46,800 bases of DNA from contig JAYEJS010000020.1 of NCBI GenBank assembly GCA_034660695.1, forward strand, positions 1-46,800. The letters run 5' to 3'. The notes beneath the pieces were generated by a model, which did not search any database, was not told the DNA's origin, and saw only the letters and a program-made list of their open reading frames with translations. A program made the position numbers and the translations under genes. Within the stretch, counting starts at the first letter, position 1. Every line of letters starts with the position of its first letter. Positions 1 to 46,800 of this stretch are shown here, piece after piece. This DNA comes from Candidatus Thermoplasmatota archaeon. GTDB taxonomy: Archaea > Thermoplasmatota > E2 > UBA202 > DSCA01.

Positions 1-188
1 AAATAAAAAAGTGGGAAGGCGTATTCAAAATTTTGTTGAATCCTGCAGATCATTTCTCAAATCATTTTTCCGGTCTGCTTATGGCTTTTTTCATTTTTTG
101 ACTACTTTTTCAAAGCATTCGAATATCGCGAATCAGTAACGCTTAAATATCGGAAACAGGATTAATTATTTATAGGGAAGGCAGGAAG
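1..188. other. Intergenic leader region upstream of the kelch/PKD gene
   Basis: No gene is supported here. One plus-strand frame is open from the window edge to a TAA near 139 and could be the tail of a gene that begins outside the window, but its product is not recognisable. Two AT-rich boxes, TTAAATAT near 143 and TTATTTATA near 166, are candidate TATA elements for the gene at 189. A purine-rich stretch (GGGAAGGCAGGAAG) just before the ATG can serve as its ribosome binding site. Confidence 0.4.
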
Positions 189-2411
189 ATGAGGGATGTT
201 GTTGGTAAAGCTCACTTCTTATTGTGTGGATTAACAGTATGTATGTTGTTATTTAGTATGATTATATTTGAAAATTATGGAAATTCTTCACAGAATTTGC
301 AATCTGGTGAGTGGATTCCATCTAAAAATACTTCGTTTTCTGGTGGTCTTGGAGAAGCAGTAGTTGGTACAGGGGATTATATTTATGTCATGAGGAGTTA
401 TAGTAGTGGTTCTTCTGTTTTTTGGAGGTATCCCATAAACAATGATTGGGAAAAAGTTAAACAGTGGAGCGATTTAGTTGAAAGTGATTTACCGAGACCT
501 AAGAGCGGAACAGCTCTCGCTTGGGATCACAACGACTATATTTACGTTATGTTTGGAAGCGCAGGAAGTGATATTAACAGGGAATACTTTTATCGCTACA
601 ACATTACAAATAATAGTTGGAAAAGATTAACAGACACTCCCCATACACAGGGAGCTGGAGATGCCATAACGTGGTGTGGGTATGATGGTTACGTTTATGC
701 AATAATGGGCAGTAATTGGTCTAATCACGATGGGGCGATTTTTGCTAAGTATAATCCTAATACCAATATGTGGGGGAACATAGCCCTAAACCCCAATTGG
801 GGAGATGTTACTGACGACGGAGTTTCTTTAGTATGGACAGGGGGAGAATACTTGTATGCTCTACATGGAGAATACGAAGAAACTATTCCAAACGGTGATT
901 TTGCTAGATACCATATTCCCGCACAAACCTGGGAAGATTTAACCTCAATGCCTGAAGTTAACTATGGTGGAGTTGGGGATGGTGCCTCTTTACTTTGGAT
1001 AGGGAATTGGTTGGATGAATATGAGAATTGCATTTTTGCTTTAGGCGGGGGCGGCTGTTATCCAGAGAATCCTGGCTATAATTTCTATTGCTATTATATT
1101 AACAACGATACATGGGAACCATTGGAAGATATCCCATATCCAGTAGGTTGTTGGGTTGGAAATAGATTGGGATTTGCAAATGGACATATCTATTACTGGC
1201 AAGGAGCACCATCTACATGGGAAGGGGAAGGAAATAGATTTTGTATGTATAAATTTTCAAACACCCCACCCATTGCAGACTTTACATACTCTCCATCATC
1301 TCCAACTACTCAAAATATAATTCATTTCACAGATTTATCAAGTGATGAAGATGGAAGCATTGTCTCGTGGTATTGGGAGTTTGGTGATGGGACAACATCA
1401 AGCTTGCAAAATCCACAGCATCAATACGAAGATGATAGAACATATTGCGTAAATCTCACAGTCTGGGATAATGATTTTGCAACTAATACAACATCAAAGC
1501 AGATAACTATACTTAAAAGCCAATACACTCTCACAACATCCGTTAATCCATCTGGAAGCGGGTATGTTACTTTGAATCCATCTGGTGGAACATATGATGA
1601 AGGAACTGTTGCGACTGTAAACGCTCATGCAAACAGTGGCTATGAATTTGATCATTGGTCTGGAGCTAAAACTGGAAGCATCAATCCTGTCCAAATCACA
1701 ATGGATAGTGATAAAAGCATAACTGCTCATTTTGTTGCAAGTATTCCACCAGATCAACCTCCAACTGTCACAATAACCCATCCATCTAATAATGCAACCG
1801 TTTCTGGAACCGTAAGCATTGTAGGAACGGCAAGCGACGATATTTCTGTTGAAAAAGTGGAAATAAAAATAGACAGTGGAAACTGGATAACTACTACTGG
1901 AAATATATCATGGGGTTATTCATGGGATACCACCACTATTGCAAATGGAAATCATACCATATATGCAAGAAGTTATGATGGCGAGCTTTACTCAAATATT
2001 TCGTTTATAACGGTAAATATTTTTAACAACCATAAGCCAACAGTGGATATAATCTTTCCATCAGATGGGACAGAGGTAAAGAAAACATTTACTATTCACG
2101 GAATTGCAGATGATGTTGATGGAAATGAAACAATCCAAAAAGTAGAGATAAAAATTGGCGATGGAAACTGGACGGTCGTCAACGGAATAACAGCATGGAA
2201 CCACACATGGAATACGACAAACGTTACAAATGGTGATTATGTTATACAGGTAAAGGCATATGATGGGTATGAATATTCAGGTATTGATTCAATAACGGTG
2301 AAAGTGAATAATAAAAAAGGTGATGGTACTCCTGGCTTTGAAATGATTGCTTTGATTGCTGCTTTGGCTGCTGTGCTGTTATTGAGGAAGAGGGAGCGCA
2401 GAAAATCCTAA
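189..2411 (+). CDS. Kelch-type propeller / PKD / Ig-like surface protein with PGF-CTERM tail
   Basis: A predicted cell-surface protein of 740 residues. An N-terminal hydrophobic segment (about residues 8-27) is a signal peptide or anchor. Residues about 40-355 carry kelch-like repeats with recurring YxxYAxxG and W-x-x-L patterns, which suggest a beta-propeller. A PKD domain follows at about 358-445 (WEFGDGTTS core), then an InlB-type beta-repeat at about 446-518 (GYEFDHWSG). Two Ig-like domains lie at about 520-710, each with an EVKIG/DGNW-type strand. The tail reads TPGFE, then a hydrophobic helix, then RKRERRKS. This is the pattern of PGF-CTERM signals cut by archaeosortase A. From family knowledge the protein would be exported, cleaved and lipid-anchored. 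The ligand is unknown. The ATG follows GGGAAGGCAGGAAG. Confidence 0.85.
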   Translation: MRDVVGKAHFLLCGLTVCMLLFSMIIFENYGNSSQNLQSGEWIPSKNTSFSGGLGEAVVGTGDYIYVMRSYSSGSSVFWRYPINNDWEKVKQWSDLVESDLPRPKSGTALAWDHNDYIYVMFGSAGSDINREYFYRYNITNNSWKRLTDTPHTQGAGDAITWCGYDGYVYAIMGSNWSNHDGAIFAKYNPNTNMWGNIALNPNWGDVTDDGVSLVWTGGEYLYALHGEYEETIPNGDFARYHIPAQTWEDLTSMPEVNYGGVGDGASLLWIGNWLDEYENCIFALGGGGCYPENPGYNFYCYYINNDTWEPLEDIPYPVGCWVGNRLGFANGHIYYWQGAPSTWEGEGNRFCMYKFSNTPPIADFTYSPSSPTTQNIIHFTDLSSDEDGSIVSWYWEFGDGTTSSLQNPQHQYEDDRTYCVNLTVWDNDFATNTTSKQITILKSQYTLTTSVNPSGSGYVTLNPSGGTYDEGTVATVNAHANSGYEFDHWSGAKTGSINPVQITMDSDKSITAHFVASIPPDQPPTVTITHPSNNATVSGTVSIVGTASDDISVEKVEIKIDSGNWITTTGNISWGYSWDTTTIANGNHTIYARSYDGELYSNISFITVNIFNNHKPTVDIIFPSDGTEVKKTFTIHGIADDVDGNETIQKVEIKIGDGNWTVVNGITAWNHTWNTTNVTNGDYVIQVKAYDGYEYSGIDSITVKVNNKKGDGTPGFEMIALIAALAAVLLLRKRERRKS

Positions 2412-2414
2412 TCT

Positions 2415-2906
2415 TTACCTCTTGTACCCTATCTTTCTCAAGAATTCATTCCTTTCTTTTATGTCGTCTTCGCTTTCCACACCTTTTGGTATGTATCCGT
2501 CAATAACTCCTATTATTGCTCTTCCCTTTTCATTTTCTATGTTACTTTCAGCAATCAGAACTTTTACGGGATTTGCCGTTGCACAGTAGATACTGCAAAC
2601 TTCTGGAACATTTTTGATGGCATTGAGCACATTAACAGGATAGCAATCTTCCATTAAAATTATGAATGAATGGCCCGCGCCTATGCTCGTCGCATTATTT
2701 ATAGCCAATTTTTTCAACCCCTCGTCGTTTCCATCTGCCCTTACCAGGCATGGCCCTGAAGCTTCGCAGAAAGCAATACCAAATTTTGCATTCGGGACAT
2801 TTATCATTGCTTCGTACAAATCCTCAACGCTTTTTATAAAATGAGTTTGCCCGAGAATAAAATTCATATCCTCCGGTTTTTCAATTTCCACTTCCTTTAT
2901 TTCCAT
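2415..2906 (-). CDS. Adenosine-specific kinase family protein (DUF355 / COG1839)
   Basis: A 163-residue protein that matches the small adenosine-binding family (Adenosine_kin, once DUF355) along its whole length. Recognisable blocks are FGIAFCEASGPCLVR, GHSFIILM, and the segment from PEVCSIYCATANPVKV to GVIDGYIPKGVE, all typical of the family. Crystal-structure work on the family reported adenosine/AMP binding; the physiological reaction is not well settled. The start is an ATG preceded by GGTGATAAA. A TTTTTAAAAA box about 30 bases further upstream fits an archaeal promoter. It converges with the kelch/PKD gene, with 3 bases between the two stops. Tsr3 lies just upstream on the same strand but has its own promoter, so an operon is not required. 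Confidence 0.85.
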   Translation of the reverse strand: MEIKEVEIEKPEDMNFILGQTHFIKSVEDLYEAMINVPNAKFGIAFCEASGPCLVRADGNDEGLKKLAINNATSIGAGHSFIILMEDCYPVNVLNAIKNVPEVCSIYCATANPVKVLIAESNIENEKGRAIIGVIDGYIPKGVESEDDIKERNEFLRKIGYKR

Positions 2907-2953
2907 TTTATCACCATAAATGTATCTCTTTCAGGTTTTTAAAAGCGACGAAA

Positions 2954-3481
2954 TCATGGTAGGTATTCTTCCATAATCTTTACAACCTCCCTGCTTGTTC
3001 CCGCATTTCTGTATCTCTCCAACGGTTCTCTATTCAATTCCAAAAAATGCGGCCCCCACTTAAATTTATTCATTAGCTCATTAGCTCCTTCAACGTCGTC
3101 CAATATGTAGAGGGCGGCAGCAAAAGCCTCGGCTGTTGATAGCTTGGCCGCCTTCCCATAATTTACGGGATTTGCCGCAAGCAGGAAAGGCAGTGCCCTG
3201 CTCATCATTTTTTTTCCAACTTTAAAGAATACCTCATCAGCCTTTTTCCATGAACAATCGATTGCAACGATGTCTTTAACACGGCTATCTTCCCTCGACA
3301 AGGCCTTTTCTGCTTCTGGGTTTAGCAAAACTGCATGTTGTGGCAATCTGTTCATTCTTTTTACTATTTTTACCAAGCTAAATTTTGCAAGCTTTTTTGC
3401 TGTGCATCTTTTTGGGTCATCTTGGGCAAGGTGGTAAACAACAAGGTTGTATCTCTTTTTCACGTTTTTTTTAATGGGCAT
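2954..3481 (-). CDS. tsr3: Tsr3-type rRNA aminocarboxypropyltransferase (DUF367)
   Basis: A 175-residue protein with the Tsr3 layout: an N-terminal RLI-like metal-binding part replaced by a lysine-rich segment, followed by the DUF367 core. Diagnostic stretches are DDPKRCTAKKLAKF, LNPEAEKALSREDS, VAIDCSWKKADEVF, RALPFLLAANPVNYGKAAKLS and EAFAAALYI. Tsr3 moves the 3-amino-3-carboxypropyl group from S-adenosylmethionine to a modified uridine near the decoding site of small-subunit rRNA and uses a SPOUT-like fold. The stretch ANPVNYG is the family's most conserved part. On the minus strand an ATATTTAAG box near 3506-3515 lies about 28 bases before the ATG, so a leaderless transcript is likely. 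It diverges from the gene at 3608. Confidence 0.9.
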   Translation of the reverse strand: MPIKKNVKKRYNLVVYHLAQDDPKRCTAKKLAKFSLVKIVKRMNRLPQHAVLLNPEAEKALSREDSRVKDIVAIDCSWKKADEVFFKVGKKMMSRALPFLLAANPVNYGKAAKLSTAEAFAAALYILDDVEGANELMNKFKWGPHFLELNREPLERYRNAGTSREVVKIMEEYLP

Positions 3482-3607
3482 GGCTTTATTAATCCTGCGA
3501 ATCGTGCTTAAATATCCCCTAGAATTGGTAACGTAAAGAATTTTACTGCCGAGATGCGGATGTGTATTAAGAGAAAAAATTGACTAAGTTATCACATATC
3601 TGGGTAG

Positions 3608-4216
3608 ATGTTGCAAATTTCGGGAACGTCATTGGACGAAAAAGTTTTAGTTATCGCAAATATTACAAAAAGGGATAACATGGGAAGTGTGTTTGTATTT
3701 AAAGTGGCTTTGAAGCATCGAAAGGGGATCTGGCGTCGTATCGAGATTAGAGGCAGCCAGATGCTTAAGGATTTTGATCAAATCATTCGTGAAACATTCA
3801 AGCATGATACAATGGATCATTTGGGCGAATTCTTTAGAGAACAGTGGCCACACGGGGGATTTGGAGAAATTGATCCTTTTGGGGGAGGGAATGGAGCCAG
3901 AAAACGAATAGAGCAACTCGGTTTAACTGAGGGCGATAAGCTGGGATACATTTATGACTTTGGTGACAATATCCAGCATATTGTTACTTTAGAAAAGGTT
4001 ACAGAACCAGAAAGCGGAGTTGAATATCCTCGCATCGTTTCCCAAAACGATCCTAAATATCGCTACTGCGAGACATGCAAAAAGCGAGGAAAGAAGACAA
4101 TTGCTACTTGGATTTGTATCACATGTTCAAATGAGAAGGGAAGAGAAGTGCTTTTATGTGAAGATTGCGTGAGTAAAGAGCACGATGACCACTATGCCGA
4201 GGAGATGGTTTACTGA
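3608..4216 (+). CDS. pRiA4b ORF-3-like protein with C-terminal zinc-binding region
   Basis: A 202-residue protein whose centre matches the plasmid pRiA4b ORF-3 family: KHRKGIWRRIEI, then the signature GYIYDFGDNIQHIVTLE at about residues 114-130. The family is widespread in bacterial and archaeal mobile and chromosomal contexts, and its biochemical role is unknown. The C-terminal 60 residues add cysteine pairs (CETCKKRG, CITCSNEKG, CEDC) and a KEHDDHY histidine stretch, a likely zinc-binding module of B-box or zinc-ribbon flavour. This is a less common fusion. The gene stands alone between divergent tsr3 and the convergent top6A. Its ATG follows GGGTAG. No promoter is clear. Confidence 0.75.
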   Translation: MLQISGTSLDEKVLVIANITKRDNMGSVFVFKVALKHRKGIWRRIEIRGSQMLKDFDQIIRETFKHDTMDHLGEFFREQWPHGGFGEIDPFGGGNGARKRIEQLGLTEGDKLGYIYDFGDNIQHIVTLEKVTEPESGVEYPRIVSQNDPKYRYCETCKKRGKKTIATWICITCSNEKGREVLLCEDCVSKEHDDHYAEEMVY

Positions 4217-4320
4217 TATATCTTGAGAAAAATCCATTGAAGGGAGTTCTGGCGGTACAGTCCTGTAATCCATATTAAAGTTGTAAGATGGCAAAATCGT
4301 GCAATTTTGGCAACCGTTAG

Positions 4321-5421
4321 CTATACCTCATATCCCATCTCTGCAAGCTTTTCCGGCAGATATTTATCTGTTACGTAATCCAGGCCGTACTTCGCTAAAG
4401 CCTGCTGTTCCGACTTCTTTTTCATTTTAAGCTGCAGTTTTATCTCGCTCTCCCAGAAATCATCGCGGAAACGGGGATCGGAAAGTTCCGCCTTCAGGGC
4501 GGATACGTCTTCATTCGTAAGGTCATCTGTTGGCAGTTCGTAGTTAAGAATGTCTGATGGTGTTATCCCTAAAAATTCTGCAGAAGGTGTTGCAAGGTAT
4601 TCTGAAATGTGTGCGGTTTTTATTGCCCCGTATGCAACCGAGGCAAATATGCGATATGACCATGGATCACCATCTGTAAATACGATAATGGGCAGCTTTT
4701 TTTCTTCATTGAGCCTTTTTATGAATCTTCTTGTTGAGCGTGCCGGTTGTCCCTTGAGATGGACGAGTATGGTGTTTTTGTTCTCATCAAACCCGTTTTC
4801 TACAAGTCGGTCAAACATACCGCCAGTTTCCACAGCCATTACAATTTTGGCGTTCGTTCCTTTGATCTTTAATTTTTCTTTTTCCACGTTATAAGGTATG
4901 GAGTAGCCGCTGTCACCAACATCATCCTGGCAATGTATTATCCTTTTTTCTCCCTTTCTGGTTATTTCTTCTATTACCAGATCGCCCATCACTCTTGCTC
5001 CGTCCTCCTCCGGCCTAAGACTCATGTCCTCTCTCAGTTTCTTTGTAAGTATTTCTAGGTCTTCTGCAAGTCGGTCGGAATCGCCCTGTGAAGAAAATTT
5101 TCCTTCGCCCCATCCTTCCGATATGTAGTACAGTTCTCTCAGAGTTGATGACTTATTTTGTTCTATCATCTTTTTAATAAAATCTATGGTATAAGTGGTT
5201 CTAAGAAGCATGTACGCCCCTGATAAAGATACGACAGAGCGGGTGGACATGTTATTTCCATATTTCCATACCCTGTATTTTCCATCAAATGCGATATTGG
5301 ATTTTGTCCTTGAGGGAACTTTAAGCTCTGGTATCCTCGAGTTGTTAAAATCCTCATATATTTCCTCGGCTATTTTCATCATTTCTTTTACAGCAGCCTT
5401 CTTGCGTTCTGCCATCGTCAT
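4321..5421 (-). CDS. top6A: DNA topoisomerase VI subunit A (Spo11 homologue)
   Basis: The catalytic subunit of the A2B2 type IIB topoisomerase, which passes one DNA duplex through a double-strand break. With the start used here the protein has 366 residues. The 5Y-CAP domain holds the active-site tyrosine in LRELYY (Tyr98/Tyr99). The TOPRIM fold follows with VMAVETGG (Glu198) and FTDGDPW (Asp250, Asp252), the metal-binding acids. An in-frame ATG at 5448 exists, but the ATG at 5421 is preferred because GGGAGGG sits 8 bases before it and the family normally begins near this point. The top6B stop lies directly before it, so the two genes are co-translated. Length and motifs show an intact gene. 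Confidence 0.95.
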
Positions 5422-5422
5422 T

Positions 5423-7291
5423 TTAACTTCCCTCCCATTTCTCGGCACCTATTACATTCACGGGATTAATTCCCTTTACATACAAACTATTTTCATCAAA
5501 ATCTCCTTTTTCCATACCCAATATCTGGAAAGATAACTCTCTCCTCTCCGCAGGCTTTATCCCGTCTATTTTCCACATTATGTACTCCTTATTTACTTCA
5601 CTTACTTCGGGTTTTATTTCCCCAATTTTTCCTTCATCGGGAATGGCGGCATACAACTCAAAACTCTGCATTTTATTTTTGTAATTTGTAATCGAGATGG
5701 TACTGATTATTCTGCCATCCATGTACTGAACTTCATCGTCAATCCAGACGATATTCATTATTTTTATTATGACATCATCTATGGAAGGAACTGGTTTTCC
5801 AAGCATCTCTGAGGATTTCTTTGCAATTTCAGGCAAAATTTTGGAAATGAGCGTAAATTTATTCTTTATTTTCACCTTTTTCTCTTTCTTCGAGAGATGG
5901 CTTTTCATCTTTCTGGCACATTGTTGCAGCGATAGTTTTATCTCTTTCTCTATTTCTTCGACATGGGCAATTGCTTCCTTTGATTCCGACGTGAAAGGAA
6001 TGTTTACTGATGAAACGTGAACCAGTATTATCGCTGGGCCGAATGGAATGCCTTTTCCCCCTCTCTGCTGAAGCCCGTACCTGCGCCACTCCATATTTTT
6101 TATTCCTTTCGTTATAACGCAGTCCCCCTCCTGGTACAGTAAGGGAACTCTGTTTGCAAATCGCAGAATTTCCACTCTCTCTTCCGATGGCAGGTTGCCG
6201 CCATAGACAATGCCCGTCTCGACCAGGAATGGAATGCCGGAATGCACGTCTGGATTTCTCTTATCCGTTGAAATGAATTCGGGCGATATCGCTTCCATCT
6301 CTTTTCTCAATCCTCTCTTTATCAAAATCTCTCCAATCGGGGATAGGCAGTCCGTTGGGGGTGCCATCAATTTTACTTTTTTGAAAGCGTTAACTACTTT
6401 TCTCGCATCTTCTAGGGAAAGGTTATTGGGATTAAGAGAAGGGCTGAGGCCTGCTAACCCGACAATTTTTTTTGCTTTCTGAAGGCTGACGGAGGAAAAT
6501 TCATTTGAAAAGAAGGAGGTGAGTTTTCTTGCTTTTGTCTCTTTGGCCATTTTTATGAATGTCCCGAGCTCTATCCCATACGGGTGGGGTTTTATTTCTC
6601 TTGGCTGCGGCGGTAATTTATCTGTCACTCTTTCGAAAACAGTTCTATTGCCATTGGGTTCAACGAACGTTATTTTGGCATGGGGGTTCACTATGGCCGT
6701 ACTCCTTATATATTCATAAACAGACTGCTTTCTGTTCCTTACATACGTTCCCTGTATTGCCATTTCTATTCTTGTCCCACTGCTTTTTTCCCAGTGCATC
6801 ATATCATTGTATACCGTTTCGGGTCTGTTCGTTTTTGTATCAATAAGAAGACTGCACCGATGCGCCGGAAAACCGTCCCCGATTTTTGATATTACAACAG
6901 TTGGCTTGCCAGTAGTCAGTTGCGAATAAAGGACAGCAGCGGATATTCCTATGCCTTGCTGTCCTCTCGACTGTTTGAGTGAATGAAAGCGGGAGCCGTA
7001 GAGAAGGCGGGCAAAAACATGGGGTATCTGCTTTTTTACTATCCCCGGGCCGTTATCCTCAACGATTATAAGGTACTCGTTATTTTCAATCTCTCTTATC
7101 TCAACAAAGATATCGGGCAATATGCCCGCCTCCTCGCAAGCATCTAGTGAGTTATCAACCGCTTCCTTTACTGAAGTTATCAAAGCCCTGGTCGACGTAT
7201 CAAAGCCCAGTATCTGTTTGTTGCGTTCAAAAAATTCTGCTATAGATATCTTCCTTTGCTTTTTGGCGAGTCCCTCTGCTATAGAATGCAT
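5423..7291 (-). CDS. top6B: DNA topoisomerase VI subunit B (GHKL ATPase)
   Basis: The ATP-driven gate subunit of topoisomerase VI, 622 residues. The Bergerat ATP-binding fold shows the N box [10 protein letters not shown] (Glu43, Asn47), the G1 box VEDNGPGI (Asp79) and the G2 box [12 protein letters not shown] (Gly110-Gly115). A central helix-two-turn-helix region and the transducer domain follow. The transducer part contains [11 protein letters not shown] with the expected ATP-contacting lysine. The C-terminal stretch at about 520-615 is an extra Ig-like segment typical of longer archaeal forms. The gene directly precedes top6A (stop and start 2 bases apart). A TTTTATAAAA box in the 35-base gap upstream suggests that its own promoter drives both subunits. 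Confidence 0.95.
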
Positions 7292-7326
7292 CCGCTGATA
7301 TAACCATATGTTTTATAAAATCTTTA

Positions 7327-8190
7327 CTACTCTGTCAATCCTTCAGGGGGTTTAAGTTTGCTGAACGCATAAGACGCTTTTTCCATATAATCCCTGTTAT
7401 TTCTGAACCACTCTTCCCAGCTCTCAAGTTTTTCTTTTGTTTCCTTCAGCTCTTTATCCAAATCTTCATATACCTTGTAAAGTTTTGCCAGCCTTTCCTG
7501 TTCTTTTTTATAGAGTTCTTCCATTTCATCATATTTTTTCTTGTATTCTACATAATTCTTTAGCGGTTTCAGTTCCTCCACTCTCCTCCTCAAATTCTCT
7601 GCTTCTTTTTTGTATGGCAAGTACTTACTCAAATTTTCAACTTCTTTTTCTAACTCCATTTTCGCCGCTTTTTCTCTCTCCAGTTCTATCTGCAATTTTT
7701 CCTTATTAGACTTATATTCCTTCAATTCCTCTTCAAGTCTCTCAACTTTTTCTCTGTCTTCTTCAAGTTCTTTCAACGTTTTTACCTTTTTCTTTAAATT
7801 CTCAATTACATTTTCCTGCTCTGATAACTTACTTTTCAACTCCCCTGCCTCTTTTTTTTCTTTTGATATATCATCTTCCTGTTTTTTGTAGGCATCCCAC
7901 AATTTTTCAAGGCGTGCCCGTTCCATCTCCATCTCCTTTCTGTATTTTTCCATATCGCGAAAGGCGGTTATAGCCCTCTCATCTGCTTCTCTTGATATCT
8001 TTTCCATTGAATCCAGCATTTGGAAAAGCCGCTCTATCCTATCTATATCAATTAATTCCCTGAGCCTTTTAAAAACCTCTTTCTCTTTGTAAGAACTCTG
8101 AGCAATGGAATCGATTTCTGATAAAATCTCTTCAAAATTACTTTTCATCTTCTCTACATCCCTACTATGAATAATGCTTGCTTCAGTCAT
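7327..8190 (-). CDS. Coiled-coil protein of unknown function
   Basis: A 287-residue, highly charged protein that is almost all heptad-patterned helix from about residue 80 to 270, rich in Glu and Lys. The first 80 residues look helical but less repetitive. The last 25 are aromatic (WEEWFRNNRDYMEKASYAFSKL) and may be a small binding end. I do not recognise a family. The ATG at 8190 is preferred over an upstream GTG at 8202 because AGGTGA lies 8 bases before it. The gene sits 35 bases upstream of top6B and 23 bases downstream of a membrane-protein gene. Co-transcription with the latter is likely. A structural or tethering role is possible, but the sequence gives no direct evidence. Confidence 0.7.
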   Translation of the reverse strand: MTEASIIHSRDVEKMKSNFEEILSEIDSIAQSSYKEKEVFKRLRELIDIDRIERLFQMLDSMEKISREADERAITAFRDMEKYRKEMEMERARLEKLWDAYKKQEDDISKEKKEAGELKSKLSEQENVIENLKKKVKTLKELEEDREKVERLEEELKEYKSNKEKLQIELEREKAAKMELEKEVENLSKYLPYKKEAENLRRRVEELKPLKNYVEYKKKYDEMEELYKKEQERLAKLYKVYEDLDKELKETKEKLESWEEWFRNNRDYMEKASYAFSKLKPPEGLTE

Positions 8191-8225
8191 TTTATCAGTC
8201 ACCTAAAGAATGATATTCTGCATAT

Positions 8226-8918
8226 TTAAATCTTCCTTAGCCACTTTCTCTTATATACCTCTTTAAGCCCCTTTCTGCCCATCAGATACGGCCGAATTGC
8301 CTTTATTGTATAAATATAGATGAATGCTGAATAAATTATCGCTATTATCACTACATATCCAGACGATCTGAAAAAAATAATGGGCCAGACTGCAAGCCCC
8401 ATTAAGGAAACGATGGCAAGGTATTTCATTCTTTGTTTTCTTTTAATGCCCACTCCTATCCACGTGCCGGTGGAGCAGCTTAAAAATAAAATTGATATCG
8501 CAAGTACAGCCACGTAAAATCCCTGCATCGAAAATAGAGACGGCACGTTTCTCATCAATACTGCTCCAGATGGCGAGGCAAAGCCAAGACCGATTGAGGC
8601 ACCATACAATATAATGCCCTCCTCATGCTGGAACTTGGGCAGGTTAAGAACAACCAGTTTGGTGAGGTTTTCAAAAAAGGCGAAGATGAAAGAAACGATG
8701 AGGATAACGTCTATTGCCTGCAGCATTACATCATACTCAAAAATAGTGAGAAACCATATTTCCATAAAGTATACCAATGTCCCTATCGCTATTCCCCCAA
8801 TGAATGTGAGGAAGATGTACGAGCCTTTGAATTTGTTTTCATATCCCCCGAGCGTGAAGTAAAGGATGAAAAGTGCAGGTATTATTCCAATCGGCAGTAA
8901 AGCCGAGCCGATATCCAT
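8226..8918 (-). CDS. Divergent PrsW-like multi-pass membrane protein
   Basis: A 230-residue membrane protein with seven or eight hydrophobic helices. Residues about 82-127 read FFENLTKLVVLN, then EGIILYGASIGLGFA. This resembles the PrsW glutamic intramembrane protease layout, an EExxK motif followed by YGAxxGxGFAxxEN. Here the second glutamate of the first motif is Asn and the glutamate after GFA is missing, so catalysis is doubtful. An upstream ATG at 8987 is possible, but an ATTTATATTTA box near 8970-8980 would then lie inside the coding region; the ATG at 8918 fits the promoter better. The promoter region is shared with the divergent transketolase operon. The family call is tentative. That it is an integral membrane protein is secure. 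Confidence 0.55.
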   Translation of the reverse strand: MDIGSALLPIGIIPALFILYFTLGGYENKFKGSYIFLTFIGGIAIGTLVYFMEIWFLTIFEYDVMLQAIDVILIVSFIFAFFENLTKLVVLNLPKFQHEEGIILYGASIGLGFASPSGAVLMRNVPSLFSMQGFYVAVLAISILFLSCSTGTWIGVGIKRKQRMKYLAIVSLMGLAVWPIIFFRSSGYVVIIAIIYSAFIYIYTIKAIRPYLMGRKGLKEVYKRKWLRKI

Positions 8919-9005
8919 GGTGTGGTAACATGCAATATTATTTAGTAATTTTTGGTGATTGCTTAATAATAAATATAAATAATACAAAATATATTACCCT
9001 ATACG

Positions 9006-9848
9006 ATGCATGATAAGGAATTGATAAAAGATTTGCAGAGAAAAGCTCTGCGCATAAGAAAATATGTTATTGATTCTGTTTATAGGGCTGGCTCAGGCCA
9101 TCCGGGCGGGAGTTTATCAATAGCGGATATATTATCATGTCTCTATTTCCACGAGATGAGGCATGATCCAAAAAATCCCGGATGGCCTGATAGGGACAGG
9201 CTTGTTTTATCTAAAGGTCATGCCTCGCCAGCCCTATATGCTGCCCTTGCCATGGCAGGATACTTTCCTGTCAGCGAGTTAAAAAATTTGCGTAAGACCG
9301 GGCATTTTTTGCAGGGCCATCCTTGCATGAGAAAAGTTCCGGGAGTTGACATGTCCACAGGCTCATTAGGCCAGGGACTCAGCGTAGGAATAGGCATGGC
9401 GCTCGCGGGAAAACTGGATAAGAAAGATTATAGGGTTTTTGTGATAATGGGGGATGGGGAAATAGATGAAGGACAGGTATGGGAGGCTGCCGCATCTGCA
9501 TCCCATCATTCTCTGGATAATATCATAGTTATTCTCGATAGAAACGGGTTACAAATAGATGGGCATACGGAGGAAATACTCAATCTGGAACCCATTCAGT
9601 GGAGGTGGAGATCTTTTGGATGGGACGTGATAGAAATAGATGGGCACGATATCGATGAAATTCTTAATGCACTTCACGAAGCAGATAAAAATGATAAACC
9701 AACACTTATAATCGCATGTACTATAAAGGGTAAGGGTGTTTCATTTATGGAAGGGACTTTATCCTTTCACGGGAAGCCGCCGTCTGATGATCAGTATGTA
9801 AAGGCTATGAGTGAACTTGGACAGGTAGAGGAGGAGTTAAATGGTTGA
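9006..9848 (+). CDS. Transketolase, N-terminal (thiamine diphosphate) subunit
   Basis: A 280-residue protein equal to the N-terminal third of transketolase, made as a separate chain as in many archaea. Visible marks are GSGHPGGSLSIADIL near the start, VLSKGHASPALYAALA, and the thiamine-diphosphate/Mg motif GDGEIDEGQVWEAA followed by ILDRNGLQ. With the next gene it forms the enzyme that moves two-carbon units between sugar phosphates in the non-oxidative pentose phosphate route. The start ATG lies 26 to 35 bases after an AT-rich box (AAATATAAAT), so the leader is very short. The stop overlaps the start of the next gene by 8 bases, showing translational coupling. Confidence 0.93.
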   Translation: MHDKELIKDLQRKALRIRKYVIDSVYRAGSGHPGGSLSIADILSCLYFHEMRHDPKNPGWPDRDRLVLSKGHASPALYAALAMAGYFPVSELKNLRKTGHFLQGHPCMRKVPGVDMSTGSLGQGLSVGIGMALAGKLDKKDYRVFVIMGDGEIDEGQVWEAAASASHHSLDNIIVILDRNGLQIDGHTEEILNLEPIQWRWRSFGWDVIEIDGHDIDEILNALHEADKNDKPTLIIACTIKGKGVSFMEGTLSFHGKPPSDDQYVKAMSELGQVEEELNG

Positions 9849-10797
9849 TGCTAAAATTACGGATAAGATGAGAAATTTAAGGGATGGCTACAGCTCTGCA
9901 TTGATAAAACTTGGATACGCTAATGAAAATGTTGTTGTTCTGGATGCAGACCTTGCTCTCTCAACAAAGACAAAGCGTTTCGGTACAATTTTTCCGGAAA
10001 GATTCTTTGACTGTGGCATATCGGAAGCAAATATGATGGGTATGGCTGCTGGCCTTGCTACCTGCGGGAAAATATCATTTGCATCATCATTTGCGGTATT
10101 TGCAACGGGAAGGTGTTACGACCAGATAAGGCAGTCCATAGCATATCCGGAATTGAACGTAAAAATTGTTGCGACACATGCAGGCATATCTGTTGGCGGC
10201 GACGGAGCAAGCCATCAAATGCTGGAAGATATAGCATTGATGCGCGCCCTGCCAAACATGCGCGTGATTGCCCCAGCAGATGCAGTAGAGGTGGAAGATG
10301 TCATACCTGCCATTGCAGCTGAGCCAGGACCATTTTATGTAAGGATGGGGAGGGCAGACACTCCCATAATTTTCAGAAGGCATATGAAATTCAGGGTGGG
10401 GAAAGCAAAATTGTTGAGGGGAGGAAATGATATCACCATAATATCGACTGGAACGATGACAGCCGAGGCTTTGAAAGCGTATGAATTGCTGAGGAAAGAC
10501 GGTGTTGAGGCGAGAGTAATTCATATGCCCACTGTAAAACCCGTAGATAAAAGGGAGGTAATGAAGGCAGCTAAGGATACTGGTTGCATAATTACATGCG
10601 AGGAACATTCGGTAATTGGGGGGCTGGGGGGAGCTGTTGCAAGGGCTATGGGAGATAACCCCGTTCCAATGAAAAGAATAGGCATTCATGATGTATTCGG
10701 TGAATCGGGAGATGCATGGGAACTCATGGAAAAGTATGGCTTAACGGCAGAAAATATAGCAAAAACAGCAAAGAAGTTGATAAAGGAGAGAAAATGA
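9841..10797 (+). CDS. Transketolase, C-terminal (pyrimidine-binding and C domain) subunit
   Basis: A 318-residue partner of the preceding chain. The pyrimidine-binding domain holds the conserved glutamate in FDCGISEANMMGMAAGLA, which activates the thiamine ring. VGGDGASHQMLEDIALMR and PADAVEVEDVI follow, as in transketolase and related C-terminal subunits. The last 130 residues form the transketolase C domain (ITCEEHSVIGGLGGAVA). The ATG overlaps the end of the N-terminal subunit gene. Its own stop overlaps the ATG of the transaldolase gene (ATGA), so the three genes form one tightly coupled operon for pentose-phosphate interconversion. Confidence 0.93.
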   Translation: MVDAKITDKMRNLRDGYSSALIKLGYANENVVVLDADLALSTKTKRFGTIFPERFFDCGISEANMMGMAAGLATCGKISFASSFAVFATGRCYDQIRQSIAYPELNVKIVATHAGISVGGDGASHQMLEDIALMRALPNMRVIAPADAVEVEDVIPAIAAEPGPFYVRMGRADTPIIFRRHMKFRVGKAKLLRGGNDITIISTGTMTAEALKAYELLRKDGVEARVIHMPTVKPVDKREVMKAAKDTGCIITCEEHSVIGGLGGAVARAMGDNPVPMKRIGIHDVFGESGDAWELMEKYGLTAENIAKTAKKLIKERK

Positions 10798-11672
10798 AAA
10801 TATTTATCGATACAGCAGACCTGAACGAGATAAAAGAGGCGTATTCATGGGGAATCGTTGATGGTGTAACGACCAATCCTTCCCTTATAAAAAAGGCGGT
10901 TGGTAAACTGAAGGGCAAAGGAAAGGCTGTTACGATGGAGGAATACATCAAAGAAATATGCCTTGCCGTCGACGGGCCTGTAAGCCTGGAAGTTAAGGGA
11001 ACAGAGGCTAAAGGAATTATAAAAGAGGCTGAATTATTATATGAAAAATTTAACCCGGTAAATAACAACGTTGTCATCAAAGTGCCGGTCAATACCGCCA
11101 TGGATAGGCAAGACGAAAACTTTGAGGGGGTAAAGGCGATAAAATGGCTTGAGAGCAGGAGAATTCCAACGAATGCAACCCTTGTAATGACGGCTGAACA
11201 GGCATTGATGGCAGCTAAAGCCGGAGCAAGTTATGCAAGCCCTTTTTTGGGAAGAGTAGACGATTATATAAGAAAAAATATGGGTATTGAATTTGAAAAA
11301 GGGGATTATCATAACGCCGCCATCATAAAAAAAATCGAGGAAAGAAGAATAGGCGAAAAGATGAAAAGCGGTACATCACAACTGTATCGAAAATTAAGCA
11401 GCCTTGAATGTAATGACAGGGGCATGTACAGCGGCGTAGAACTCGTGGAAAGCATCACAAAGATATACAGGGCATATGGATTCAAGACAAAAATCATCGC
11501 AGCGAGCATAAGAAATGCCCGCCAGGCGAGGGAGGGGGCGGAACTGGGCGTAGATATTGCCACGATTCCTTTCAACGTTATAAAGGATATGATGACGCAT
11601 TACAAAACAACGGAAGGAATGAAAAAATTTACAGATGATGTTGTTCCAGAATACAGGGCATTGTTTGAATAG
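10794..11672 (+). CDS. Transaldolase / fructose-6-phosphate aldolase family protein with insertion
   Basis: A class I aldolase of the small transaldolase family, 292 residues. It starts MKIFIDTADLNEIKEA, typical of the family, and the Schiff-base lysine is in VVIKVPVN (Lys96). TNPSLIKK and AGASYASPFLGRVDD are also conserved. Most members have about 215-225 residues. The excess is an inserted, charged helical segment between FLGRVDD (about residue 157) and GVELVE (about 214). After it the usual end resumes, with TKIIAASIRN and ATIPFNVIKDM. The start is the ATG in the ATGA overlap with the transketolase C gene, which removes a spurious 26-residue extension. The context shows a role in the pentose phosphate route; whether it acts as transaldolase or F6P aldolase cannot be told. 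Confidence 0.9.
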   Translation: MKIFIDTADLNEIKEAYSWGIVDGVTTNPSLIKKAVGKLKGKGKAVTMEEYIKEICLAVDGPVSLEVKGTEAKGIIKEAELLYEKFNPVNNNVVIKVPVNTAMDRQDENFEGVKAIKWLESRRIPTNATLVMTAEQALMAAKAGASYASPFLGRVDDYIRKNMGIEFEKGDYHNAAIIKKIEERRIGEKMKSGTSQLYRKLSSLECNDRGMYSGVELVESITKIYRAYGFKTKIIAASIRNARQAREGAELGVDIATIPFNVIKDMMTHYKTTEGMKKFTDDVVPEYRALFE

Positions 11673-11677
11673 GCGCT

Positions 11678-11845
11678 CTATTCTGTTGAATCCGCGCCCT
11701 TTCTTATTTTTACTATTTCATCCCTGAGGATATCCTTACAATATTCAGCAACGCTGGTATACCCCAGCTCAGGATTTTCTTCAATTATTCTTTTTATTGC
11801 ATCATGCATCCCTTTGGGTAGTGACACAGAGGTATGTTTTGTCAT
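11678..11845 (-). CDS. Ribbon-helix-helix (CopG/MetJ-type) regulator, 55 aa
   Basis: A small gene reading MTKHTSVSLPKGMHDAIKR at its start and ending in RKGADSTE. The N-terminal strand (HTSVSLP) followed by two helices with GYTSVAEYCKDILRDE between and after them is the ribbon-helix-helix DNA-binding pattern, which works as a dimer. An in-frame ATG at 11854 would add three residues. The AATTTATATATT box at 11867-11880 on the minus strand places transcription start near 11848, so a leaderless start at 11845 is favoured. An inverted repeat lies just upstream of the promoter, so autoregulation is likely. It converges with the transaldolase gene with 5 bases between. No toxin partner is adjacent. 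Confidence 0.8.
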   Translation of the reverse strand: MTKHTSVSLPKGMHDAIKRIIEENPELGYTSVAEYCKDILRDEIVKIRKGADSTE

Positions 11846-11888
11846 GTTAGACATAATTATGCAATAGGAATATATAAATTGTCATGCC

Positions 11889-11914
11889 AGAACAATTTTG
11901 TTCTCACAGAACAA
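11889..11914. promoter_or_regulatory. Candidate operator: inverted repeat plus third half-site
   Basis: AGAACAA and TTGTTCT form a perfect 7-base inverted repeat with a 2-base spacer at 11889-11904, and a third copy of AGAACAA follows at 11908-11914. The repeats lie 9 bases beyond the TATA box of the ribbon-helix-helix gene and within the divergent promoter region of the secreted-protein gene at 12026. Short direct and inverted half-sites are what ribbon-helix-helix dimers bind. Binding by the neighbouring regulator is inferred. Confidence 0.5.
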
Positions 11915-12025
11915 CAAAACCAGTCTTGTAAAGTTTGTAAAAAGTAATTTTAATATATATATATCATAAAATTGTTATAAGTAACATTTAAATAGCGATT
12001 TTGCATTAACATTATTGGTGAAAGA

Positions 12026-13036
12026 ATGAATGGGAAATTGAAAATAAATAAAATGGCCGGGGCAATTCTTGTGGTAGGTATACTGATGGCGGCAGGTTTT
12101 GTTACTCCAGCTTTAGCAAAAGACCAAGACAATGGTGGCGAGGAAGAGAACACTTTAAAGGAAGCGAGAAGTTTACTGCAAGGATGGAGAGATAAGTTGG
12201 CAACAGAAGGTGCTACTGCAGAGGAAGTAAAAGAAGTTATAGGAAAAATGGAGGATTATAAACAAAGTCTGGAAAAAGAAGCAAAAAATATGGCAGAATT
12301 GGATAACATAAATTTTCAAGAAATGGGCAGGGCATGCGAAGTAGTAAATGAGCTAGACGCTCGAATAGAATGGGAAAAATATTTTTTGGAGGAGTGCAAA
12401 AAAGCACAGAAGGAATATAGAGAAGCGGGAGAAAAATTTAACGTGGAAAATTTAAATCCCTTATCGATCATGACTGTTTATCCCACTGGCGGATGGAAAA
12501 AAACGAAACGAACAAGCGGTACTGGGGGTGTATATGAAGCAGATTATAATGTAAATCAGAGGAAAGGATATGCATTTTCACGTTCTGATAACTACAACTC
12601 AGGATATGGTAAATCTGCACTTTACTGGGAAACTTGGTGGTCAGCCATACCGTTACACTGGCAGGTACAATATAATGGCCAGTATTGGGGATATAGTAGT
12701 GGACATATCACATTTGCAGGATGGCCCCCTCTAGGATGGAATATGGGAAAAGTTGATATAACCTATTATGTTTGGGATACTTATAATGGTATAAAAGTAA
12801 GGGAAACAAGATTTGACGGTTATATAGCCAATTCACTTAATATGCAGTATCACGGAAATAGTTTCCATCCAACAACAGACTTTTGGCTTGGGAACAACCG
12901 CATTGAAAAATGGGAGATAGGTGTTAATTTTAAGGCAGACAGCCTTGCATGGGGTTTAGCGGATATGACTGTTAACCACTACCTTCCTCCTAACATGTGC
13001 TGGCAGTTGAACTCTATACAGATTACAACACTTTAA
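12026..13036 (+). CDS. Secreted protein of unknown function with helical N-terminal half
   Basis: A 336-residue exported protein. The signal peptide is clear: Lys-rich start, hydrophobic core AILVVGILMAAGFV, and a TPALAKD-type cleavage site at about residue 32. Residues about 35-135 are charged and helical (a probable coiled coil). From about 145 the sequence becomes aromatic and Gly/Tyr/Trp-rich (YWETWWSAIPLHWQVQYNGQYW), which suggests a beta-sandwich. It resembles no family I know. A CATTTAAATAG box lies about 35 bases upstream, and GGTGAAAG directly precedes the ATG. The divergent ribbon-helix-helix gene and its inverted repeat share the upstream region, so co-regulation is possible. Confidence 0.75.
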   Translation: MNGKLKINKMAGAILVVGILMAAGFVTPALAKDQDNGGEEENTLKEARSLLQGWRDKLATEGATAEEVKEVIGKMEDYKQSLEKEAKNMAELDNINFQEMGRACEVVNELDARIEWEKYFLEECKKAQKEYREAGEKFNVENLNPLSIMTVYPTGGWKKTKRTSGTGGVYEADYNVNQRKGYAFSRSDNYNSGYGKSALYWETWWSAIPLHWQVQYNGQYWGYSSGHITFAGWPPLGWNMGKVDITYYVWDTYNGIKVRETRFDGYIANSLNMQYHGNSFHPTTDFWLGNNRIEKWEIGVNFKADSLAWGLADMTVNHYLPPNMCWQLNSIQITTL

Positions 13037-13107
13037 CTTTGATTACATCTCTTTCTCTCTTTTAATTTTTATAAATCTTTAAATTAGAACAAAGGTTTAT
13101 TAAAACG

Positions 13108-13845
13108 ATGAAAAAAATAACAGCTATTTGTGTTGTGGCAATATGTGTCTTTCCCTTGGTTAATGCATCTACCCTTGAAAAGCCAGAGTGGAAAGAGGGG
13201 GATTATTGGCAGTATGCAATGGGAATGGTTGGAACTGAAGGCGAAAAAATGGCATCGACGACCATTTTGGGGGTGGAAAATATTACAATTGGTAATACCA
13301 CTTACCACTGCATAGTTGCAAGACAAAAGGATAATGCATCAGAAAATTTGGTGTATTATGATGAAGAAAGTTTGGCCTTTGTAAAAGAAACAATTTATAG
13401 TAATGAAACTAACAAAACCGAAGAAAAAATTTATGATCCGCCTCTCTCTCTTTTCCAATACCCAATATTTATCGGAAAGAAATGGAATACAACAATTGAA
13501 TGGATGAATACTTCTACAACTATACAGCTTGAATGTAACGGAAAAAAGGAGATATCAACAAGAGCAGGTAAATTTGATTGTTATGTTATAAAAGCGAATT
13601 ATGGCCCCAACGAGACCGTCAATCCTTATTTTTATCAAGTTCTTTATACCTCAGGCATGGTGGGAAATATTGCGAAGGCAGAAAGTTATGCAAATGGTAC
13701 CCTTGTGGCCTATACAGAATTATTGTCTTTTCATTATAATGCCTGCCCTAAAGAGCAGCAGAATTATGCAATTATACTACTATTAATTGCCATTGTTATC
13801 TTTATTTCATTGCTTGTTTTATACAAATTTAAACGTAATAGGTAA
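13108..13845 (+). CDS. Membrane-anchored extracellular protein of unknown function
   Basis: A 245-residue protein with a signal peptide (ITAICVVAICVFPLVNAS), an extracellular beta-rich domain and a C-terminal membrane helix at about residues 218-238, followed by the short basic tail KFKRNR. The ectodomain begins KPEWKEGDYWQYAMGM, a pattern common in archaeal surface proteins of unknown role, and contains several N-x-S/T sequons (NTT, NET, NTS) that could be N-glycosylated. The topology is type I. A TTTTTATAAATC box lies about 35 bases upstream of the ATG and gives the gene its own promoter. Confidence 0.7.
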   Translation: MKKITAICVVAICVFPLVNASTLEKPEWKEGDYWQYAMGMVGTEGEKMASTTILGVENITIGNTTYHCIVARQKDNASENLVYYDEESLAFVKETIYSNETNKTEEKIYDPPLSLFQYPIFIGKKWNTTIEWMNTSTTIQLECNGKKEISTRAGKFDCYVIKANYGPNETVNPYFYQVLYTSGMVGNIAKAESYANGTLVAYTELLSFHYNACPKEQQNYAIILLLIAIVIFISLLVLYKFKRNR

Positions 13846-13969
13846 GAGATATGTATAGTAATCCTTGCTCTTTGCCAAATATTAAAATGGAGGAAGTTAA
13901 TTTGTAAAAACAATTATTTGACTAAACCAAAAATAGGAATACATATCTACATCTATCCCATTCTTTTTT

Positions 13970-14740
13970 ATGCCTCTGCGTATATGTACCATTGACGAAA
14001 TCGTTGAAAATACCCCAATTCACAAAACATTTTATTTTGAGGATGAGGAATGCAGGAAGGCAAAGCCTGGGCAGTTTGTAATGGTCTGGATTCCTGGGGT
14101 GGACGAAATGCCCGTGTCTCTTTCCTTTATACAAGAAAAACAGGCCGTCACCGTTGAAGTCAAAGGAGAGGGGACAAAAAAAATGCATGAAACGAAAGTG
14201 GGAGATAAAATAGGGATAAGAGGGCCGTATGGAAACGGCTTCTCCACCCATGGTAATAAACTTTTATTCGTTGCGGGAGGCACAGGCATTGCCCCTCTGC
14301 TTCCATTAATAAAAATGGTGGAGGGCGAGAAAACCGTGATTCTGGGTGCCCGCACCTCCTCGCTTTTACTTTTTGAGAAAGAACTGAAAGATATGGGCGT
14401 GAAATTGTACATATCCACGGATGACGGTTCCAAAGGGCATCAAGGTTTTGCCACGGATATATTTGAGAATTTAATTGAAGAGGATTTTGACACGGTTTAT
14501 ACATGTGGGCCAGAGACAATGATGAAAAAAGTGCTTGGTTTATGTCTCAAAAAAAATGTACCGATGCAGGCAAGCCTTGAACGGTATATGAAATGCGGAA
14601 TTGGCATATGCGATTCCTGTTCCATTGACGGTTATCACGTCTGCAAGGATGGTCCTGTTTTTAGCGGGGATATCCTTAAAAAAATGGGTGAATTTGGGAA
14701 GTGGAAAAGAAAGCCGTCTGGAAGAAAAGAGTCCATATGA
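13970..14740 (+). CDS. pyrK: Dihydroorotate dehydrogenase electron transfer subunit (PyrK-like)
   Basis: A 256-residue iron-sulfur flavoprotein of the PyrK type, which passes electrons from dihydroorotate dehydrogenase to NAD. The FAD domain fills residues 1-95 (KPGQFVMVWIPGVDEMPVSLS, RGPYGNGF). The NAD part has GGTGIAPLLPL at 103-113 and TCGPETMM at 178-185. The [2Fe-2S] ligands are Cys209, Cys214, Cys217 and Cys225 in YMKCGIGICDSC and HVCKDGPVF. The FAD-binding arginine of the usual RPxS motif is replaced by Met (MPVS). PyrD is normally adjacent but is not in this window, so the physiological partner cannot be confirmed. Other ferredoxin-reductase-like uses of the fold are possible. Confidence 0.85.
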   Translation: MPLRICTIDEIVENTPIHKTFYFEDEECRKAKPGQFVMVWIPGVDEMPVSLSFIQEKQAVTVEVKGEGTKKMHETKVGDKIGIRGPYGNGFSTHGNKLLFVAGGTGIAPLLPLIKMVEGEKTVILGARTSSLLLFEKELKDMGVKLYISTDDGSKGHQGFATDIFENLIEEDFDTVYTCGPETMMKKVLGLCLKKNVPMQASLERYMKCGIGICDSCSIDGYHVCKDGPVFSGDILKKMGEFGKWKRKPSGRKESI

Positions 14741-14935
14741 TTACTTGCCATATGTCTCAATAAATTTTTCCAACGAGCGGTCATATGTTCTTTCCACATC
14801 TTTTGGAAAAAGACAGGCTGGCAGCTCTCGCCTGCTCCAGTGATAGCGTATGCACTCGCAGCACATGCCTTTTCTGTTGCACACTTCCCATGTGCACGGG
14901 CAACTTTTCAAGTTTTCCTCTTTTTTGCATTCCAT
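14741..14935 (-). CDS. Small cysteine-rich protein (DUF6485-like)
   Basis: A 64-residue protein whose first half holds eight cysteines in the order C-x8-C-x-C-x4-C-x5-CC-x-C, followed by IRYH and LPACLFP. This pattern matches the small DUF6485 family, which is seen next to varied metabolic genes in anaerobes and probably binds zinc or an iron-sulfur cluster. No function is known. The stop codon abuts the stop of pyrK (convergent, no gap). The start is the ATG at 14935. The Nudix gene lies 20 bases upstream on the same strand, so the two are probably co-transcribed. Confidence 0.7.
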   Translation of the reverse strand: MECKKEENLKSCPCTWEVCNRKGMCCECIRYHWSRRELPACLFPKDVERTYDRSLEKFIETYGK

Positions 14936-14955
14936 GGATGTAAAAGGAAAAAAGA

Positions 14956-15351
14956 TTAAGAAGTTTTGTGTACGGCGTCCCGCACTATCTGCGCATGGTC
15001 AAATGCCAGGGGTGGCAATGCATTCAAATCAAAGAATTTTGTGTCGGATGCATCATCTCCTCCTTTGGGCAATCCTTTTTTGACCGAAAGAAGATAAGCA
15101 ATTGACACTGTATGCCCTCTTGGGTCCCTATCAGGGTCTGAATAAACTCCCAGCAGTGATTGCACGGTAGTTTCAAGCCCTGTCTCCTCCTTCACCTCTC
15201 TCACCACCGCCTCCTCTACCGTTTCGCCATATTCGACGAAGCCGCCCGGCAATGCCCACCGCCCTTTGAATGGGTCATTTTTTCTCTTTATCAGCAGAAT
15301 TTTTTTGTCTTTGATTACCACACCGTCAACCGTGAGTTTTGGAGATTTCAT
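14956..15351 (-). CDS. Nudix hydrolase (ADP-ribose pyrophosphatase-like)
   Basis: A 131-residue Nudix protein. The Nudix box G-x5-E-x7-REVKEETGL runs from Gly37 to Leu59 without change, giving the Mg-binding helix that splits nucleoside diphosphates linked to another moiety. WALPGGFVEYGE directly before it and the segment GVYSDPDRDPRGHTVSIAYL after it are typical of the ADP-ribose pyrophosphatase branch. The substrate is inferred, not certain. An in-frame TTG lies at 15360, but a TTTTTATTT box near 15376-15388 puts transcription start close to 15356, so the ATG at 15351 is the better, leaderless start. Confidence 0.9.
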   Translation of the reverse strand: MKSPKLTVDGVVIKDKKILLIKRKNDPFKGRWALPGGFVEYGETVEEAVVREVKEETGLETTVQSLLGVYSDPDRDPRGHTVSIAYLLSVKKGLPKGGDDASDTKFFDLNALPPLAFDHAQIVRDAVHKTS

Positions 15352-15524
15352 GGTATGCAATTATCTTGGCAAATAAAAATGCAACCCCTGTTATTTGAGT
15401 AAGCAAAGACTGCAGTCAAAAACTCTATAGTTCTATACTTTTGTTCTTATTAGATTATACTATACTAAACTATGCAACAAATGAAAAGTTTAAGAACCAA
15501 ATCGCGATACCATTATGTGAGAAA

Positions 15525-15980
15525 ATGCCCGTAATAAGAATATCGGAAGAGCTTTATGGGACTATAGGGAAATTGGGATATGGCCACGAAAAGGTAGAAG
15601 ATATCTTGTGGCGAATATTAAAATACACAGATATAACAAGACTAATAGAAGATCTGACAAAGGACAGAGCAATCTCTATAGAGCCACCTGTAAAAGAGTA
15701 TAAGGGGGGCAAAAAAATCTTGGGGAAAAATAAACTGGATAAATTACTTATAGGGATAAAATTGCGACATAAATTCAGAGATAAGTTCGGAGATGGGAGA
15801 ATTGTTTATGCTACGGTAAAGGATGGCTATATCCTTTTCGAGGGAGAAAAATACTCATCTCTATCAGCTGCTGGTTCTAAAGCAGCGGGATATTTAGTTA
15901 ATGGGTGGAAGTTCTGGGAATACTATGATGAAGATGCAGGGGGATGGAGAAAAGTAGATGAATTCAGGAAGAGTGAATGA
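15525..15980 (+). CDS. RAMA/DUF2924-like domain protein with antitoxin-like N-terminus
   Basis: A 151-residue protein of two parts. The N-terminal 40 residues (MPVIRISEELYGTIGKLGY) resemble the strand-helix-helix starts of archaeal VapB-like or DUF7557-like proteins. The last 65 residues read IVYATVKDGYILFEGEKYSS, then LSAAGSKAAGYLVNGWKFWEY. This is the pattern of the small RAMA/DUF2924 beta-alpha domain found with restriction-modification and mobile elements and thought to bind modified DNA. The open frame extends upstream to 15441, but residues before MPVIRIS fit no domain and GTGAGAAA precedes this ATG. The gene stands just before the operon that ends in mre11-rad50 but has 130 bases between, with a separate promoter. 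Confidence 0.65.
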   Translation: MPVIRISEELYGTIGKLGYGHEKVEDILWRILKYTDITRLIEDLTKDRAISIEPPVKEYKGGKKILGKNKLDKLLIGIKLRHKFRDKFGDGRIVYATVKDGYILFEGEKYSSLSAAGSKAAGYLVNGWKFWEYYDEDAGGWRKVDEFRKSE

Positions 15981-16070
15981 AAAAATTTGTAAAGCGTTTT
16001 CCCGAGCTTGTATATTTGGTATATTAAATATATTATAGATAAATAGTATAATAAAGATAAAAAAGATAAA

Positions 16071-16080
16071 ATTTATATAT
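16071..16080 (+). promoter_or_regulatory. TATA box of the unknown-genes/mre11/rad50 operon
   Basis: ATTTATATAT lies in a very AT-rich stretch that follows the RAMA-like gene. An archaeal start point about 26 bases downstream falls near 16101, a few bases before the first ATG (16112). No other strong TATA element is seen between here and rad50, and gene junctions further on overlap or are short, which supports a single promoter for the whole block. Confidence 0.5.
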
Positions 16081-16111
16081 CCTAAACGTTATTCAGTATT
16101 GGTTGGATAAA

Positions 16112-16759
16112 ATGAATAAGAAAAAAGATGAAGAGAACGAACTTGAAAATAAAGAGCCTGAATTGAAAAATATTAAGGTTACAATGGCAGTAAAAAATTG
16201 GCTTGATGGACATGGGAATAAGGGCGAGACTTACGATCAGATATTGAGACGATATTTACTTCACGAGGGGAAACACAGTAATTTGGAGGATAAAATTGAA
16301 ACGTGTGCAAAGGAAAACAAGATAAACAAATGGAAAATCGGACCGAACAACTACCGTAATATTGCCGGATATATCTACAACATTGGCTATGAAAATGATG
16401 ATGTGGAGGTGACCATCCGAAAAGGTATTATGGGTATGGGTAACAACTGGCTTTGTTACACTGTGAATGGTGTAACATTTGCTAAGATAAGTCCACAGTG
16501 TGATAGTGTTTCCGTAGCATGGCTTGCTGAAATAGAAGGTAAATTAGTTTGGCGAGGTCCTTTCCCACTACGCAAAAGTGATGATTTCGATTTTCGTTTT
16601 TATAATGAATTTTCAGATGATATAAGGAAAGCTTACCGTCTTGCAAAAAGTATAGTAAACGGATTGGGGGATAGATATATTGCTCTTGTTAGTAAGATAA
16701 CAATGATAGAGGAATCCATTAGAAAACTTCAGGGTGAATTAAAAACAATAAAAAGGTGA
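16112..16759 (+). CDS. Unknown protein, first gene of the mre11-rad50 block
   Basis: A 215-residue protein. After a charged 25-residue start comes NIKVTMAVKNWLDGHGNKGETYDQILRRYL, which resembles the short strand-helix-helix module of archaeal VapB-like/DUF7557 proteins. The middle (about 65-165) is a mixed alpha/beta segment with no family I recognise (WLCYTVNGVTFAKISPQCDS). The end is a coiled coil (about 180-215). The track-long TTG start at 16103 is possible, but the ATG at 16112 is preferred. The stop TGA overlaps a GTG of the following gene. It is the first gene after the TTTATATA promoter. A DNA-binding or adaptor role is only a guess. Confidence 0.6.
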   Translation: MNKKKDEENELENKEPELKNIKVTMAVKNWLDGHGNKGETYDQILRRYLLHEGKHSNLEDKIETCAKENKINKWKIGPNNYRNIAGYIYNIGYENDDVEVTIRKGIMGMGNNWLCYTVNGVTFAKISPQCDSVSVAWLAEIEGKLVWRGPFPLRKSDDFDFRFYNEFSDDIRKAYRLAKSIVNGLGDRYIALVSKITMIEESIRKLQGELKTIKR

Positions 16760-16767
16760 AAAGTGAA

Positions 16768-17526
16768 ATGAAGGAAATAACATTAAAGGTTGTTGAAGCC
16801 CCTCCACAAGACGTGAGATCTGGAAGGGTAAGGTTATCTGAAAAGGTAGCAGCAGAACTTGATATATCCTACGGAAGTATTGTTGAAATAGAGGGTAGTA
16901 AAAGAACTGGTGCAGTGGTATGGAGAGCCCACCCGATAGATGAGGGAAAAGGAATAATCAGGATAGACAACTTCACTAGAAAGAACGCTGGAATTGAAAT
17001 AGGGGACAAGGTAATAGTTAGGAAAATAGTTCCCAAAACAGCAAAAAAAGTGGTAATGGCTCCGGCAATTTCTCAGGGGCAGAAAATCCAATTCAGGCAG
17101 GACATAGAACATTTAGTTAAAAGAGGACTGCTGAAGAGGCCCGTGAGTATGGGAGACACAATCGTTATACCCGGCATAGCTTTATTCGGGAATAGTTTAC
17201 CTTTCTCTGTGTGTTATACAAAACCAAGAGGAATTGTAGCTATTACAGGAGAAACAAATGTTGTTGTTAATAAGGAGCCTGTGGAATATCCATTCCAAGT
17301 ATCTGGGAAAGACGAAATTAAGATTTTGGAGAAATTTATCAAGGAAAACCCAAAATTAGATAAAAATGTAATAGTGGCAATACAACAATTAATTCCTATC
17401 ATAAAACGCTTAAAAGAAGTGAGGAAAGATGCAGAAAGAATAAAAAAGGATTCTATTGATTTATGCACCAGAATGGATATGCTATTAGAAACATTAGACT
17501 ATCCGGAGGATGATAAAGATGAATAG
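16768..17526 (+). CDS. Stand-alone Cdc48/VAT N-terminal domain protein without AAA ATPase
   Basis: A 252-residue protein whose first 170 residues align end to end with the N domain of Cdc48/p97/VAT. The double-psi barrel half is marked by VEAPPQDVRSGRVRLSEKVA, GSIVEIEG, GKGIIRIDNFTRKNAGIEIG and DKVIVRKI. The second (CDC48_2) half has KKVVMAPAISQGQKIQF, LLKRPVSMGDTIVIPGIAL and GETNVVV. In VAT the chain would then enter the D1 AAA module. Here it instead ends in about 80 residues of charged helix and no Walker motif exists. N domains bind substrates and cofactors, so this may be an adaptor or a competitor of the real Cdc48. The ATG at 16768 follows GGTGA; a GTG at 16756 overlapping the previous stop is an alternative. 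Confidence 0.85.
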   Translation: MKEITLKVVEAPPQDVRSGRVRLSEKVAAELDISYGSIVEIEGSKRTGAVVWRAHPIDEGKGIIRIDNFTRKNAGIEIGDKVIVRKIVPKTAKKVVMAPAISQGQKIQFRQDIEHLVKRGLLKRPVSMGDTIVIPGIALFGNSLPFSVCYTKPRGIVAITGETNVVVNKEPVEYPFQVSGKDEIKILEKFIKENPKLDKNVIVAIQQLIPIIKRLKEVRKDAERIKKDSIDLCTRMDMLLETLDYPEDDKDE

Positions 17527-17905
17527 TGCCGATAAGTTTGAATTTTTTGCATCCGAGAAAAGGAGAAAAGGCAAACCCAAAGATTTTTTATCTGAGCTAG
17601 CAGATAAAATAGATGTAGTCATACTGAAAAATATTCAAAAACAGTTAAAACTTCCAGGTATGTCAAATTGGATCTCGAAGTATTATGGTAGGTTGCTTTC
17701 ATTACTTATGGATGAAGTTCCTCACAATTATGAAAGAGTTTTTCTCGAACCAGAAGAATTAGTCAATAATCTAGAGAAACTAGAAATGATAAAAGAGAAT
17801 CTATCCCTTATCATGATAAGTTGTATAGGCGTGGCGAAAACCCTTAAAATAGATCTTCATAATTCTCTTGTGGAAACATTGAAAAGAATTGAGGGGGATT
17901 GTTAA
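17519..17905 (+). CDS. Unknown helical protein
   Basis: A 128-residue protein predicted to be all helical, rich in Leu, Lys and Glu, with a basic N-terminus (SEKRRKGKPKDFLSELADKI). No family is recognised. The ATG at 17519 is chosen over one at 17510 because GGAGG ends 9 bases before it. This start overlaps the last codons and stop of the Cdc48 N-domain gene, so the two are translationally coupled and are likely to act together. The next gene starts 32 bases after its stop, again with a GGTGG ribosome binding site, in line with one operon. Confidence 0.6.
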   Translation: MNSADKFEFFASEKRRKGKPKDFLSELADKIDVVILKNIQKQLKLPGMSNWISKYYGRLLSLLMDEVPHNYERVFLEPEELVNNLEKLEMIKENLSLIMISCIGVAKTLKIDLHNSLVETLKRIEGDC

Positions 17906-17937
17906 GTTGCTTGGGTTTGATCATATAAGGTGGTATC

Positions 17938-18342
17938 ATGTCGAGAAAAGCAGGTTTAAGTAAAAGGGCAGGGAAGAACTCAGTAAAAGAGGTGTTAGAA
18001 TTAGGTTATTTAGGGGTGAAAATAATGGATGATAATGACAGAAAATTTTTTACAGAAGAAAAGAAAAGAATAATAGGAATTTACAGAGCATGTGAGAAAG
18101 AGCAAGAGAGATTATCCAAAGAAAAGGAGATTAGCCCTGAATTGGACATTGACAGGCTTATAGACAACGAGCATCACAGGATTGGGCTGAAAAACTTTTA
18201 TGGGGCATTTGGCATTAATTCGCACTTTTATAGAGGAGGATATGAAATAAACGACAGGGAATTCATTGAGCAAATAAAGATAGGGCTGGCAAAAGAACTT
18301 GTGGGGATAGTAGAAGAAGAACTTGAGTGGGGAGAAAAATGA
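17938..18342 (+). CDS. Unknown protein overlapping mre11
   Basis: A 134-residue protein. The start is basic (MSRKAGLSKRAGKNSVKE). The centre is charged and helical (EEKKRIIGIYRACEKEQERL), and the end has GLKNFYGAFGINSHFYRGGYEINDREFIEQI followed by an acidic tail. I do not recognise a family; it is not HerA or NurA, the usual neighbours of mre11-rad50. Its TGA stop overlaps the mre11 ATG (ATGA), and GGTGGTATC precedes its own ATG. This coupling makes it a candidate accessory factor for the Mre11-Rad50 complex, which is an inference from context only. Confidence 0.65.
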   Translation: MSRKAGLSKRAGKNSVKEVLELGYLGVKIMDDNDRKFFTEEKKRIIGIYRACEKEQERLSKEKEISPELDIDRLIDNEHHRIGLKNFYGAFGINSHFYRGGYEINDREFIEQIKIGLAKELVGIVEEELEWGEK

Positions 18343-19442
18343 AAATTCTTCATGTGGCTGATACGCACATAGGCTATTCGGCATACCATAAAGTTAATGA
18401 TAACGGGCTTAATCAGCGGGAAGTGGATGTCTATGACGCATTCAAACAATTTGTTGATTATGCAATCGAAAAAAAGCCGGATTTAATCGTCCATTCCGGT
18501 GATTTATTCGATACGGTTCGGCCTACAAACAGGGCTATAACCTTTGCCCTCCAGCAAATCATAAGAATATCCAATGAAGGCATACCCATGGTTATACTGT
18601 CTGGAAATCACGAAACTCCCAAATTGAGAGAGACGGGAAGCGTATTCAGGATTTTCGAGCATCTTGATTGCATATACCCCGTGTATAAAGGGGCATATGA
18701 GAAATATGAATTTGATGATGTTACGGTGCATGCAATACCTCACTGCAGTACTGGAGATGATCTAAAAAGAAATATAGAAAACCTGGAAATAAGCAAAGGC
18801 AGCTTCAATTTGCTTATGATGCATGTTGGTGTGGCTGGCGTAAAAGAATTTCGGACCGGGGATTTCAACGAGCAGGTTATACCAAGCGGATACCTCTCCC
18901 CCGATTTTGATTACATCGCTCTGGGGCACTACCACAAAAAAACGAGGGTTGCAGAGAATGCATATTACTCCGGTTCGACAGAGCATCTCTCGTTCAAGGA
19001 GGCTGATGAAGGGAAGGGATTTTTTGAGATAGATACTGCAGGTAACACGGTAAATTTCATTCCTTTGAAAATCAGGGCCATGCTGGACGTCGGCGTCATC
19101 GATTGTTCTTCCATGACATCTGATGAGATAAGTGATGAAATCGTTGGGCGGCTGAAAAACGTTGGTACGGAAGGAAAGATTTTAAGAATAACCCTGAGGA
19201 GGATAGGCAGGAACGTATACAAAGGGCTAGATTTTCATGCAATCAGAAAAATAGCATCTAATGTAATTCACTTTGAACTTTCATACGAACTTAAAGAAAT
19301 GGAGCAGGAGTTGGTGAGCAAGGGAAGCATCGGCTCTCTTATGGAAGAATGGAAAGATTACATCTCTAATATCGCCATTGATGGCAAAAGAGAGGAGATA
19401 GAGAAAATCGCCCTTAAATATCTCTCAGAGGTGAGCAGTTGA
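18339..19442 (+). CDS. mre11: DNA double-strand break repair nuclease Mre11
   Basis: A 367-residue nuclease that, with Rad50, trims DNA ends before recombination. The metallophosphoesterase motifs are all present: ADTHIG (Asp8, His10), HSGDLFD (Asp55), SGNHE (Asn90, His91), MMHVG (His162) and LGHYH (His197, His199). The capping domain and the C-terminal Rad50-binding helices follow. The start is the ATG at 18339 inside the ATGA overlap with the preceding unknown gene; a longer frame from 18327 has a non-ATG start and is not needed. The end overlaps the rad50 start. The herA and nurA genes commonly found beside mre11-rad50 in archaea are absent here. Confidence 0.95.
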   Translation: MKILHVADTHIGYSAYHKVNDNGLNQREVDVYDAFKQFVDYAIEKKPDLIVHSGDLFDTVRPTNRAITFALQQIIRISNEGIPMVILSGNHETPKLRETGSVFRIFEHLDCIYPVYKGAYEKYEFDDVTVHAIPHCSTGDDLKRNIENLEISKGSFNLLMMHVGVAGVKEFRTGDFNEQVIPSGYLSPDFDYIALGHYHKKTRVAENAYYSGSTEHLSFKEADEGKGFFEIDTAGNTVNFIPLKIRAMLDVGVIDCSSMTSDEISDEIVGRLKNVGTEGKILRITLRRIGRNVYKGLDFHAIRKIASNVIHFELSYELKEMEQELVSKGSIGSLMEEWKDYISNIAIDGKREEIEKIALKYLSEVSS

Positions 19443-21850
19443 AGCTGCATTCGTTAGTGCTCCACAACTACAGAAAATTTAAGCATGCCGAGATAGAATT
19501 TCCGGATGGCATTACGGGAATTATAGGAAACAACGGCTCGGGGAAATCCACCCTGATAGAGGCTGTCGGATGGGCGATATACGGCAATAAAGTTGCCCGC
19601 ACCAATAAGGAAAACATAAAAAGACAGAATGCAAATCCCAGTGAGGAATGCTGGGTTAAACTAACATTCGAGATTGGAAGAGATGTTTATGAAGTCACCA
19701 GAATAATGGGAGGCAGTTCTCTTTTAACAGATGCAAATGTTAAAATTAATGGATTGGTGGCCGCCTCCTCCGCCACGGGCGTCACCCAGCTGCTGGAGAA
19801 AAAAATAGGAATGGATTATGACGCATTTTTTACATCGCTGGTTGCCCGTCAGAAGGAAATAAATGCACTTTCGAGCAAGACCCCCGGGGAGAGGAAAAGG
19901 AGCATGCTGAGAATGCTGAAAATCGATGCCATTGAAGATGCTGTCAGGAAAGTCAGAGAGGATAAAAAGGAAAAGGAAAATGTTGTGGAGGGGATGAGGT
20001 CCGCTCTCAAAGATATCGATGGATTGAAGGAGGGCATGAATGAAGGTAAGGCAAAAAAGGAGGAATTGTCTTCTAGGTTGCATGATGTAGAAAGTGCCAT
20101 TTCATCACTTGAAAGCAAGGCCAGGGGGCTGGAAGTTAGGAGGGATAGGGAAAGGAAAAAGTTTGAGAGGTACAATGGATTGGAGAAGGAAAGGGAATTG
20201 CTTGATGAGAGGATAAAATCAAAGGAAAGGCAGATGGAAGAGAAAGAGAAGGAAAAAAATGAGCTTAAGGAGAAGAAAAGCAGATACGGGCAGATAGAGC
20301 CGCTGGAAAAGGAATACGACAATGTTAAGAAAGAAAAAGAGCGGATGGAAAAAGTGAGGGATAGATATCTTTCCCTAAAGAAATTGAAAGAGGATATGGT
20401 CAACCTTCAAAGCGAGGTTAAGAAACTGGATGATACTATTGCAGAACTTGAAGAAAAATTAAAGGAAAGAAAAAAAATAGCGGATGAACATGAATCGTTA
20501 AAAGCCCAGGAAAAAGCGCTTGCAGAGAAAAAAAGGGAGACAGAAAGTTCGATAAAAATAAAGAATGTTCAGATAAAGGCATCGAATGAAAGAATGGAAG
20601 AGTCAGAAAAAGAAAGAAAAAAAATAGCGGAAAGAGGGCCAGAGAGCAGTTGCCCCACGTGTGGCAGGCTTTTGAAGGACAGATATGAAAAAATACTCGA
20701 AAATTTTGCGAAAAAAGTAGAAATCGAGAAAAAAAAGATAGAAGAATTTATGGCAGAGCGAAACTCTCTCGAAAATAAAATTGTTGAAACTGATGCAGAA
20801 AAAGAAGCATTGAAGGAGAAAACGGAAGAGGTTGAAAAATTGATGGACGAAACGAAAAAAATGGAGCAGAAGTTGATTTATGTTGTTGAAAACAAAAAAG
20901 AAAAGGAGAAAAAAATAGAAGATAATAAAAATAAAATTGACGGAATGGGCGAGATAGAATTCGATGAGAAGGCGTATGAAGAGCATGGAAAAAAGGTTGG
21001 GAAACTGCTGCCGATAAAGGAGGAGATAATCGTTTTGAGAAGCGAAATTAAAAAGCTGCCGGATGTGGAAAAGCATATTTCTCAATTAAGGGAGGATATA
21101 GATGTGCTGGATAAAAGAAGGAGCGATATATATCATGAAATCGAAGAACTGGACTTCGACAAACAAAAGTATGAAATCATCGAGAAAAAATACGAAGAAA
21201 AAAGAAACGAATTGCAGAAAATGCGGGAGGAAAGAATACACATCGCCGGGAAAATTGGTCAGATAAACTCGGAACTTGAAAGAATTGCAAGGGAAATAAA
21301 TGAGCAGAAAGAAATGGAAAATAAAATAAAGGAATTGAGAAAGGAAATACAGCAGTTGGACATGCTTGCAGGTGACCGCGACACGGGTCTTCTCAATGAT
21401 TTCAGGAGGTATCTCATATCAAAAATTGGGCCCACGCTTTCGTATTATGCTTCCAATTTCTTTAACGTGTTTACCGCCGGAAAGTACAGCCAGATAGAAG
21501 TGGATGACAACTACGACATATACATCTACGACGATGGGGAAAAATTTGGTGTAAATCGCTTTTCAGGGGGGGAAGAAGACTTGGCAAATTTATCTTTACG
21601 CCTTGCCATTTCTCAGGTTATAGCACAGCGTTCCGGCAATCTTGAATTCAATTTCATAGTACTCGACGAAATTTTTGGTTCCCAGGATAATGAGAGGCGA
21701 ACCAATGTTTTGAGTACTCTGGGAGAGTTATCACATCAATTCCAGCAGGTTATACTCATCACGCACATAGAGGAAATAAAAGATGCCATGCAATATGTGA
21801 TAAGAACCTTTGAGGATGAGGAAGGCGTATCTCACATAAGGATTGAGTGA
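19439..21850 (+). CDS. rad50: DNA double-strand break repair ATPase Rad50
   Basis: An 803-residue SMC-like ATPase. Walker A is GNNGSGKST at residues 30-38. Two long coiled coils flank the zinc hook CPTC at about residues 405-408. The ABC signature FSGGEEDLANLSLRLA lies near residue 707, and Walker B with D-loop IVLDEIFGSQD near 738. It is slightly shorter than the usual 850-900 residues, with shorter coiled coils. The start codon is TTG at 19439, in the TTGA overlap with the mre11 stop; GAGGTGA upstream is its ribosome binding site, and the protein start MKLHSLVLHNYRKF is the family norm. It forms the Mre11-Rad50 complex with the preceding gene. Confidence 0.95.
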   Translation: MKLHSLVLHNYRKFKHAEIEFPDGITGIIGNNGSGKSTLIEAVGWAIYGNKVARTNKENIKRQNANPSEECWVKLTFEIGRDVYEVTRIMGGSSLLTDANVKINGLVAASSATGVTQLLEKKIGMDYDAFFTSLVARQKEINALSSKTPGERKRSMLRMLKIDAIEDAVRKVREDKKEKENVVEGMRSALKDIDGLKEGMNEGKAKKEELSSRLHDVESAISSLESKARGLEVRRDRERKKFERYNGLEKERELLDERIKSKERQMEEKEKEKNELKEKKSRYGQIEPLEKEYDNVKKEKERMEKVRDRYLSLKKLKEDMVNLQSEVKKLDDTIAELEEKLKERKKIADEHESLKAQEKALAEKKRETESSIKIKNVQIKASNERMEESEKERKKIAERGPESSCPTCGRLLKDRYEKILENFAKKVEIEKKKIEEFMAERNSLENKIVETDAEKEALKEKTEEVEKLMDETKKMEQKLIYVVENKKEKEKKIEDNKNKIDGMGEIEFDEKAYEEHGKKVGKLLPIKEEIIVLRSEIKKLPDVEKHISQLREDIDVLDKRRSDIYHEIEELDFDKQKYEIIEKKYEEKRNELQKMREERIHIAGKIGQINSELERIAREINEQKEMENKIKELRKEIQQLDMLAGDRDTGLLNDFRRYLISKIGPTLSYYASNFFNVFTAGKYSQIEVDDNYDIYIYDDGEKFGVNRFSGGEEDLANLSLRLAISQVIAQRSGNLEFNFIVLDEIFGSQDNERRTNVLSTLGELSHQFQQVILITHIEEIKDAMQYVIRTFEDEEGVSHIRIE

Positions 21851-21896
21851 AAAAGGCGAGAGCAAAATATTAAATCTGTTTCTTCATACGACTATG

Positions 21897-22008
21897 GGGC
21901 CGGTAGATCAGAGGAAGATCACTTGCTTCGCAAGCAAGAGGCCACGGGTTCAAAGAAGGGATTGCACTTAGAAAGGCTGCAATCTCTTTGAACATCCCGT
22001 CCGGTCCA
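21897..22008 (+). tRNA. tRNA-Ala (CGC) with a 40-nt intron in the T loop
   Basis: Acceptor strands GGGCCGG (21897-21903) and CCGGTCC (22001-22007) pair with the G3-U70 wobble that identifies alanine tRNAs, followed by discriminator A. The D arm is GATC/GATC. The anticodon stem CTTGC/GCAAG encloses TTCGCAA with anticodon CGC at 21929-21931. The T stem ACGGG/CCCGT is split: after TTCAAA the sequence runs into an insert and resumes with T at 21995. Removing 21955-21994 gives the loop TTCAAAT and a normal 72-base tRNA. CCA is not encoded. An AAAATATTAAA box about 25-30 bases upstream fits a promoter. There is no intron at the common 37/38 site. Confidence 0.93.
21955..21994 (+). other. Archaeal tRNA intron at position 59/60 with bulge-helix-bulge
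   Basis: The exon-intron junctions form a textbook bulge-helix-bulge. The 4-base central helix is TTCA (21949-21952) with TGAA (21989-21992). The 3-base bulges are AAG (21953-21955) and CAT (21993-21995), each cut after its second base. The intron itself folds into an 11-bp inner helix, 21956-21966 with 21978-21988, containing one G-U pair and an 11-base loop. The outer helix is the T stem. Splicing by the archaeal tRNA endonuclease is inferred from this fit. Confidence 0.88.
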
Positions 22009-22104
22009 TATTTTGTATTATCGGATATTCTTCAAATCCTATCTGACTGTGATTTTTGGGTTAGATATTTTTATAAATAATGTTTTGTTATATACTGTAT
22101 TGGG

Positions 22105-22551
22105 GTGAAAATGCATAATGGGAGGTTTGTAAAAAATGTATTGGTTGGTTGCACCATCTGCATTCTACTCGGAGGAATTGTTTATGTGATAGCACAGCCA
22201 ATTACAGCAGAAAATATTTCAGGTCCACCATGGTTTATGATATGGAAACCAAATCACTCTCTATATATCGCTAATAGACAGGTTTTGCCCCTTCCGATAA
22301 ATATCTCCATTATAATAGGAAAGATAACATGTAAAGCATCAGCAACATGGAATGGAGATGGGAGCATTAACTATGTAGAATGGAGATTAGACGGTAAAGT
22401 AGTCAAAATATGTAATAAAACAGAAAATTATTCCTATGTATGGGAATGGTATGAAAAAGCAACGGGCTATCATATAGTTGAGGCGACTGCATATTTTGTT
22501 AATGGAAGCGTAGTTTCTGATGAAGAAAAAGTATTGATATATAATCTCTAA
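22105..22551 (+). CDS. Small secreted protein with Ig-like fold
   Basis: A 148-residue exported protein. The N-terminal helix (VLVGCTICILLGGIVYVIA) is a signal peptide or anchor. The rest is beta-rich, with the run KITCKASATWNGDGSINYVEWRLDGK and later YHIVEATAYFVNG, the strand pattern of bacterial Ig-like domains such as those in the kelch/PKD protein at the left end of the window. The frame can start with GTG at 22105 or ATG at 22111; GGGGTGA overlaps this region and does not decide between them. TTTTTATAAATAATG upstream is a likely promoter. The role is unknown. Confidence 0.6.
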   Translation: MKMHNGRFVKNVLVGCTICILLGGIVYVIAQPITAENISGPPWFMIWKPNHSLYIANRQVLPLPINISIIIGKITCKASATWNGDGSINYVEWRLDGKVVKICNKTENYSYVWEWYEKATGYHIVEATAYFVNGSVVSDEEKVLIYNL

Positions 22552-22703
22552 TTCACTCTTCGCTAGTATTAAAACATAGACGACAAACAGGCCAACATTG
22601 AGGACGGATCGTGTTTCTAGTGGTACGAAAATCTATTGGGCCAATGGCTAAATGGCGTAGAGATGGTCACATAAGCAAACTTTAGTCCTCCTTGGGGGTA
22701 AGA
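22552..22703. other. Intergenic region with no recognisable gene
   Basis: This stretch lies between the small secreted-protein gene and the promoter of the propeller gene. Its base composition is more balanced than other gaps, and short open frames run through it on the plus strand, but none has a ribosome binding site or recognisable product. It may be decayed coding sequence. I see no repeat or stable hairpin. Confidence 0.3.
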
Positions 22704-22711
22704 TTTATAAA
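22704..22711 (+). promoter_or_regulatory. TATA box of the amber-interrupted propeller gene
   Basis: TTTATAAA lies in a suitable context, and a start point about 26 bases downstream falls near 22733, five bases before the ATG at 22738. This spacing supports 22738 rather than 22906 as the original translation start, and so places the signal peptide and the propeller in one gene. Confidence 0.55.
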
Positions 22712-22737
22712 GAAAAATGTAATATTATTTTTTTAGG

Positions 22738-24261
22738 ATGATAAAAATACAAAAAATAGGAAGTAAGACATTGGCATGTTTGTCGACAGTGATGCTTTTT
22801 TTGATGCCATTATCAGTAGATAAAGGAAATCTTGAAGAAATCAAAGTATAGGATATTTTCCATGGAAATAATAGTGAGTGGAATAAGACCTTCGGCGGAG
22901 GAGGAATGGACAATGGCTATTCTGTCTGGCAGACCAATGATGGCGGCTACATTATCGGAGGACGTACGGATTCATTTAGTAATGAAACAGATTTTGATAT
23001 GTGGCTTATTAAAACAGATGGGAATGGTAACGAACAATGGAATAAAACCTTTGGTGGGGTAGAGAGGGAAAAATGTCGTTGCGTAAGGCAAACTACCGAT
23101 CATGGATACATTCTGGCAGGATCAAGATACATTATAGAAGAAGATGCGCATGCATGGGTGGTTAAAACCGATAAGAATGGAAGGGAGGAGTGGAATAGAA
23201 CCTATGGAAATTGGAGCAGTGGGAATTGCATTCAGCAAACAAATGATGGTGGCTATATTATTGTAGGAAATGTCTGTGGGCAGAAGTATGAGGATAGCGA
23301 TATTTTGCTTGTGAAAACCGATGAATATGGTAATGAAGAATGGAATAAGACTTTTGGAAGAAATAAATATGAGGGAGGTGCGACGGTTCAGCAGACCGAT
23401 GACGGCGGTTATATAATAGGAGGAGATACTAACTGTCTTGAATGTTACCCTAATGCACTTCTTATAAAAACTGATGAATATGGTAATGAAGAATGGAATA
23501 AGACTTTTGGAGGAACGCTCTCCTCCGTTCAGCAAACCAAGGATAGCGGATATGTTATAGGAGGAAGTATCAGAAAATGGAACAGATGGCTATGCTACAC
23601 TCATCCAGATATCTGGATGATAAAAACAGATTCCATGGGAAATGTGGAATGGGAAAGGAGTTTTGGTACCGGCCGCCATGAGGCGGGGGAATATGCACAA
23701 CAGACCTCAGATGGGGGATTTATAGTTGTAGGGGAAACCTATCACGTGAGGTCATTTGTAGGCTATAATGGTGATGATGAGTTTGACATCTGGTTGATAA
23801 AAATTGATGATAACGGCAATGAAGAGTGGATTAAAAAACTGGGAGAAAAAGAAAACTATGAATATACCTCCGAAGTACATCAAACTTTTGACGGAGCATA
23901 CATCATCGTTGGAGGAATATATCCTTGGGGTACAAGGGACTGTGATGTCTGGCTGATTAAAACAGCGGAGCCAACCATAAAAATAGAGTTAACTGGCAGT
24001 GGTTTGGGTGTATCGGCACTTATCAAAAATACCGGGAAAGAAGATTTACACGACATAAACTGGTCGATTTATGTAGAAGGCATAGTGTTCACTGGTGGAT
24101 ATACGCACGGAGTCATTCCCTTATTGCCCGCGGGAGGTCAAACAACTGTTAGTAGTGGCATCGTGCTTGGTGTTGGCCCAATAACGATTAAAATAACTGC
24201 GGAAGAAGTAGCGTTGATTTTGAATTTCCTCCTACTTGCCTATCTTATGCTGCCCATGTAA
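22738..24261 (+). pseudogene. Secreted seven-bladed propeller gene interrupted by an in-frame TAG
   Basis: Reading from the ATG at 22738, codons 1-37 encode a signal-peptide-like start (TLACLSTVMLFLMPLSV). Codon 38 is TAG (22849-22851), and the same frame then continues open to 24261. Just after the TAG comes EWNKTFGGGG, the first strand of the first blade, so the repeats begin upstream of the only long ORF start (22906). About seven repeats follow, each near 50 residues and built from WNKTFGG, QTNDGGYIIGG and DxWLIKTDxxGNE. A CARDB/Ig-like domain and a hydrophobic end follow (about the last 100 residues). Nonsense mutation, sequencing error or readthrough are all possible. The remainder is intact, so decay, if real, is recent. 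Confidence 0.7.
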
Positions 24262-24330
24262 AGCAGATCCAAACAAACTCTAAATTCACATCTGATAGTA
24301 TAGTTATTGTATATGTACCTTTAATAATGC

Positions 24331-24560
24331 AAAGAGACAAATCTCAAAATCTCTCTCGAAAAACTTATGACTTACCTAATGGATGAAAATGCTTCATATG
24401 AACCAGAGCAGTTTCCCGGACTTATATTTAAAGATGGGAGAGCCAGTTTTCTACTTTTCCATAGCGGAAAGATGATCCTACAGGGGCTAAAACTTTAGAT
24501 GACGCTAAAAAACACCTTAGGACATTTAAAGACAAGATTGAAAAATACAATTTGAAGTAA
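24331..24560 (+). pseudogene. Frameshifted C-terminal half of a TATA-binding protein gene
   Basis: The plus-strand frame at 24340 reads NLKISLEKLMTYL, then SYEPEQFPGLIFK and FLLFHSGKMIL. This is the repeat signature of archaeal TBP (YEPEQFPGL followed by the FxSGK strand). The frame hits TAG at 24496, but one base over (from 24483) it continues GAKTLDDAKKHLRTFKDKIEK and stops at 24558-24560. GAK-x6-A is how TBP repeats continue, so one base is missing near 24481-24483. Only one of the two TBP repeats is present, and no start or promoter for the other is seen. It is a relic of a duplicated or transferred TBP gene; the functional copy must lie elsewhere. Confidence 0.75.
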
Positions 24561-24782
24561 GAAATATAGAAAATGTATGGGATTGTTTAAAGCAACTGCA
24601 AACTATCTATGCTATTTAATCAGGATATTCCGCCGAATATTTTTTAGAAAGGAATTGCCGGATTAACGGGAACGGCTTCATTCAAATTTTAATCAGATGA
24701 TTAGCAAGTAAACTGTGATATAAAAATGCAAATAATGCAAATGATTTTAAGACAGCAAACCATTTATAAACGGTTAAAATGA
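24561..24782. other. Intergenic region after the TBP relic
   Basis: No gene or stable structure is seen. An ATTTATAAACGG box at about 24762-24773 is a likely promoter for the next gene. Part of the region may also be decayed sequence linked to the TBP relic. Confidence 0.4.
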
Positions 24783-25463
24783 ATGACAAGAAAAAAAATA
24801 CCTGTTTTGGGCATGGAGGAAAAGACCTATGGAATGATATGGGGCACGGTAGCGATTGTTTTAGGACTGGTCATACTTCTATTTGTCTTCTCCCAAGCGT
24901 ACGAAATTGTACAGAATCCCTCGGAGAAACTCGATGAATGGGTACCAAAGGAGATAGAAGGCCCAACTGCATCATTTAGTTGGGTATCTCATGACACCTC
25001 TGTTACCTTCAATGATGATTCTAAGGAGGGAGACGGAAAGATAACGAGTTGGCACTGGGATTTTGATGACAGCTCCTCTAGTAATGAGAGAAACCCCCGT
25101 CATGATTATTCCGACTATGGAGAATATACCGTATCTCTAGAAGTTGAGGATGAGAACGGCAAGAGCAGCAGTGTAGATACAATTATGCATTTGGAGGAGG
25201 GTTCCAACAATGGCCATACCGAAGAGGGTTTTCCTTTTGACCTGGGCATTATTGGCAATGTACTCGAAAGGTTTGTCATTGTAGGTCTTTTGACAGGTCT
25301 CTTTGCTGTTTTGGTCATGATTGGTGGGAGAATCACCATGGCCGGTGTTCATCTCCTGAGACCAATGCCAAAGACCTTCAAAGTTAAAGTGAAACCCAGG
25401 GATATGGAGGTTGAGATTCCGAGCAAACAGATAGAAGAAAATCAACCAGAAAAACAAACATAA
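24783..25463 (+). CDS. Two-helix membrane protein with a PKD ectodomain
   Basis: A 226-residue protein. A membrane helix at about residues 17-38 (IWGTVAIVLGLVILLFVF) leads to one PKD domain at about 58-140 with the core SWHWDFDDSSSSNERNPRHDY, where the usual FGDG is FDDS. A second membrane helix at about 162-185 is followed by a 40-residue charged cytoplasmic tail (FKVKVKPRDMEVEIPSKQ). Both ends are therefore inside and the PKD domain outside. The binding partner is unknown. The ATG at 24783 is the in-frame choice; an overlapping ATG at 24779 is in another frame. An ATTTATAAA box lies a short way upstream, so the leader is short. Confidence 0.75.
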   Translation: MTRKKIPVLGMEEKTYGMIWGTVAIVLGLVILLFVFSQAYEIVQNPSEKLDEWVPKEIEGPTASFSWVSHDTSVTFNDDSKEGDGKITSWHWDFDDSSSSNERNPRHDYSDYGEYTVSLEVEDENGKSSSVDTIMHLEEGSNNGHTEEGFPFDLGIIGNVLERFVIVGLLTGLFAVLVMIGGRITMAGVHLLRPMPKTFKVKVKPRDMEVEIPSKQIEENQPEKQT

Positions 25464-25863
25464 GAAAGATAAAAAATTACGATATTGGAGTTGGTCTTAT
25501 CTGGAAGAAGGATTTGCTGGGCTTATGGGAATGAATTTATTTTAAATCCTAGAATCCGAGTCTTACTCAAATTCCCAGCCAACATTTATATGAGGATATA
25601 GCGCCTACGAAATCTCAAAATAAACAGAATACCACCAACTATAAATATCATGAGGGGCTATAGGGACGACGACATGTAATTTAATTTTAAGGGGCATGGA
25701 TGGATTTACTTGATTTGTTTGGTTTGCTCTTTTTTGTTAATTGCTGTTGATACAAAGTAAACAAACAAAGGTAAAAAAATGAAAAAAGAAACAATTACAA
25801 AATCATGCAATATATATCATAGATGTATAAGAAGTACATGTAAACAGATTTTGGAGGCATAAT
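25464..25863. other. 400-base intergenic region upstream of the DEAD-box helicase
   Basis: No standard gene is supported. A CAATATATAT box at about 25808-25817 can place transcription start near 25840, and GGAGG at 25853-25857 is the helicase ribosome binding site. A 27-codon open frame (25779-25862) ends one base before the helicase ATG and contains three Cys and one His; it may be a leader peptide or chance. The part 25464-25770 shows nothing recognisable. Confidence 0.4.
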
Positions 25864-27135
25864 ATGAAATTTGAAGAGTTAGAAATGAATACAATGTTTC
25901 TCAAGAAGATAAGGGAGCATGGATTCAAAGAACTTACTTATATTCAGGAAAAGTGCATACCTGAAATATATAAGGAAAAAGATGTGGTTGGCCAGGCGGA
26001 AACCGGTTCGGGAAAAACTCTTGCTTTTGGTCTCCCCTTACTTGACGGAGTTATTTCCGGCAAGGGAATTCAGGCGCTCGTTCTTACCCCGACAAGGGAA
26101 CTTTGTGTACAGGTAACGGAAGTTTTGCAGGATTTCGGAAAACCGCTTGGCATAAAGACAACGAGCGTATACGGCGGTGTAAGCATAGAACCCCAAATAA
26201 AGAATATACGCAGATCCGATATAATCGTCGGCACTCCGGGCAGAATACTCGACCATCTCGGCAGGAATACAATAGACTTCAGCAATTTGAGATTTCTCGT
26301 GCTTGACGAAACTGATAGAATGCTTGATATGGGATTCATAGACGATGTTAACAAAATCATATCCCACACACCCAGGAAACGACAGACTCTGATGTTCAGC
26401 GCCACAATATACGAGGACGTTCACAGAGTCATGAACAGATATCTGAGAAATCCGACGATTGTGAAGACCCGCTCTCATGTAGATGCGAGCAAGTTGAAGC
26501 AGGTGTATTATGACATATTCCAGCAGAATCTCAAATTTTCCCTTCTCGTTCATCTGCTCAAAAACAGCACTCCTGGCCTTGCGATAGTTTTCTGCAGCAC
26601 GAGACAGGAATCAGATATAGTTGCAAAAAATCTCAGAAGGCAGAGCGTAAATGCTGTGGCGATACACGGGGGGATGAGCCAGAACAAAAGATTACAGTCG
26701 CTCAATTCACTGAAAAACAAAAGAACCGATGTGCTTGTTGCAACTGATGTGGCAGCCAGAGGGCTTGACATAAAGGGTGTCACCCACATATACAACTATG
26801 ATACGCCAAAGACAGCCAAGGATTATGTCCACCGTATAGGAAGGACTGCACGTGCCGGAGAGAATGGCAATGCAGTCACCCTTCTCACAAAGCGCGACCA
26901 CGACAACTTCAGGCGAATACAGAAGGAATATAAAATGGAGATAGAACGGATGGATATGCCCGATTTCAGGAGAGTTGCATTCACAAGGGATTCTGGTAGG
27001 AAGTCCGATAGGAGATTCAATAAGAGACCTGACGGAAGGTCTGATAGACGGGAGAGTCGATTCAGGGGGTATAGCAAATACCCGCCTTCCCGCAGTCATG
27101 CGTCCGTAAAACCAAGGTATCACAACCGATGGTAA
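25864..27135 (+). CDS. DEAD-box RNA helicase with basic C-terminal tail
   Basis: A 423-residue RNA helicase of superfamily 2. Motifs in order: Q motif (YIQEKCIPEI, about 21-30), motif I AETGSGKT, Ia PTRELCVQ, Ib GTPGRIL, motif II DETD in place of the usual DEAD, motif III SAT, then in the second domain IVFCSTRQ, ATDVAARGLDI and HRIGRTARAG. The last 60 residues are an Arg/Ser/Pro-rich tail (RKSDRRFNKRPDGRSDRRES) that probably binds RNA. Such proteins remodel RNA in ribosome assembly and cold adaptation. GGAGG lies 6 bases before the ATG. The Thr in motif II is unusual, but the catalytic Asp and Glu remain. Confidence 0.93.
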   Translation: MKFEELEMNTMFLKKIREHGFKELTYIQEKCIPEIYKEKDVVGQAETGSGKTLAFGLPLLDGVISGKGIQALVLTPTRELCVQVTEVLQDFGKPLGIKTTSVYGGVSIEPQIKNIRRSDIIVGTPGRILDHLGRNTIDFSNLRFLVLDETDRMLDMGFIDDVNKIISHTPRKRQTLMFSATIYEDVHRVMNRYLRNPTIVKTRSHVDASKLKQVYYDIFQQNLKFSLLVHLLKNSTPGLAIVFCSTRQESDIVAKNLRRQSVNAVAIHGGMSQNKRLQSLNSLKNKRTDVLVATDVAARGLDIKGVTHIYNYDTPKTAKDYVHRIGRTARAGENGNAVTLLTKRDHDNFRRIQKEYKMEIERMDMPDFRRVAFTRDSGRKSDRRFNKRPDGRSDRRESRFRGYSKYPPSRSHASVKPRYHNRW

Positions 27136-27229
27136 ATGCATCATCTCCTCTTCATCCATTCCGTTTTTAATCCCGGACGCATACCAGAATAAATAGAAAA
27201 AGCAAAAAATGCGGGAAGGTTAATTTTCA

Positions 27230-28117
27230 ATGAAAAAACCGTACATTGCTCTTTCCATTTCAGTCATTTCGGTTTCGTTCGCCGCAATATTCATAGTGTC
27301 AGCAAATGCCCAGCCCCTCGCCATAGCTTTCTACCGCCTGCTGTTCACAACACTGTTAATATCTCCGCTTATATTATTGAACAAAAAATACAGGAAGGAA
27401 ATAGTAACGCTTCACCGCTCACAGATAATTACCATGGTGGGGATAGGAATAATTCTCGCCGCCCACTTCGCTTTCTGGATTTCTTCTCTCGCAAAAACCT
27501 CGGTAGCAAGTTCAGTAATACTTGTGACAGCCCATCCAATTATGGTCACGCCTCTTGCATATCTTCTGTTTAAAGAAAAACCTTCTATTGTGAACACGGC
27601 TGGCATACTTTTATCCATTTCGGGGGCAATCATCCTTCTTTTGGGAAATTACGGCATTCAGTCATCAACACTTGAGGGAAATCTACTTGCAATACTCGGA
27701 GGGGCAGCCGCCGGCTTGTACATACTGGGCGGAAGAAAGATGCGAAAATCCGTCTCAACAATATGCTATGCTTTTGTGGTGTATGCCATTGCTTCCATAA
27801 CGTTGTTGATAATGTGTCTTTTGTTTGATTCTCCTGTTTACGGTGTTGGCATGAGAGACTACGTAATAATTCTATTGATGGCTCTGGTCTCTGGAATATT
27901 CGGGCATACGATGTACAATTGGTCGCTGAAATATGTACGGGCAGCATTCGCATCGGTGTCTTTGCTTGGCGAACCGCTGTGCTCTTCACTGCTTGCATTT
28001 GTCCTGCCGTGGATTGGGCAGGTGCCGACTTTTTATACAATTCTGGGTGGCTCTTTCATTCTTATCGGCATATATCTGGCGTCGAGAAATGTGGCAGGAT
28101 ATGCAGAATATATATGA
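27230..28117 (+). CDS. EamA/DMT-family transporter
   Basis: A 295-residue membrane protein with ten predicted helices arranged as two EamA repeats. The first repeat ends with LLSISGAIILLLGNYG, the second with GGSFILIGIYLASRN. The family exports or imports small metabolites such as amino acids, nucleosides or sugars; the substrate cannot be read from sequence. Typical marks include FYRLLFTTLLISPLILL, LVTAHPIMVTPLAYLLFKE and ASVSLLGEPLCSSLLAF. GGGAAGGTTAATTTTCA precedes the ATG. It is a single gene with no clear operon partner. Confidence 0.9.
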   Translation: MKKPYIALSISVISVSFAAIFIVSANAQPLAIAFYRLLFTTLLISPLILLNKKYRKEIVTLHRSQIITMVGIGIILAAHFAFWISSLAKTSVASSVILVTAHPIMVTPLAYLLFKEKPSIVNTAGILLSISGAIILLLGNYGIQSSTLEGNLLAILGGAAAGLYILGGRKMRKSVSTICYAFVVYAIASITLLIMCLLFDSPVYGVGMRDYVIILLMALVSGIFGHTMYNWSLKYVRAAFASVSLLGEPLCSSLLAFVLPWIGQVPTFYTILGGSFILIGIYLASRNVAGYAEYI

Positions 28118-28200
28118 TAGAAAGGTGTGTCATAATTTTTTCAAAATTTACGTGAGCTAAAATATTTTTTAAAGAGGATTTATAAGTCGCTGGCATATGC

Positions 28201-29133
28201 ATGAAAAACATGAGGGTTGCAATAACAGGTGCAGCAGGCTATTTTGGGCGGAGAATAATAGAGAGACTTGAAAAAAATGAGGAATGCGAGAAAATCGTTG
28301 GCATTTCAAGAAGAAAATTTGACCACTCTTTTAAAAAGCTGGATTATTATCAGATGGATGTCAGGAGCGACAAAATCGGACAGTTATTCAGTAAATATGG
28401 GATTGACACGGTCATACATCTTGCATTCGTTTTGAATCCAATTCATGATAAAAAGGAAATGCACAGCATAAATGTTGATGGAGCGAGGAATGTGCTTGAC
28501 TCGGCAATACGTGCAGGAGCAAAAAAAATTATTGTAACGAGCAGCACGATGACCTATGGGGCCTGGCCAGATAATCCAGAATTTTTAATGGAGAGCAGTC
28601 CTTTAAGAGGCCATCCAAAATACTACTACAATAAGGACAAGGTTGAGATTGAAAAATTATGCAGCACTTTTAAGAAAAAAAATCCAGACATTATTCTTAC
28701 GATATTGAGGCCGTGCCTGGTTCTTGGGCCTAACGTAAATCATTTTTATTCCCGCATTATTAATTGGCCGATCCTTCCATTGGTCGGTGGGGCTAACCCG
28801 GATATGCAGTTTATTCACGAAGACGATGTTGCAAAGGCTTATGAATTTTTTTTGATGAATGATATGGATAGCGTTTTCAACATTGTGGGGGAAGGAACAA
28901 TGAAATGGAAAGAAGTTATTGAAATGGCAGGGAAAAGAGCCGTTAAGATACCGGGCTTTATTGTCCATTCCCTGCTTAGCCTTCTATGGAATCTACGTTT
29001 AACAGAAATACCCTCTGAAATTCCGGATTTTGTAAAATACAGGTGGGTTGCATCCGGGGAGAAAGCTAAAAAAGTCGGCTTCATTCCAGACTACACATCA
29101 AAAGAGGCCCTCTATTCCTTCTTGAAAAAGTAG
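28201..29133 (+). CDS. NAD-dependent epimerase/dehydratase (extended SDR)
   Basis: A 310-residue extended short-chain dehydrogenase. The NAD motif is ITGAAGYFGRRI at about residues 8-19. The catalytic triad is represented by TSSTMTYG (Ser) and YYYNKDKVE (Tyr-x3-Lys). LRPCLVLGP and FIHEDDVAKAYEF are typical of UDP-sugar epimerase-like enzymes. The substrate is unknown; the C-terminal half (KYRWVASGEKAKKVGF) resembles nucleoside-diphosphate-sugar epimerases. A GATTTATAAG box about 25 bases upstream makes a leaderless start at 28201 or at the in-frame ATG at 28210 likely. tRNA-Pro follows. Confidence 0.85.
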   Translation: MKNMRVAITGAAGYFGRRIIERLEKNEECEKIVGISRRKFDHSFKKLDYYQMDVRSDKIGQLFSKYGIDTVIHLAFVLNPIHDKKEMHSINVDGARNVLDSAIRAGAKKIIVTSSTMTYGAWPDNPEFLMESSPLRGHPKYYYNKDKVEIEKLCSTFKKKNPDIILTILRPCLVLGPNVNHFYSRIINWPILPLVGGANPDMQFIHEDDVAKAYEFFLMNDMDSVFNIVGEGTMKWKEVIEMAGKRAVKIPGFIVHSLLSLLWNLRLTEIPSEIPDFVKYRWVASGEKAKKVGFIPDYTSKEALYSFLKK

Positions 29134-29171
29134 AAAAACTTTTTACCTCTTTCAAGTTACGATACTTTCCT

Positions 29172-29244
29172 GGGCCCGTGGGGTAGCTTGGTATCCTTCC
29201 AGCTTGGGGTGCTGGTAACCCGAGTTCAAATCTCGGCGGGCCCA
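29172..29244 (+). tRNA. tRNA-Pro (GGG)
   Basis: Acceptor GGGCCCG (29172-29178) pairs with CGGGCCC (29237-29243), with discriminator A. The anticodon stem CCAGC/GCTGG encloses TTGGGGT with anticodon GGG at 29206-29208. The T arm CCGAG-TTCAAAT-CTCGG is regular. The D arm is weak (GGG with CCT by one wobble), as in other proline tRNAs. There is no intron and no encoded CCA. Length 73. Confidence 0.95.
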
Positions 29245-29249
29245 TTCCC

Positions 29250-29426
29250 TCATTTTTCGGTGGTCATGTACGGAATTCCATTTTTTATTTTATATTCGGC
29301 TTTACATTTTGTGCATGTAAGCAGTCCTTCCATGACATCATCATCTCTCTTTTTCTCTATTTTCAGCTCTAATTCTTCACGGCATGACGGGCAGCACATC
29401 AGCTTCATGAATTTCTCTCTCATCAT
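29250..29426 (-). CDS. Trm112-like zinc-ribbon methyltransferase activator, 58 aa
   Basis: A small gene on the minus strand that ends 6 bases beyond the tRNA. The product begins MMREKFMKLMCCPSC, continues REELELKIEKK, then LLTCTKCKAEYKIKNGIPYM. The two cysteine pairs (C-P-S-C and C-T-K-C) and the ending AEYKIKNGIPYM match Trm112/YcaR-family zinc ribbons. In archaea and eukaryotes such proteins bind and activate methyltransferases for tRNA, rRNA and release factors. The partner enzyme cannot be told from this window. Two adjacent ATG codons (29426 and 29423) could start it. It diverges from truA with 40 bases between. Confidence 0.82.
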   Translation of the reverse strand: MMREKFMKLMCCPSCREELELKIEKKRDDDVMEGLLTCTKCKAEYKIKNGIPYMTTEK

Positions 29427-29466
29427 TATGTCATAAACAAATTAAATAAAAAGGTGATTATCATAC

Positions 29467-30261
29467 ATGCGTCTTGCACTGAAAATTGCCTATGACGGGA
29501 CGATGTACCATGGGTACGCCCGCCAGCCTGGTGCCATTACAATTGAAGGAGAAATCATGAAAAAATTGCTCGCCATGGGGGCGATTGAGAATGAAAGGGA
29601 TGCACATTTTCAGGTTGCATCGAGGACTGATAAAGGGGTGAGTGCTGCGGGAAATATAATCGCTTTTAATACAGATATGGAAGCTGGATCTGTGGCAAAC
29701 GCTCTCGCCCATTCCGTGAAAGGCATATGGGTGGCGGGTTTTACGGAGATGCCATATAATTTCAACCCACGTTACGTCAGAAGTAAAACATACAGATACT
29801 ACCTATATAACGACAATTTCAATATCGATGCCATAAGGAATGCGGTAGAGCTATTTGTCGGAGAACACGATTTTACAAATTTTGCTAAACTGGATGGGAG
29901 AAATCCTGTAAGAAGGATTGACAGGGCAAAAGTTTCGGTAGGAAAAATACTGAAAATAGATTTTGAAGGAAAAAGTTTCTTGTGGAATCAAATCAGGCGT
30001 ATGGTTGCCGCAGTGGAAAAAGCAGGAAAGGAAGAAATCTCTGTGAAGGATATTGAGGCCGTTTTAGAAAGAAAATGCAAAAAAAATTTCGGTGTTGCAC
30101 CGCCAGAAAATTTGCTACTGGTGAAAATAGAGTATTCAAAAAAATTAGATTTTTGCCACGCCAGTAAAACGAAACCGTTCATATCAGACGTATTGAAAAG
30201 ATGCGAGATAAACACGAAAATATTCGAAGACATCGAAAGATTTTTTTCCCTACCGAAATGA
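29467..30261 (+). CDS. truA: tRNA pseudouridine(38-40) synthase TruA
   Basis: A 264-residue pseudouridine synthase that converts U38-U40 in the anticodon stem-loop of tRNAs. The start has AYDGTMYHGYARQPG; the catalytic aspartate is Asp55 in ASRTDKGVSA. FNPRYVRSKTYRYYLY and FLWNQIRRMVAAVEK are also typical. The length fits archaeal members (about 260-270). GGTGATT lies just upstream of the ATG. Its neighbours include a tRNA gene and the divergent Trm112-like gene, a small RNA-modification cluster. Confidence 0.93.
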   Translation: MRLALKIAYDGTMYHGYARQPGAITIEGEIMKKLLAMGAIENERDAHFQVASRTDKGVSAAGNIIAFNTDMEAGSVANALAHSVKGIWVAGFTEMPYNFNPRYVRSKTYRYYLYNDNFNIDAIRNAVELFVGEHDFTNFAKLDGRNPVRRIDRAKVSVGKILKIDFEGKSFLWNQIRRMVAAVEKAGKEEISVKDIEAVLERKCKKNFGVAPPENLLLVKIEYSKKLDFCHASKTKPFISDVLKRCEINTKIFEDIERFFSLPK

Positions 30262-30303
30262 ATATATATACAATTCCCATTATATCATTCAGGTGATTGT
30301 ATA

Positions 30304-31011
30304 ATGAAGATAAATGCGATTAAGTTTTGTCTGGTTTTGGGGATGGCAGCACTTTTAATTGTACCGGGAATAATGGTTATGCCAGCAACTTCCAGCAACT
30401 CGCCAAAAGTGGTGCCTGTCAATTGTTCTGTTGTAAAACAAAATAAAGTTTCTGCTGTTGCAGAAACATACATAACTGTAGGGGAGGCAAAAGAATTAAC
30501 CAAGAAATGCAATGAAGCGGCTGGAGCCTTTGAGGTGATTTATAACTCAAATTCTTCCAATACTGAAAAAGACCGTGCATTGGAGATTATAGGGAATACC
30601 ATTCAGACGATGAAAGAATTGGGAATTCTGCCAGAAAATTATTCTGCAGAGTTGATAACCAATATGCTATTCTGGCCTTTCGGGCCGTCGCACGGCATTG
30701 ATATATTCACGCCTGTAATCAGTGTAGGTCAGGGTTTCTCATGGATTCCTCTTTATCCCGGAGAGGCTTTCCTGGGCATTATGCTGAGGCCAATATTTGT
30801 TCTGTACCCTCTAATTGGTTACACTGCATCCCTTGGCGTTAATCTTCTGCCCCCGAGGATAGAGTACTGGGATTTGGTCGGCCCTCAGGTCTTTATGGCG
30901 TGGGGTTTTGCCGGCATATACATTAATTTCGGCAAGATAGGCCTTGGCGTACCAAATACGAACTTCATGCTTGGTTACTCTATTGCTACGGCAGGAATAA
31001 GCCTTCTCTAA
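30304..31011 (+). CDS. Exported protein of unknown function
   Basis: A 235-residue protein. The signal peptide is clear (INAIKFCLVLGMAALLIVPGIMVMPATS). A helical stretch at about 58-120 (TVGEAKELTKKCNEAAGAFE) is followed by a hydrophobic, Gly/Pro-rich domain (WPFGPSHGIDIFTPVISVGQ; YPLIGYTASLGVNLLPPRIE) that reads as beta-strands and ends with ATAGISLL. I do not recognise the family. An AATATATATAC box and an AGGTGATTGTATA ribosome binding region precede the ATG. The next gene has its own promoter. Confidence 0.65.
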   Translation: MKINAIKFCLVLGMAALLIVPGIMVMPATSSNSPKVVPVNCSVVKQNKVSAVAETYITVGEAKELTKKCNEAAGAFEVIYNSNSSNTEKDRALEIIGNTIQTMKELGILPENYSAELITNMLFWPFGPSHGIDIFTPVISVGQGFSWIPLYPGEAFLGIMLRPIFVLYPLIGYTASLGVNLLPPRIEYWDLVGPQVFMAWGFAGIYINFGKIGLGVPNTNFMLGYSIATAGISLL

Positions 31012-31085
31012 GGCTGCTTTTTCCTTTTTATAATTTTTATTTTTCGATGCTAAACTTTATTAAGGGCATTTGCATTTGGAATTTA

Positions 31086-32000
31086 ATGGGTGGACAGCTT
31101 AGAGCATGGTTGCAATTAGTTAGACCTTTTACTCTTATAGCGCCGTTTATAGCAGTATTTTTCGGGGTCATCATTCAGCTGTCAGTATATAGGGATACGG
31201 CAATATTCCTGCCAAATTTGCCGACAATAATTTTTGCATCTCTTGCTCTGTCTGCAGCTCAGGCTGTGGGACAGATTTTGAATCAGGTAGAAGATGTCGA
31301 AATAGACATACTAAATAATAAGGATTATCGTCCGATACCAAGCGGAAAAATAAGTGTTGGGCAGGCAGAAATAGTTACATGGACATTGGCAATATTTTCA
31401 ATATTGGTTGGCTTTGCAATAACTGTTTATTATGGAATATTTATAATGATTTTCATTTTATTTGGCATACTGTACAATCTTGAGCCGTTCAGGATTAAAA
31501 AGCGTCTCTGGATGAACACAGCATCACTTGCCGTATCTCGCGGCCTTCTCCCTTTGCCTGCAGCATGGAGCATATTTGGCAATCCTGCTGATGCGGCTCC
31601 ATGGCTTCTCGGGAGTATAATGGCCGTCTGGGTGCTGGCATGGCAGAACACAAAGGATCTGGATGATATTGAGGGCGATAAAAGTTGTGGGGTGATGACT
31701 CCTGTGGTGTATCATAAGCGGAAAACATTGACATTCATAGTGGGCATTTTATCATTCATTACATTCATTCTACTTGCCTTTTATATATCGTCGGGTTGGC
31801 TTCCATCCAATATGGTAACTTTGTTTATTCTGTCAATACCAACTGCATGGATGTTCTATAAAATGGTTAAAAATAACATATCTGCAATATCACTGGAAAA
31901 TAACGAACTATGGGCATCTTTTTATCTTACTTTGGCGGGTTTTTACATAGTTACGGCTGCAGCCTATCTTATAGGGCCGTATCTAACCCTCTTTTCCTAA
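31086..32000 (+). CDS. UbiA-family prenyltransferase
   Basis: A 304-residue integral membrane prenyltransferase with about eight or nine helices. The two Asp-rich, Mg-binding motifs are NQVEDVEID (Asn66, Asp70, Asp74) and NTKDLDDIEGD in the second half. DYRPIPSGKIS after the first motif is characteristic. In archaea this family includes digeranylgeranylglyceryl phosphate synthase, which joins the second isoprenoid chain to lipid glycerol, and quinone or heme O prenyltransferases; the exact member is not decided here. The frame extends upstream to an ATG at 31047, but a TTTTTATAATTTTT box near 31023 puts transcription start after that, so the ATG at 31086 is chosen. Confidence 0.85.
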   Translation: MGGQLRAWLQLVRPFTLIAPFIAVFFGVIIQLSVYRDTAIFLPNLPTIIFASLALSAAQAVGQILNQVEDVEIDILNNKDYRPIPSGKISVGQAEIVTWTLAIFSILVGFAITVYYGIFIMIFILFGILYNLEPFRIKKRLWMNTASLAVSRGLLPLPAAWSIFGNPADAAPWLLGSIMAVWVLAWQNTKDLDDIEGDKSCGVMTPVVYHKRKTLTFIVGILSFITFILLAFYISSGWLPSNMVTLFILSIPTAWMFYKMVKNNISAISLENNELWASFYLTLAGFYIVTAAAYLIGPYLTLFS

Positions 32001-33574
32001 TCCAGATTTTTGCCCATATAGATTCCATCGTTTTGATATCCTAAACTTCTATAATACTCCCTGACGCCTATGCCGCTTAAAACCAGAATTTTTTCTTTTC
32101 CCGCCTTTCTTGAAATTTCTTCTGTCTCGTTTACCAACTTCCTTCCATACCCCCTATGCTGCCATTCTTTTCCCGCCTTTTTCCCTATCGGAACAAGGGG
32201 CCCACTCACTTTTAATTCTCTTATTATGGCATCCTTTCTGTTAATCTCATGGCGATGTGGCATGGAAGGAAATCGCAACCTGCAGTATCCAATTATCAAA
32301 TCATTCTCTCTGTTTTCAACTGAGAGAAATATTTCTTTTCCTCCGCCCGCCTTATAATTTCTCCTTACAATTTCAACCTCTTTTATATTTATGTTGTTTT
32401 TATACTGCCTATGCCCGACTTCCCTGCATCTTATGCATCCGCATTTCAGTCCCTTATTATCCATGTTTTCAAGAACGAGCTGGCGTAAATTGCTTTTCTT
32501 AATTCCTGCATCAATTAAGTTTGCCGGTATGTCTCTCTCCACACGCTGTATTCTCACCCATTCAGGCACGTATCTTTTCATTTCAGAAATTAGTTCGATA
32601 GCTTCATCTGTATCCAGCGGCTCGTATTCTCCATTTTTCCATTTTTCGTATAAATCCGAAGGCTTTACCACGAGAGTTGGATAAATTTTGAGCATATCGG
32701 GCCTGAATTTTTCATCTCTGAACATCCTCTTGAAAGATTCGTTGTCCATATCCCTATCGCTTCCCGGCAGTCCGGGCATTACGTGATAACATACTTTCAA
32801 CCCCGAATCCCTGGATATCCTTGTGGCATACGCTATATCTGAGACAGTATGTCCTCTCCTCATTTTGTATAATACTTTGTCGTTCAAAATCTGGGCACCC
32901 AGTTCAATCCTCGTTGCACCCATATCCAAAATTCTGTCCACGTGATGCAATCTGCACCAGTCGGGCCTTGTTTCCACTGTCATACCTACGCATCTATGCT
33001 TTGTTTTCTCGTTCAAAACTTTTGCTTCTTCCAGCGTTGTCGCTCTTTTTCCATTCATAGCATCATAGCAATTCTTCACAAACCATTTCTGGTACCAAAA
33101 ATCTCGGGCTGTAAAAGTTCCGCCCATTATTATCAGTTCGATTTTATCTGTCGGATGCCCCACAATTTCCAGTTGCCTTATTCTATTTGCAGTCTGTTCA
33201 AAAGGGTCATAGCCATGCATGATCGCCCTCTGCGCTGCTGGCTCCCGGCCCGTATAACTCTGCGCGGAGAAGGGGGGTCCTCCAGGGCATGGAATGCATC
33301 TTCCGTGAGGGCATGCATGTGGTGACGTCATTACAGCAACGACTGCCACCCCAGACAGTGTTCTGACGGGCTTTTTTTGTAATATTGTTTCCACCTCATA
33401 TTTTTGACCATCTGGAATATGCATAAGAATGTCTGCATTTGTAGGCATTTTAATGAGGCCGTGCTTCTTGCAAAATCTTTTTTTGAATTTTTCTAAAGAT
33501 TGTCTGTTATTTATCTCTCCTTTCTTTGTGGCTCGTAATATTTCCTCTGCCATTGAGCGATTATATTCTTTCAT
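31997..33574 (-). CDS. elp3: Elp3: radical SAM / GNAT tRNA uridine-34 modification enzyme
   Basis: A 525-residue protein that by itself makes 5-carboxymethyluridine at the wobble position in archaea. The radical-SAM cluster ligands are Cys88, Cys93 and Cys96 in SPHACPHGRCIPCPGG. Nearby are FTARDFWYQKWF and VGMTVETRPDWC, standard Elp3 blocks. A zinc-binding CGCIRC segment follows at about 370, and the C-terminal acetyltransferase (GNAT) domain shows GKEWQHRGYGRKLVNETEEI and LSGIGVREYYRSLGY. Its ATG directly follows the stop of the small upstream gene (TAAATG), so the two are coupled. It converges with the prenyltransferase gene, with a 4-base overlap of their ends. Confidence 0.95.
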   Translation of the reverse strand: MKEYNRSMAEEILRATKKGEINNRQSLEKFKKRFCKKHGLIKMPTNADILMHIPDGQKYEVETILQKKPVRTLSGVAVVAVMTSPHACPHGRCIPCPGGPPFSAQSYTGREPAAQRAIMHGYDPFEQTANRIRQLEIVGHPTDKIELIIMGGTFTARDFWYQKWFVKNCYDAMNGKRATTLEEAKVLNEKTKHRCVGMTVETRPDWCRLHHVDRILDMGATRIELGAQILNDKVLYKMRRGHTVSDIAYATRISRDSGLKVCYHVMPGLPGSDRDMDNESFKRMFRDEKFRPDMLKIYPTLVVKPSDLYEKWKNGEYEPLDTDEAIELISEMKRYVPEWVRIQRVERDIPANLIDAGIKKSNLRQLVLENMDNKGLKCGCIRCREVGHRQYKNNINIKEVEIVRRNYKAGGGKEIFLSVENRENDLIIGYCRLRFPSMPHRHEINRKDAIIRELKVSGPLVPIGKKAGKEWQHRGYGRKLVNETEEISRKAGKEKILVLSGIGVREYYRSLGYQNDGIYMGKNLD

Positions 33575-33865
33575 TTACGTGTATGCTATACCATTCCCGC
33601 CATCCACATTTTCATCATCTGGATAGTATTCGATGACGTCATCCTTATCAACAAACGTTTCCTTCAATCGTGTTATGCATTTCTTAAATTCGCTATCCCG
33701 GATGTCCATCTCTTCATAAATTTTACTTACAAGTTTTACTAAATCGGCAAATATCGGGACTAACGATTCCTGAAATTCATAAATCTCTTCGAGCATGGCT
33801 TCATTATACCTAAGCTCGTCCTCTAGCTCCTTAATTTTGCGGGAAATATCTTTATTTGTCTTCAT
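33575..33865 (-). CDS. Small helical protein coupled to elp3
   Basis: A 96-residue protein of charged helices (ISRKIKELEDELRYNEAMLE) with an acidic end (YYPDDENVDGGNGIAYT). No family is recognised. Its stop TAA is followed at once by the elp3 ATG, so it is translated with elp3 and might be a helper of that enzyme; this is context only. The start is the ATG at 33865, preceded by AAGAGATGATATT. The frame has no internal problem. Confidence 0.6.
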   Translation of the reverse strand: MKTNKDISRKIKELEDELRYNEAMLEEIYEFQESLVPIFADLVKLVSKIYEEMDIRDSEFKKCITRLKETFVDKDDVIEYYPDDENVDGGNGIAYT

Positions 33866-33903
33866 AATATCATCTCTTGGAATTGTGAAAATAGGGGTAA
33901 TTA

Positions 33904-36900
33904 TTAAACCTTCGCATTCCTCCTTTTTTTCGTTAAAACCATTGCAAGTAGTACGCTCACAAACGGGATCACCACTTCAAATCCGGGAGTGCTCTTGGGA
34001 CTAATTTCTATAACCTTTGTTATCTCGCTTTCTCCCCCATCTCCATCCTTTACGGTAAGTGTTATTGTATACTTTCCACTTTCCTTGTAGGTATGCTCCG
34101 GATTCCGTTTATTTGATGCCGTTCCATCCCCGAAGTCCCAGTGCCACTCGGTTATTCCTCTGTCGTCACTTGATACGTCTGTAAAATTAATTTTTTCTCC
34201 CCCAGATGCCTTTTCAGGGATGAAGAAAAATGCTGCAGTTGGTGGAGTATTTGCTATTGTTATTTTCTTTGTTGTCTCTGTTTCGGCCCCGGAATTATCG
34301 GTTACTGTAAGTGAAACAATGTATATGCCGTTGTCGTTATATTTATGCTCTGGATTCCTTTCCCGACTGCTTGTTCCATCGCCAAAATTCCATGTCCAGT
34401 TTACAATACTGCCATCACTATCCTTGCTTAAATCGGTGAATTGTATCCTATCCTGGGTGGTCGGATTCTGTGGAGAGTATGTAAAGTTTGCTGCAGGGGG
34501 ATTATTGAACACTTCTATGCTTACATTGCATTCATCTTTTTCTCCACTCATGTCTTCCACTACAAGTGAAACATTGTAAATGCCGCTGTGTGAGTATGCA
34601 TAGTTTGGATTTCGTTTATTCGATGTATTCCCGTCTCCAAAGTCCCAGTACCAAGACTTTATGTCAACCTCTCCATTTGGATCTGTAGAACAATCAATAA
34701 AAATAATTTTATCACCTGAAAACGGGCATGTGGGATAATATAAAAAGAAGGCAGTCGGGGGGCTGTTTGGAATGGCCGATGCATCTTCGCACATATCCAT
34801 AAGCGGATAGTTGTCCATGTTTTTACCTCCAGATATTTTATACGGTATGTCTCCTATTCCGTCGCTGCCAGAAATATTCTGTGAAACCCCCGTATACTTA
34901 TCTATTCCTGCATAATCGCTCCAGTAATTGCCGCCGGACAGGTAGCCATTGTCCCATGAGTTATTACTCCCTTTATCTAGAGCATTTTCTACATTGTATG
35001 CGAAATTGTTGTGGTATATCCTGTTATTCATGCCTTTTTCAATACTCACCCCATATACGTTTTTCCAGAAGGAACAATTGGATACATCATTGTTATCAGA
35101 TTTTATATCCAATCCGTGCAGATTGTGGTGGATAAGCGATTTTTTAATCATATTTGATTGGGATGCATTTACAATAACGATGCCGTTTGTGTTATTGTAT
35201 ATGAGGCATCTATCCATACTGCTATTCGATGAGGATTCGGCAAATAAGCCGTATGCATTCCCGAAAATTGAGCAATTCTGTATCTCTATGGATAAAGAAG
35301 AATTTGCAAATATTCCATATGTATTGTTATATATCCCCTTCCCAGTGCAATTTATAATGCTTGTGTGATTTGATTGATACAAGAAAATGCCATATTCATT
35401 AATCGCGAATTCACATCTGTCAATTATTGAATCGGAAGAAAATGAACATATCCCATAAGTATTATTTGTGAATGAGCAGTTTACCAGGTTGAATGAAGAT
35501 TTGTCGCCTACCGCGCCGTTAATGTTGTTATAAAACCTGCAATTATTTATATCGGCATCAGAGCCCTTGTTTAACAGTCCGGTATTGCTATCATTAAACA
35601 TGTTTTCGTACATTTTTACCATATGTGAATCCGAGAGGTAAATGCCCTCATTGTTTTTCCATATGGCGTTTCCTGAGATATTGATCGATATGGAGTTTAT
35701 CGCATTAATGCCACACCCATTACTGTAAATTTTGTTATTGGATATGCTATTGTTATCCGACCCGAATAAACGAATTCCGCTTTTTTCATTATCTGAAAAT
35801 GTAGTATTTTCTATTGTATTGGTATGCACATTTTCAACATTAATACCCAGCCAGTTAAGGTATATTCTGCTGTCTTCTATTATAAATCTCCCATTTTTCG
35901 GTCCAATACTGTATGCATTTATACCTCGCTGTTCATTTGAAAAAATATCACAATTTGTTATTGATATGTCTGAGGAAGATTTGAATATTATGCCGTCGTT
36001 GGCATTGCCAGAAATTGTTGAGTTTTTTATGTTCCCGCCATGGGATAAGATAAGCACCATGCCATCAATATTGTTGGAAAAATTGCTTTCAACTATGGCA
36101 CAATTGCTTGAGTTTACTATGAGCATGCCTTCCCCATTACTTTCTGTTGTAACTCGATAGACGGTCATATTAACACAGTTTATCAATGCAAGGTAACCAA
36201 CTCCACCGTTTACGGCCTTATCCGATTGGCCTATCAAATAGTGTATGACCATTCCATTTATCTCATTTGACACATCTATATCTTCATAAAAGTGCTCACT
36301 TTTCCCTCCTTCCATATCTATGTTGTAATCATTTATGTTGAAAATATTATCAGTAAATATGTTGTGCGGAGAGTAGGAGAGCAGTAAACCAATATGATTC
36401 TCTTCTATTTCATTTTTTGAAATCGTATTATATTTGCTATTCGCTATTTCAAGGCCTATCGTATTGTTCTGTAGAGTATTATTCCCCGCTCTATTATTTG
36501 ATGAATTCGCCAGGGTAACGCCTTTTTCATTGTGTGCAAATGTACAATTGGTAATATTGTTGCAATAGGAATTTTCCAAGTATAATCCATAATTATTGTT
36601 TGAAAGCGAGGAATTTTTAAGAATGCTAGCCGATACATTGCATAGATATACTGCATGTTCATTTCTAAATATGGATGTCTGCATCTCCAGATTTGCTGAA
36701 TTGGCTGCGTAAATTCCATAGATATTATCATGTATATTGCACTCATATAACGTACCATTTTTTCCATAGATTTTCAGTCCAAAATCGTTTTCGTATATGT
36801 CTGAAGTTTTGAGTGTAATATTGTCTCCGCATACCGACAAACCAGCATCATTCTCCCAGATAATGCAATTTTCTATGCTTACCTGCGAATCTGTTATATT

Positions 36901-39300
36901 TATGCCGTAATTTTCCCCGGTATAATTGCAGGATTTTATTTCTATGCCCGAAGAATTTTTAACGTTCATTCCTCCAGTGTTTCCGGAAAATGAGCAGTTA
37001 AACAGCTCTACCTGTGAGGAATTTTGAGTATATATCCCATCGGTGTCCTGCAAGTCGAATTTGTTATTGCTTATGTTTATCAAATCACTGTTGTCAATAT
37101 ACACCCCGTATGTGTTACTGAAGAATGAGCAGCCATGCACCAAAATGTTGTGCGATGAAACAATTTTTGTTCCGTTACCATTCTGGGTAATGTTGCAGTT
37201 TGCTACCTCATTTTCATCTCCTTCAATAAGAATTGCTATCGTATTAAATTTTAAGGTATTGTTGTTTACAAATGTGTTTCTGGAGAACAATCTTATCCCG
37301 TTTCCATTTCCCACAAGCTCATTATTGGTTATTAGGCACGTGCCATATGTACGGACGTCAATTGCATATTGATTGATATAAAATCCATTTTCATTTATTT
37401 TATTCCTCTCTCCATTTTGAATTTCTATCGCAAAAATGTTATCAGTGAACGTATTCGATGAAATCTCATTCCCATTTCCATTCAATACTATACCGCTGGG
37501 ATTCTCAATCTCATTATTTTTTATGGTATTATCCGAGCCGTCTACTATTATGCCTTTTCCGTTACCTCTCATTTCGTTGTTTGAGACATTGATATAATCT
37601 CCACGCAAATATACGCCAATTTTGTTGTCCGTGAATAGACAATTTTCTATAGTTGCGTTATCTCCGTCTGCATCTATCCCTACACTATTTGAGGCATTTG
37701 TTATCACGAAATTTTTGATTTCAGTATTATCCGATGTTATAGTTATGGCATTCCCCGCACCCATCCCATCTATGGTTGCGTTATCTCCTCTAAGCATAAC
37801 AATCTTGTTAATCACAGCATTTTCCCTGTAGTTCCCATCAAGCACATATATATGGTAACCATAACTTGCCTTATTTATGCCTTCCTGTATGGTGCGAACG
37901 TGCCTTTCATCATACCATTTAATGGGTGCATCATCATCAACATAGATGTTTGCTATGGTTATGTCACAAACCTTGCTTGACGATGCTCCATCATCATCAA
38001 TAACTGTTAAATTAACGCGGTATGTTCCACTTTGTGAAAAGGCATGACTTGCATTTCTCTCATAACTTGTATTGCCGTCTCCAAAATCCCACGTCCAGTT
38101 TACGATGTTGCCGTCTAAATCGGATGAATTGTCTGTAAAATTAATTATTTCTCCATCAGTGGGATATTGGGGTTCCCACGAGAAATTTGCTATTGGAGGT
38201 GCATTCACTACTTTAATATCCTTGGAATGGGATGCAAGTGCATATCCTGCATCTATAACAGTCAATGTTACATTGTACGTTCTCTTTTCAGAGTACTGAT
38301 GCGCAGGATTCTGTTCATAACTTGTATTGCCGTCTCCAAAATCCCACGTCCAGTTTATCAGTTCGTCTATATCCGAGGAAATATCGCTGAATTGAACCGT
38401 GTCCAGTATCGTGGGCTCTAGGGGAGACCAGAAAAAGTTGACATATGGAATTTGGTTTAAGGTATTGATTTTTTTTGTTATAATACCGGTAGCTGAATCA
38501 TCATCTTTTATGGTCAGGATAACGTTATATGTTCCATAATGGCTGTAATTATGCGATGGATTCTGGTCATGGCTTATGATTCCATCGCCAAAATCCCACG
38601 TCCAGTTTACAATGCTGCCGTCCAGATCGTAGGAATAATCAAGAAATTTTATTGAATCGTATTCTTTTGTCCAGTAAAAATCTGCAATTGGCGGAACATT
38701 GAATACAATAATCTGTTTTGTTACACCATTTCCGCCACTTGAATAGTCCTTTACGAATAAAGTTACATCATATCTTCCATTATCCACATATCTGTGAGTC
38801 GGATTTTTTTCGTAACTTATGCCCCCGTCTCCGAAGTCCCATGTCCAGTTATATATGTCTCCATCGGGGTCGCTTGAATTATCCCAGAAGTGCACAATAT
38901 CCTGGGTAGTAGGTGTCTCTGGTTCCCAATAAAAATCAACTGTTGGTTTTCCTCCGTCCAATAGATTGAGATATCTGGAAATAATGATGTCCTCATCACC
39001 CTTTCGCATTGTCAATGTTATGGTGTAGTTTTTATCTTCACTATATATGTGCTTCGCCTCTTTTCCATAGCCTTTTTCTCCATCTCCGAAATTCCACGTG
39101 TAGTTGGTGATATCGGAGCCTATCGCATTGAAGTCCACTTCTCTGCTCCCGTTATTGTAAGACCAGGTAAAATCTGTTTGCTTTCCTTCATAAGAGGAAG
39201 ATAAACCTTCACTTTCCTGCATTTCGGTCATAGCTATTAATACCAATGAAGCCGTAAGCGTTAGTACAAAAATTGCTTTTGCATTTGCTTTCGTTAACAT
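33904..39300 (-). CDS. Giant PKD / NosD beta-helix surface protein with PGF-CTERM tail
   Basis: A 1798-residue cell-surface protein. It has a signal peptide (AKAIFVLTLTASLVLIAM) and five N-terminal PKD domains (about residues 35-450; repeated NWTWDFGDGNTSYE cores). A right-handed beta-helix of the NosD/PbH1 type runs from about 451 to 1480, with dozens of about 23-residue rungs such as NNTIGLEIANSKYN. At its end lies the NosD signature GGNYWSDYAG and DGIGDIPYKIS. Three more PKD domains (about 1513-1765) follow, and the end TPGFEVVIPFVSVLL plus KKRRNAKV is a PGF-CTERM signal for archaeosortase A. Many N-x-S/T sequons suggest heavy glycosylation. AATTTATAAATAAG upstream is its promoter. Confidence 0.9.
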   Translation of the reverse strand: MLTKANAKAIFVLTLTASLVLIAMTEMQESEGLSSSYEGKQTDFTWSYNNGSREVDFNAIGSDITNYTWNFGDGEKGYGKEAKHIYSEDKNYTITLTMRKGDEDIIISRYLNLLDGGKPTVDFYWEPETPTTQDIVHFWDNSSDPDGDIYNWTWDFGDGGISYEKNPTHRYVDNGRYDVTLFVKDYSSGGNGVTKQIIVFNVPPIADFYWTKEYDSIKFLDYSYDLDGSIVNWTWDFGDGIISHDQNPSHNYSHYGTYNVILTIKDDDSATGIITKKINTLNQIPYVNFFWSPLEPTILDTVQFSDISSDIDELINWTWDFGDGNTSYEQNPAHQYSEKRTYNVTLTVIDAGYALASHSKDIKVVNAPPIANFSWEPQYPTDGEIINFTDNSSDLDGNIVNWTWDFGDGNTSYERNASHAFSQSGTYRVNLTVIDDDGASSSKVCDITIANIYVDDDAPIKWYDERHVRTIQEGINKASYGYHIYVLDGNYRENAVINKIVMLRGDNATIDGMGAGNAITITSDNTEIKNFVITNASNSVGIDADGDNATIENCLFTDNKIGVYLRGDYINVSNNEMRGNGKGIIVDGSDNTIKNNEIENPSGIVLNGNGNEISSNTFTDNIFAIEIQNGERNKINENGFYINQYAIDVRTYGTCLITNNELVGNGNGIRLFSRNTFVNNNTLKFNTIAILIEGDENEVANCNITQNGNGTKIVSSHNILVHGCSFFSNTYGVYIDNSDLINISNNKFDLQDTDGIYTQNSSQVELFNCSFSGNTGGMNVKNSSGIEIKSCNYTGENYGINITDSQVSIENCIIWENDAGLSVCGDNITLKTSDIYENDFGLKIYGKNGTLYECNIHDNIYGIYAANSANLEMQTSIFRNEHAVYLCNVSASILKNSSLSNNNYGLYLENSYCNNITNCTFAHNEKGVTLANSSNNRAGNNTLQNNTIGLEIANSKYNTISKNEIEENHIGLLLSYSPHNIFTDNIFNINDYNIDMEGGKSEHFYEDIDVSNEINGMVIHYLIGQSDKAVNGGVGYLALINCVNMTVYRVTTESNGEGMLIVNSSNCAIVESNFSNNIDGMVLILSHGGNIKNSTISGNANDGIIFKSSSDISITNCDIFSNEQRGINAYSIGPKNGRFIIEDSRIYLNWLGINVENVHTNTIENTTFSDNEKSGIRLFGSDNNSISNNKIYSNGCGINAINSISINISGNAIWKNNEGIYLSDSHMVKMYENMFNDSNTGLLNKGSDADINNCRFYNNINGAVGDKSSFNLVNCSFTNNTYGICSFSSDSIIDRCEFAINEYGIFLYQSNHTSIINCTGKGIYNNTYGIFANSSLSIEIQNCSIFGNAYGLFAESSSNSSMDRCLIYNNTNGIVIVNASQSNMIKKSLIHHNLHGLDIKSDNNDVSNCSFWKNVYGVSIEKGMNNRIYHNNFAYNVENALDKGSNNSWDNGYLSGGNYWSDYAGIDKYTGVSQNISGSDGIGDIPYKISGGKNMDNYPLMDMCEDASAIPNSPPTAFFLYYPTCPFSGDKIIFIDCSTDPNGEVDIKSWYWDFGDGNTSNKRNPNYAYSHSGIYNVSLVVEDMSGEKDECNVSIEVFNNPPAANFTYSPQNPTTQDRIQFTDLSKDSDGSIVNWTWNFGDGTSSRERNPEHKYNDNGIYIVSLTVTDNSGAETETTKKITIANTPPTAAFFFIPEKASGGEKINFTDVSSDDRGITEWHWDFGDGTASNKRNPEHTYKESGKYTITLTVKDGDGGESEITKVIEISPKSTPGFEVVIPFVSVLLAMVLTKKRRNAKV

Positions 39301-39504
39301 TTTTTCCCCCAGCTTTATGTTTTAAAAATGAATATTGTATGCTTATTTATAAATTTGTATACTAAATGCTAAAGCTTTGCCTCTTGAACTTTATATCTAC
39401 TGGCTACTGACAACACTTTTTATGAATAAAACGTACGAGTAGGACATTTTACTTTCATCTTCATTTTCTTCATCGCTATTAGGCGGCGTGTTATCCTTTT
39501 GAAT

Positions 39505-40278
39505 TTATGCTATTTTTGGCGGTATACTGCTTATATCTCCTGCATGAATCTCTCCATTTTTTACATAAGCCCTGCATATCTTTATGGTATCCCCTTCCTC
39601 AAATTGCTGGAGCATTCTTGCCATTTCGTCCCACAAAATTATTTTTCGCTCGCCGCTTTTATCTTCAGCAATGATTGTTGCCGCAAACCTCTCCCCATTT
39701 TCTGTGAAAAATATTTTGGTTGGATAAATTTTTTTTATTTTTGCTTCTATGCCAACAATGCCTTTTCTTATCTCTTTCAATTTTTTGATTTTTATTTTGC
39801 TATCCATGTCCGGTACATCTTTTGGTTCAATTTCCACGAGTCCCCATCTGCCAACATTTATCTCTATTCCGTAATATCCCTCCTTGACATACCCATTTAT
39901 TATTTTTATTATCCGTCCTTTTTCAATCTTTTCATCTTCGATAAGCCTCACGTCATTATCCCACAAGACCAGGATGCAACTGCCCGTATCATCTGAAACG
40001 ACCATATTCGCTACCCTGCCGCCGTCAAATTCTCTTGTATCTCCCAAAAATTCCACTCTTGCATATAATGTCACCTCTATAGAAGGCTCGAGATCTGCTA
40101 TTTTGACAACATTGAAGAAATTCTTCTTGAGTTTGTCTACAACGATCATGGCTGCCGCACCCTCATCTATAAGCTCCCCATATTTTTTCCTCTCCTCTTC
40201 CAATCTTTCCTCGAATTCTTCTTTGCCGAGCAAGTCCTTTACAGCTTCATACAATTCCTCTTTTCTGTAATTCTGCAT
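39505..40278 (-). CDS. RPA-like single-stranded DNA-binding protein (two OB folds)
   Basis: A 257-residue protein with an N-terminal helical segment (RKEELYEAVKDLLGKEEFEERL), as in archaeal RPA/SSB chains. Two OB folds follow. The first, at about 65-150, has EVTLYARVEFLGDTREF and RVANMVVSDDTGSCILVLWD; the second, at about 165-255, has VGIEAKIKKIYPTKIFF and GERKIILWDEMARML, both with the LWD strand typical of RPA OB folds. It probably coats single-stranded DNA in replication and repair. No zinc finger is present, unlike some archaeal RPA41/RPA70 proteins. It diverges from the HPS-RraA gene and is transcribed alone. Confidence 0.85.
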   Translation of the reverse strand: MQNYRKEELYEAVKDLLGKEEFEERLEEERKKYGELIDEGAAAMIVVDKLKKNFFNVVKIADLEPSIEVTLYARVEFLGDTREFDGGRVANMVVSDDTGSCILVLWDNDVRLIEDEKIEKGRIIKIINGYVKEGYYGIEINVGRWGLVEIEPKDVPDMDSKIKIKKLKEIRKGIVGIEAKIKKIYPTKIFFTENGERFAATIIAEDKSGERKIILWDEMARMLQQFEEGDTIKICRAYVKNGEIHAGDISSIPPKIA

Positions 40279-40321
40279 TAGTTATGGATTGTTTCACCAT
40301 TCATATTCTTTTCGTGATAGA

Positions 40322-40331
40322 TTTTTATATG
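40322..40331 (+). promoter_or_regulatory. TATA box of the HPS-RraA gene
   Basis: TTTTTATATG stands about 26 bases before the ATG at 40350, the archaeal spacing for a leaderless transcript. It overlaps the in-frame ATG at 40329, which argues against that longer start. Confidence 0.6.
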
Positions 40332-40349
40332 CCCGCTGAATTAAAAGCC

Positions 40350-41633
40350 ATGAAACCCGTTTTGCAGGTAGCATTGGATTTGATAAATGCTCATCGTGCC
40401 ATTCAGATAGCGAATGAAGCCGTTGCGGGTGGGGCAGACTGGCTGGAGGCAGGCACGCCTCTAATAAAATCCGAAGGGATGGATGCTATACGTCAATTAA
40501 AAAAATTTGGCAAAAAAATCGTGGCTGACATGAAGACCATGGATGTTGGGGCTGTTGAAGCGGAGGTGGCATCAAAGGCTGGGGCTGATGTAGTCTGTAT
40601 ACTTGGCCTGGCAAGCGATGAGACGTTGATGGAAGCCATAAAGGCTGCCCACAGGTACGGGGCGGAAATAATGGTTGATTTAATGGGCGTGGAAGATGCT
40701 GCAGAAAGGGCGATGGCGGTAGAAAAAATGGGGGCGGATTATATCTGCGTCCATGTTTCAATAGATGACCAGATGGCAGGTATGGAGCCATTCGAGGGTA
40801 TAAAGCAAGTTGCGGAAAGCTGTAATCTGCCGGTAGCTGCTGCCGGCGGGATAAATAGTGAGAGCGCCCATATCGCAGTCGAAAATGGTGCGAGCATTGT
40901 GATTGTAGGGGGTGCAATTACGAAGGCGGCTAATGTGACTGAAGCGACGATGAAGATAAAAGGGGCTATTGATAGCGGCAGGGCCATAAAAACGGCTTTG
41001 TTCAAGAAATACGGTAAAGAAAATCTGCGGGAGGCGTTCAGCAAAGTTTCAACGTGCAATATCTGTGATGCCATGCATAATAAAGGTGCGATGCGGGATA
41101 TTTTTCCGCTAAAAAAAGGTTATCACATGGTCGGAAAAGCATTGACGGTAAAGACAATAGACGGTGACTGGGCAAAAGTGGTGGAAGCCATCGATGCTGC
41201 TGATGAAGGAGGCATCATTGTCGTGCAGGCGGGCGAGGGCCGCAGGGCGGTATGGGGTGAGTTAGCCACTTGGAGCAGCGTGAAAAATAGGATAGGGGGG
41301 ATTGTCATAGACGGGGCTGTTAGAGATATTCACGAAATTATGAAGAACGACATTCCCGTTTATACAAAAAAGATTGTTCCAGAGGCAGGTGAGCCCGAGG
41401 GATACGGAGAAATAGGGAGTGAAATAATTTGTGGCGGGCAGACTGTCAGGACTGGGGACTGGATAGTTGGGGACGACAGCGGTGTTGTTATTGTCCAAAA
41501 AGAAAGGGCGCAGGAGATAGCAAACCGTGCCCTCAATGTTCACGAAAGGGAAAATAGAATAAGGGAGGAAATAAAAAGAGGCAGCTCGCTGGGAAAAGTT
41601 CTGGAACTCAAAAAATGGGATAAAGTGAGATAG
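40350..41633 (+). CDS. Hexulose-6-phosphate synthase fused to an RraA-like domain
   Basis: A 427-residue fusion. The first 210 residues are 3-hexulose-6-phosphate synthase of the OMP decarboxylase fold: MKPVLQVALDL, GADWLEAGTPLIKSEG, the catalytic DMKTMD, and the phosphate site AAAGGINSE plus IVIVGGAIT. The second half (about 215-425) is an RraA/demethylmenaquinone methyltransferase-like domain with VWGELATWSS and GGIVIDGAVRD. HPS joins ribulose 5-phosphate and formaldehyde, or runs in reverse to make ribulose 5-phosphate in archaea without the oxidative pentose pathway. The RraA-like half probably is an aldolase or decarboxylase. The ATG at 40350 is selected from the TATA spacing; the longer frame starts at 40284. 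Confidence 0.92.
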   Translation: MKPVLQVALDLINAHRAIQIANEAVAGGADWLEAGTPLIKSEGMDAIRQLKKFGKKIVADMKTMDVGAVEAEVASKAGADVVCILGLASDETLMEAIKAAHRYGAEIMVDLMGVEDAAERAMAVEKMGADYICVHVSIDDQMAGMEPFEGIKQVAESCNLPVAAAGGINSESAHIAVENGASIVIVGGAITKAANVTEATMKIKGAIDSGRAIKTALFKKYGKENLREAFSKVSTCNICDAMHNKGAMRDIFPLKKGYHMVGKALTVKTIDGDWAKVVEAIDAADEGGIIVVQAGEGRRAVWGELATWSSVKNRIGGIVIDGAVRDIHEIMKNDIPVYTKKIVPEAGEPEGYGEIGSEIICGGQTVRTGDWIVGDDSGVVIVQKERAQEIANRALNVHERENRIREEIKRGSSLGKVLELKKWDKVR

Positions 41634-41817
41634 CTCTTTTCAGTAGCGGGTACCGGCAAGGGCAATTAAGTTTTCTTGTGAAGGGACCATAACTATTGAA
41701 GAAATATGCGTTGGATATTTTTCTAGTCATACCAGAGAATGACCATATATCCTTTCATTCATCCGCAGAAGCTGTTTGAAAGTTAACTTTAAATGCAAAC
41801 AATGCATTAAAAATTAC
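41634..41817. other. Intergenic region after HPS-RraA
   Basis: No gene or clear structure is seen here. An ACTTTAAATG box at about 41784-41793 is the only promoter-like element, placed about 30 bases before a possible microprotein ORF at 41818. Confidence 0.4.
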
Positions 41818-41919
41818 ATGAAGGCTAGAAGTAATTGGTCATTCACTTTTCCCAAGCCGGATGAAAATATGTGCATTATTTGCACTACTTGTTATGATGA
41901 CAAATCGCTGTTAAAATGA
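41818..41919 (+). CDS. Possible 33-aa microprotein with CxxCxxC motif
   Basis: An open frame encodes a 33-residue product containing ENMCIICTTCYDDKS, three cysteines spaced C-x2-C-x2-C, which could hold a metal. An ACTTTAAATG box about 28 bases upstream of its ATG would make a leaderless message, and the stop lies 4 bases before the ATG of the next gene. There is no homologue I can name, and a frame this short can arise by chance. The signal could equally be the leader of the cohesin/PKD gene. Confidence 0.25.
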   Translation: MKARSNWSFTFPKPDENMCIICTTCYDDKSLLK

Positions 41920-41923
41920 TAAA

Positions 41924-44323
41924 ATGAAAGCCAGATTTCTAGCAATTGTGATAATCGCTTTTTTCGTTATTCCAAACTCAGATGCGTCTGATCATACTTC
42001 CGTAAATGTTGTCTCGCAGGAGTTTGCATCAGTGAATGAATATTTCTGTGTAAATATCTCTATCTATCCAACCACATCCGTTGGAGGTGCTCAGTGTGAC
42101 GTTTTATTCGATTCTTCTATCTTGGAAGCACAGAATGTTGGTAATGGCGGGATGTTTGAGGAATGGTGGAACATGAGCCTTGAAATAGATAACATAAATG
42201 GAACAATAAAAAATATTGTGGCGTTTAATTTTGGCGGGAATGGAACATCTTCTCCTGAAATTTTTGCCATCATCACATTTAAAGCAAAAGCATTGGGAAC
42301 ATCATACCTGAATCTAACCAATGTGATTGTGTCTGATGAATATGGGGAAGCGATTCCTTTTACAATTTCAAATGGCAGTGTTACAGTCGCAAACGATACA
42401 ATACCACCTTCATTGTCCTATTACCTCAATCCTTCCTTACCAGACGGAGACAATGGTTGGTACATAAATAATGTCGAAGTTACACTTACAGCGTATGATG
42501 AGCATGATATTTCAGATATGAAATATAGAGTAGACAACGGCAACTGGCAGGGTTATTTCTCACCATTTAATATTACAGATAATGGAGAGCACGTTATAGC
42601 CTTCCATGCAATAGATAGCTTAGGAATCAGCAATTCCACATCCTTCACATTTAAGATAGATAAAACAAGTCCTTCCCTTTTGCACAACCTTGCAGGAACA
42701 GAAGGAAACAACGGATGGTATACAGGCAATGTTGAAGTAACGTTGACAGCAACAGATTCAATATCCGGAGTAAATGTTACAAAGTACAGGGGAGATAGTG
42801 GAGCATGGCAGGTGTACAACACACCATTCACTCTTTCATCAAACGGCAATTACCAGGTGGACTACTATTCCATTGACAATGCAGGAAATAATGCATCTGG
42901 AATGCCTTTCTCACTCAAAATAGATAAAACCAAACCATCGTCATCGTCATCTCTTTCAGGAACAAAAGAAGGAGGCGTATATAAAACAAGTGTTACCGTA
43001 TCTATTTCAAGAAATGATGCAACATCGGGCATTGCATATACGAAATACCGCATCAATGGAGGAGCATGGACAACGTACAGCAATCCTTTCACGTTAACCC
43101 AAGATGACACGTATACCGTTGATTATTACTCCGTTGATAATGCTGGCAATACGGAAACAACAAAGACAACGACATTCGAGATACTTAAAAACCGACCGCC
43201 GGTAGCATCGTTTACTTACACCCCTCTAAATCCAATTGAAGGGCAGACTATATTTTTTGATGCCTCTTCTTCGTATGACCCCGACGGAAGCATTGCCTCG
43301 TATTCTTGGAATTTCGGGGATGGTTCCGGCAGCGGGAAAAATGTGCAGCATTCGTATCCAGCAGGCGGTTCATATACTGTTACATTAACAGTTACCGACA
43401 ACGACGGAGCAACTACATACGTACAAAAAAATCTTAAAGTAGGTACAGAAAAAAAATTGCCCGTTGCCAATTTTAGTTATATGCCTTTACATCCGACAGT
43501 ATCCAGTATCCTTCAGTTTACCGATTTATCATATGATACAGATGGCACAATAACAAACTATATATGGGATTTTGGAGATGGCAATATCAGTTATGAAAAA
43601 AACCCGACCCATACATATAATAAAGATGGTACGTACATAGTCGCTCTGGCCGTTACTGATGACGATGGAGCAACCGGCAACATTTCAAAAACCATAGAAA
43701 TTTTACCGTCGCTTCCCGACTTGATTTTGGAAGATGTGAAATCTTCTATCTCGAAAAATGGAAATGCCAAAGTCACTGTAACAATAAAAAATGGTGGGAG
43801 CGAAGATGCAAGAAGTTTTTCTTGTACCCTTACAGTGGACGGAGAACTCTATAACCCAGAGTTTATTGACAGTCTCCGTCCAGGTGGCGAGATAAATGTA
43901 TTTTTTTATCCTACTCTGTCAAAAGGGGCACATTTGCTTAATACTTCAGTTGATCCTGGCGACATTGTGGAAGAAAGCAATGAAAGTAATAATTATAAGA
44001 CTTATTCCATATTTGTTTCATCTCCATCTCCCTGGAAAATTGATTGGAAAGTTGCCGCGCTGATTGGTATTCTTGTAATAGGATTGGTTGCCGTTTTGTT
44101 GTCGAATAAAAAGAAAAAAATTCAAGGGACAGAGAAAGACAACAAAAAGGTTTTGGTAGAGCCGGAGGAGGAAGTGAACAGATGTTTTGTCTGCCTGGGG
44201 AAAATAAAGCAGAGTTCATCGTTCACAAAATGTGATTGCGGTGCCGTTTTTCATAAAACATGTGCAGAGCGCATAGAAAAATGCCCAAATTGCGGAAAGG
44301 AACTGAGAGAGAAAACTACTTAA
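41924..44323 (+). CDS. Cohesin / Ig-like / PKD / CARDB membrane protein with cytoplasmic RING-like finger
   Basis: A 799-residue type I membrane protein. The signal peptide is residues 1-20. Residues about 24-155 form a cohesin-like domain (GGAQCDVLFDSSILEAQNV; FAIITFKAKALGTSYLNLTN). Three Ig-like repeats follow (about 160-425; NNGWYTGNVEVTLTATDSIS; YSVDNAGN), then two PKD domains (about 427-600) and a CARDB domain (about 605-700; KVTVTIKNGGSEDA). A membrane helix lies at about 709-728, followed by KKKKK. The cytoplasmic end carries eight ligands: Cys754, Cys757, Cys770, Cys772, His777, Cys780, Cys787 and Cys790, a C-x2-C-x12-C-x-C-x4-H-x2-C-x6-C-x2-C RING-like finger. Extracellular recognition may thus be linked to an inner binding module. 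Confidence 0.88.
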   Translation: MKARFLAIVIIAFFVIPNSDASDHTSVNVVSQEFASVNEYFCVNISIYPTTSVGGAQCDVLFDSSILEAQNVGNGGMFEEWWNMSLEIDNINGTIKNIVAFNFGGNGTSSPEIFAIITFKAKALGTSYLNLTNVIVSDEYGEAIPFTISNGSVTVANDTIPPSLSYYLNPSLPDGDNGWYINNVEVTLTAYDEHDISDMKYRVDNGNWQGYFSPFNITDNGEHVIAFHAIDSLGISNSTSFTFKIDKTSPSLLHNLAGTEGNNGWYTGNVEVTLTATDSISGVNVTKYRGDSGAWQVYNTPFTLSSNGNYQVDYYSIDNAGNNASGMPFSLKIDKTKPSSSSSLSGTKEGGVYKTSVTVSISRNDATSGIAYTKYRINGGAWTTYSNPFTLTQDDTYTVDYYSVDNAGNTETTKTTTFEILKNRPPVASFTYTPLNPIEGQTIFFDASSSYDPDGSIASYSWNFGDGSGSGKNVQHSYPAGGSYTVTLTVTDNDGATTYVQKNLKVGTEKKLPVANFSYMPLHPTVSSILQFTDLSYDTDGTITNYIWDFGDGNISYEKNPTHTYNKDGTYIVALAVTDDDGATGNISKTIEILPSLPDLILEDVKSSISKNGNAKVTVTIKNGGSEDARSFSCTLTVDGELYNPEFIDSLRPGGEINVFFYPTLSKGAHLLNTSVDPGDIVEESNESNNYKTYSIFVSSPSPWKIDWKVAALIGILVIGLVAVLLSNKKKKIQGTEKDNKKVLVEPEEEVNRCFVCLGKIKQSSSFTKCDCGAVFHKTCAERIEKCPNCGKELREKTT

Positions 44324-44345
44324 GCAGAGTTTGGATGTTTTGATA

Positions 44346-44777
44346 ATGGAAAGAGTAGGTAGGTATAGGGATAAATTAAATTTGATATCTAAAAGGGCGG
44401 AGGAAATAGAGAAATGGATAATGGGCTATACGAGAGAAAAATTTGTTGGGGATGAAAAAACTAAATTAGCTGTTTATAAGGCATTCCAGGAGATTGTTGA
44501 GGCTGAAATGGATGTAATTGCCATGATATGCAAAGATTCTGGATTGGCACCGAAAGACGATTATACCAATATAGAGGCTTTAGAAGATAACGGGATTATT
44601 GATGAGGGAATGAAATCTTTCCTTATCGGATCAAATGGTTTAAGAAACAGGTTGGTGCATCTTTACAATAAATTGGATGATGTCATAGCGTTTAAAGGCA
44701 TAAAGGAATTGATGCATGTACCGAGAGCATTTGTTAAAATGGTGGAAGGATGGATAGCAGCAAAATTAAGAAAATAA
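44346..44777 (+). CDS. HepT-type toxin (DUF86 family RNase-like)
   Basis: A 143-residue all-helical protein. Its active-site motif RNRLVHLY (R-x4-H-x-Y) is the mark of HepT (HEPN superfamily) toxins, thought to act on RNA and to be controlled by AMP addition from the MNT partner. VYKAFQEIVEAEMDVIAMICKD and the ending PRAFVKMVEGWIA are also typical. A TTG at 44331 could give a longer chain, but the ATG at 44346 is preferred. The end overlaps the start of the nucleotidyltransferase gene by 28 bases, in the usual toxin-first order. Confidence 0.85.
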   Translation: MERVGRYRDKLNLISKRAEEIEKWIMGYTREKFVGDEKTKLAVYKAFQEIVEAEMDVIAMICKDSGLAPKDDYTNIEALEDNGIIDEGMKSFLIGSNGLRNRLVHLYNKLDDVIAFKGIKELMHVPRAFVKMVEGWIAAKLRK

Positions 44778-45133
44778 AGAAAGATTTTAACTTCTTGCAC
44801 GAGCGAGTAATGGCTGTTCTCTTATTTGGCTCTTTTGTAAAAGGAGAAGAAAGCACGAGAAGCGATGTTGACATATGCATTATTGCCCCCTACGAAAAGG
44901 ACAAAATAAACTTTTTAGGAGAGATTATGTCAAAAACCTGGGGATACGATGTGAGGCTATTTGAACTGATGCCGTTGTACATGAAGATGGAAGTTATAAA
45001 AAACCATAAGATTATTTATGCAAGAAATATCAGTGAGTTGTATGAGTATTTCTATTTTTACAGGAAGTTGTGGAAAGACCAGGAACAAAGGCAAAGAATA
45101 ACTAAAGAAGAGGCGATACGCCTTTTTGAATGA
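44750..45133 (+). CDS. MNT-type minimal nucleotidyltransferase antitoxin
   Basis: A 127-residue nucleotidyltransferase. The core LFGSFVKGEESTRSDVDICI contains the GS-x10-DxD motif that binds Mg-NTP. From studies of HepT-MNT pairs, the enzyme attaches AMP units to a tyrosine of HepT and so inactivates it. The gene overlaps hepT by 28 bases, and GGTGGAAGG lies directly upstream of its ATG. The frame appears intact, so the pair is probably working. A C-terminal helical stretch (FYRKLWKDQEQRQRITKE) completes it. Confidence 0.88.
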   Translation: MDSSKIKKIKKDFNFLHERVMAVLLFGSFVKGEESTRSDVDICIIAPYEKDKINFLGEIMSKTWGYDVRLFELMPLYMKMEVIKNHKIIYARNISELYEYFYFYRKLWKDQEQRQRITKEEAIRLFE

Positions 45134-45152
45134 AATTGCATTCATCTGCAAG

Positions 45153-45162
45153 TTTTATAAAA
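45153..45162 (+). promoter_or_regulatory. TATA box of the AbrB/PIN pair
   Basis: TTTTATAAAA is centred about 26 bases before the ATG at 45183, giving a leaderless message. This is the basis for choosing that start over the upstream open frame from 45126. Confidence 0.6.
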
Positions 45163-45182
45163 TAAGAATTCCTTATATTTTT

Positions 45183-45458
45183 ATGGAAACTTACGTTAGT
45201 AAAGTAACAACGGCTGGTCAGATAACTCTTCCCAAGACGTTGAGAAAATTTCTTAAAGTGGAAGATGGGTCATTCATTCAATTTGAAAAAGTCGGTGATG
45301 CGATAGTTCTAAGGAAGCTAGATGCTGAAGAGCATATTTTGGCTTCTCTCAAAAAAAAGATCAAAAAGAGCGGTGTCACCAAAGAAAAGATTGCCGAACT
45401 AATTGAAGAATCATCGAAAGAGGCTTGGAAGGAGACTTATGCTAAGGATTTTTCTTGA
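45183..45458 (+). CDS. AbrB/SpoVT-type antitoxin (VapB-like)
   Basis: A 91-residue protein. The swapped-hairpin AbrB fold is recognised from YVSKVTTAGQITLPKTLRKF and DGSFIQFEKVGDAIVLRK. The helical tail (KIKKSGVTKEKIAELIEESS) would bind a PIN toxin. AbrB-type antitoxins repress their own promoter. The start at 45183 is leaderless by TATA spacing. The 3' end overlaps the first codons of the PIN toxin, the normal VapBC arrangement. Confidence 0.85.
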   Translation: METYVSKVTTAGQITLPKTLRKFLKVEDGSFIQFEKVGDAIVLRKLDAEEHILASLKKKIKKSGVTKEKIAELIEESSKEAWKETYAKDFS

Positions 45459-45817
45459 TGCGAGAAGGAAATGAATCTTTACTTCTCGAATGTGGAAAGT
45501 TAAGATTGTGCAAGCTTTGTTCAAACAAATACGTATTGAAAGAAATAGAGAAAGTTCTTCACAAGCTTGGATTAAATGATGAAGAAATCCCTGAGACATT
45601 AACCTACTTATTTAGGTGTGTAACGATAGTAGAAGATCCATTGTATAGTGAGATTAAAAGCGCTTTTGAAGTACTCAACGATAAAAAAGATGCGCCAGTT
45701 TTGGCTGGAGCGTTAAATTTTGATTACTTCGTTACCGGAGATAAAGAATTATTGAGACACAAAGAAGCGAGGGCTGTGAATGCAAGAATCATACTCGAAA
45801 AATTGGGACTGCTCTAA
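45439..45817 (+). pseudogene. PIN-domain toxin (VapC-like) with broken N-terminus
   Basis: The toxin should begin at the ATG at 45439 inside the antitoxin gene, where one frame reads MLRIFLDA, the normal start of a PIN domain, but meets TGA at 45472. The rest is in the next frame (open from 45458 to 45817): ESLLLECGKLRLCKLCSNKYVLKEIEKVL, then DAPVLAGALNFDYFVTGDKELL, the third and fourth acidic regions of PIN. Between LDA and LLLEC a normal PIN has about 15 residues; here there are about 5 codons, so roughly 30 bases and the frame are lost. If made from 45458 the protein lacks its first catalytic Asp and would probably be inactive. Confidence 0.65.
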
Positions 45818-45860
45818 TTTGTACGAATCATTTTTCTTGTCTGAATATAATGAAATCTAA

Positions 45861-46010
45861 GCGAGAAAACCCAGACCTTTAGGTTTGGGATGAATCGCCT
45901 CTTTCATATCACTCACAAATGCGCCAGAACCCGTTAAACGATCCACTCCGGCAGAGTAAGCAGGAATAGGTCTCAATCTCGGAAGAAACAAGTGGATGGG
46001 ATTGATAGAA
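45861..46010 (+). mobile_element. Possible IS200/IS605 (tnpB) right-end relic
   Basis: The hairpin CCCAGACC-TTTA-GGTTTGGG (45870-45889), extended by GCGA and TCGC on its flanks and followed by ATGAATCGC, closely resembles the hairpins at the right ends of archaeal and bacterial tnpB-type elements (the 3' part of the guide-like RNA). Downstream, the frame to the stop at 45957-45959 reads APEPVKRSTPAE, like the ends of some TnpB proteins. No transposase or left end exists here, and the order of hairpin and coding-like tail is unusual. It is best seen as a small decayed remnant or a solo RNA element; the extent is uncertain. Confidence 0.35.
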
Positions 46011-46061
46011 CAATCTCTCTGAATTTTCTACATATACAACAGAAGAAAAAATTACAATAAG

Positions 46062-46070
46062 TTTTATATA
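46062..46070 (+). promoter_or_regulatory. TATA box in front of a hairpin transcript
   Basis: TTTTATATA is one of the best TATA-like sites in the window and has no protein gene in front of it on this strand. A start point about 26 bases downstream falls near 46092, ahead of a long hairpin. Confidence 0.5.
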
Positions 46071-46091
46071 CCCTTGTTATATTGTAGATTT

Positions 46092-46167
46092 TGAGAATAA
46101 ATTACCGTATGGTGGAACGATAGTTCTTTAGGTCGTATGACCCACCATACGGGTGATATTATTTTTT
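46092..46167 (+). ncRNA. Candidate small structured RNA
   Basis: An 11-bp perfect stem, CCGTATGGTGG (46105-46115) with CCACCATACGG (46142-46152), encloses a 26-base loop in which ACGAT and GTCGT can add a second 5-bp stem with a 10-base terminal loop. A strong TATA box ends 22 bases before the predicted start, and a run of six T (46162-46167) follows the stem, as at an archaeal terminator. The T run also encodes the lysines at the end of the convergent NYN gene, so the 3' ends overlap by about 10 bases. It does not look like a C/D or H/ACA RNA and is not a tRNA. Confidence 0.45.
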
Positions 46168-46764
46168 ATTTATATTAGGTTTCTGTTCTATTTTATCAAT
46201 ATAATCATCTAAAAATATAGTAATATCTGAGTTATATTTATAAACGTGTGAAAGTGTACTTTTGAATGATACAACATGTATTTTCTTTCCTTCCCTCTTT
46301 CTAAGCATTTTGACAATTGGTAAAAAATCTTGGTCACCAGATACTAAAATCCCTTCATCATAGGTATCACAAATATCTAACATTGTAGAACCAAGCAATA
46401 TATCAATTTTTTTGGATTTATGTGGTGGAAGACTGATAACTGCCCCACAATTATCGCATTTTGGTTCAACTACAGTTTTGCAATTTGGGCATATCAATTG
46501 TCGTTCTCTCTCTACAATTGGTTCTTTAATGACAATTATCCCTCTACGTTCCAATGATTCAAAAAATCTTGATTGACCTTCATTTTCTGGATTTTCTGGA
46601 GTGAAATAATATGTATGAACTATATTATTTTCACAAAACATTTCTGTTAAAAGTGAAATTAGATTCTCTGGTCTTACCTTTATATTATATAAGTTACGTG
46701 CAGATATGTATATATTAGATGAGTCAATAAAAATGAATGTTTTAGGCAAATATTTATCAGTCAT
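46159..46764 (-). CDS. NYN-domain (LabA/DUF88-like) nuclease with inserted zinc ribbon
   Basis: A 201-residue protein of the NYN family, a PIN-like fold. The start TFIFIDSSNIYISARN carries the first acidic residue, and ILLGSTMLDICDTYDEGILVSGDQDFLPIVKML carries the others (D-I-L and SGDQDF). A zinc ribbon, CPNC-x8-CDNC, is inserted at about residues 90-105 between the two halves. NYN proteins are predicted or shown to be RNA nucleases; the natural substrate is unknown. The ATG at 46764 follows AGGTGG at the usual distance, so it is preferred to the GTG at 46773. It converges with the small-RNA candidate. The gene's promoter lies beyond the window edge. Confidence 0.85.
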   Translation of the reverse strand: MTDKYLPKTFIFIDSSNIYISARNLYNIKVRPENLISLLTEMFCENNIVHTYYFTPENPENEGQSRFFESLERRGIIVIKEPIVERERQLICPNCKTVVEPKCDNCGAVISLPPHKSKKIDILLGSTMLDICDTYDEGILVSGDQDFLPIVKMLRKREGKKIHVVSFKSTLSHVYKYNSDITIFLDDYIDKIEQKPNINKK

Positions 46765-46800
46765 TATAGCCACCTGTGATGAATGTAAAGCCCTATTAGT

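Follow-up and report, generated by a model that had tools for sequence, protein, structure and literature searches.

A Cdc48 N domain without its motor upstream of mre11-rad50 in a Thermoplasmatota archaeon: partly copied from the resident Cdc48 and possibly an accessory protein

Introduction

Could the N domain of Cdc48 exist in an archaeon as a protein of its own, and what would such a protein do without the ATPase? This question is raised by a gene located upstream of mre11 and rad50 in a stretch of 46,800 nucleotides (positions 1 to 46,800 of contig JAYEJS010000020.1, hereafter called the window) from a Candidatus Thermoplasmatota archaeon (GCA_034660695.1), whose genome comprises 1.63 Mb in 164 contigs and is 99.6% complete. 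The original prediction held that this gene encodes a Cdc48 N domain followed by a helical stretch, and that the product may feed, sequester or compete for cofactors of the true Cdc48, or bind repair proteins, with a link to Mre11-Rad50 drawn from gene coupling. The N domain is the docking place of most p97 cofactors (PMC4192671). In VAT, both the ATPase and the unfoldase activity rise when the N domain is removed, which means that this domain holds the unfoldase back; what the N domains of VAT do physiologically was described as unclear in 2017 (PMC5423775). The substrate choice of archaeal Cdc48 is poorly known, and proteins that consist of the N domain without AAA modules (hereafter N-only proteins) bear on it.

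The N-only protein of the window

The features of the locus are listed in Table 1. Residues 5-173 of the window protein form a complete Cdc48 N domain, as had been foreseen for both of its halves. The matches to the two Pfam families are above the Pfam cut-offs and cover positions 1-83 of 85 in the CDC48_N model (E 2.8e-27) and 1-63 of 64 in the CDC48_2 model (E 1.6e-13). The nearest solved relative by sequence is the N domain of VAT from Thermoplasma (VAT-N, PDB 1cz4; E 2.7e-34), and VAT-N also ranks first when the predicted structure is searched with Foldseek (E 3.4e-16). In the AlphaFold model, the pLDDT of the N domain is mostly 92-98, with one block at 84, and the linker at residues 175-179 is unreliable. 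A ribosome-binding-like site, GGTGA, is present at 16755-16759, 8 nt 5' of the start codon.

Table 1. Coordinates (in the window) of the N-only gene, its parts and the neighbouring genes.
Feature	Position	Strand	Remarks
Nudix hydrolase	14956..15360	-	Ancestrally adjacent to mre11 in the family
RAMA/DUF4357-like protein	15526..15980	+	Most upstream block member; start ATG 15526 picked by eye
218-aa protein	16103..16759	+	First gene of the likely (predicted) transcript; no family match
Cdc48 N-only protein	16768..17526	+	252 aa, ATG start at 16768
Double-psi barrel half, CDC48_N (PF02359)	16780..17028	+	Residues 5-87, Pfam
C-terminal half of the N domain, CDC48_2 (PF02933)	17089..17286	+	Residues 108-173, Pfam
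New tail	17287..17523	+	Residues 174-252, ~79 residues
Small helical ORFan	17519..17905	+	About 128 aa from ATG 17519; GGAGG at 17505-17509
Small ORFan, 134 aa	17938..18342	+	Stop overlaps mre11 start (ATGA)
mre11	18339..19442	+	Single copy; kept in relatives without the block ahead of it
rad50, CPTC zinc-hook motif	19439..21850	+	

As also expected, the chain lacks the AAA module. No AAA family was matched in the Pfam search of the protein, and D1 and D2 of the resident Cdc48, when compared with the whole window by tblastn, gave a best E of only 0.083; no AAA remnant was found in any frame. Against the NCBIfam full-length CDC48 model the protein scores 134.8, under the cut-off of 802.65. Since the D1 and D2 rings are absent, the protein has no ATPase. 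It had been considered that the missing AAA part might follow in frame after a sequencing error; this explanation was rejected, because neither the tblastn search over the window nor a profile of 73 full-length Cdc48s recovered such a part. Instead of the rings there is a tail of about the length and helical character that had been anticipated, for which a flexible linker, a helix at residues 180-193, a long helix at 199-242 and an acidic end are predicted. The Cdc48 profile matches the tail marginally (10 of 300 shuffled sequences score equally high), and neither this comparison nor the tblastn search with D1 and D2 detects any derivation of the tail from the Cdc48 AAA module. A search for solved relatives of the tail returned none.

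The FGxG loop of the N domain is altered. Of 82 full-length Cdc48s of the VAT type, 81 retain its two glycines, which are replaced by R110 and D112 in the window protein, and by R/E and S/D in the N-only proteins of DHVE2 described below. The loop presumably corresponds to the stretch of p97 near I126 and T127. The p97 changes I126F and T127A are listed among disease mutations, and such mutations are situated exclusively at the N-D1 interface (PMC5131264). It would make sense, by analogy with p97, if the contact were expendable once D1 is gone, and the glycines were perhaps shed because no D1 ring was left to contact. It should be noted that the overlap in glycine loss between the two Thermoplasmatota N-only lineages is not significant in itself (p 0.16) and that the motif was chosen after seeing the data, so that the loss is only a hint. 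The shared loss was dropped as proof of convergence for the same p value, and also because the full-length proteins of haloarchaea do without the motif in any case.

Origin and evolution of the N-only gene

The only other gene with a CDC48_N domain in this genome encodes an intact full-length Cdc48 of the VAT type, located on contig C12. A divergent full-length Cdc48 paralogue (34-42% identity), which occurs in one genome of the same family (G001) and in many genomes of the order, was not found here. The N domains of the window protein and of the resident Cdc48 are 72% identical and can be aligned without a gap across 174 residues, with the reading frame intact. The N-domain tree puts the window protein inside the clade formed by the Cdc48s of its order (support 92/87). 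Its branch is long, at 0.55 as compared with about 0.04-0.09 for the full-length proteins of its family. This placement, together with the 72% identity, indicates that the gene was copied in part from the local cdc48 and is not foreign. Judged from its sequence, the window protein is thus a partial, lineage-specific paralogue that goes back to the VAT-type Cdc48 of the same organism, of which the N domain was copied without the AAA rings; the helical tail was presumably gained. In this lineage, the N-only protein is recorded from one assembly, and no counterpart was found in 59 relatives.

The substitutions are not spread evenly over the N domain. Changes occur in 39 of the 115 columns that are variable in full-length Cdc48, and in 7 of the 59 that are invariant (p 0.002 by Fisher test and 4e-6 by rank test). 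The changes thus spare what full-length Cdc48s conserve, and the fold is kept. The dN/dS of the window protein ranges from 0.15 to 0.74 by topology and greatly exceeds the value for N domains of full-length proteins (p about 4e-6); in codon models it is indistinguishable from 1 on the best topology, so that the gene could be a drifting copy. In a neutral simulation of stop codons, the probability that none would arise was 0.16, a value too high to be informative. Given its fast evolution, the gap-free alignment and the placement of its changes, we take the product to be folded and, by prediction, expressed, with a constraint that has been relaxed or altered.

A second N-only copy seemed to occur in another genome (G003:C5, L004), and was rejected, since it is an ordinary full-length cdc48 frameshifted after IIFI in D1. 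The split is probably an assembly error, and a count of short Cdc48s would wrongly include this gene.

The gene block upstream of mre11-rad50

The N-only gene is the third in a five-gene block (about 15526-18342). It is preceded by the genes for a RAMA-like protein and a 218-aa protein, and followed by those for two small ORFans. A TATA-like AAATTTATATATCC is located at 16069, ahead of the 218-aa gene, and the first of the two ORFans overlaps the stop of the N-only gene. By eye, the N-terminal stretches of the 218-aa protein (IRISEELYG...) and of the RAMA-like protein (IKVTMAVKNWL...) are alike and resemble a ribbon-helix-helix; in the latter protein the C-terminal part is RAMA/DUF4357-like, and DNA binding is therefore conceivable for both. 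The structure model of the 218-aa protein is poor (pLDDT 40). A search of 80 genomes of the class found no relative of the tail, of the 218-aa protein or of either small ORFan. When used alone as query against 99 relatives, the RAMA-like protein gave two weak matches, which are confined to its C-terminal part.

The block ends in an ATGA junction, where the TGA of the 134-aa ORFan (18340-18342) overlaps the ATG of mre11 at 18339. The gene coupling on which the link to Mre11-Rad50 had been based is therefore real here, and co-translation with mre11-rad50, the single and conserved core pair of this genome, is likely. The functional tie, by contrast, found no support. Two genomes of the same family are readable at this place, and the block is absent from both: in G001 the nudix gene faces mre11 directly, and in G002 pyrK and a small gene precede nudix, which is separated from mre11-rad50 by a short frame unrelated to the block. 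From these gene orders, the block would most simply be a local insertion. Its proximity to mre11-rad50 is most likely incidental and not a conserved partnership, and we infer that it yields co-expression at most.

Elsewhere in the window, the genes for the two subunits of topoisomerase VI are adjacent on the minus strand (4321-7291). A toxin-antitoxin-like cluster recognised by Pfam is found at 44331-46773, with a HepT-like protein and a nucleotidyltransferase, a MazE-like protein and PIN_2, and an opposing NYN-domain gene.

Other N-only proteins in archaea

N domains lacking AAA modules were searched for in 293 Thermoplasmatota genomes (a family search, in which multi-copy genomes were followed up) and in plasmid records. 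Among the matches listed for the 293 genomes, N domains are joined to AAA modules almost everywhere. One exception is an N-only protein of DHVE2, encoded in isolate S142_16 (WAOD01000021.1:2502-3242; L085) and in a second species, G298 (L178:7955-8692). The two proteins are 81% identical including a new tail, which is unlike that of the window protein, and both genes are convergent with cas2-cas1-cas4-cas3 (cas names read from the sequences). When the window protein and the DHVE2 proteins were forced into a single clade, 92.5 log-likelihood units were lost (AU p 5e-8); with a shared clade rejected, the N-only architecture must have arisen at least twice.

In addition, N-only proteins annotated as hypothetical are encoded on plasmids of Haladaptatus halobius (WP_227380369.1, 198 aa, L184:3989-4585) and Halobacterium salinarum (pKBTZ03_58; WP_338756434.1, 174 aa, L185:3986-4510). 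Their N domains are complete or nearly so and much more diverged than that of the window protein, and their genes have unrelated neighbours, near a recombinase, a PIN-domain gene and an AbrB-type gene. Further N-only proteins do exist, then, but mre11-rad50 was not seen next to any of the DHVE2 or plasmid genes; as far as homologues exist, their neighbours are cas genes or unrelated genes, which counts against the predicted link.

The short frames in G017, G020, G071, G090, G126, G147 and G217 proved to be ordinary Cdc48s, either full or truncated by contig ends or frameshifts. In other Thermoplasmatota, short proteins of 110-145 aa that match CDC48_N weakly resemble other double-psi-barrel proteins, which we take to be FwdD-like, and were left uncounted. 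A literature search on standalone archaeal Cdc48 N domains found no description, which is not proof of novelty. In the genomes searched, motor-free Cdc48 N domains are recurrent but apparently rare.

Possible functions

We suggest, with a probability of about one half, that the window protein is an ATPase-free accessory of Cdc48, an adaptor or a decoy, similar in layout to Ufd1. This reading is based on the complete VAT-N fold and the close, gap-free relationship to the resident Cdc48 with changes gathered at tolerant positions; on the independent origin of the same layout in DHVE2, where it is kept in two species, and its presence on haloarchaeal plasmids; and on the activation of VAT by N-domain removal (PMC5423775) and the binding of cofactors to the N domain (PMC4192671). 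Inferring from the family, the N domain could plausibly bind substrates or cofactors of Cdc48. The free domain would bind the same ones as the N domains of Cdc48 itself, and the tail might hold a partner, self-associate or dock on Cdc48. As an adaptor, the protein would deliver what it has bound to Cdc48, like Ufd1; as a decoy, it would keep substrates or cofactors off the ring and so limit access to the unfoldase. These two versions cannot be told apart by sequence. Against an accessory role of either kind count the tail, in which neither a Cdc48-docking motif (by eye) nor similarity to a solved structure was found, the dN/dS that would also suit a drifting copy, and the record from one assembly in this lineage.

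Three other explanations should be weighed. The window protein could be a repair factor that brings Cdc48-type substrates or cofactors to breaks with Mre11-Rad50, given the shared strand, the tight spacing and the ATGA overlap, which make co-expression with mre11-rad50 likely in this genome. Cdc48 can be important in archaea when DNA is damaged: in Haloferax, Cdc48a associates with a nuclease complex of RecJ3/4 and aRNase J, and recovery from damage is poor in the cdc48a mutant; the main text of that study makes no mention of Mre11 or Rad50 (PMC10470531). However, with the block missing upstream of mre11 in both readable relatives, no orthologue in 59 relatives and other neighbours beside the independent N-only proteins, such a role is improbable. 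The gene could also be a relic, namely a broken cdc48 duplicate that drifts without function, with the small neighbours possibly being debris of D1. The elevated dN/dS would fit this, as would the weak and nearly gap-free alignment of the 134-aa ORFan with the resident D1 (Smith-Waterman p 0.004). Yet this pairwise signal vanishes against the profile of 73 Cdc48s, for which 55 of 300 shuffles score as high, and the other small ORFan likewise receives no support, so that the ORFan was rejected as a decayed D1. The frames are moreover open and free of indels, ribosome-binding sites are present and the changes are gathered at tolerant positions, and we regard a relic as unlikely.

Alternatively, the block could be a small mobile or defence-type island, with the N-only protein as a decoy taken from the host, by which the Cdc48 of the host would be inhibited or redirected to the benefit of the element. 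Its GC and GC3 are below those of the genes on both flanks, ORFans and a RAMA-like protein accompany the N-only gene, and other N-only genes adjoin cas genes or sit on plasmids. On the other hand, no integrase, tRNA or convincing flanking repeat was found at the block; neither the N-only protein nor two further block proteins had a match in phage records or IMG/VR; viral, phage and genome-contig scans with block proteins or the tail returned nothing; and the N-only copy derives from the host's own order. An island of this kind is accordingly rather doubtful.

With an accessory of Cdc48 as the preferred reading, a wider view may tentatively be offered as a possibility: ATPase-free N-domain proteins could be recurrent and unrecognised regulators of archaeal Cdc48, Ufd1-like adaptors or decoys that are repeatedly copied from the resident N domain, shed the FGxG glycines, gain a tail and are often associated with defence genes or plasmids. 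With at least two origins in Thermoplasmatota, evolution keeps the domain after the loss of the motor, and these natural N-only proteins are ready-made tools for the direct pull-down of N-domain binders.

Comparison with known systems

Among known proteins, VAT-N is the one that the window protein resembles most, in both fold and sequence. It differs from full-length archaeal Cdc48 in having no D1 and D2, in its new helical tail, and in R and D in place of the FGxG glycines. The DHVE2 N-only proteins likewise combine a Cdc48 N domain with the absence of AAA modules, and differ in their independent origin, their tail and their cas neighbours; those of haloarchaea are shorter and far more diverged. 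The haloarchaeal Bac (bacterio-opsin associated chaperone) is also an archaeal Cdc48 paralogue with a long branch and a particular gene cluster, and has been proposed as a co-opted one (PMC1885257). However, Bac is described as an AAA-ATPase with conserved linkage (PMC1885257), whereas the window protein lacks the ATPase and its linkage is not conserved.

A parallel in layout is eukaryotic Ufd1, which has a Cdc48-N-like double-psi-barrel domain, no AAA module and a C-terminal extension; its UT3 domain has an architecture in common with the p97 N domain, to which a docking tail is added (PMC4192671). In the tail of the window protein, no SHP/BS1-like or FxGxG-type Cdc48-docking motif was seen by eye, and the UFD1 family of Pfam is not matched at E up to 1. 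Unlike Ufd1, the window protein originates as a recent copy of the resident Cdc48. The N-only proteins of Thermoplasmatota also illustrate, in archaea, a route by which Cdc48 itself could give rise to adaptors of the Ufd1 kind.

Follow-up and report, generated by a model that had tools for sequence, protein, structure and literature searches.

At positions 24,334 to 24,560 (forward strand) of the 46,800-nucleotide stretch of DNA analysed here as a whole and referred to below as the window (contig C20 of a 1.63 Mb genome that is 99.6% complete and assembled in 164 contigs), one lobe of a TATA-binding protein (TBP) is spread over two reading frames. This raises the question of whether the locus is a functional gene, a gene spoiled by a technical error or a gene fossil. 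Codons of frame 1, read from position 24,328, yield CKETNLKISLEKLMTYLMDENASYEPEQFPGLIFKDGRASFLLFHSGKMI, and the part of the lobe encoded there (24,334–24,477) comprises helix H1, the YEPEQFPGL strand and the LLFHSGK strand. The frame breaks at 24,478–24,479, which frameshift-aware alignment treats as a two-base “codon”, so that the lobe is net one base short, the exact base being ambiguous. The TGAK turn and the last helix follow at 24,480–24,560 in a second frame, one base behind the first (TGAKTLDDAKKHLRTFKDKIEKYNLK), which terminates at a TAA codon (24,558–24,560). The initial annotation had described this division from the letters alone, with YEPEQFPGL and the HSGK strand in one frame, GAK and a helix in the next, and one base missing near 24,481–24,483. 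Translation bears out both the frames and the deficit, which lies two to five bases from the place proposed.

No in-frame start codon precedes helix H1, the first ATG (24,367) being located inside that helix. Strand S1 is not recognisable in the remnant, and at the place where it would be expected there are two consecutive in-frame TAA codons (24,322–24,327). Compared to ordinary lobes, two residues are missing from the loop that follows LIF; since certain divergent TBP-like lobes that are intact have a similar two-residue deletion, this is not necessarily a mark of decay. A TBP lobe needs a pair of DNA-intercalating phenylalanines (PMC4230888). Phenylalanines are present both in QFPGL and in LLF-SGK of the remnant, and these two may be that pair. 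On the same strand, the remnant is preceded by a gene for a repetitive surface-type protein (22,906–24,261), with a weak CARDB-like match of 16.9 bits that is below the cut-off of 22.7, and followed by a gene for a PKD domain protein (24,783–25,463; 60.1 bits), in which membrane helices can be seen by eye.

In a six-frame search of the window's own genome, the TBP profile PF00352 detected the unaided remnant with 43.2 bits (E 4.4e-11; curated cut-off 22.9). The two frames joined with an X, whose similarity to TBP the initial annotation had named as the point on which its identification should stand or fall, scored 60.1 bits (E 1.9e-16) over profile positions 15–85 of 85. The solved chains that scored best against the remnant, 1mp9_A and 2z8u_A, are both named TATA-binding proteins, presumably archaeal ones. 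Frameshift-aware alignment to TBP, likewise proposed at the outset, gave 113.9 half-bits with a matrix built from 37 C-terminal (C) lobes, compared to at most 56.4 in 60 simulated order-1 Markov sequences and 24.2 for the reverse strand of the remnant. A matrix of 38 N-terminal (N) lobes gave 147.9 half-bits, the Markov null belonging to the C-lobe matrix alone. Chance is excluded as the source of the likeness to TBP.

As had been noted initially, one TBP repeat is left of two. An HMM of 87 lobes, run in six frames with E values up to 10, found no second lobe in the window, and when three TBPs out of the five in the genome served as tblastn queries, both of their lobes landed on the remnant stretch alone. 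As can be seen, the remnant keeps the lobe core of archaeal two-lobe TBPs (PF00352), from H1 to the last helix and with the QFPGL and LLF-SGK strands; unlike them, it consists of one lobe with no start, no recognisable S1 and a broken frame. It passes the curated cut-off for family membership but has neither two lobes nor an open reading frame that is complete from the start codon onwards. What is found instead is the combination by which a TBP pseudogene is recognised, namely homology together with disabling changes: a frameshift, a lost 5′ end and a lost lobe.

The reading that we prefer, with a probability of roughly 0.87, is that a TBP paralogue has left a dead fragment here, i.e., a pseudogene. 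An ancestral gene with two lobes, gained by the lineage or arisen in it by duplication, would have become dispensable as a paralogue; one lobe would have been lost altogether, and the other would have been stripped of its first strand, with the start lost as well. Freed from selection, the gene would then have acquired the small frameshifting deletion and the loop deletion. The two-lobe ancestor, the order of losses and the absence of function or expression are all inferred from sequence, as is our conclusion that the remnant probably makes no working protein. As such, the remnant is an ordinary gene fossil, a known kind of thing. The proposal of the initial annotation that a duplicated TBP decayed here stands as the best reading in a genome with several TBP genes, but the copy from which the remnant derives cannot be named because identity to the genome's own TBP lobes is low. 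It amounts to 29.6–39.7% over 71–73 positions for nine of the ten lobes (the tenth, located behind an in-frame TAG, was left out) and to 44–45% at best in short BLAST segments. The suggested comparison with the genome's TBPs thus established homologous lobes without singling out a parent.

Thirteen residues separate helix H1 from the conserved Y of the remnant (counted by eye in the alignment), as in ordinary C lobes, compared to 11 in ordinary N lobes, and the stop codon is at the end of the lobe, also as in C lobes. In a first tree of lobes the remnant grouped with the C lobe of a divergent paralogue, L068 (support 0.82), and next with that of L066 (0.74); in a tree with more sequences it branched off basally on the side of the C lobes (0.76). 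Its tip is long and isolated (1.04 versus a median of 0.05), which would suit relaxed evolution. Profiles of divergent C, ordinary N, ordinary C and divergent N lobes scored 63.2, 60.8, 58.5 and 50.0 bits, respectively; in this profile set the divergent class was defined by total score alone and took in three ordinary TBPs that are truncated or interrupted by a stop (L004, L050 and L116), and L066 and a few other divergent TBPs were counted as ordinary. Overall, the lobe signals are contradictory: helix length, stop and tree suggest a C lobe, whereas the N-lobe matrix fits better. Placing the remnant firmly in one lobe class, or among the divergent TBP-like paralogues, was considered and dropped, the profile scores not being decisive.

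A wider search retrieved matches to the remnant at E ≤ 1e-12 in 38 of 389 genomes of the phylum, the window's own included; the 389 are an even sample of a larger group and contain members of the order. The best match outside the window's own genome had an E value of 1.2e-14, and identities were 41–52%. One of these matches is a 98-residue fragment at a contig edge (G085), and the others are in open frames of 167–300 residues. No orthologue of the remnant was recognisable in these 389 genomes or in 22 genomes of the order, no match rising above the general level of TBP lobes.

The initial annotation had also suggested that TBP was brought in by an element together with the neighbouring surface genes. 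We consider delivery by a mobile element or virus, followed by decay, unlikely. TBPs do occur on plasmids and in viruses of haloarchaea: the remnant matches 66 of 72,556 plasmid records and 3 of 50,697 phage records, the latter representing two viruses. However, the identities (39–48% in the 8 of the 66 plasmid matches listed, 40–41% for the phages) are no better than those to chromosomal TBPs, and a scan of viral contigs with the remnant, sensitive to close relatives only, gave no match. Pfam families of transposases, integrases or recombinases were found neither in the 33 of the 39 window ORFs of at least 150 residues that were scanned (the remaining six are antisense to scanned genes) nor in a 148-residue ORF at 22,105. 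A repeat search around the remnant revealed one short palindrome and one 11-nucleotide direct repeat, the latter within chance expectation, since a repeat of this length was reached in 77 of 500 shuffles and, in the actual sequence of the window, in 29 of 154 stretches. When the genome was searched at the DNA level with the region 22,552–25,463, what matched outside the window was mainly the surface-gene part, along with short weak matches. Thus, the Pfam, repeat and plasmid and virus comparisons lend the delivery proposal no positive support.

Speaking for some form of acquisition, three genes at 22,105–25,463 have no homologue in the corresponding flanks of four relatives (G001, G002, G005 and G022), and together they may possibly form a lineage-specific block. 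MRE11-RAD50 is kept in G001 and G002 and helicase-EamA in G002; the long ORF upstream of the G002 helicase is a different one and runs on the opposite strand. As to an intact copy of TBP at this site in relatives, where the initial annotation had proposed to look, the flanks read in the four genomes contain no TBP match, but none of their contigs spans the gap from RAD50 to the helicase. A contig search with RAD50 led to Thermoplasmata archaeon AUK021, the nearest named relative, in which RAD50 is 66% identical and the contig stops 248 bases past that gene; four further matches were distant and were set aside. In G021, which is more distant, a single contig holds RAD50 and, about 7 kb away, the best helicase match (43% identity, opposite strand); the two TBP lobe matches of this genome come from a different contig.

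One can also ask whether the remnant ever had two lobes. It appears rather improbable that it stems from a stand-alone single-lobe TBP gene, as a decayed branch of a wider archaeal set of such genes. An intact single-lobe family of about 101–103 residues is encoded in two genera of one family, at L167:1242–1547 (+) in G033 and at L166:4748–5071 (−) in G051. The two proteins are 76% identical (93 codons, dN 0.14, dS 1.67, the latter near saturation) and are apparently under purifying selection, judging from these rates; the G033 protein matches PF00352 with an E value of 9.8e-17. Like the remnant, they have one lobe, a similar helix length and a stop right at the lobe end; unlike the remnant, they have an open frame with S1 that is conserved across two genera, and the remnant is no evident orthologue of theirs. 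The family profile is present in 2 of 80 genomes of the class, and the window's genome is empty with both the profile (E 1e-13) and the G033 protein (E 1e-9). The remnant scores 50–63 bits against profiles of ordinary and divergent two-lobe TBPs. In G033 the single-lobe gene adjoins type III restriction and methyltransferase genes, and in G051 it adjoins BrxC and BrxL; if the remnant does stem from a single-lobe gene, this family beside BREX and type III restriction would be a living example of that wider set.

A further open single-lobe frame, L113:2427–2750 (+), is found in the single-contig genome G039. Its start is N-lobe-like and its end C-lobe-like, as if two lobes had recombined, and a gene that looks TFB-like by eye starts about 0.7 kb downstream. 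Other single-lobe candidates were dropped, L147, L168 and L169 because they are cut by contig ends and L114 because it is partly masked. In the literature searched, we found no description of a single-repeat archaeal TBP. One study counts as many N lobes as C lobes in its set of TBPs from archaea and eukaryotes and describes the single TBP lobe for bacteria (Nat Commun 2020, PMC7221094). TBPs in conflict operons have already been named, for the TOTE and TALON systems (PMC12458937), and TBP-like domains fused to RNases are described in another work (PMC3710099); the main texts of PMC4158269 and PMC12839542 mention neither TBP nor TATA. On plasmids of Natronomonas, Halorientalis and Halobacterium (L197, L198 and L199/L201), a two-lobe TBP gene is the last in a row of methyltransferase, helicase and TBP genes that overlap by 4–8 bases. 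The best PADLOC matches on the Halobacterium plasmid are BrxHII for the helicase (scanned in Halobacterium only) and DrmMI for the methyltransferase. A fourth plasmid examined, from Haladaptatus, has no such row.

If the frame break were an assembly or sequencing error in a working single-lobe TBP gene, a single small indel in a fragmented assembly of 164 contigs would account for it, and open single-lobe frames are known in the class, in G033, G051 and G039. Yet one slip would restore neither S1 nor the start, the two TAA codons stand where S1 should be, and the remnant has no evident orthologue in the G033/G051 family, the profile of which is silent in this genome at E 1e-13. A single sequencing slip is therefore insufficient, as S1 and the start are missing, the other lobe is absent and the loop lacks two residues, and we regard this explanation as very unlikely. 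Programmed −1 frameshifting to yield a short TBP-lobe protein is more improbable still: the protein made by a shift after ATC (24,475–24,477) would have the correct length at the turn, but no classical slippery heptamer is apparent by eye at the junction, the start and S1 would still be missing, and the same arrangement is found in no orthologue among the 22 genomes of the order and the 389 of the phylum.

The preferred reading, a decayed TBP paralogue, leads to the other TBP genes of this genome. PF00352 has 11 matches in it, which correspond to the remnant and five two-lobe genes; C79 carries two of these genes, and C31, C59 and C73 carry one each. Four of the five genes are intact; the fifth, locus L009 on C79 (2,798–3,346, reverse strand), is interrupted in frame near 2,957–2,959, where codon 130 of its 182 codons is a TAG. 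A tree of 31 TBPs groups the TAG-bearing protein with those of two relatives (G001:C78, support 0.53; G002:C91, 0.84), and these group with the ordinary TBPs of the neighbouring family f2 (0.86); the proteins encoded on C31, C59 and C73 and the other one on C79 (C79a) belong to separate, paralogue clades. The interrupted gene is thus, by its place in the tree, orthologous to the ordinary TBP of the order, and its branch is longer than those of the two relatives (0.209 versus 0.082 and 0.067). Pyrrolysine read-through of the TAG was considered and, on the evidence of a genome search, rejected: the best hit to the PylS C-terminal family scored 35.1 bits, below the cut-off of 178.15. The TAG reflects either ongoing loss of the ancestral TBP or an error in the assembly; if it is real, the lineage may be handing basal promoter recognition over from the ancestral TBP to its paralogues.

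In family f2, 14 of 17 genomes have just two lobe matches, i.e., one gene (cut by a contig end in G019). Three relatives from the window's own family have 6, 8 and 2 lobe matches (the last in a genome that is 70% complete), compared to 11 in the window's genome. Since there are several paralogues here and mostly a single TBP gene in f2, the window's lineage appears, from these counts, to gain and lose TBP genes. The remnant adds to this picture of TBP turnover in a Thermoplasmata lineage, which comprises paralogues, a deep remnant and a stop in the ordinary TBP. Expansion of TBP families is also reported for haloarchaea, where the N-terminal domain of tbpC is without the DNA-intercalating phenylalanine pair (PMC4230888). 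The likeness lies in lineage-specific TBP copies with features of one lobe lost; the difference is that tbpC is described as a two-domain gene (PMC4230888), whereas the frame of the remnant itself is destroyed.

Elsewhere in the order, a TBP gene at L110:2186–2705 (+) (G005:C41) is found in two frames, split between the lobes. Divergent TBP-like paralogues of about 183–220 residues are encoded at L182–L189, L192 and similar loci of the class, and in several genomes, e.g., at G033:C45, such a paralogue directly adjoins the ordinary TBP.

Several other forward-strand genes of the window were recorded in passing. The gene at 41,924–44,323 encodes a 799-residue surface protein with PKD and CARDB domains, the end of which, past a likely membrane helix (by eye), is RING-finger-like (zf-RING_2, 20.0 bits, below the cut-off of 27.3). 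A 256-residue protein (16,756–17,526) has both CDC48 N-terminal domains, and no ATPase domain was found in it. The gene at 40,284–41,633 specifies a 449-residue fusion of an OMP decarboxylase/HUMPS-family domain with an RraA-like domain. Finally, a 202-residue protein (3,608–4,216) matches pRiA4b ORF-3 (68.3 bits), and its end also scores 28.8 bits (cut-off 23.8) against SNAPC3, which in eukaryotes is a subunit of a factor for snRNA promoters.
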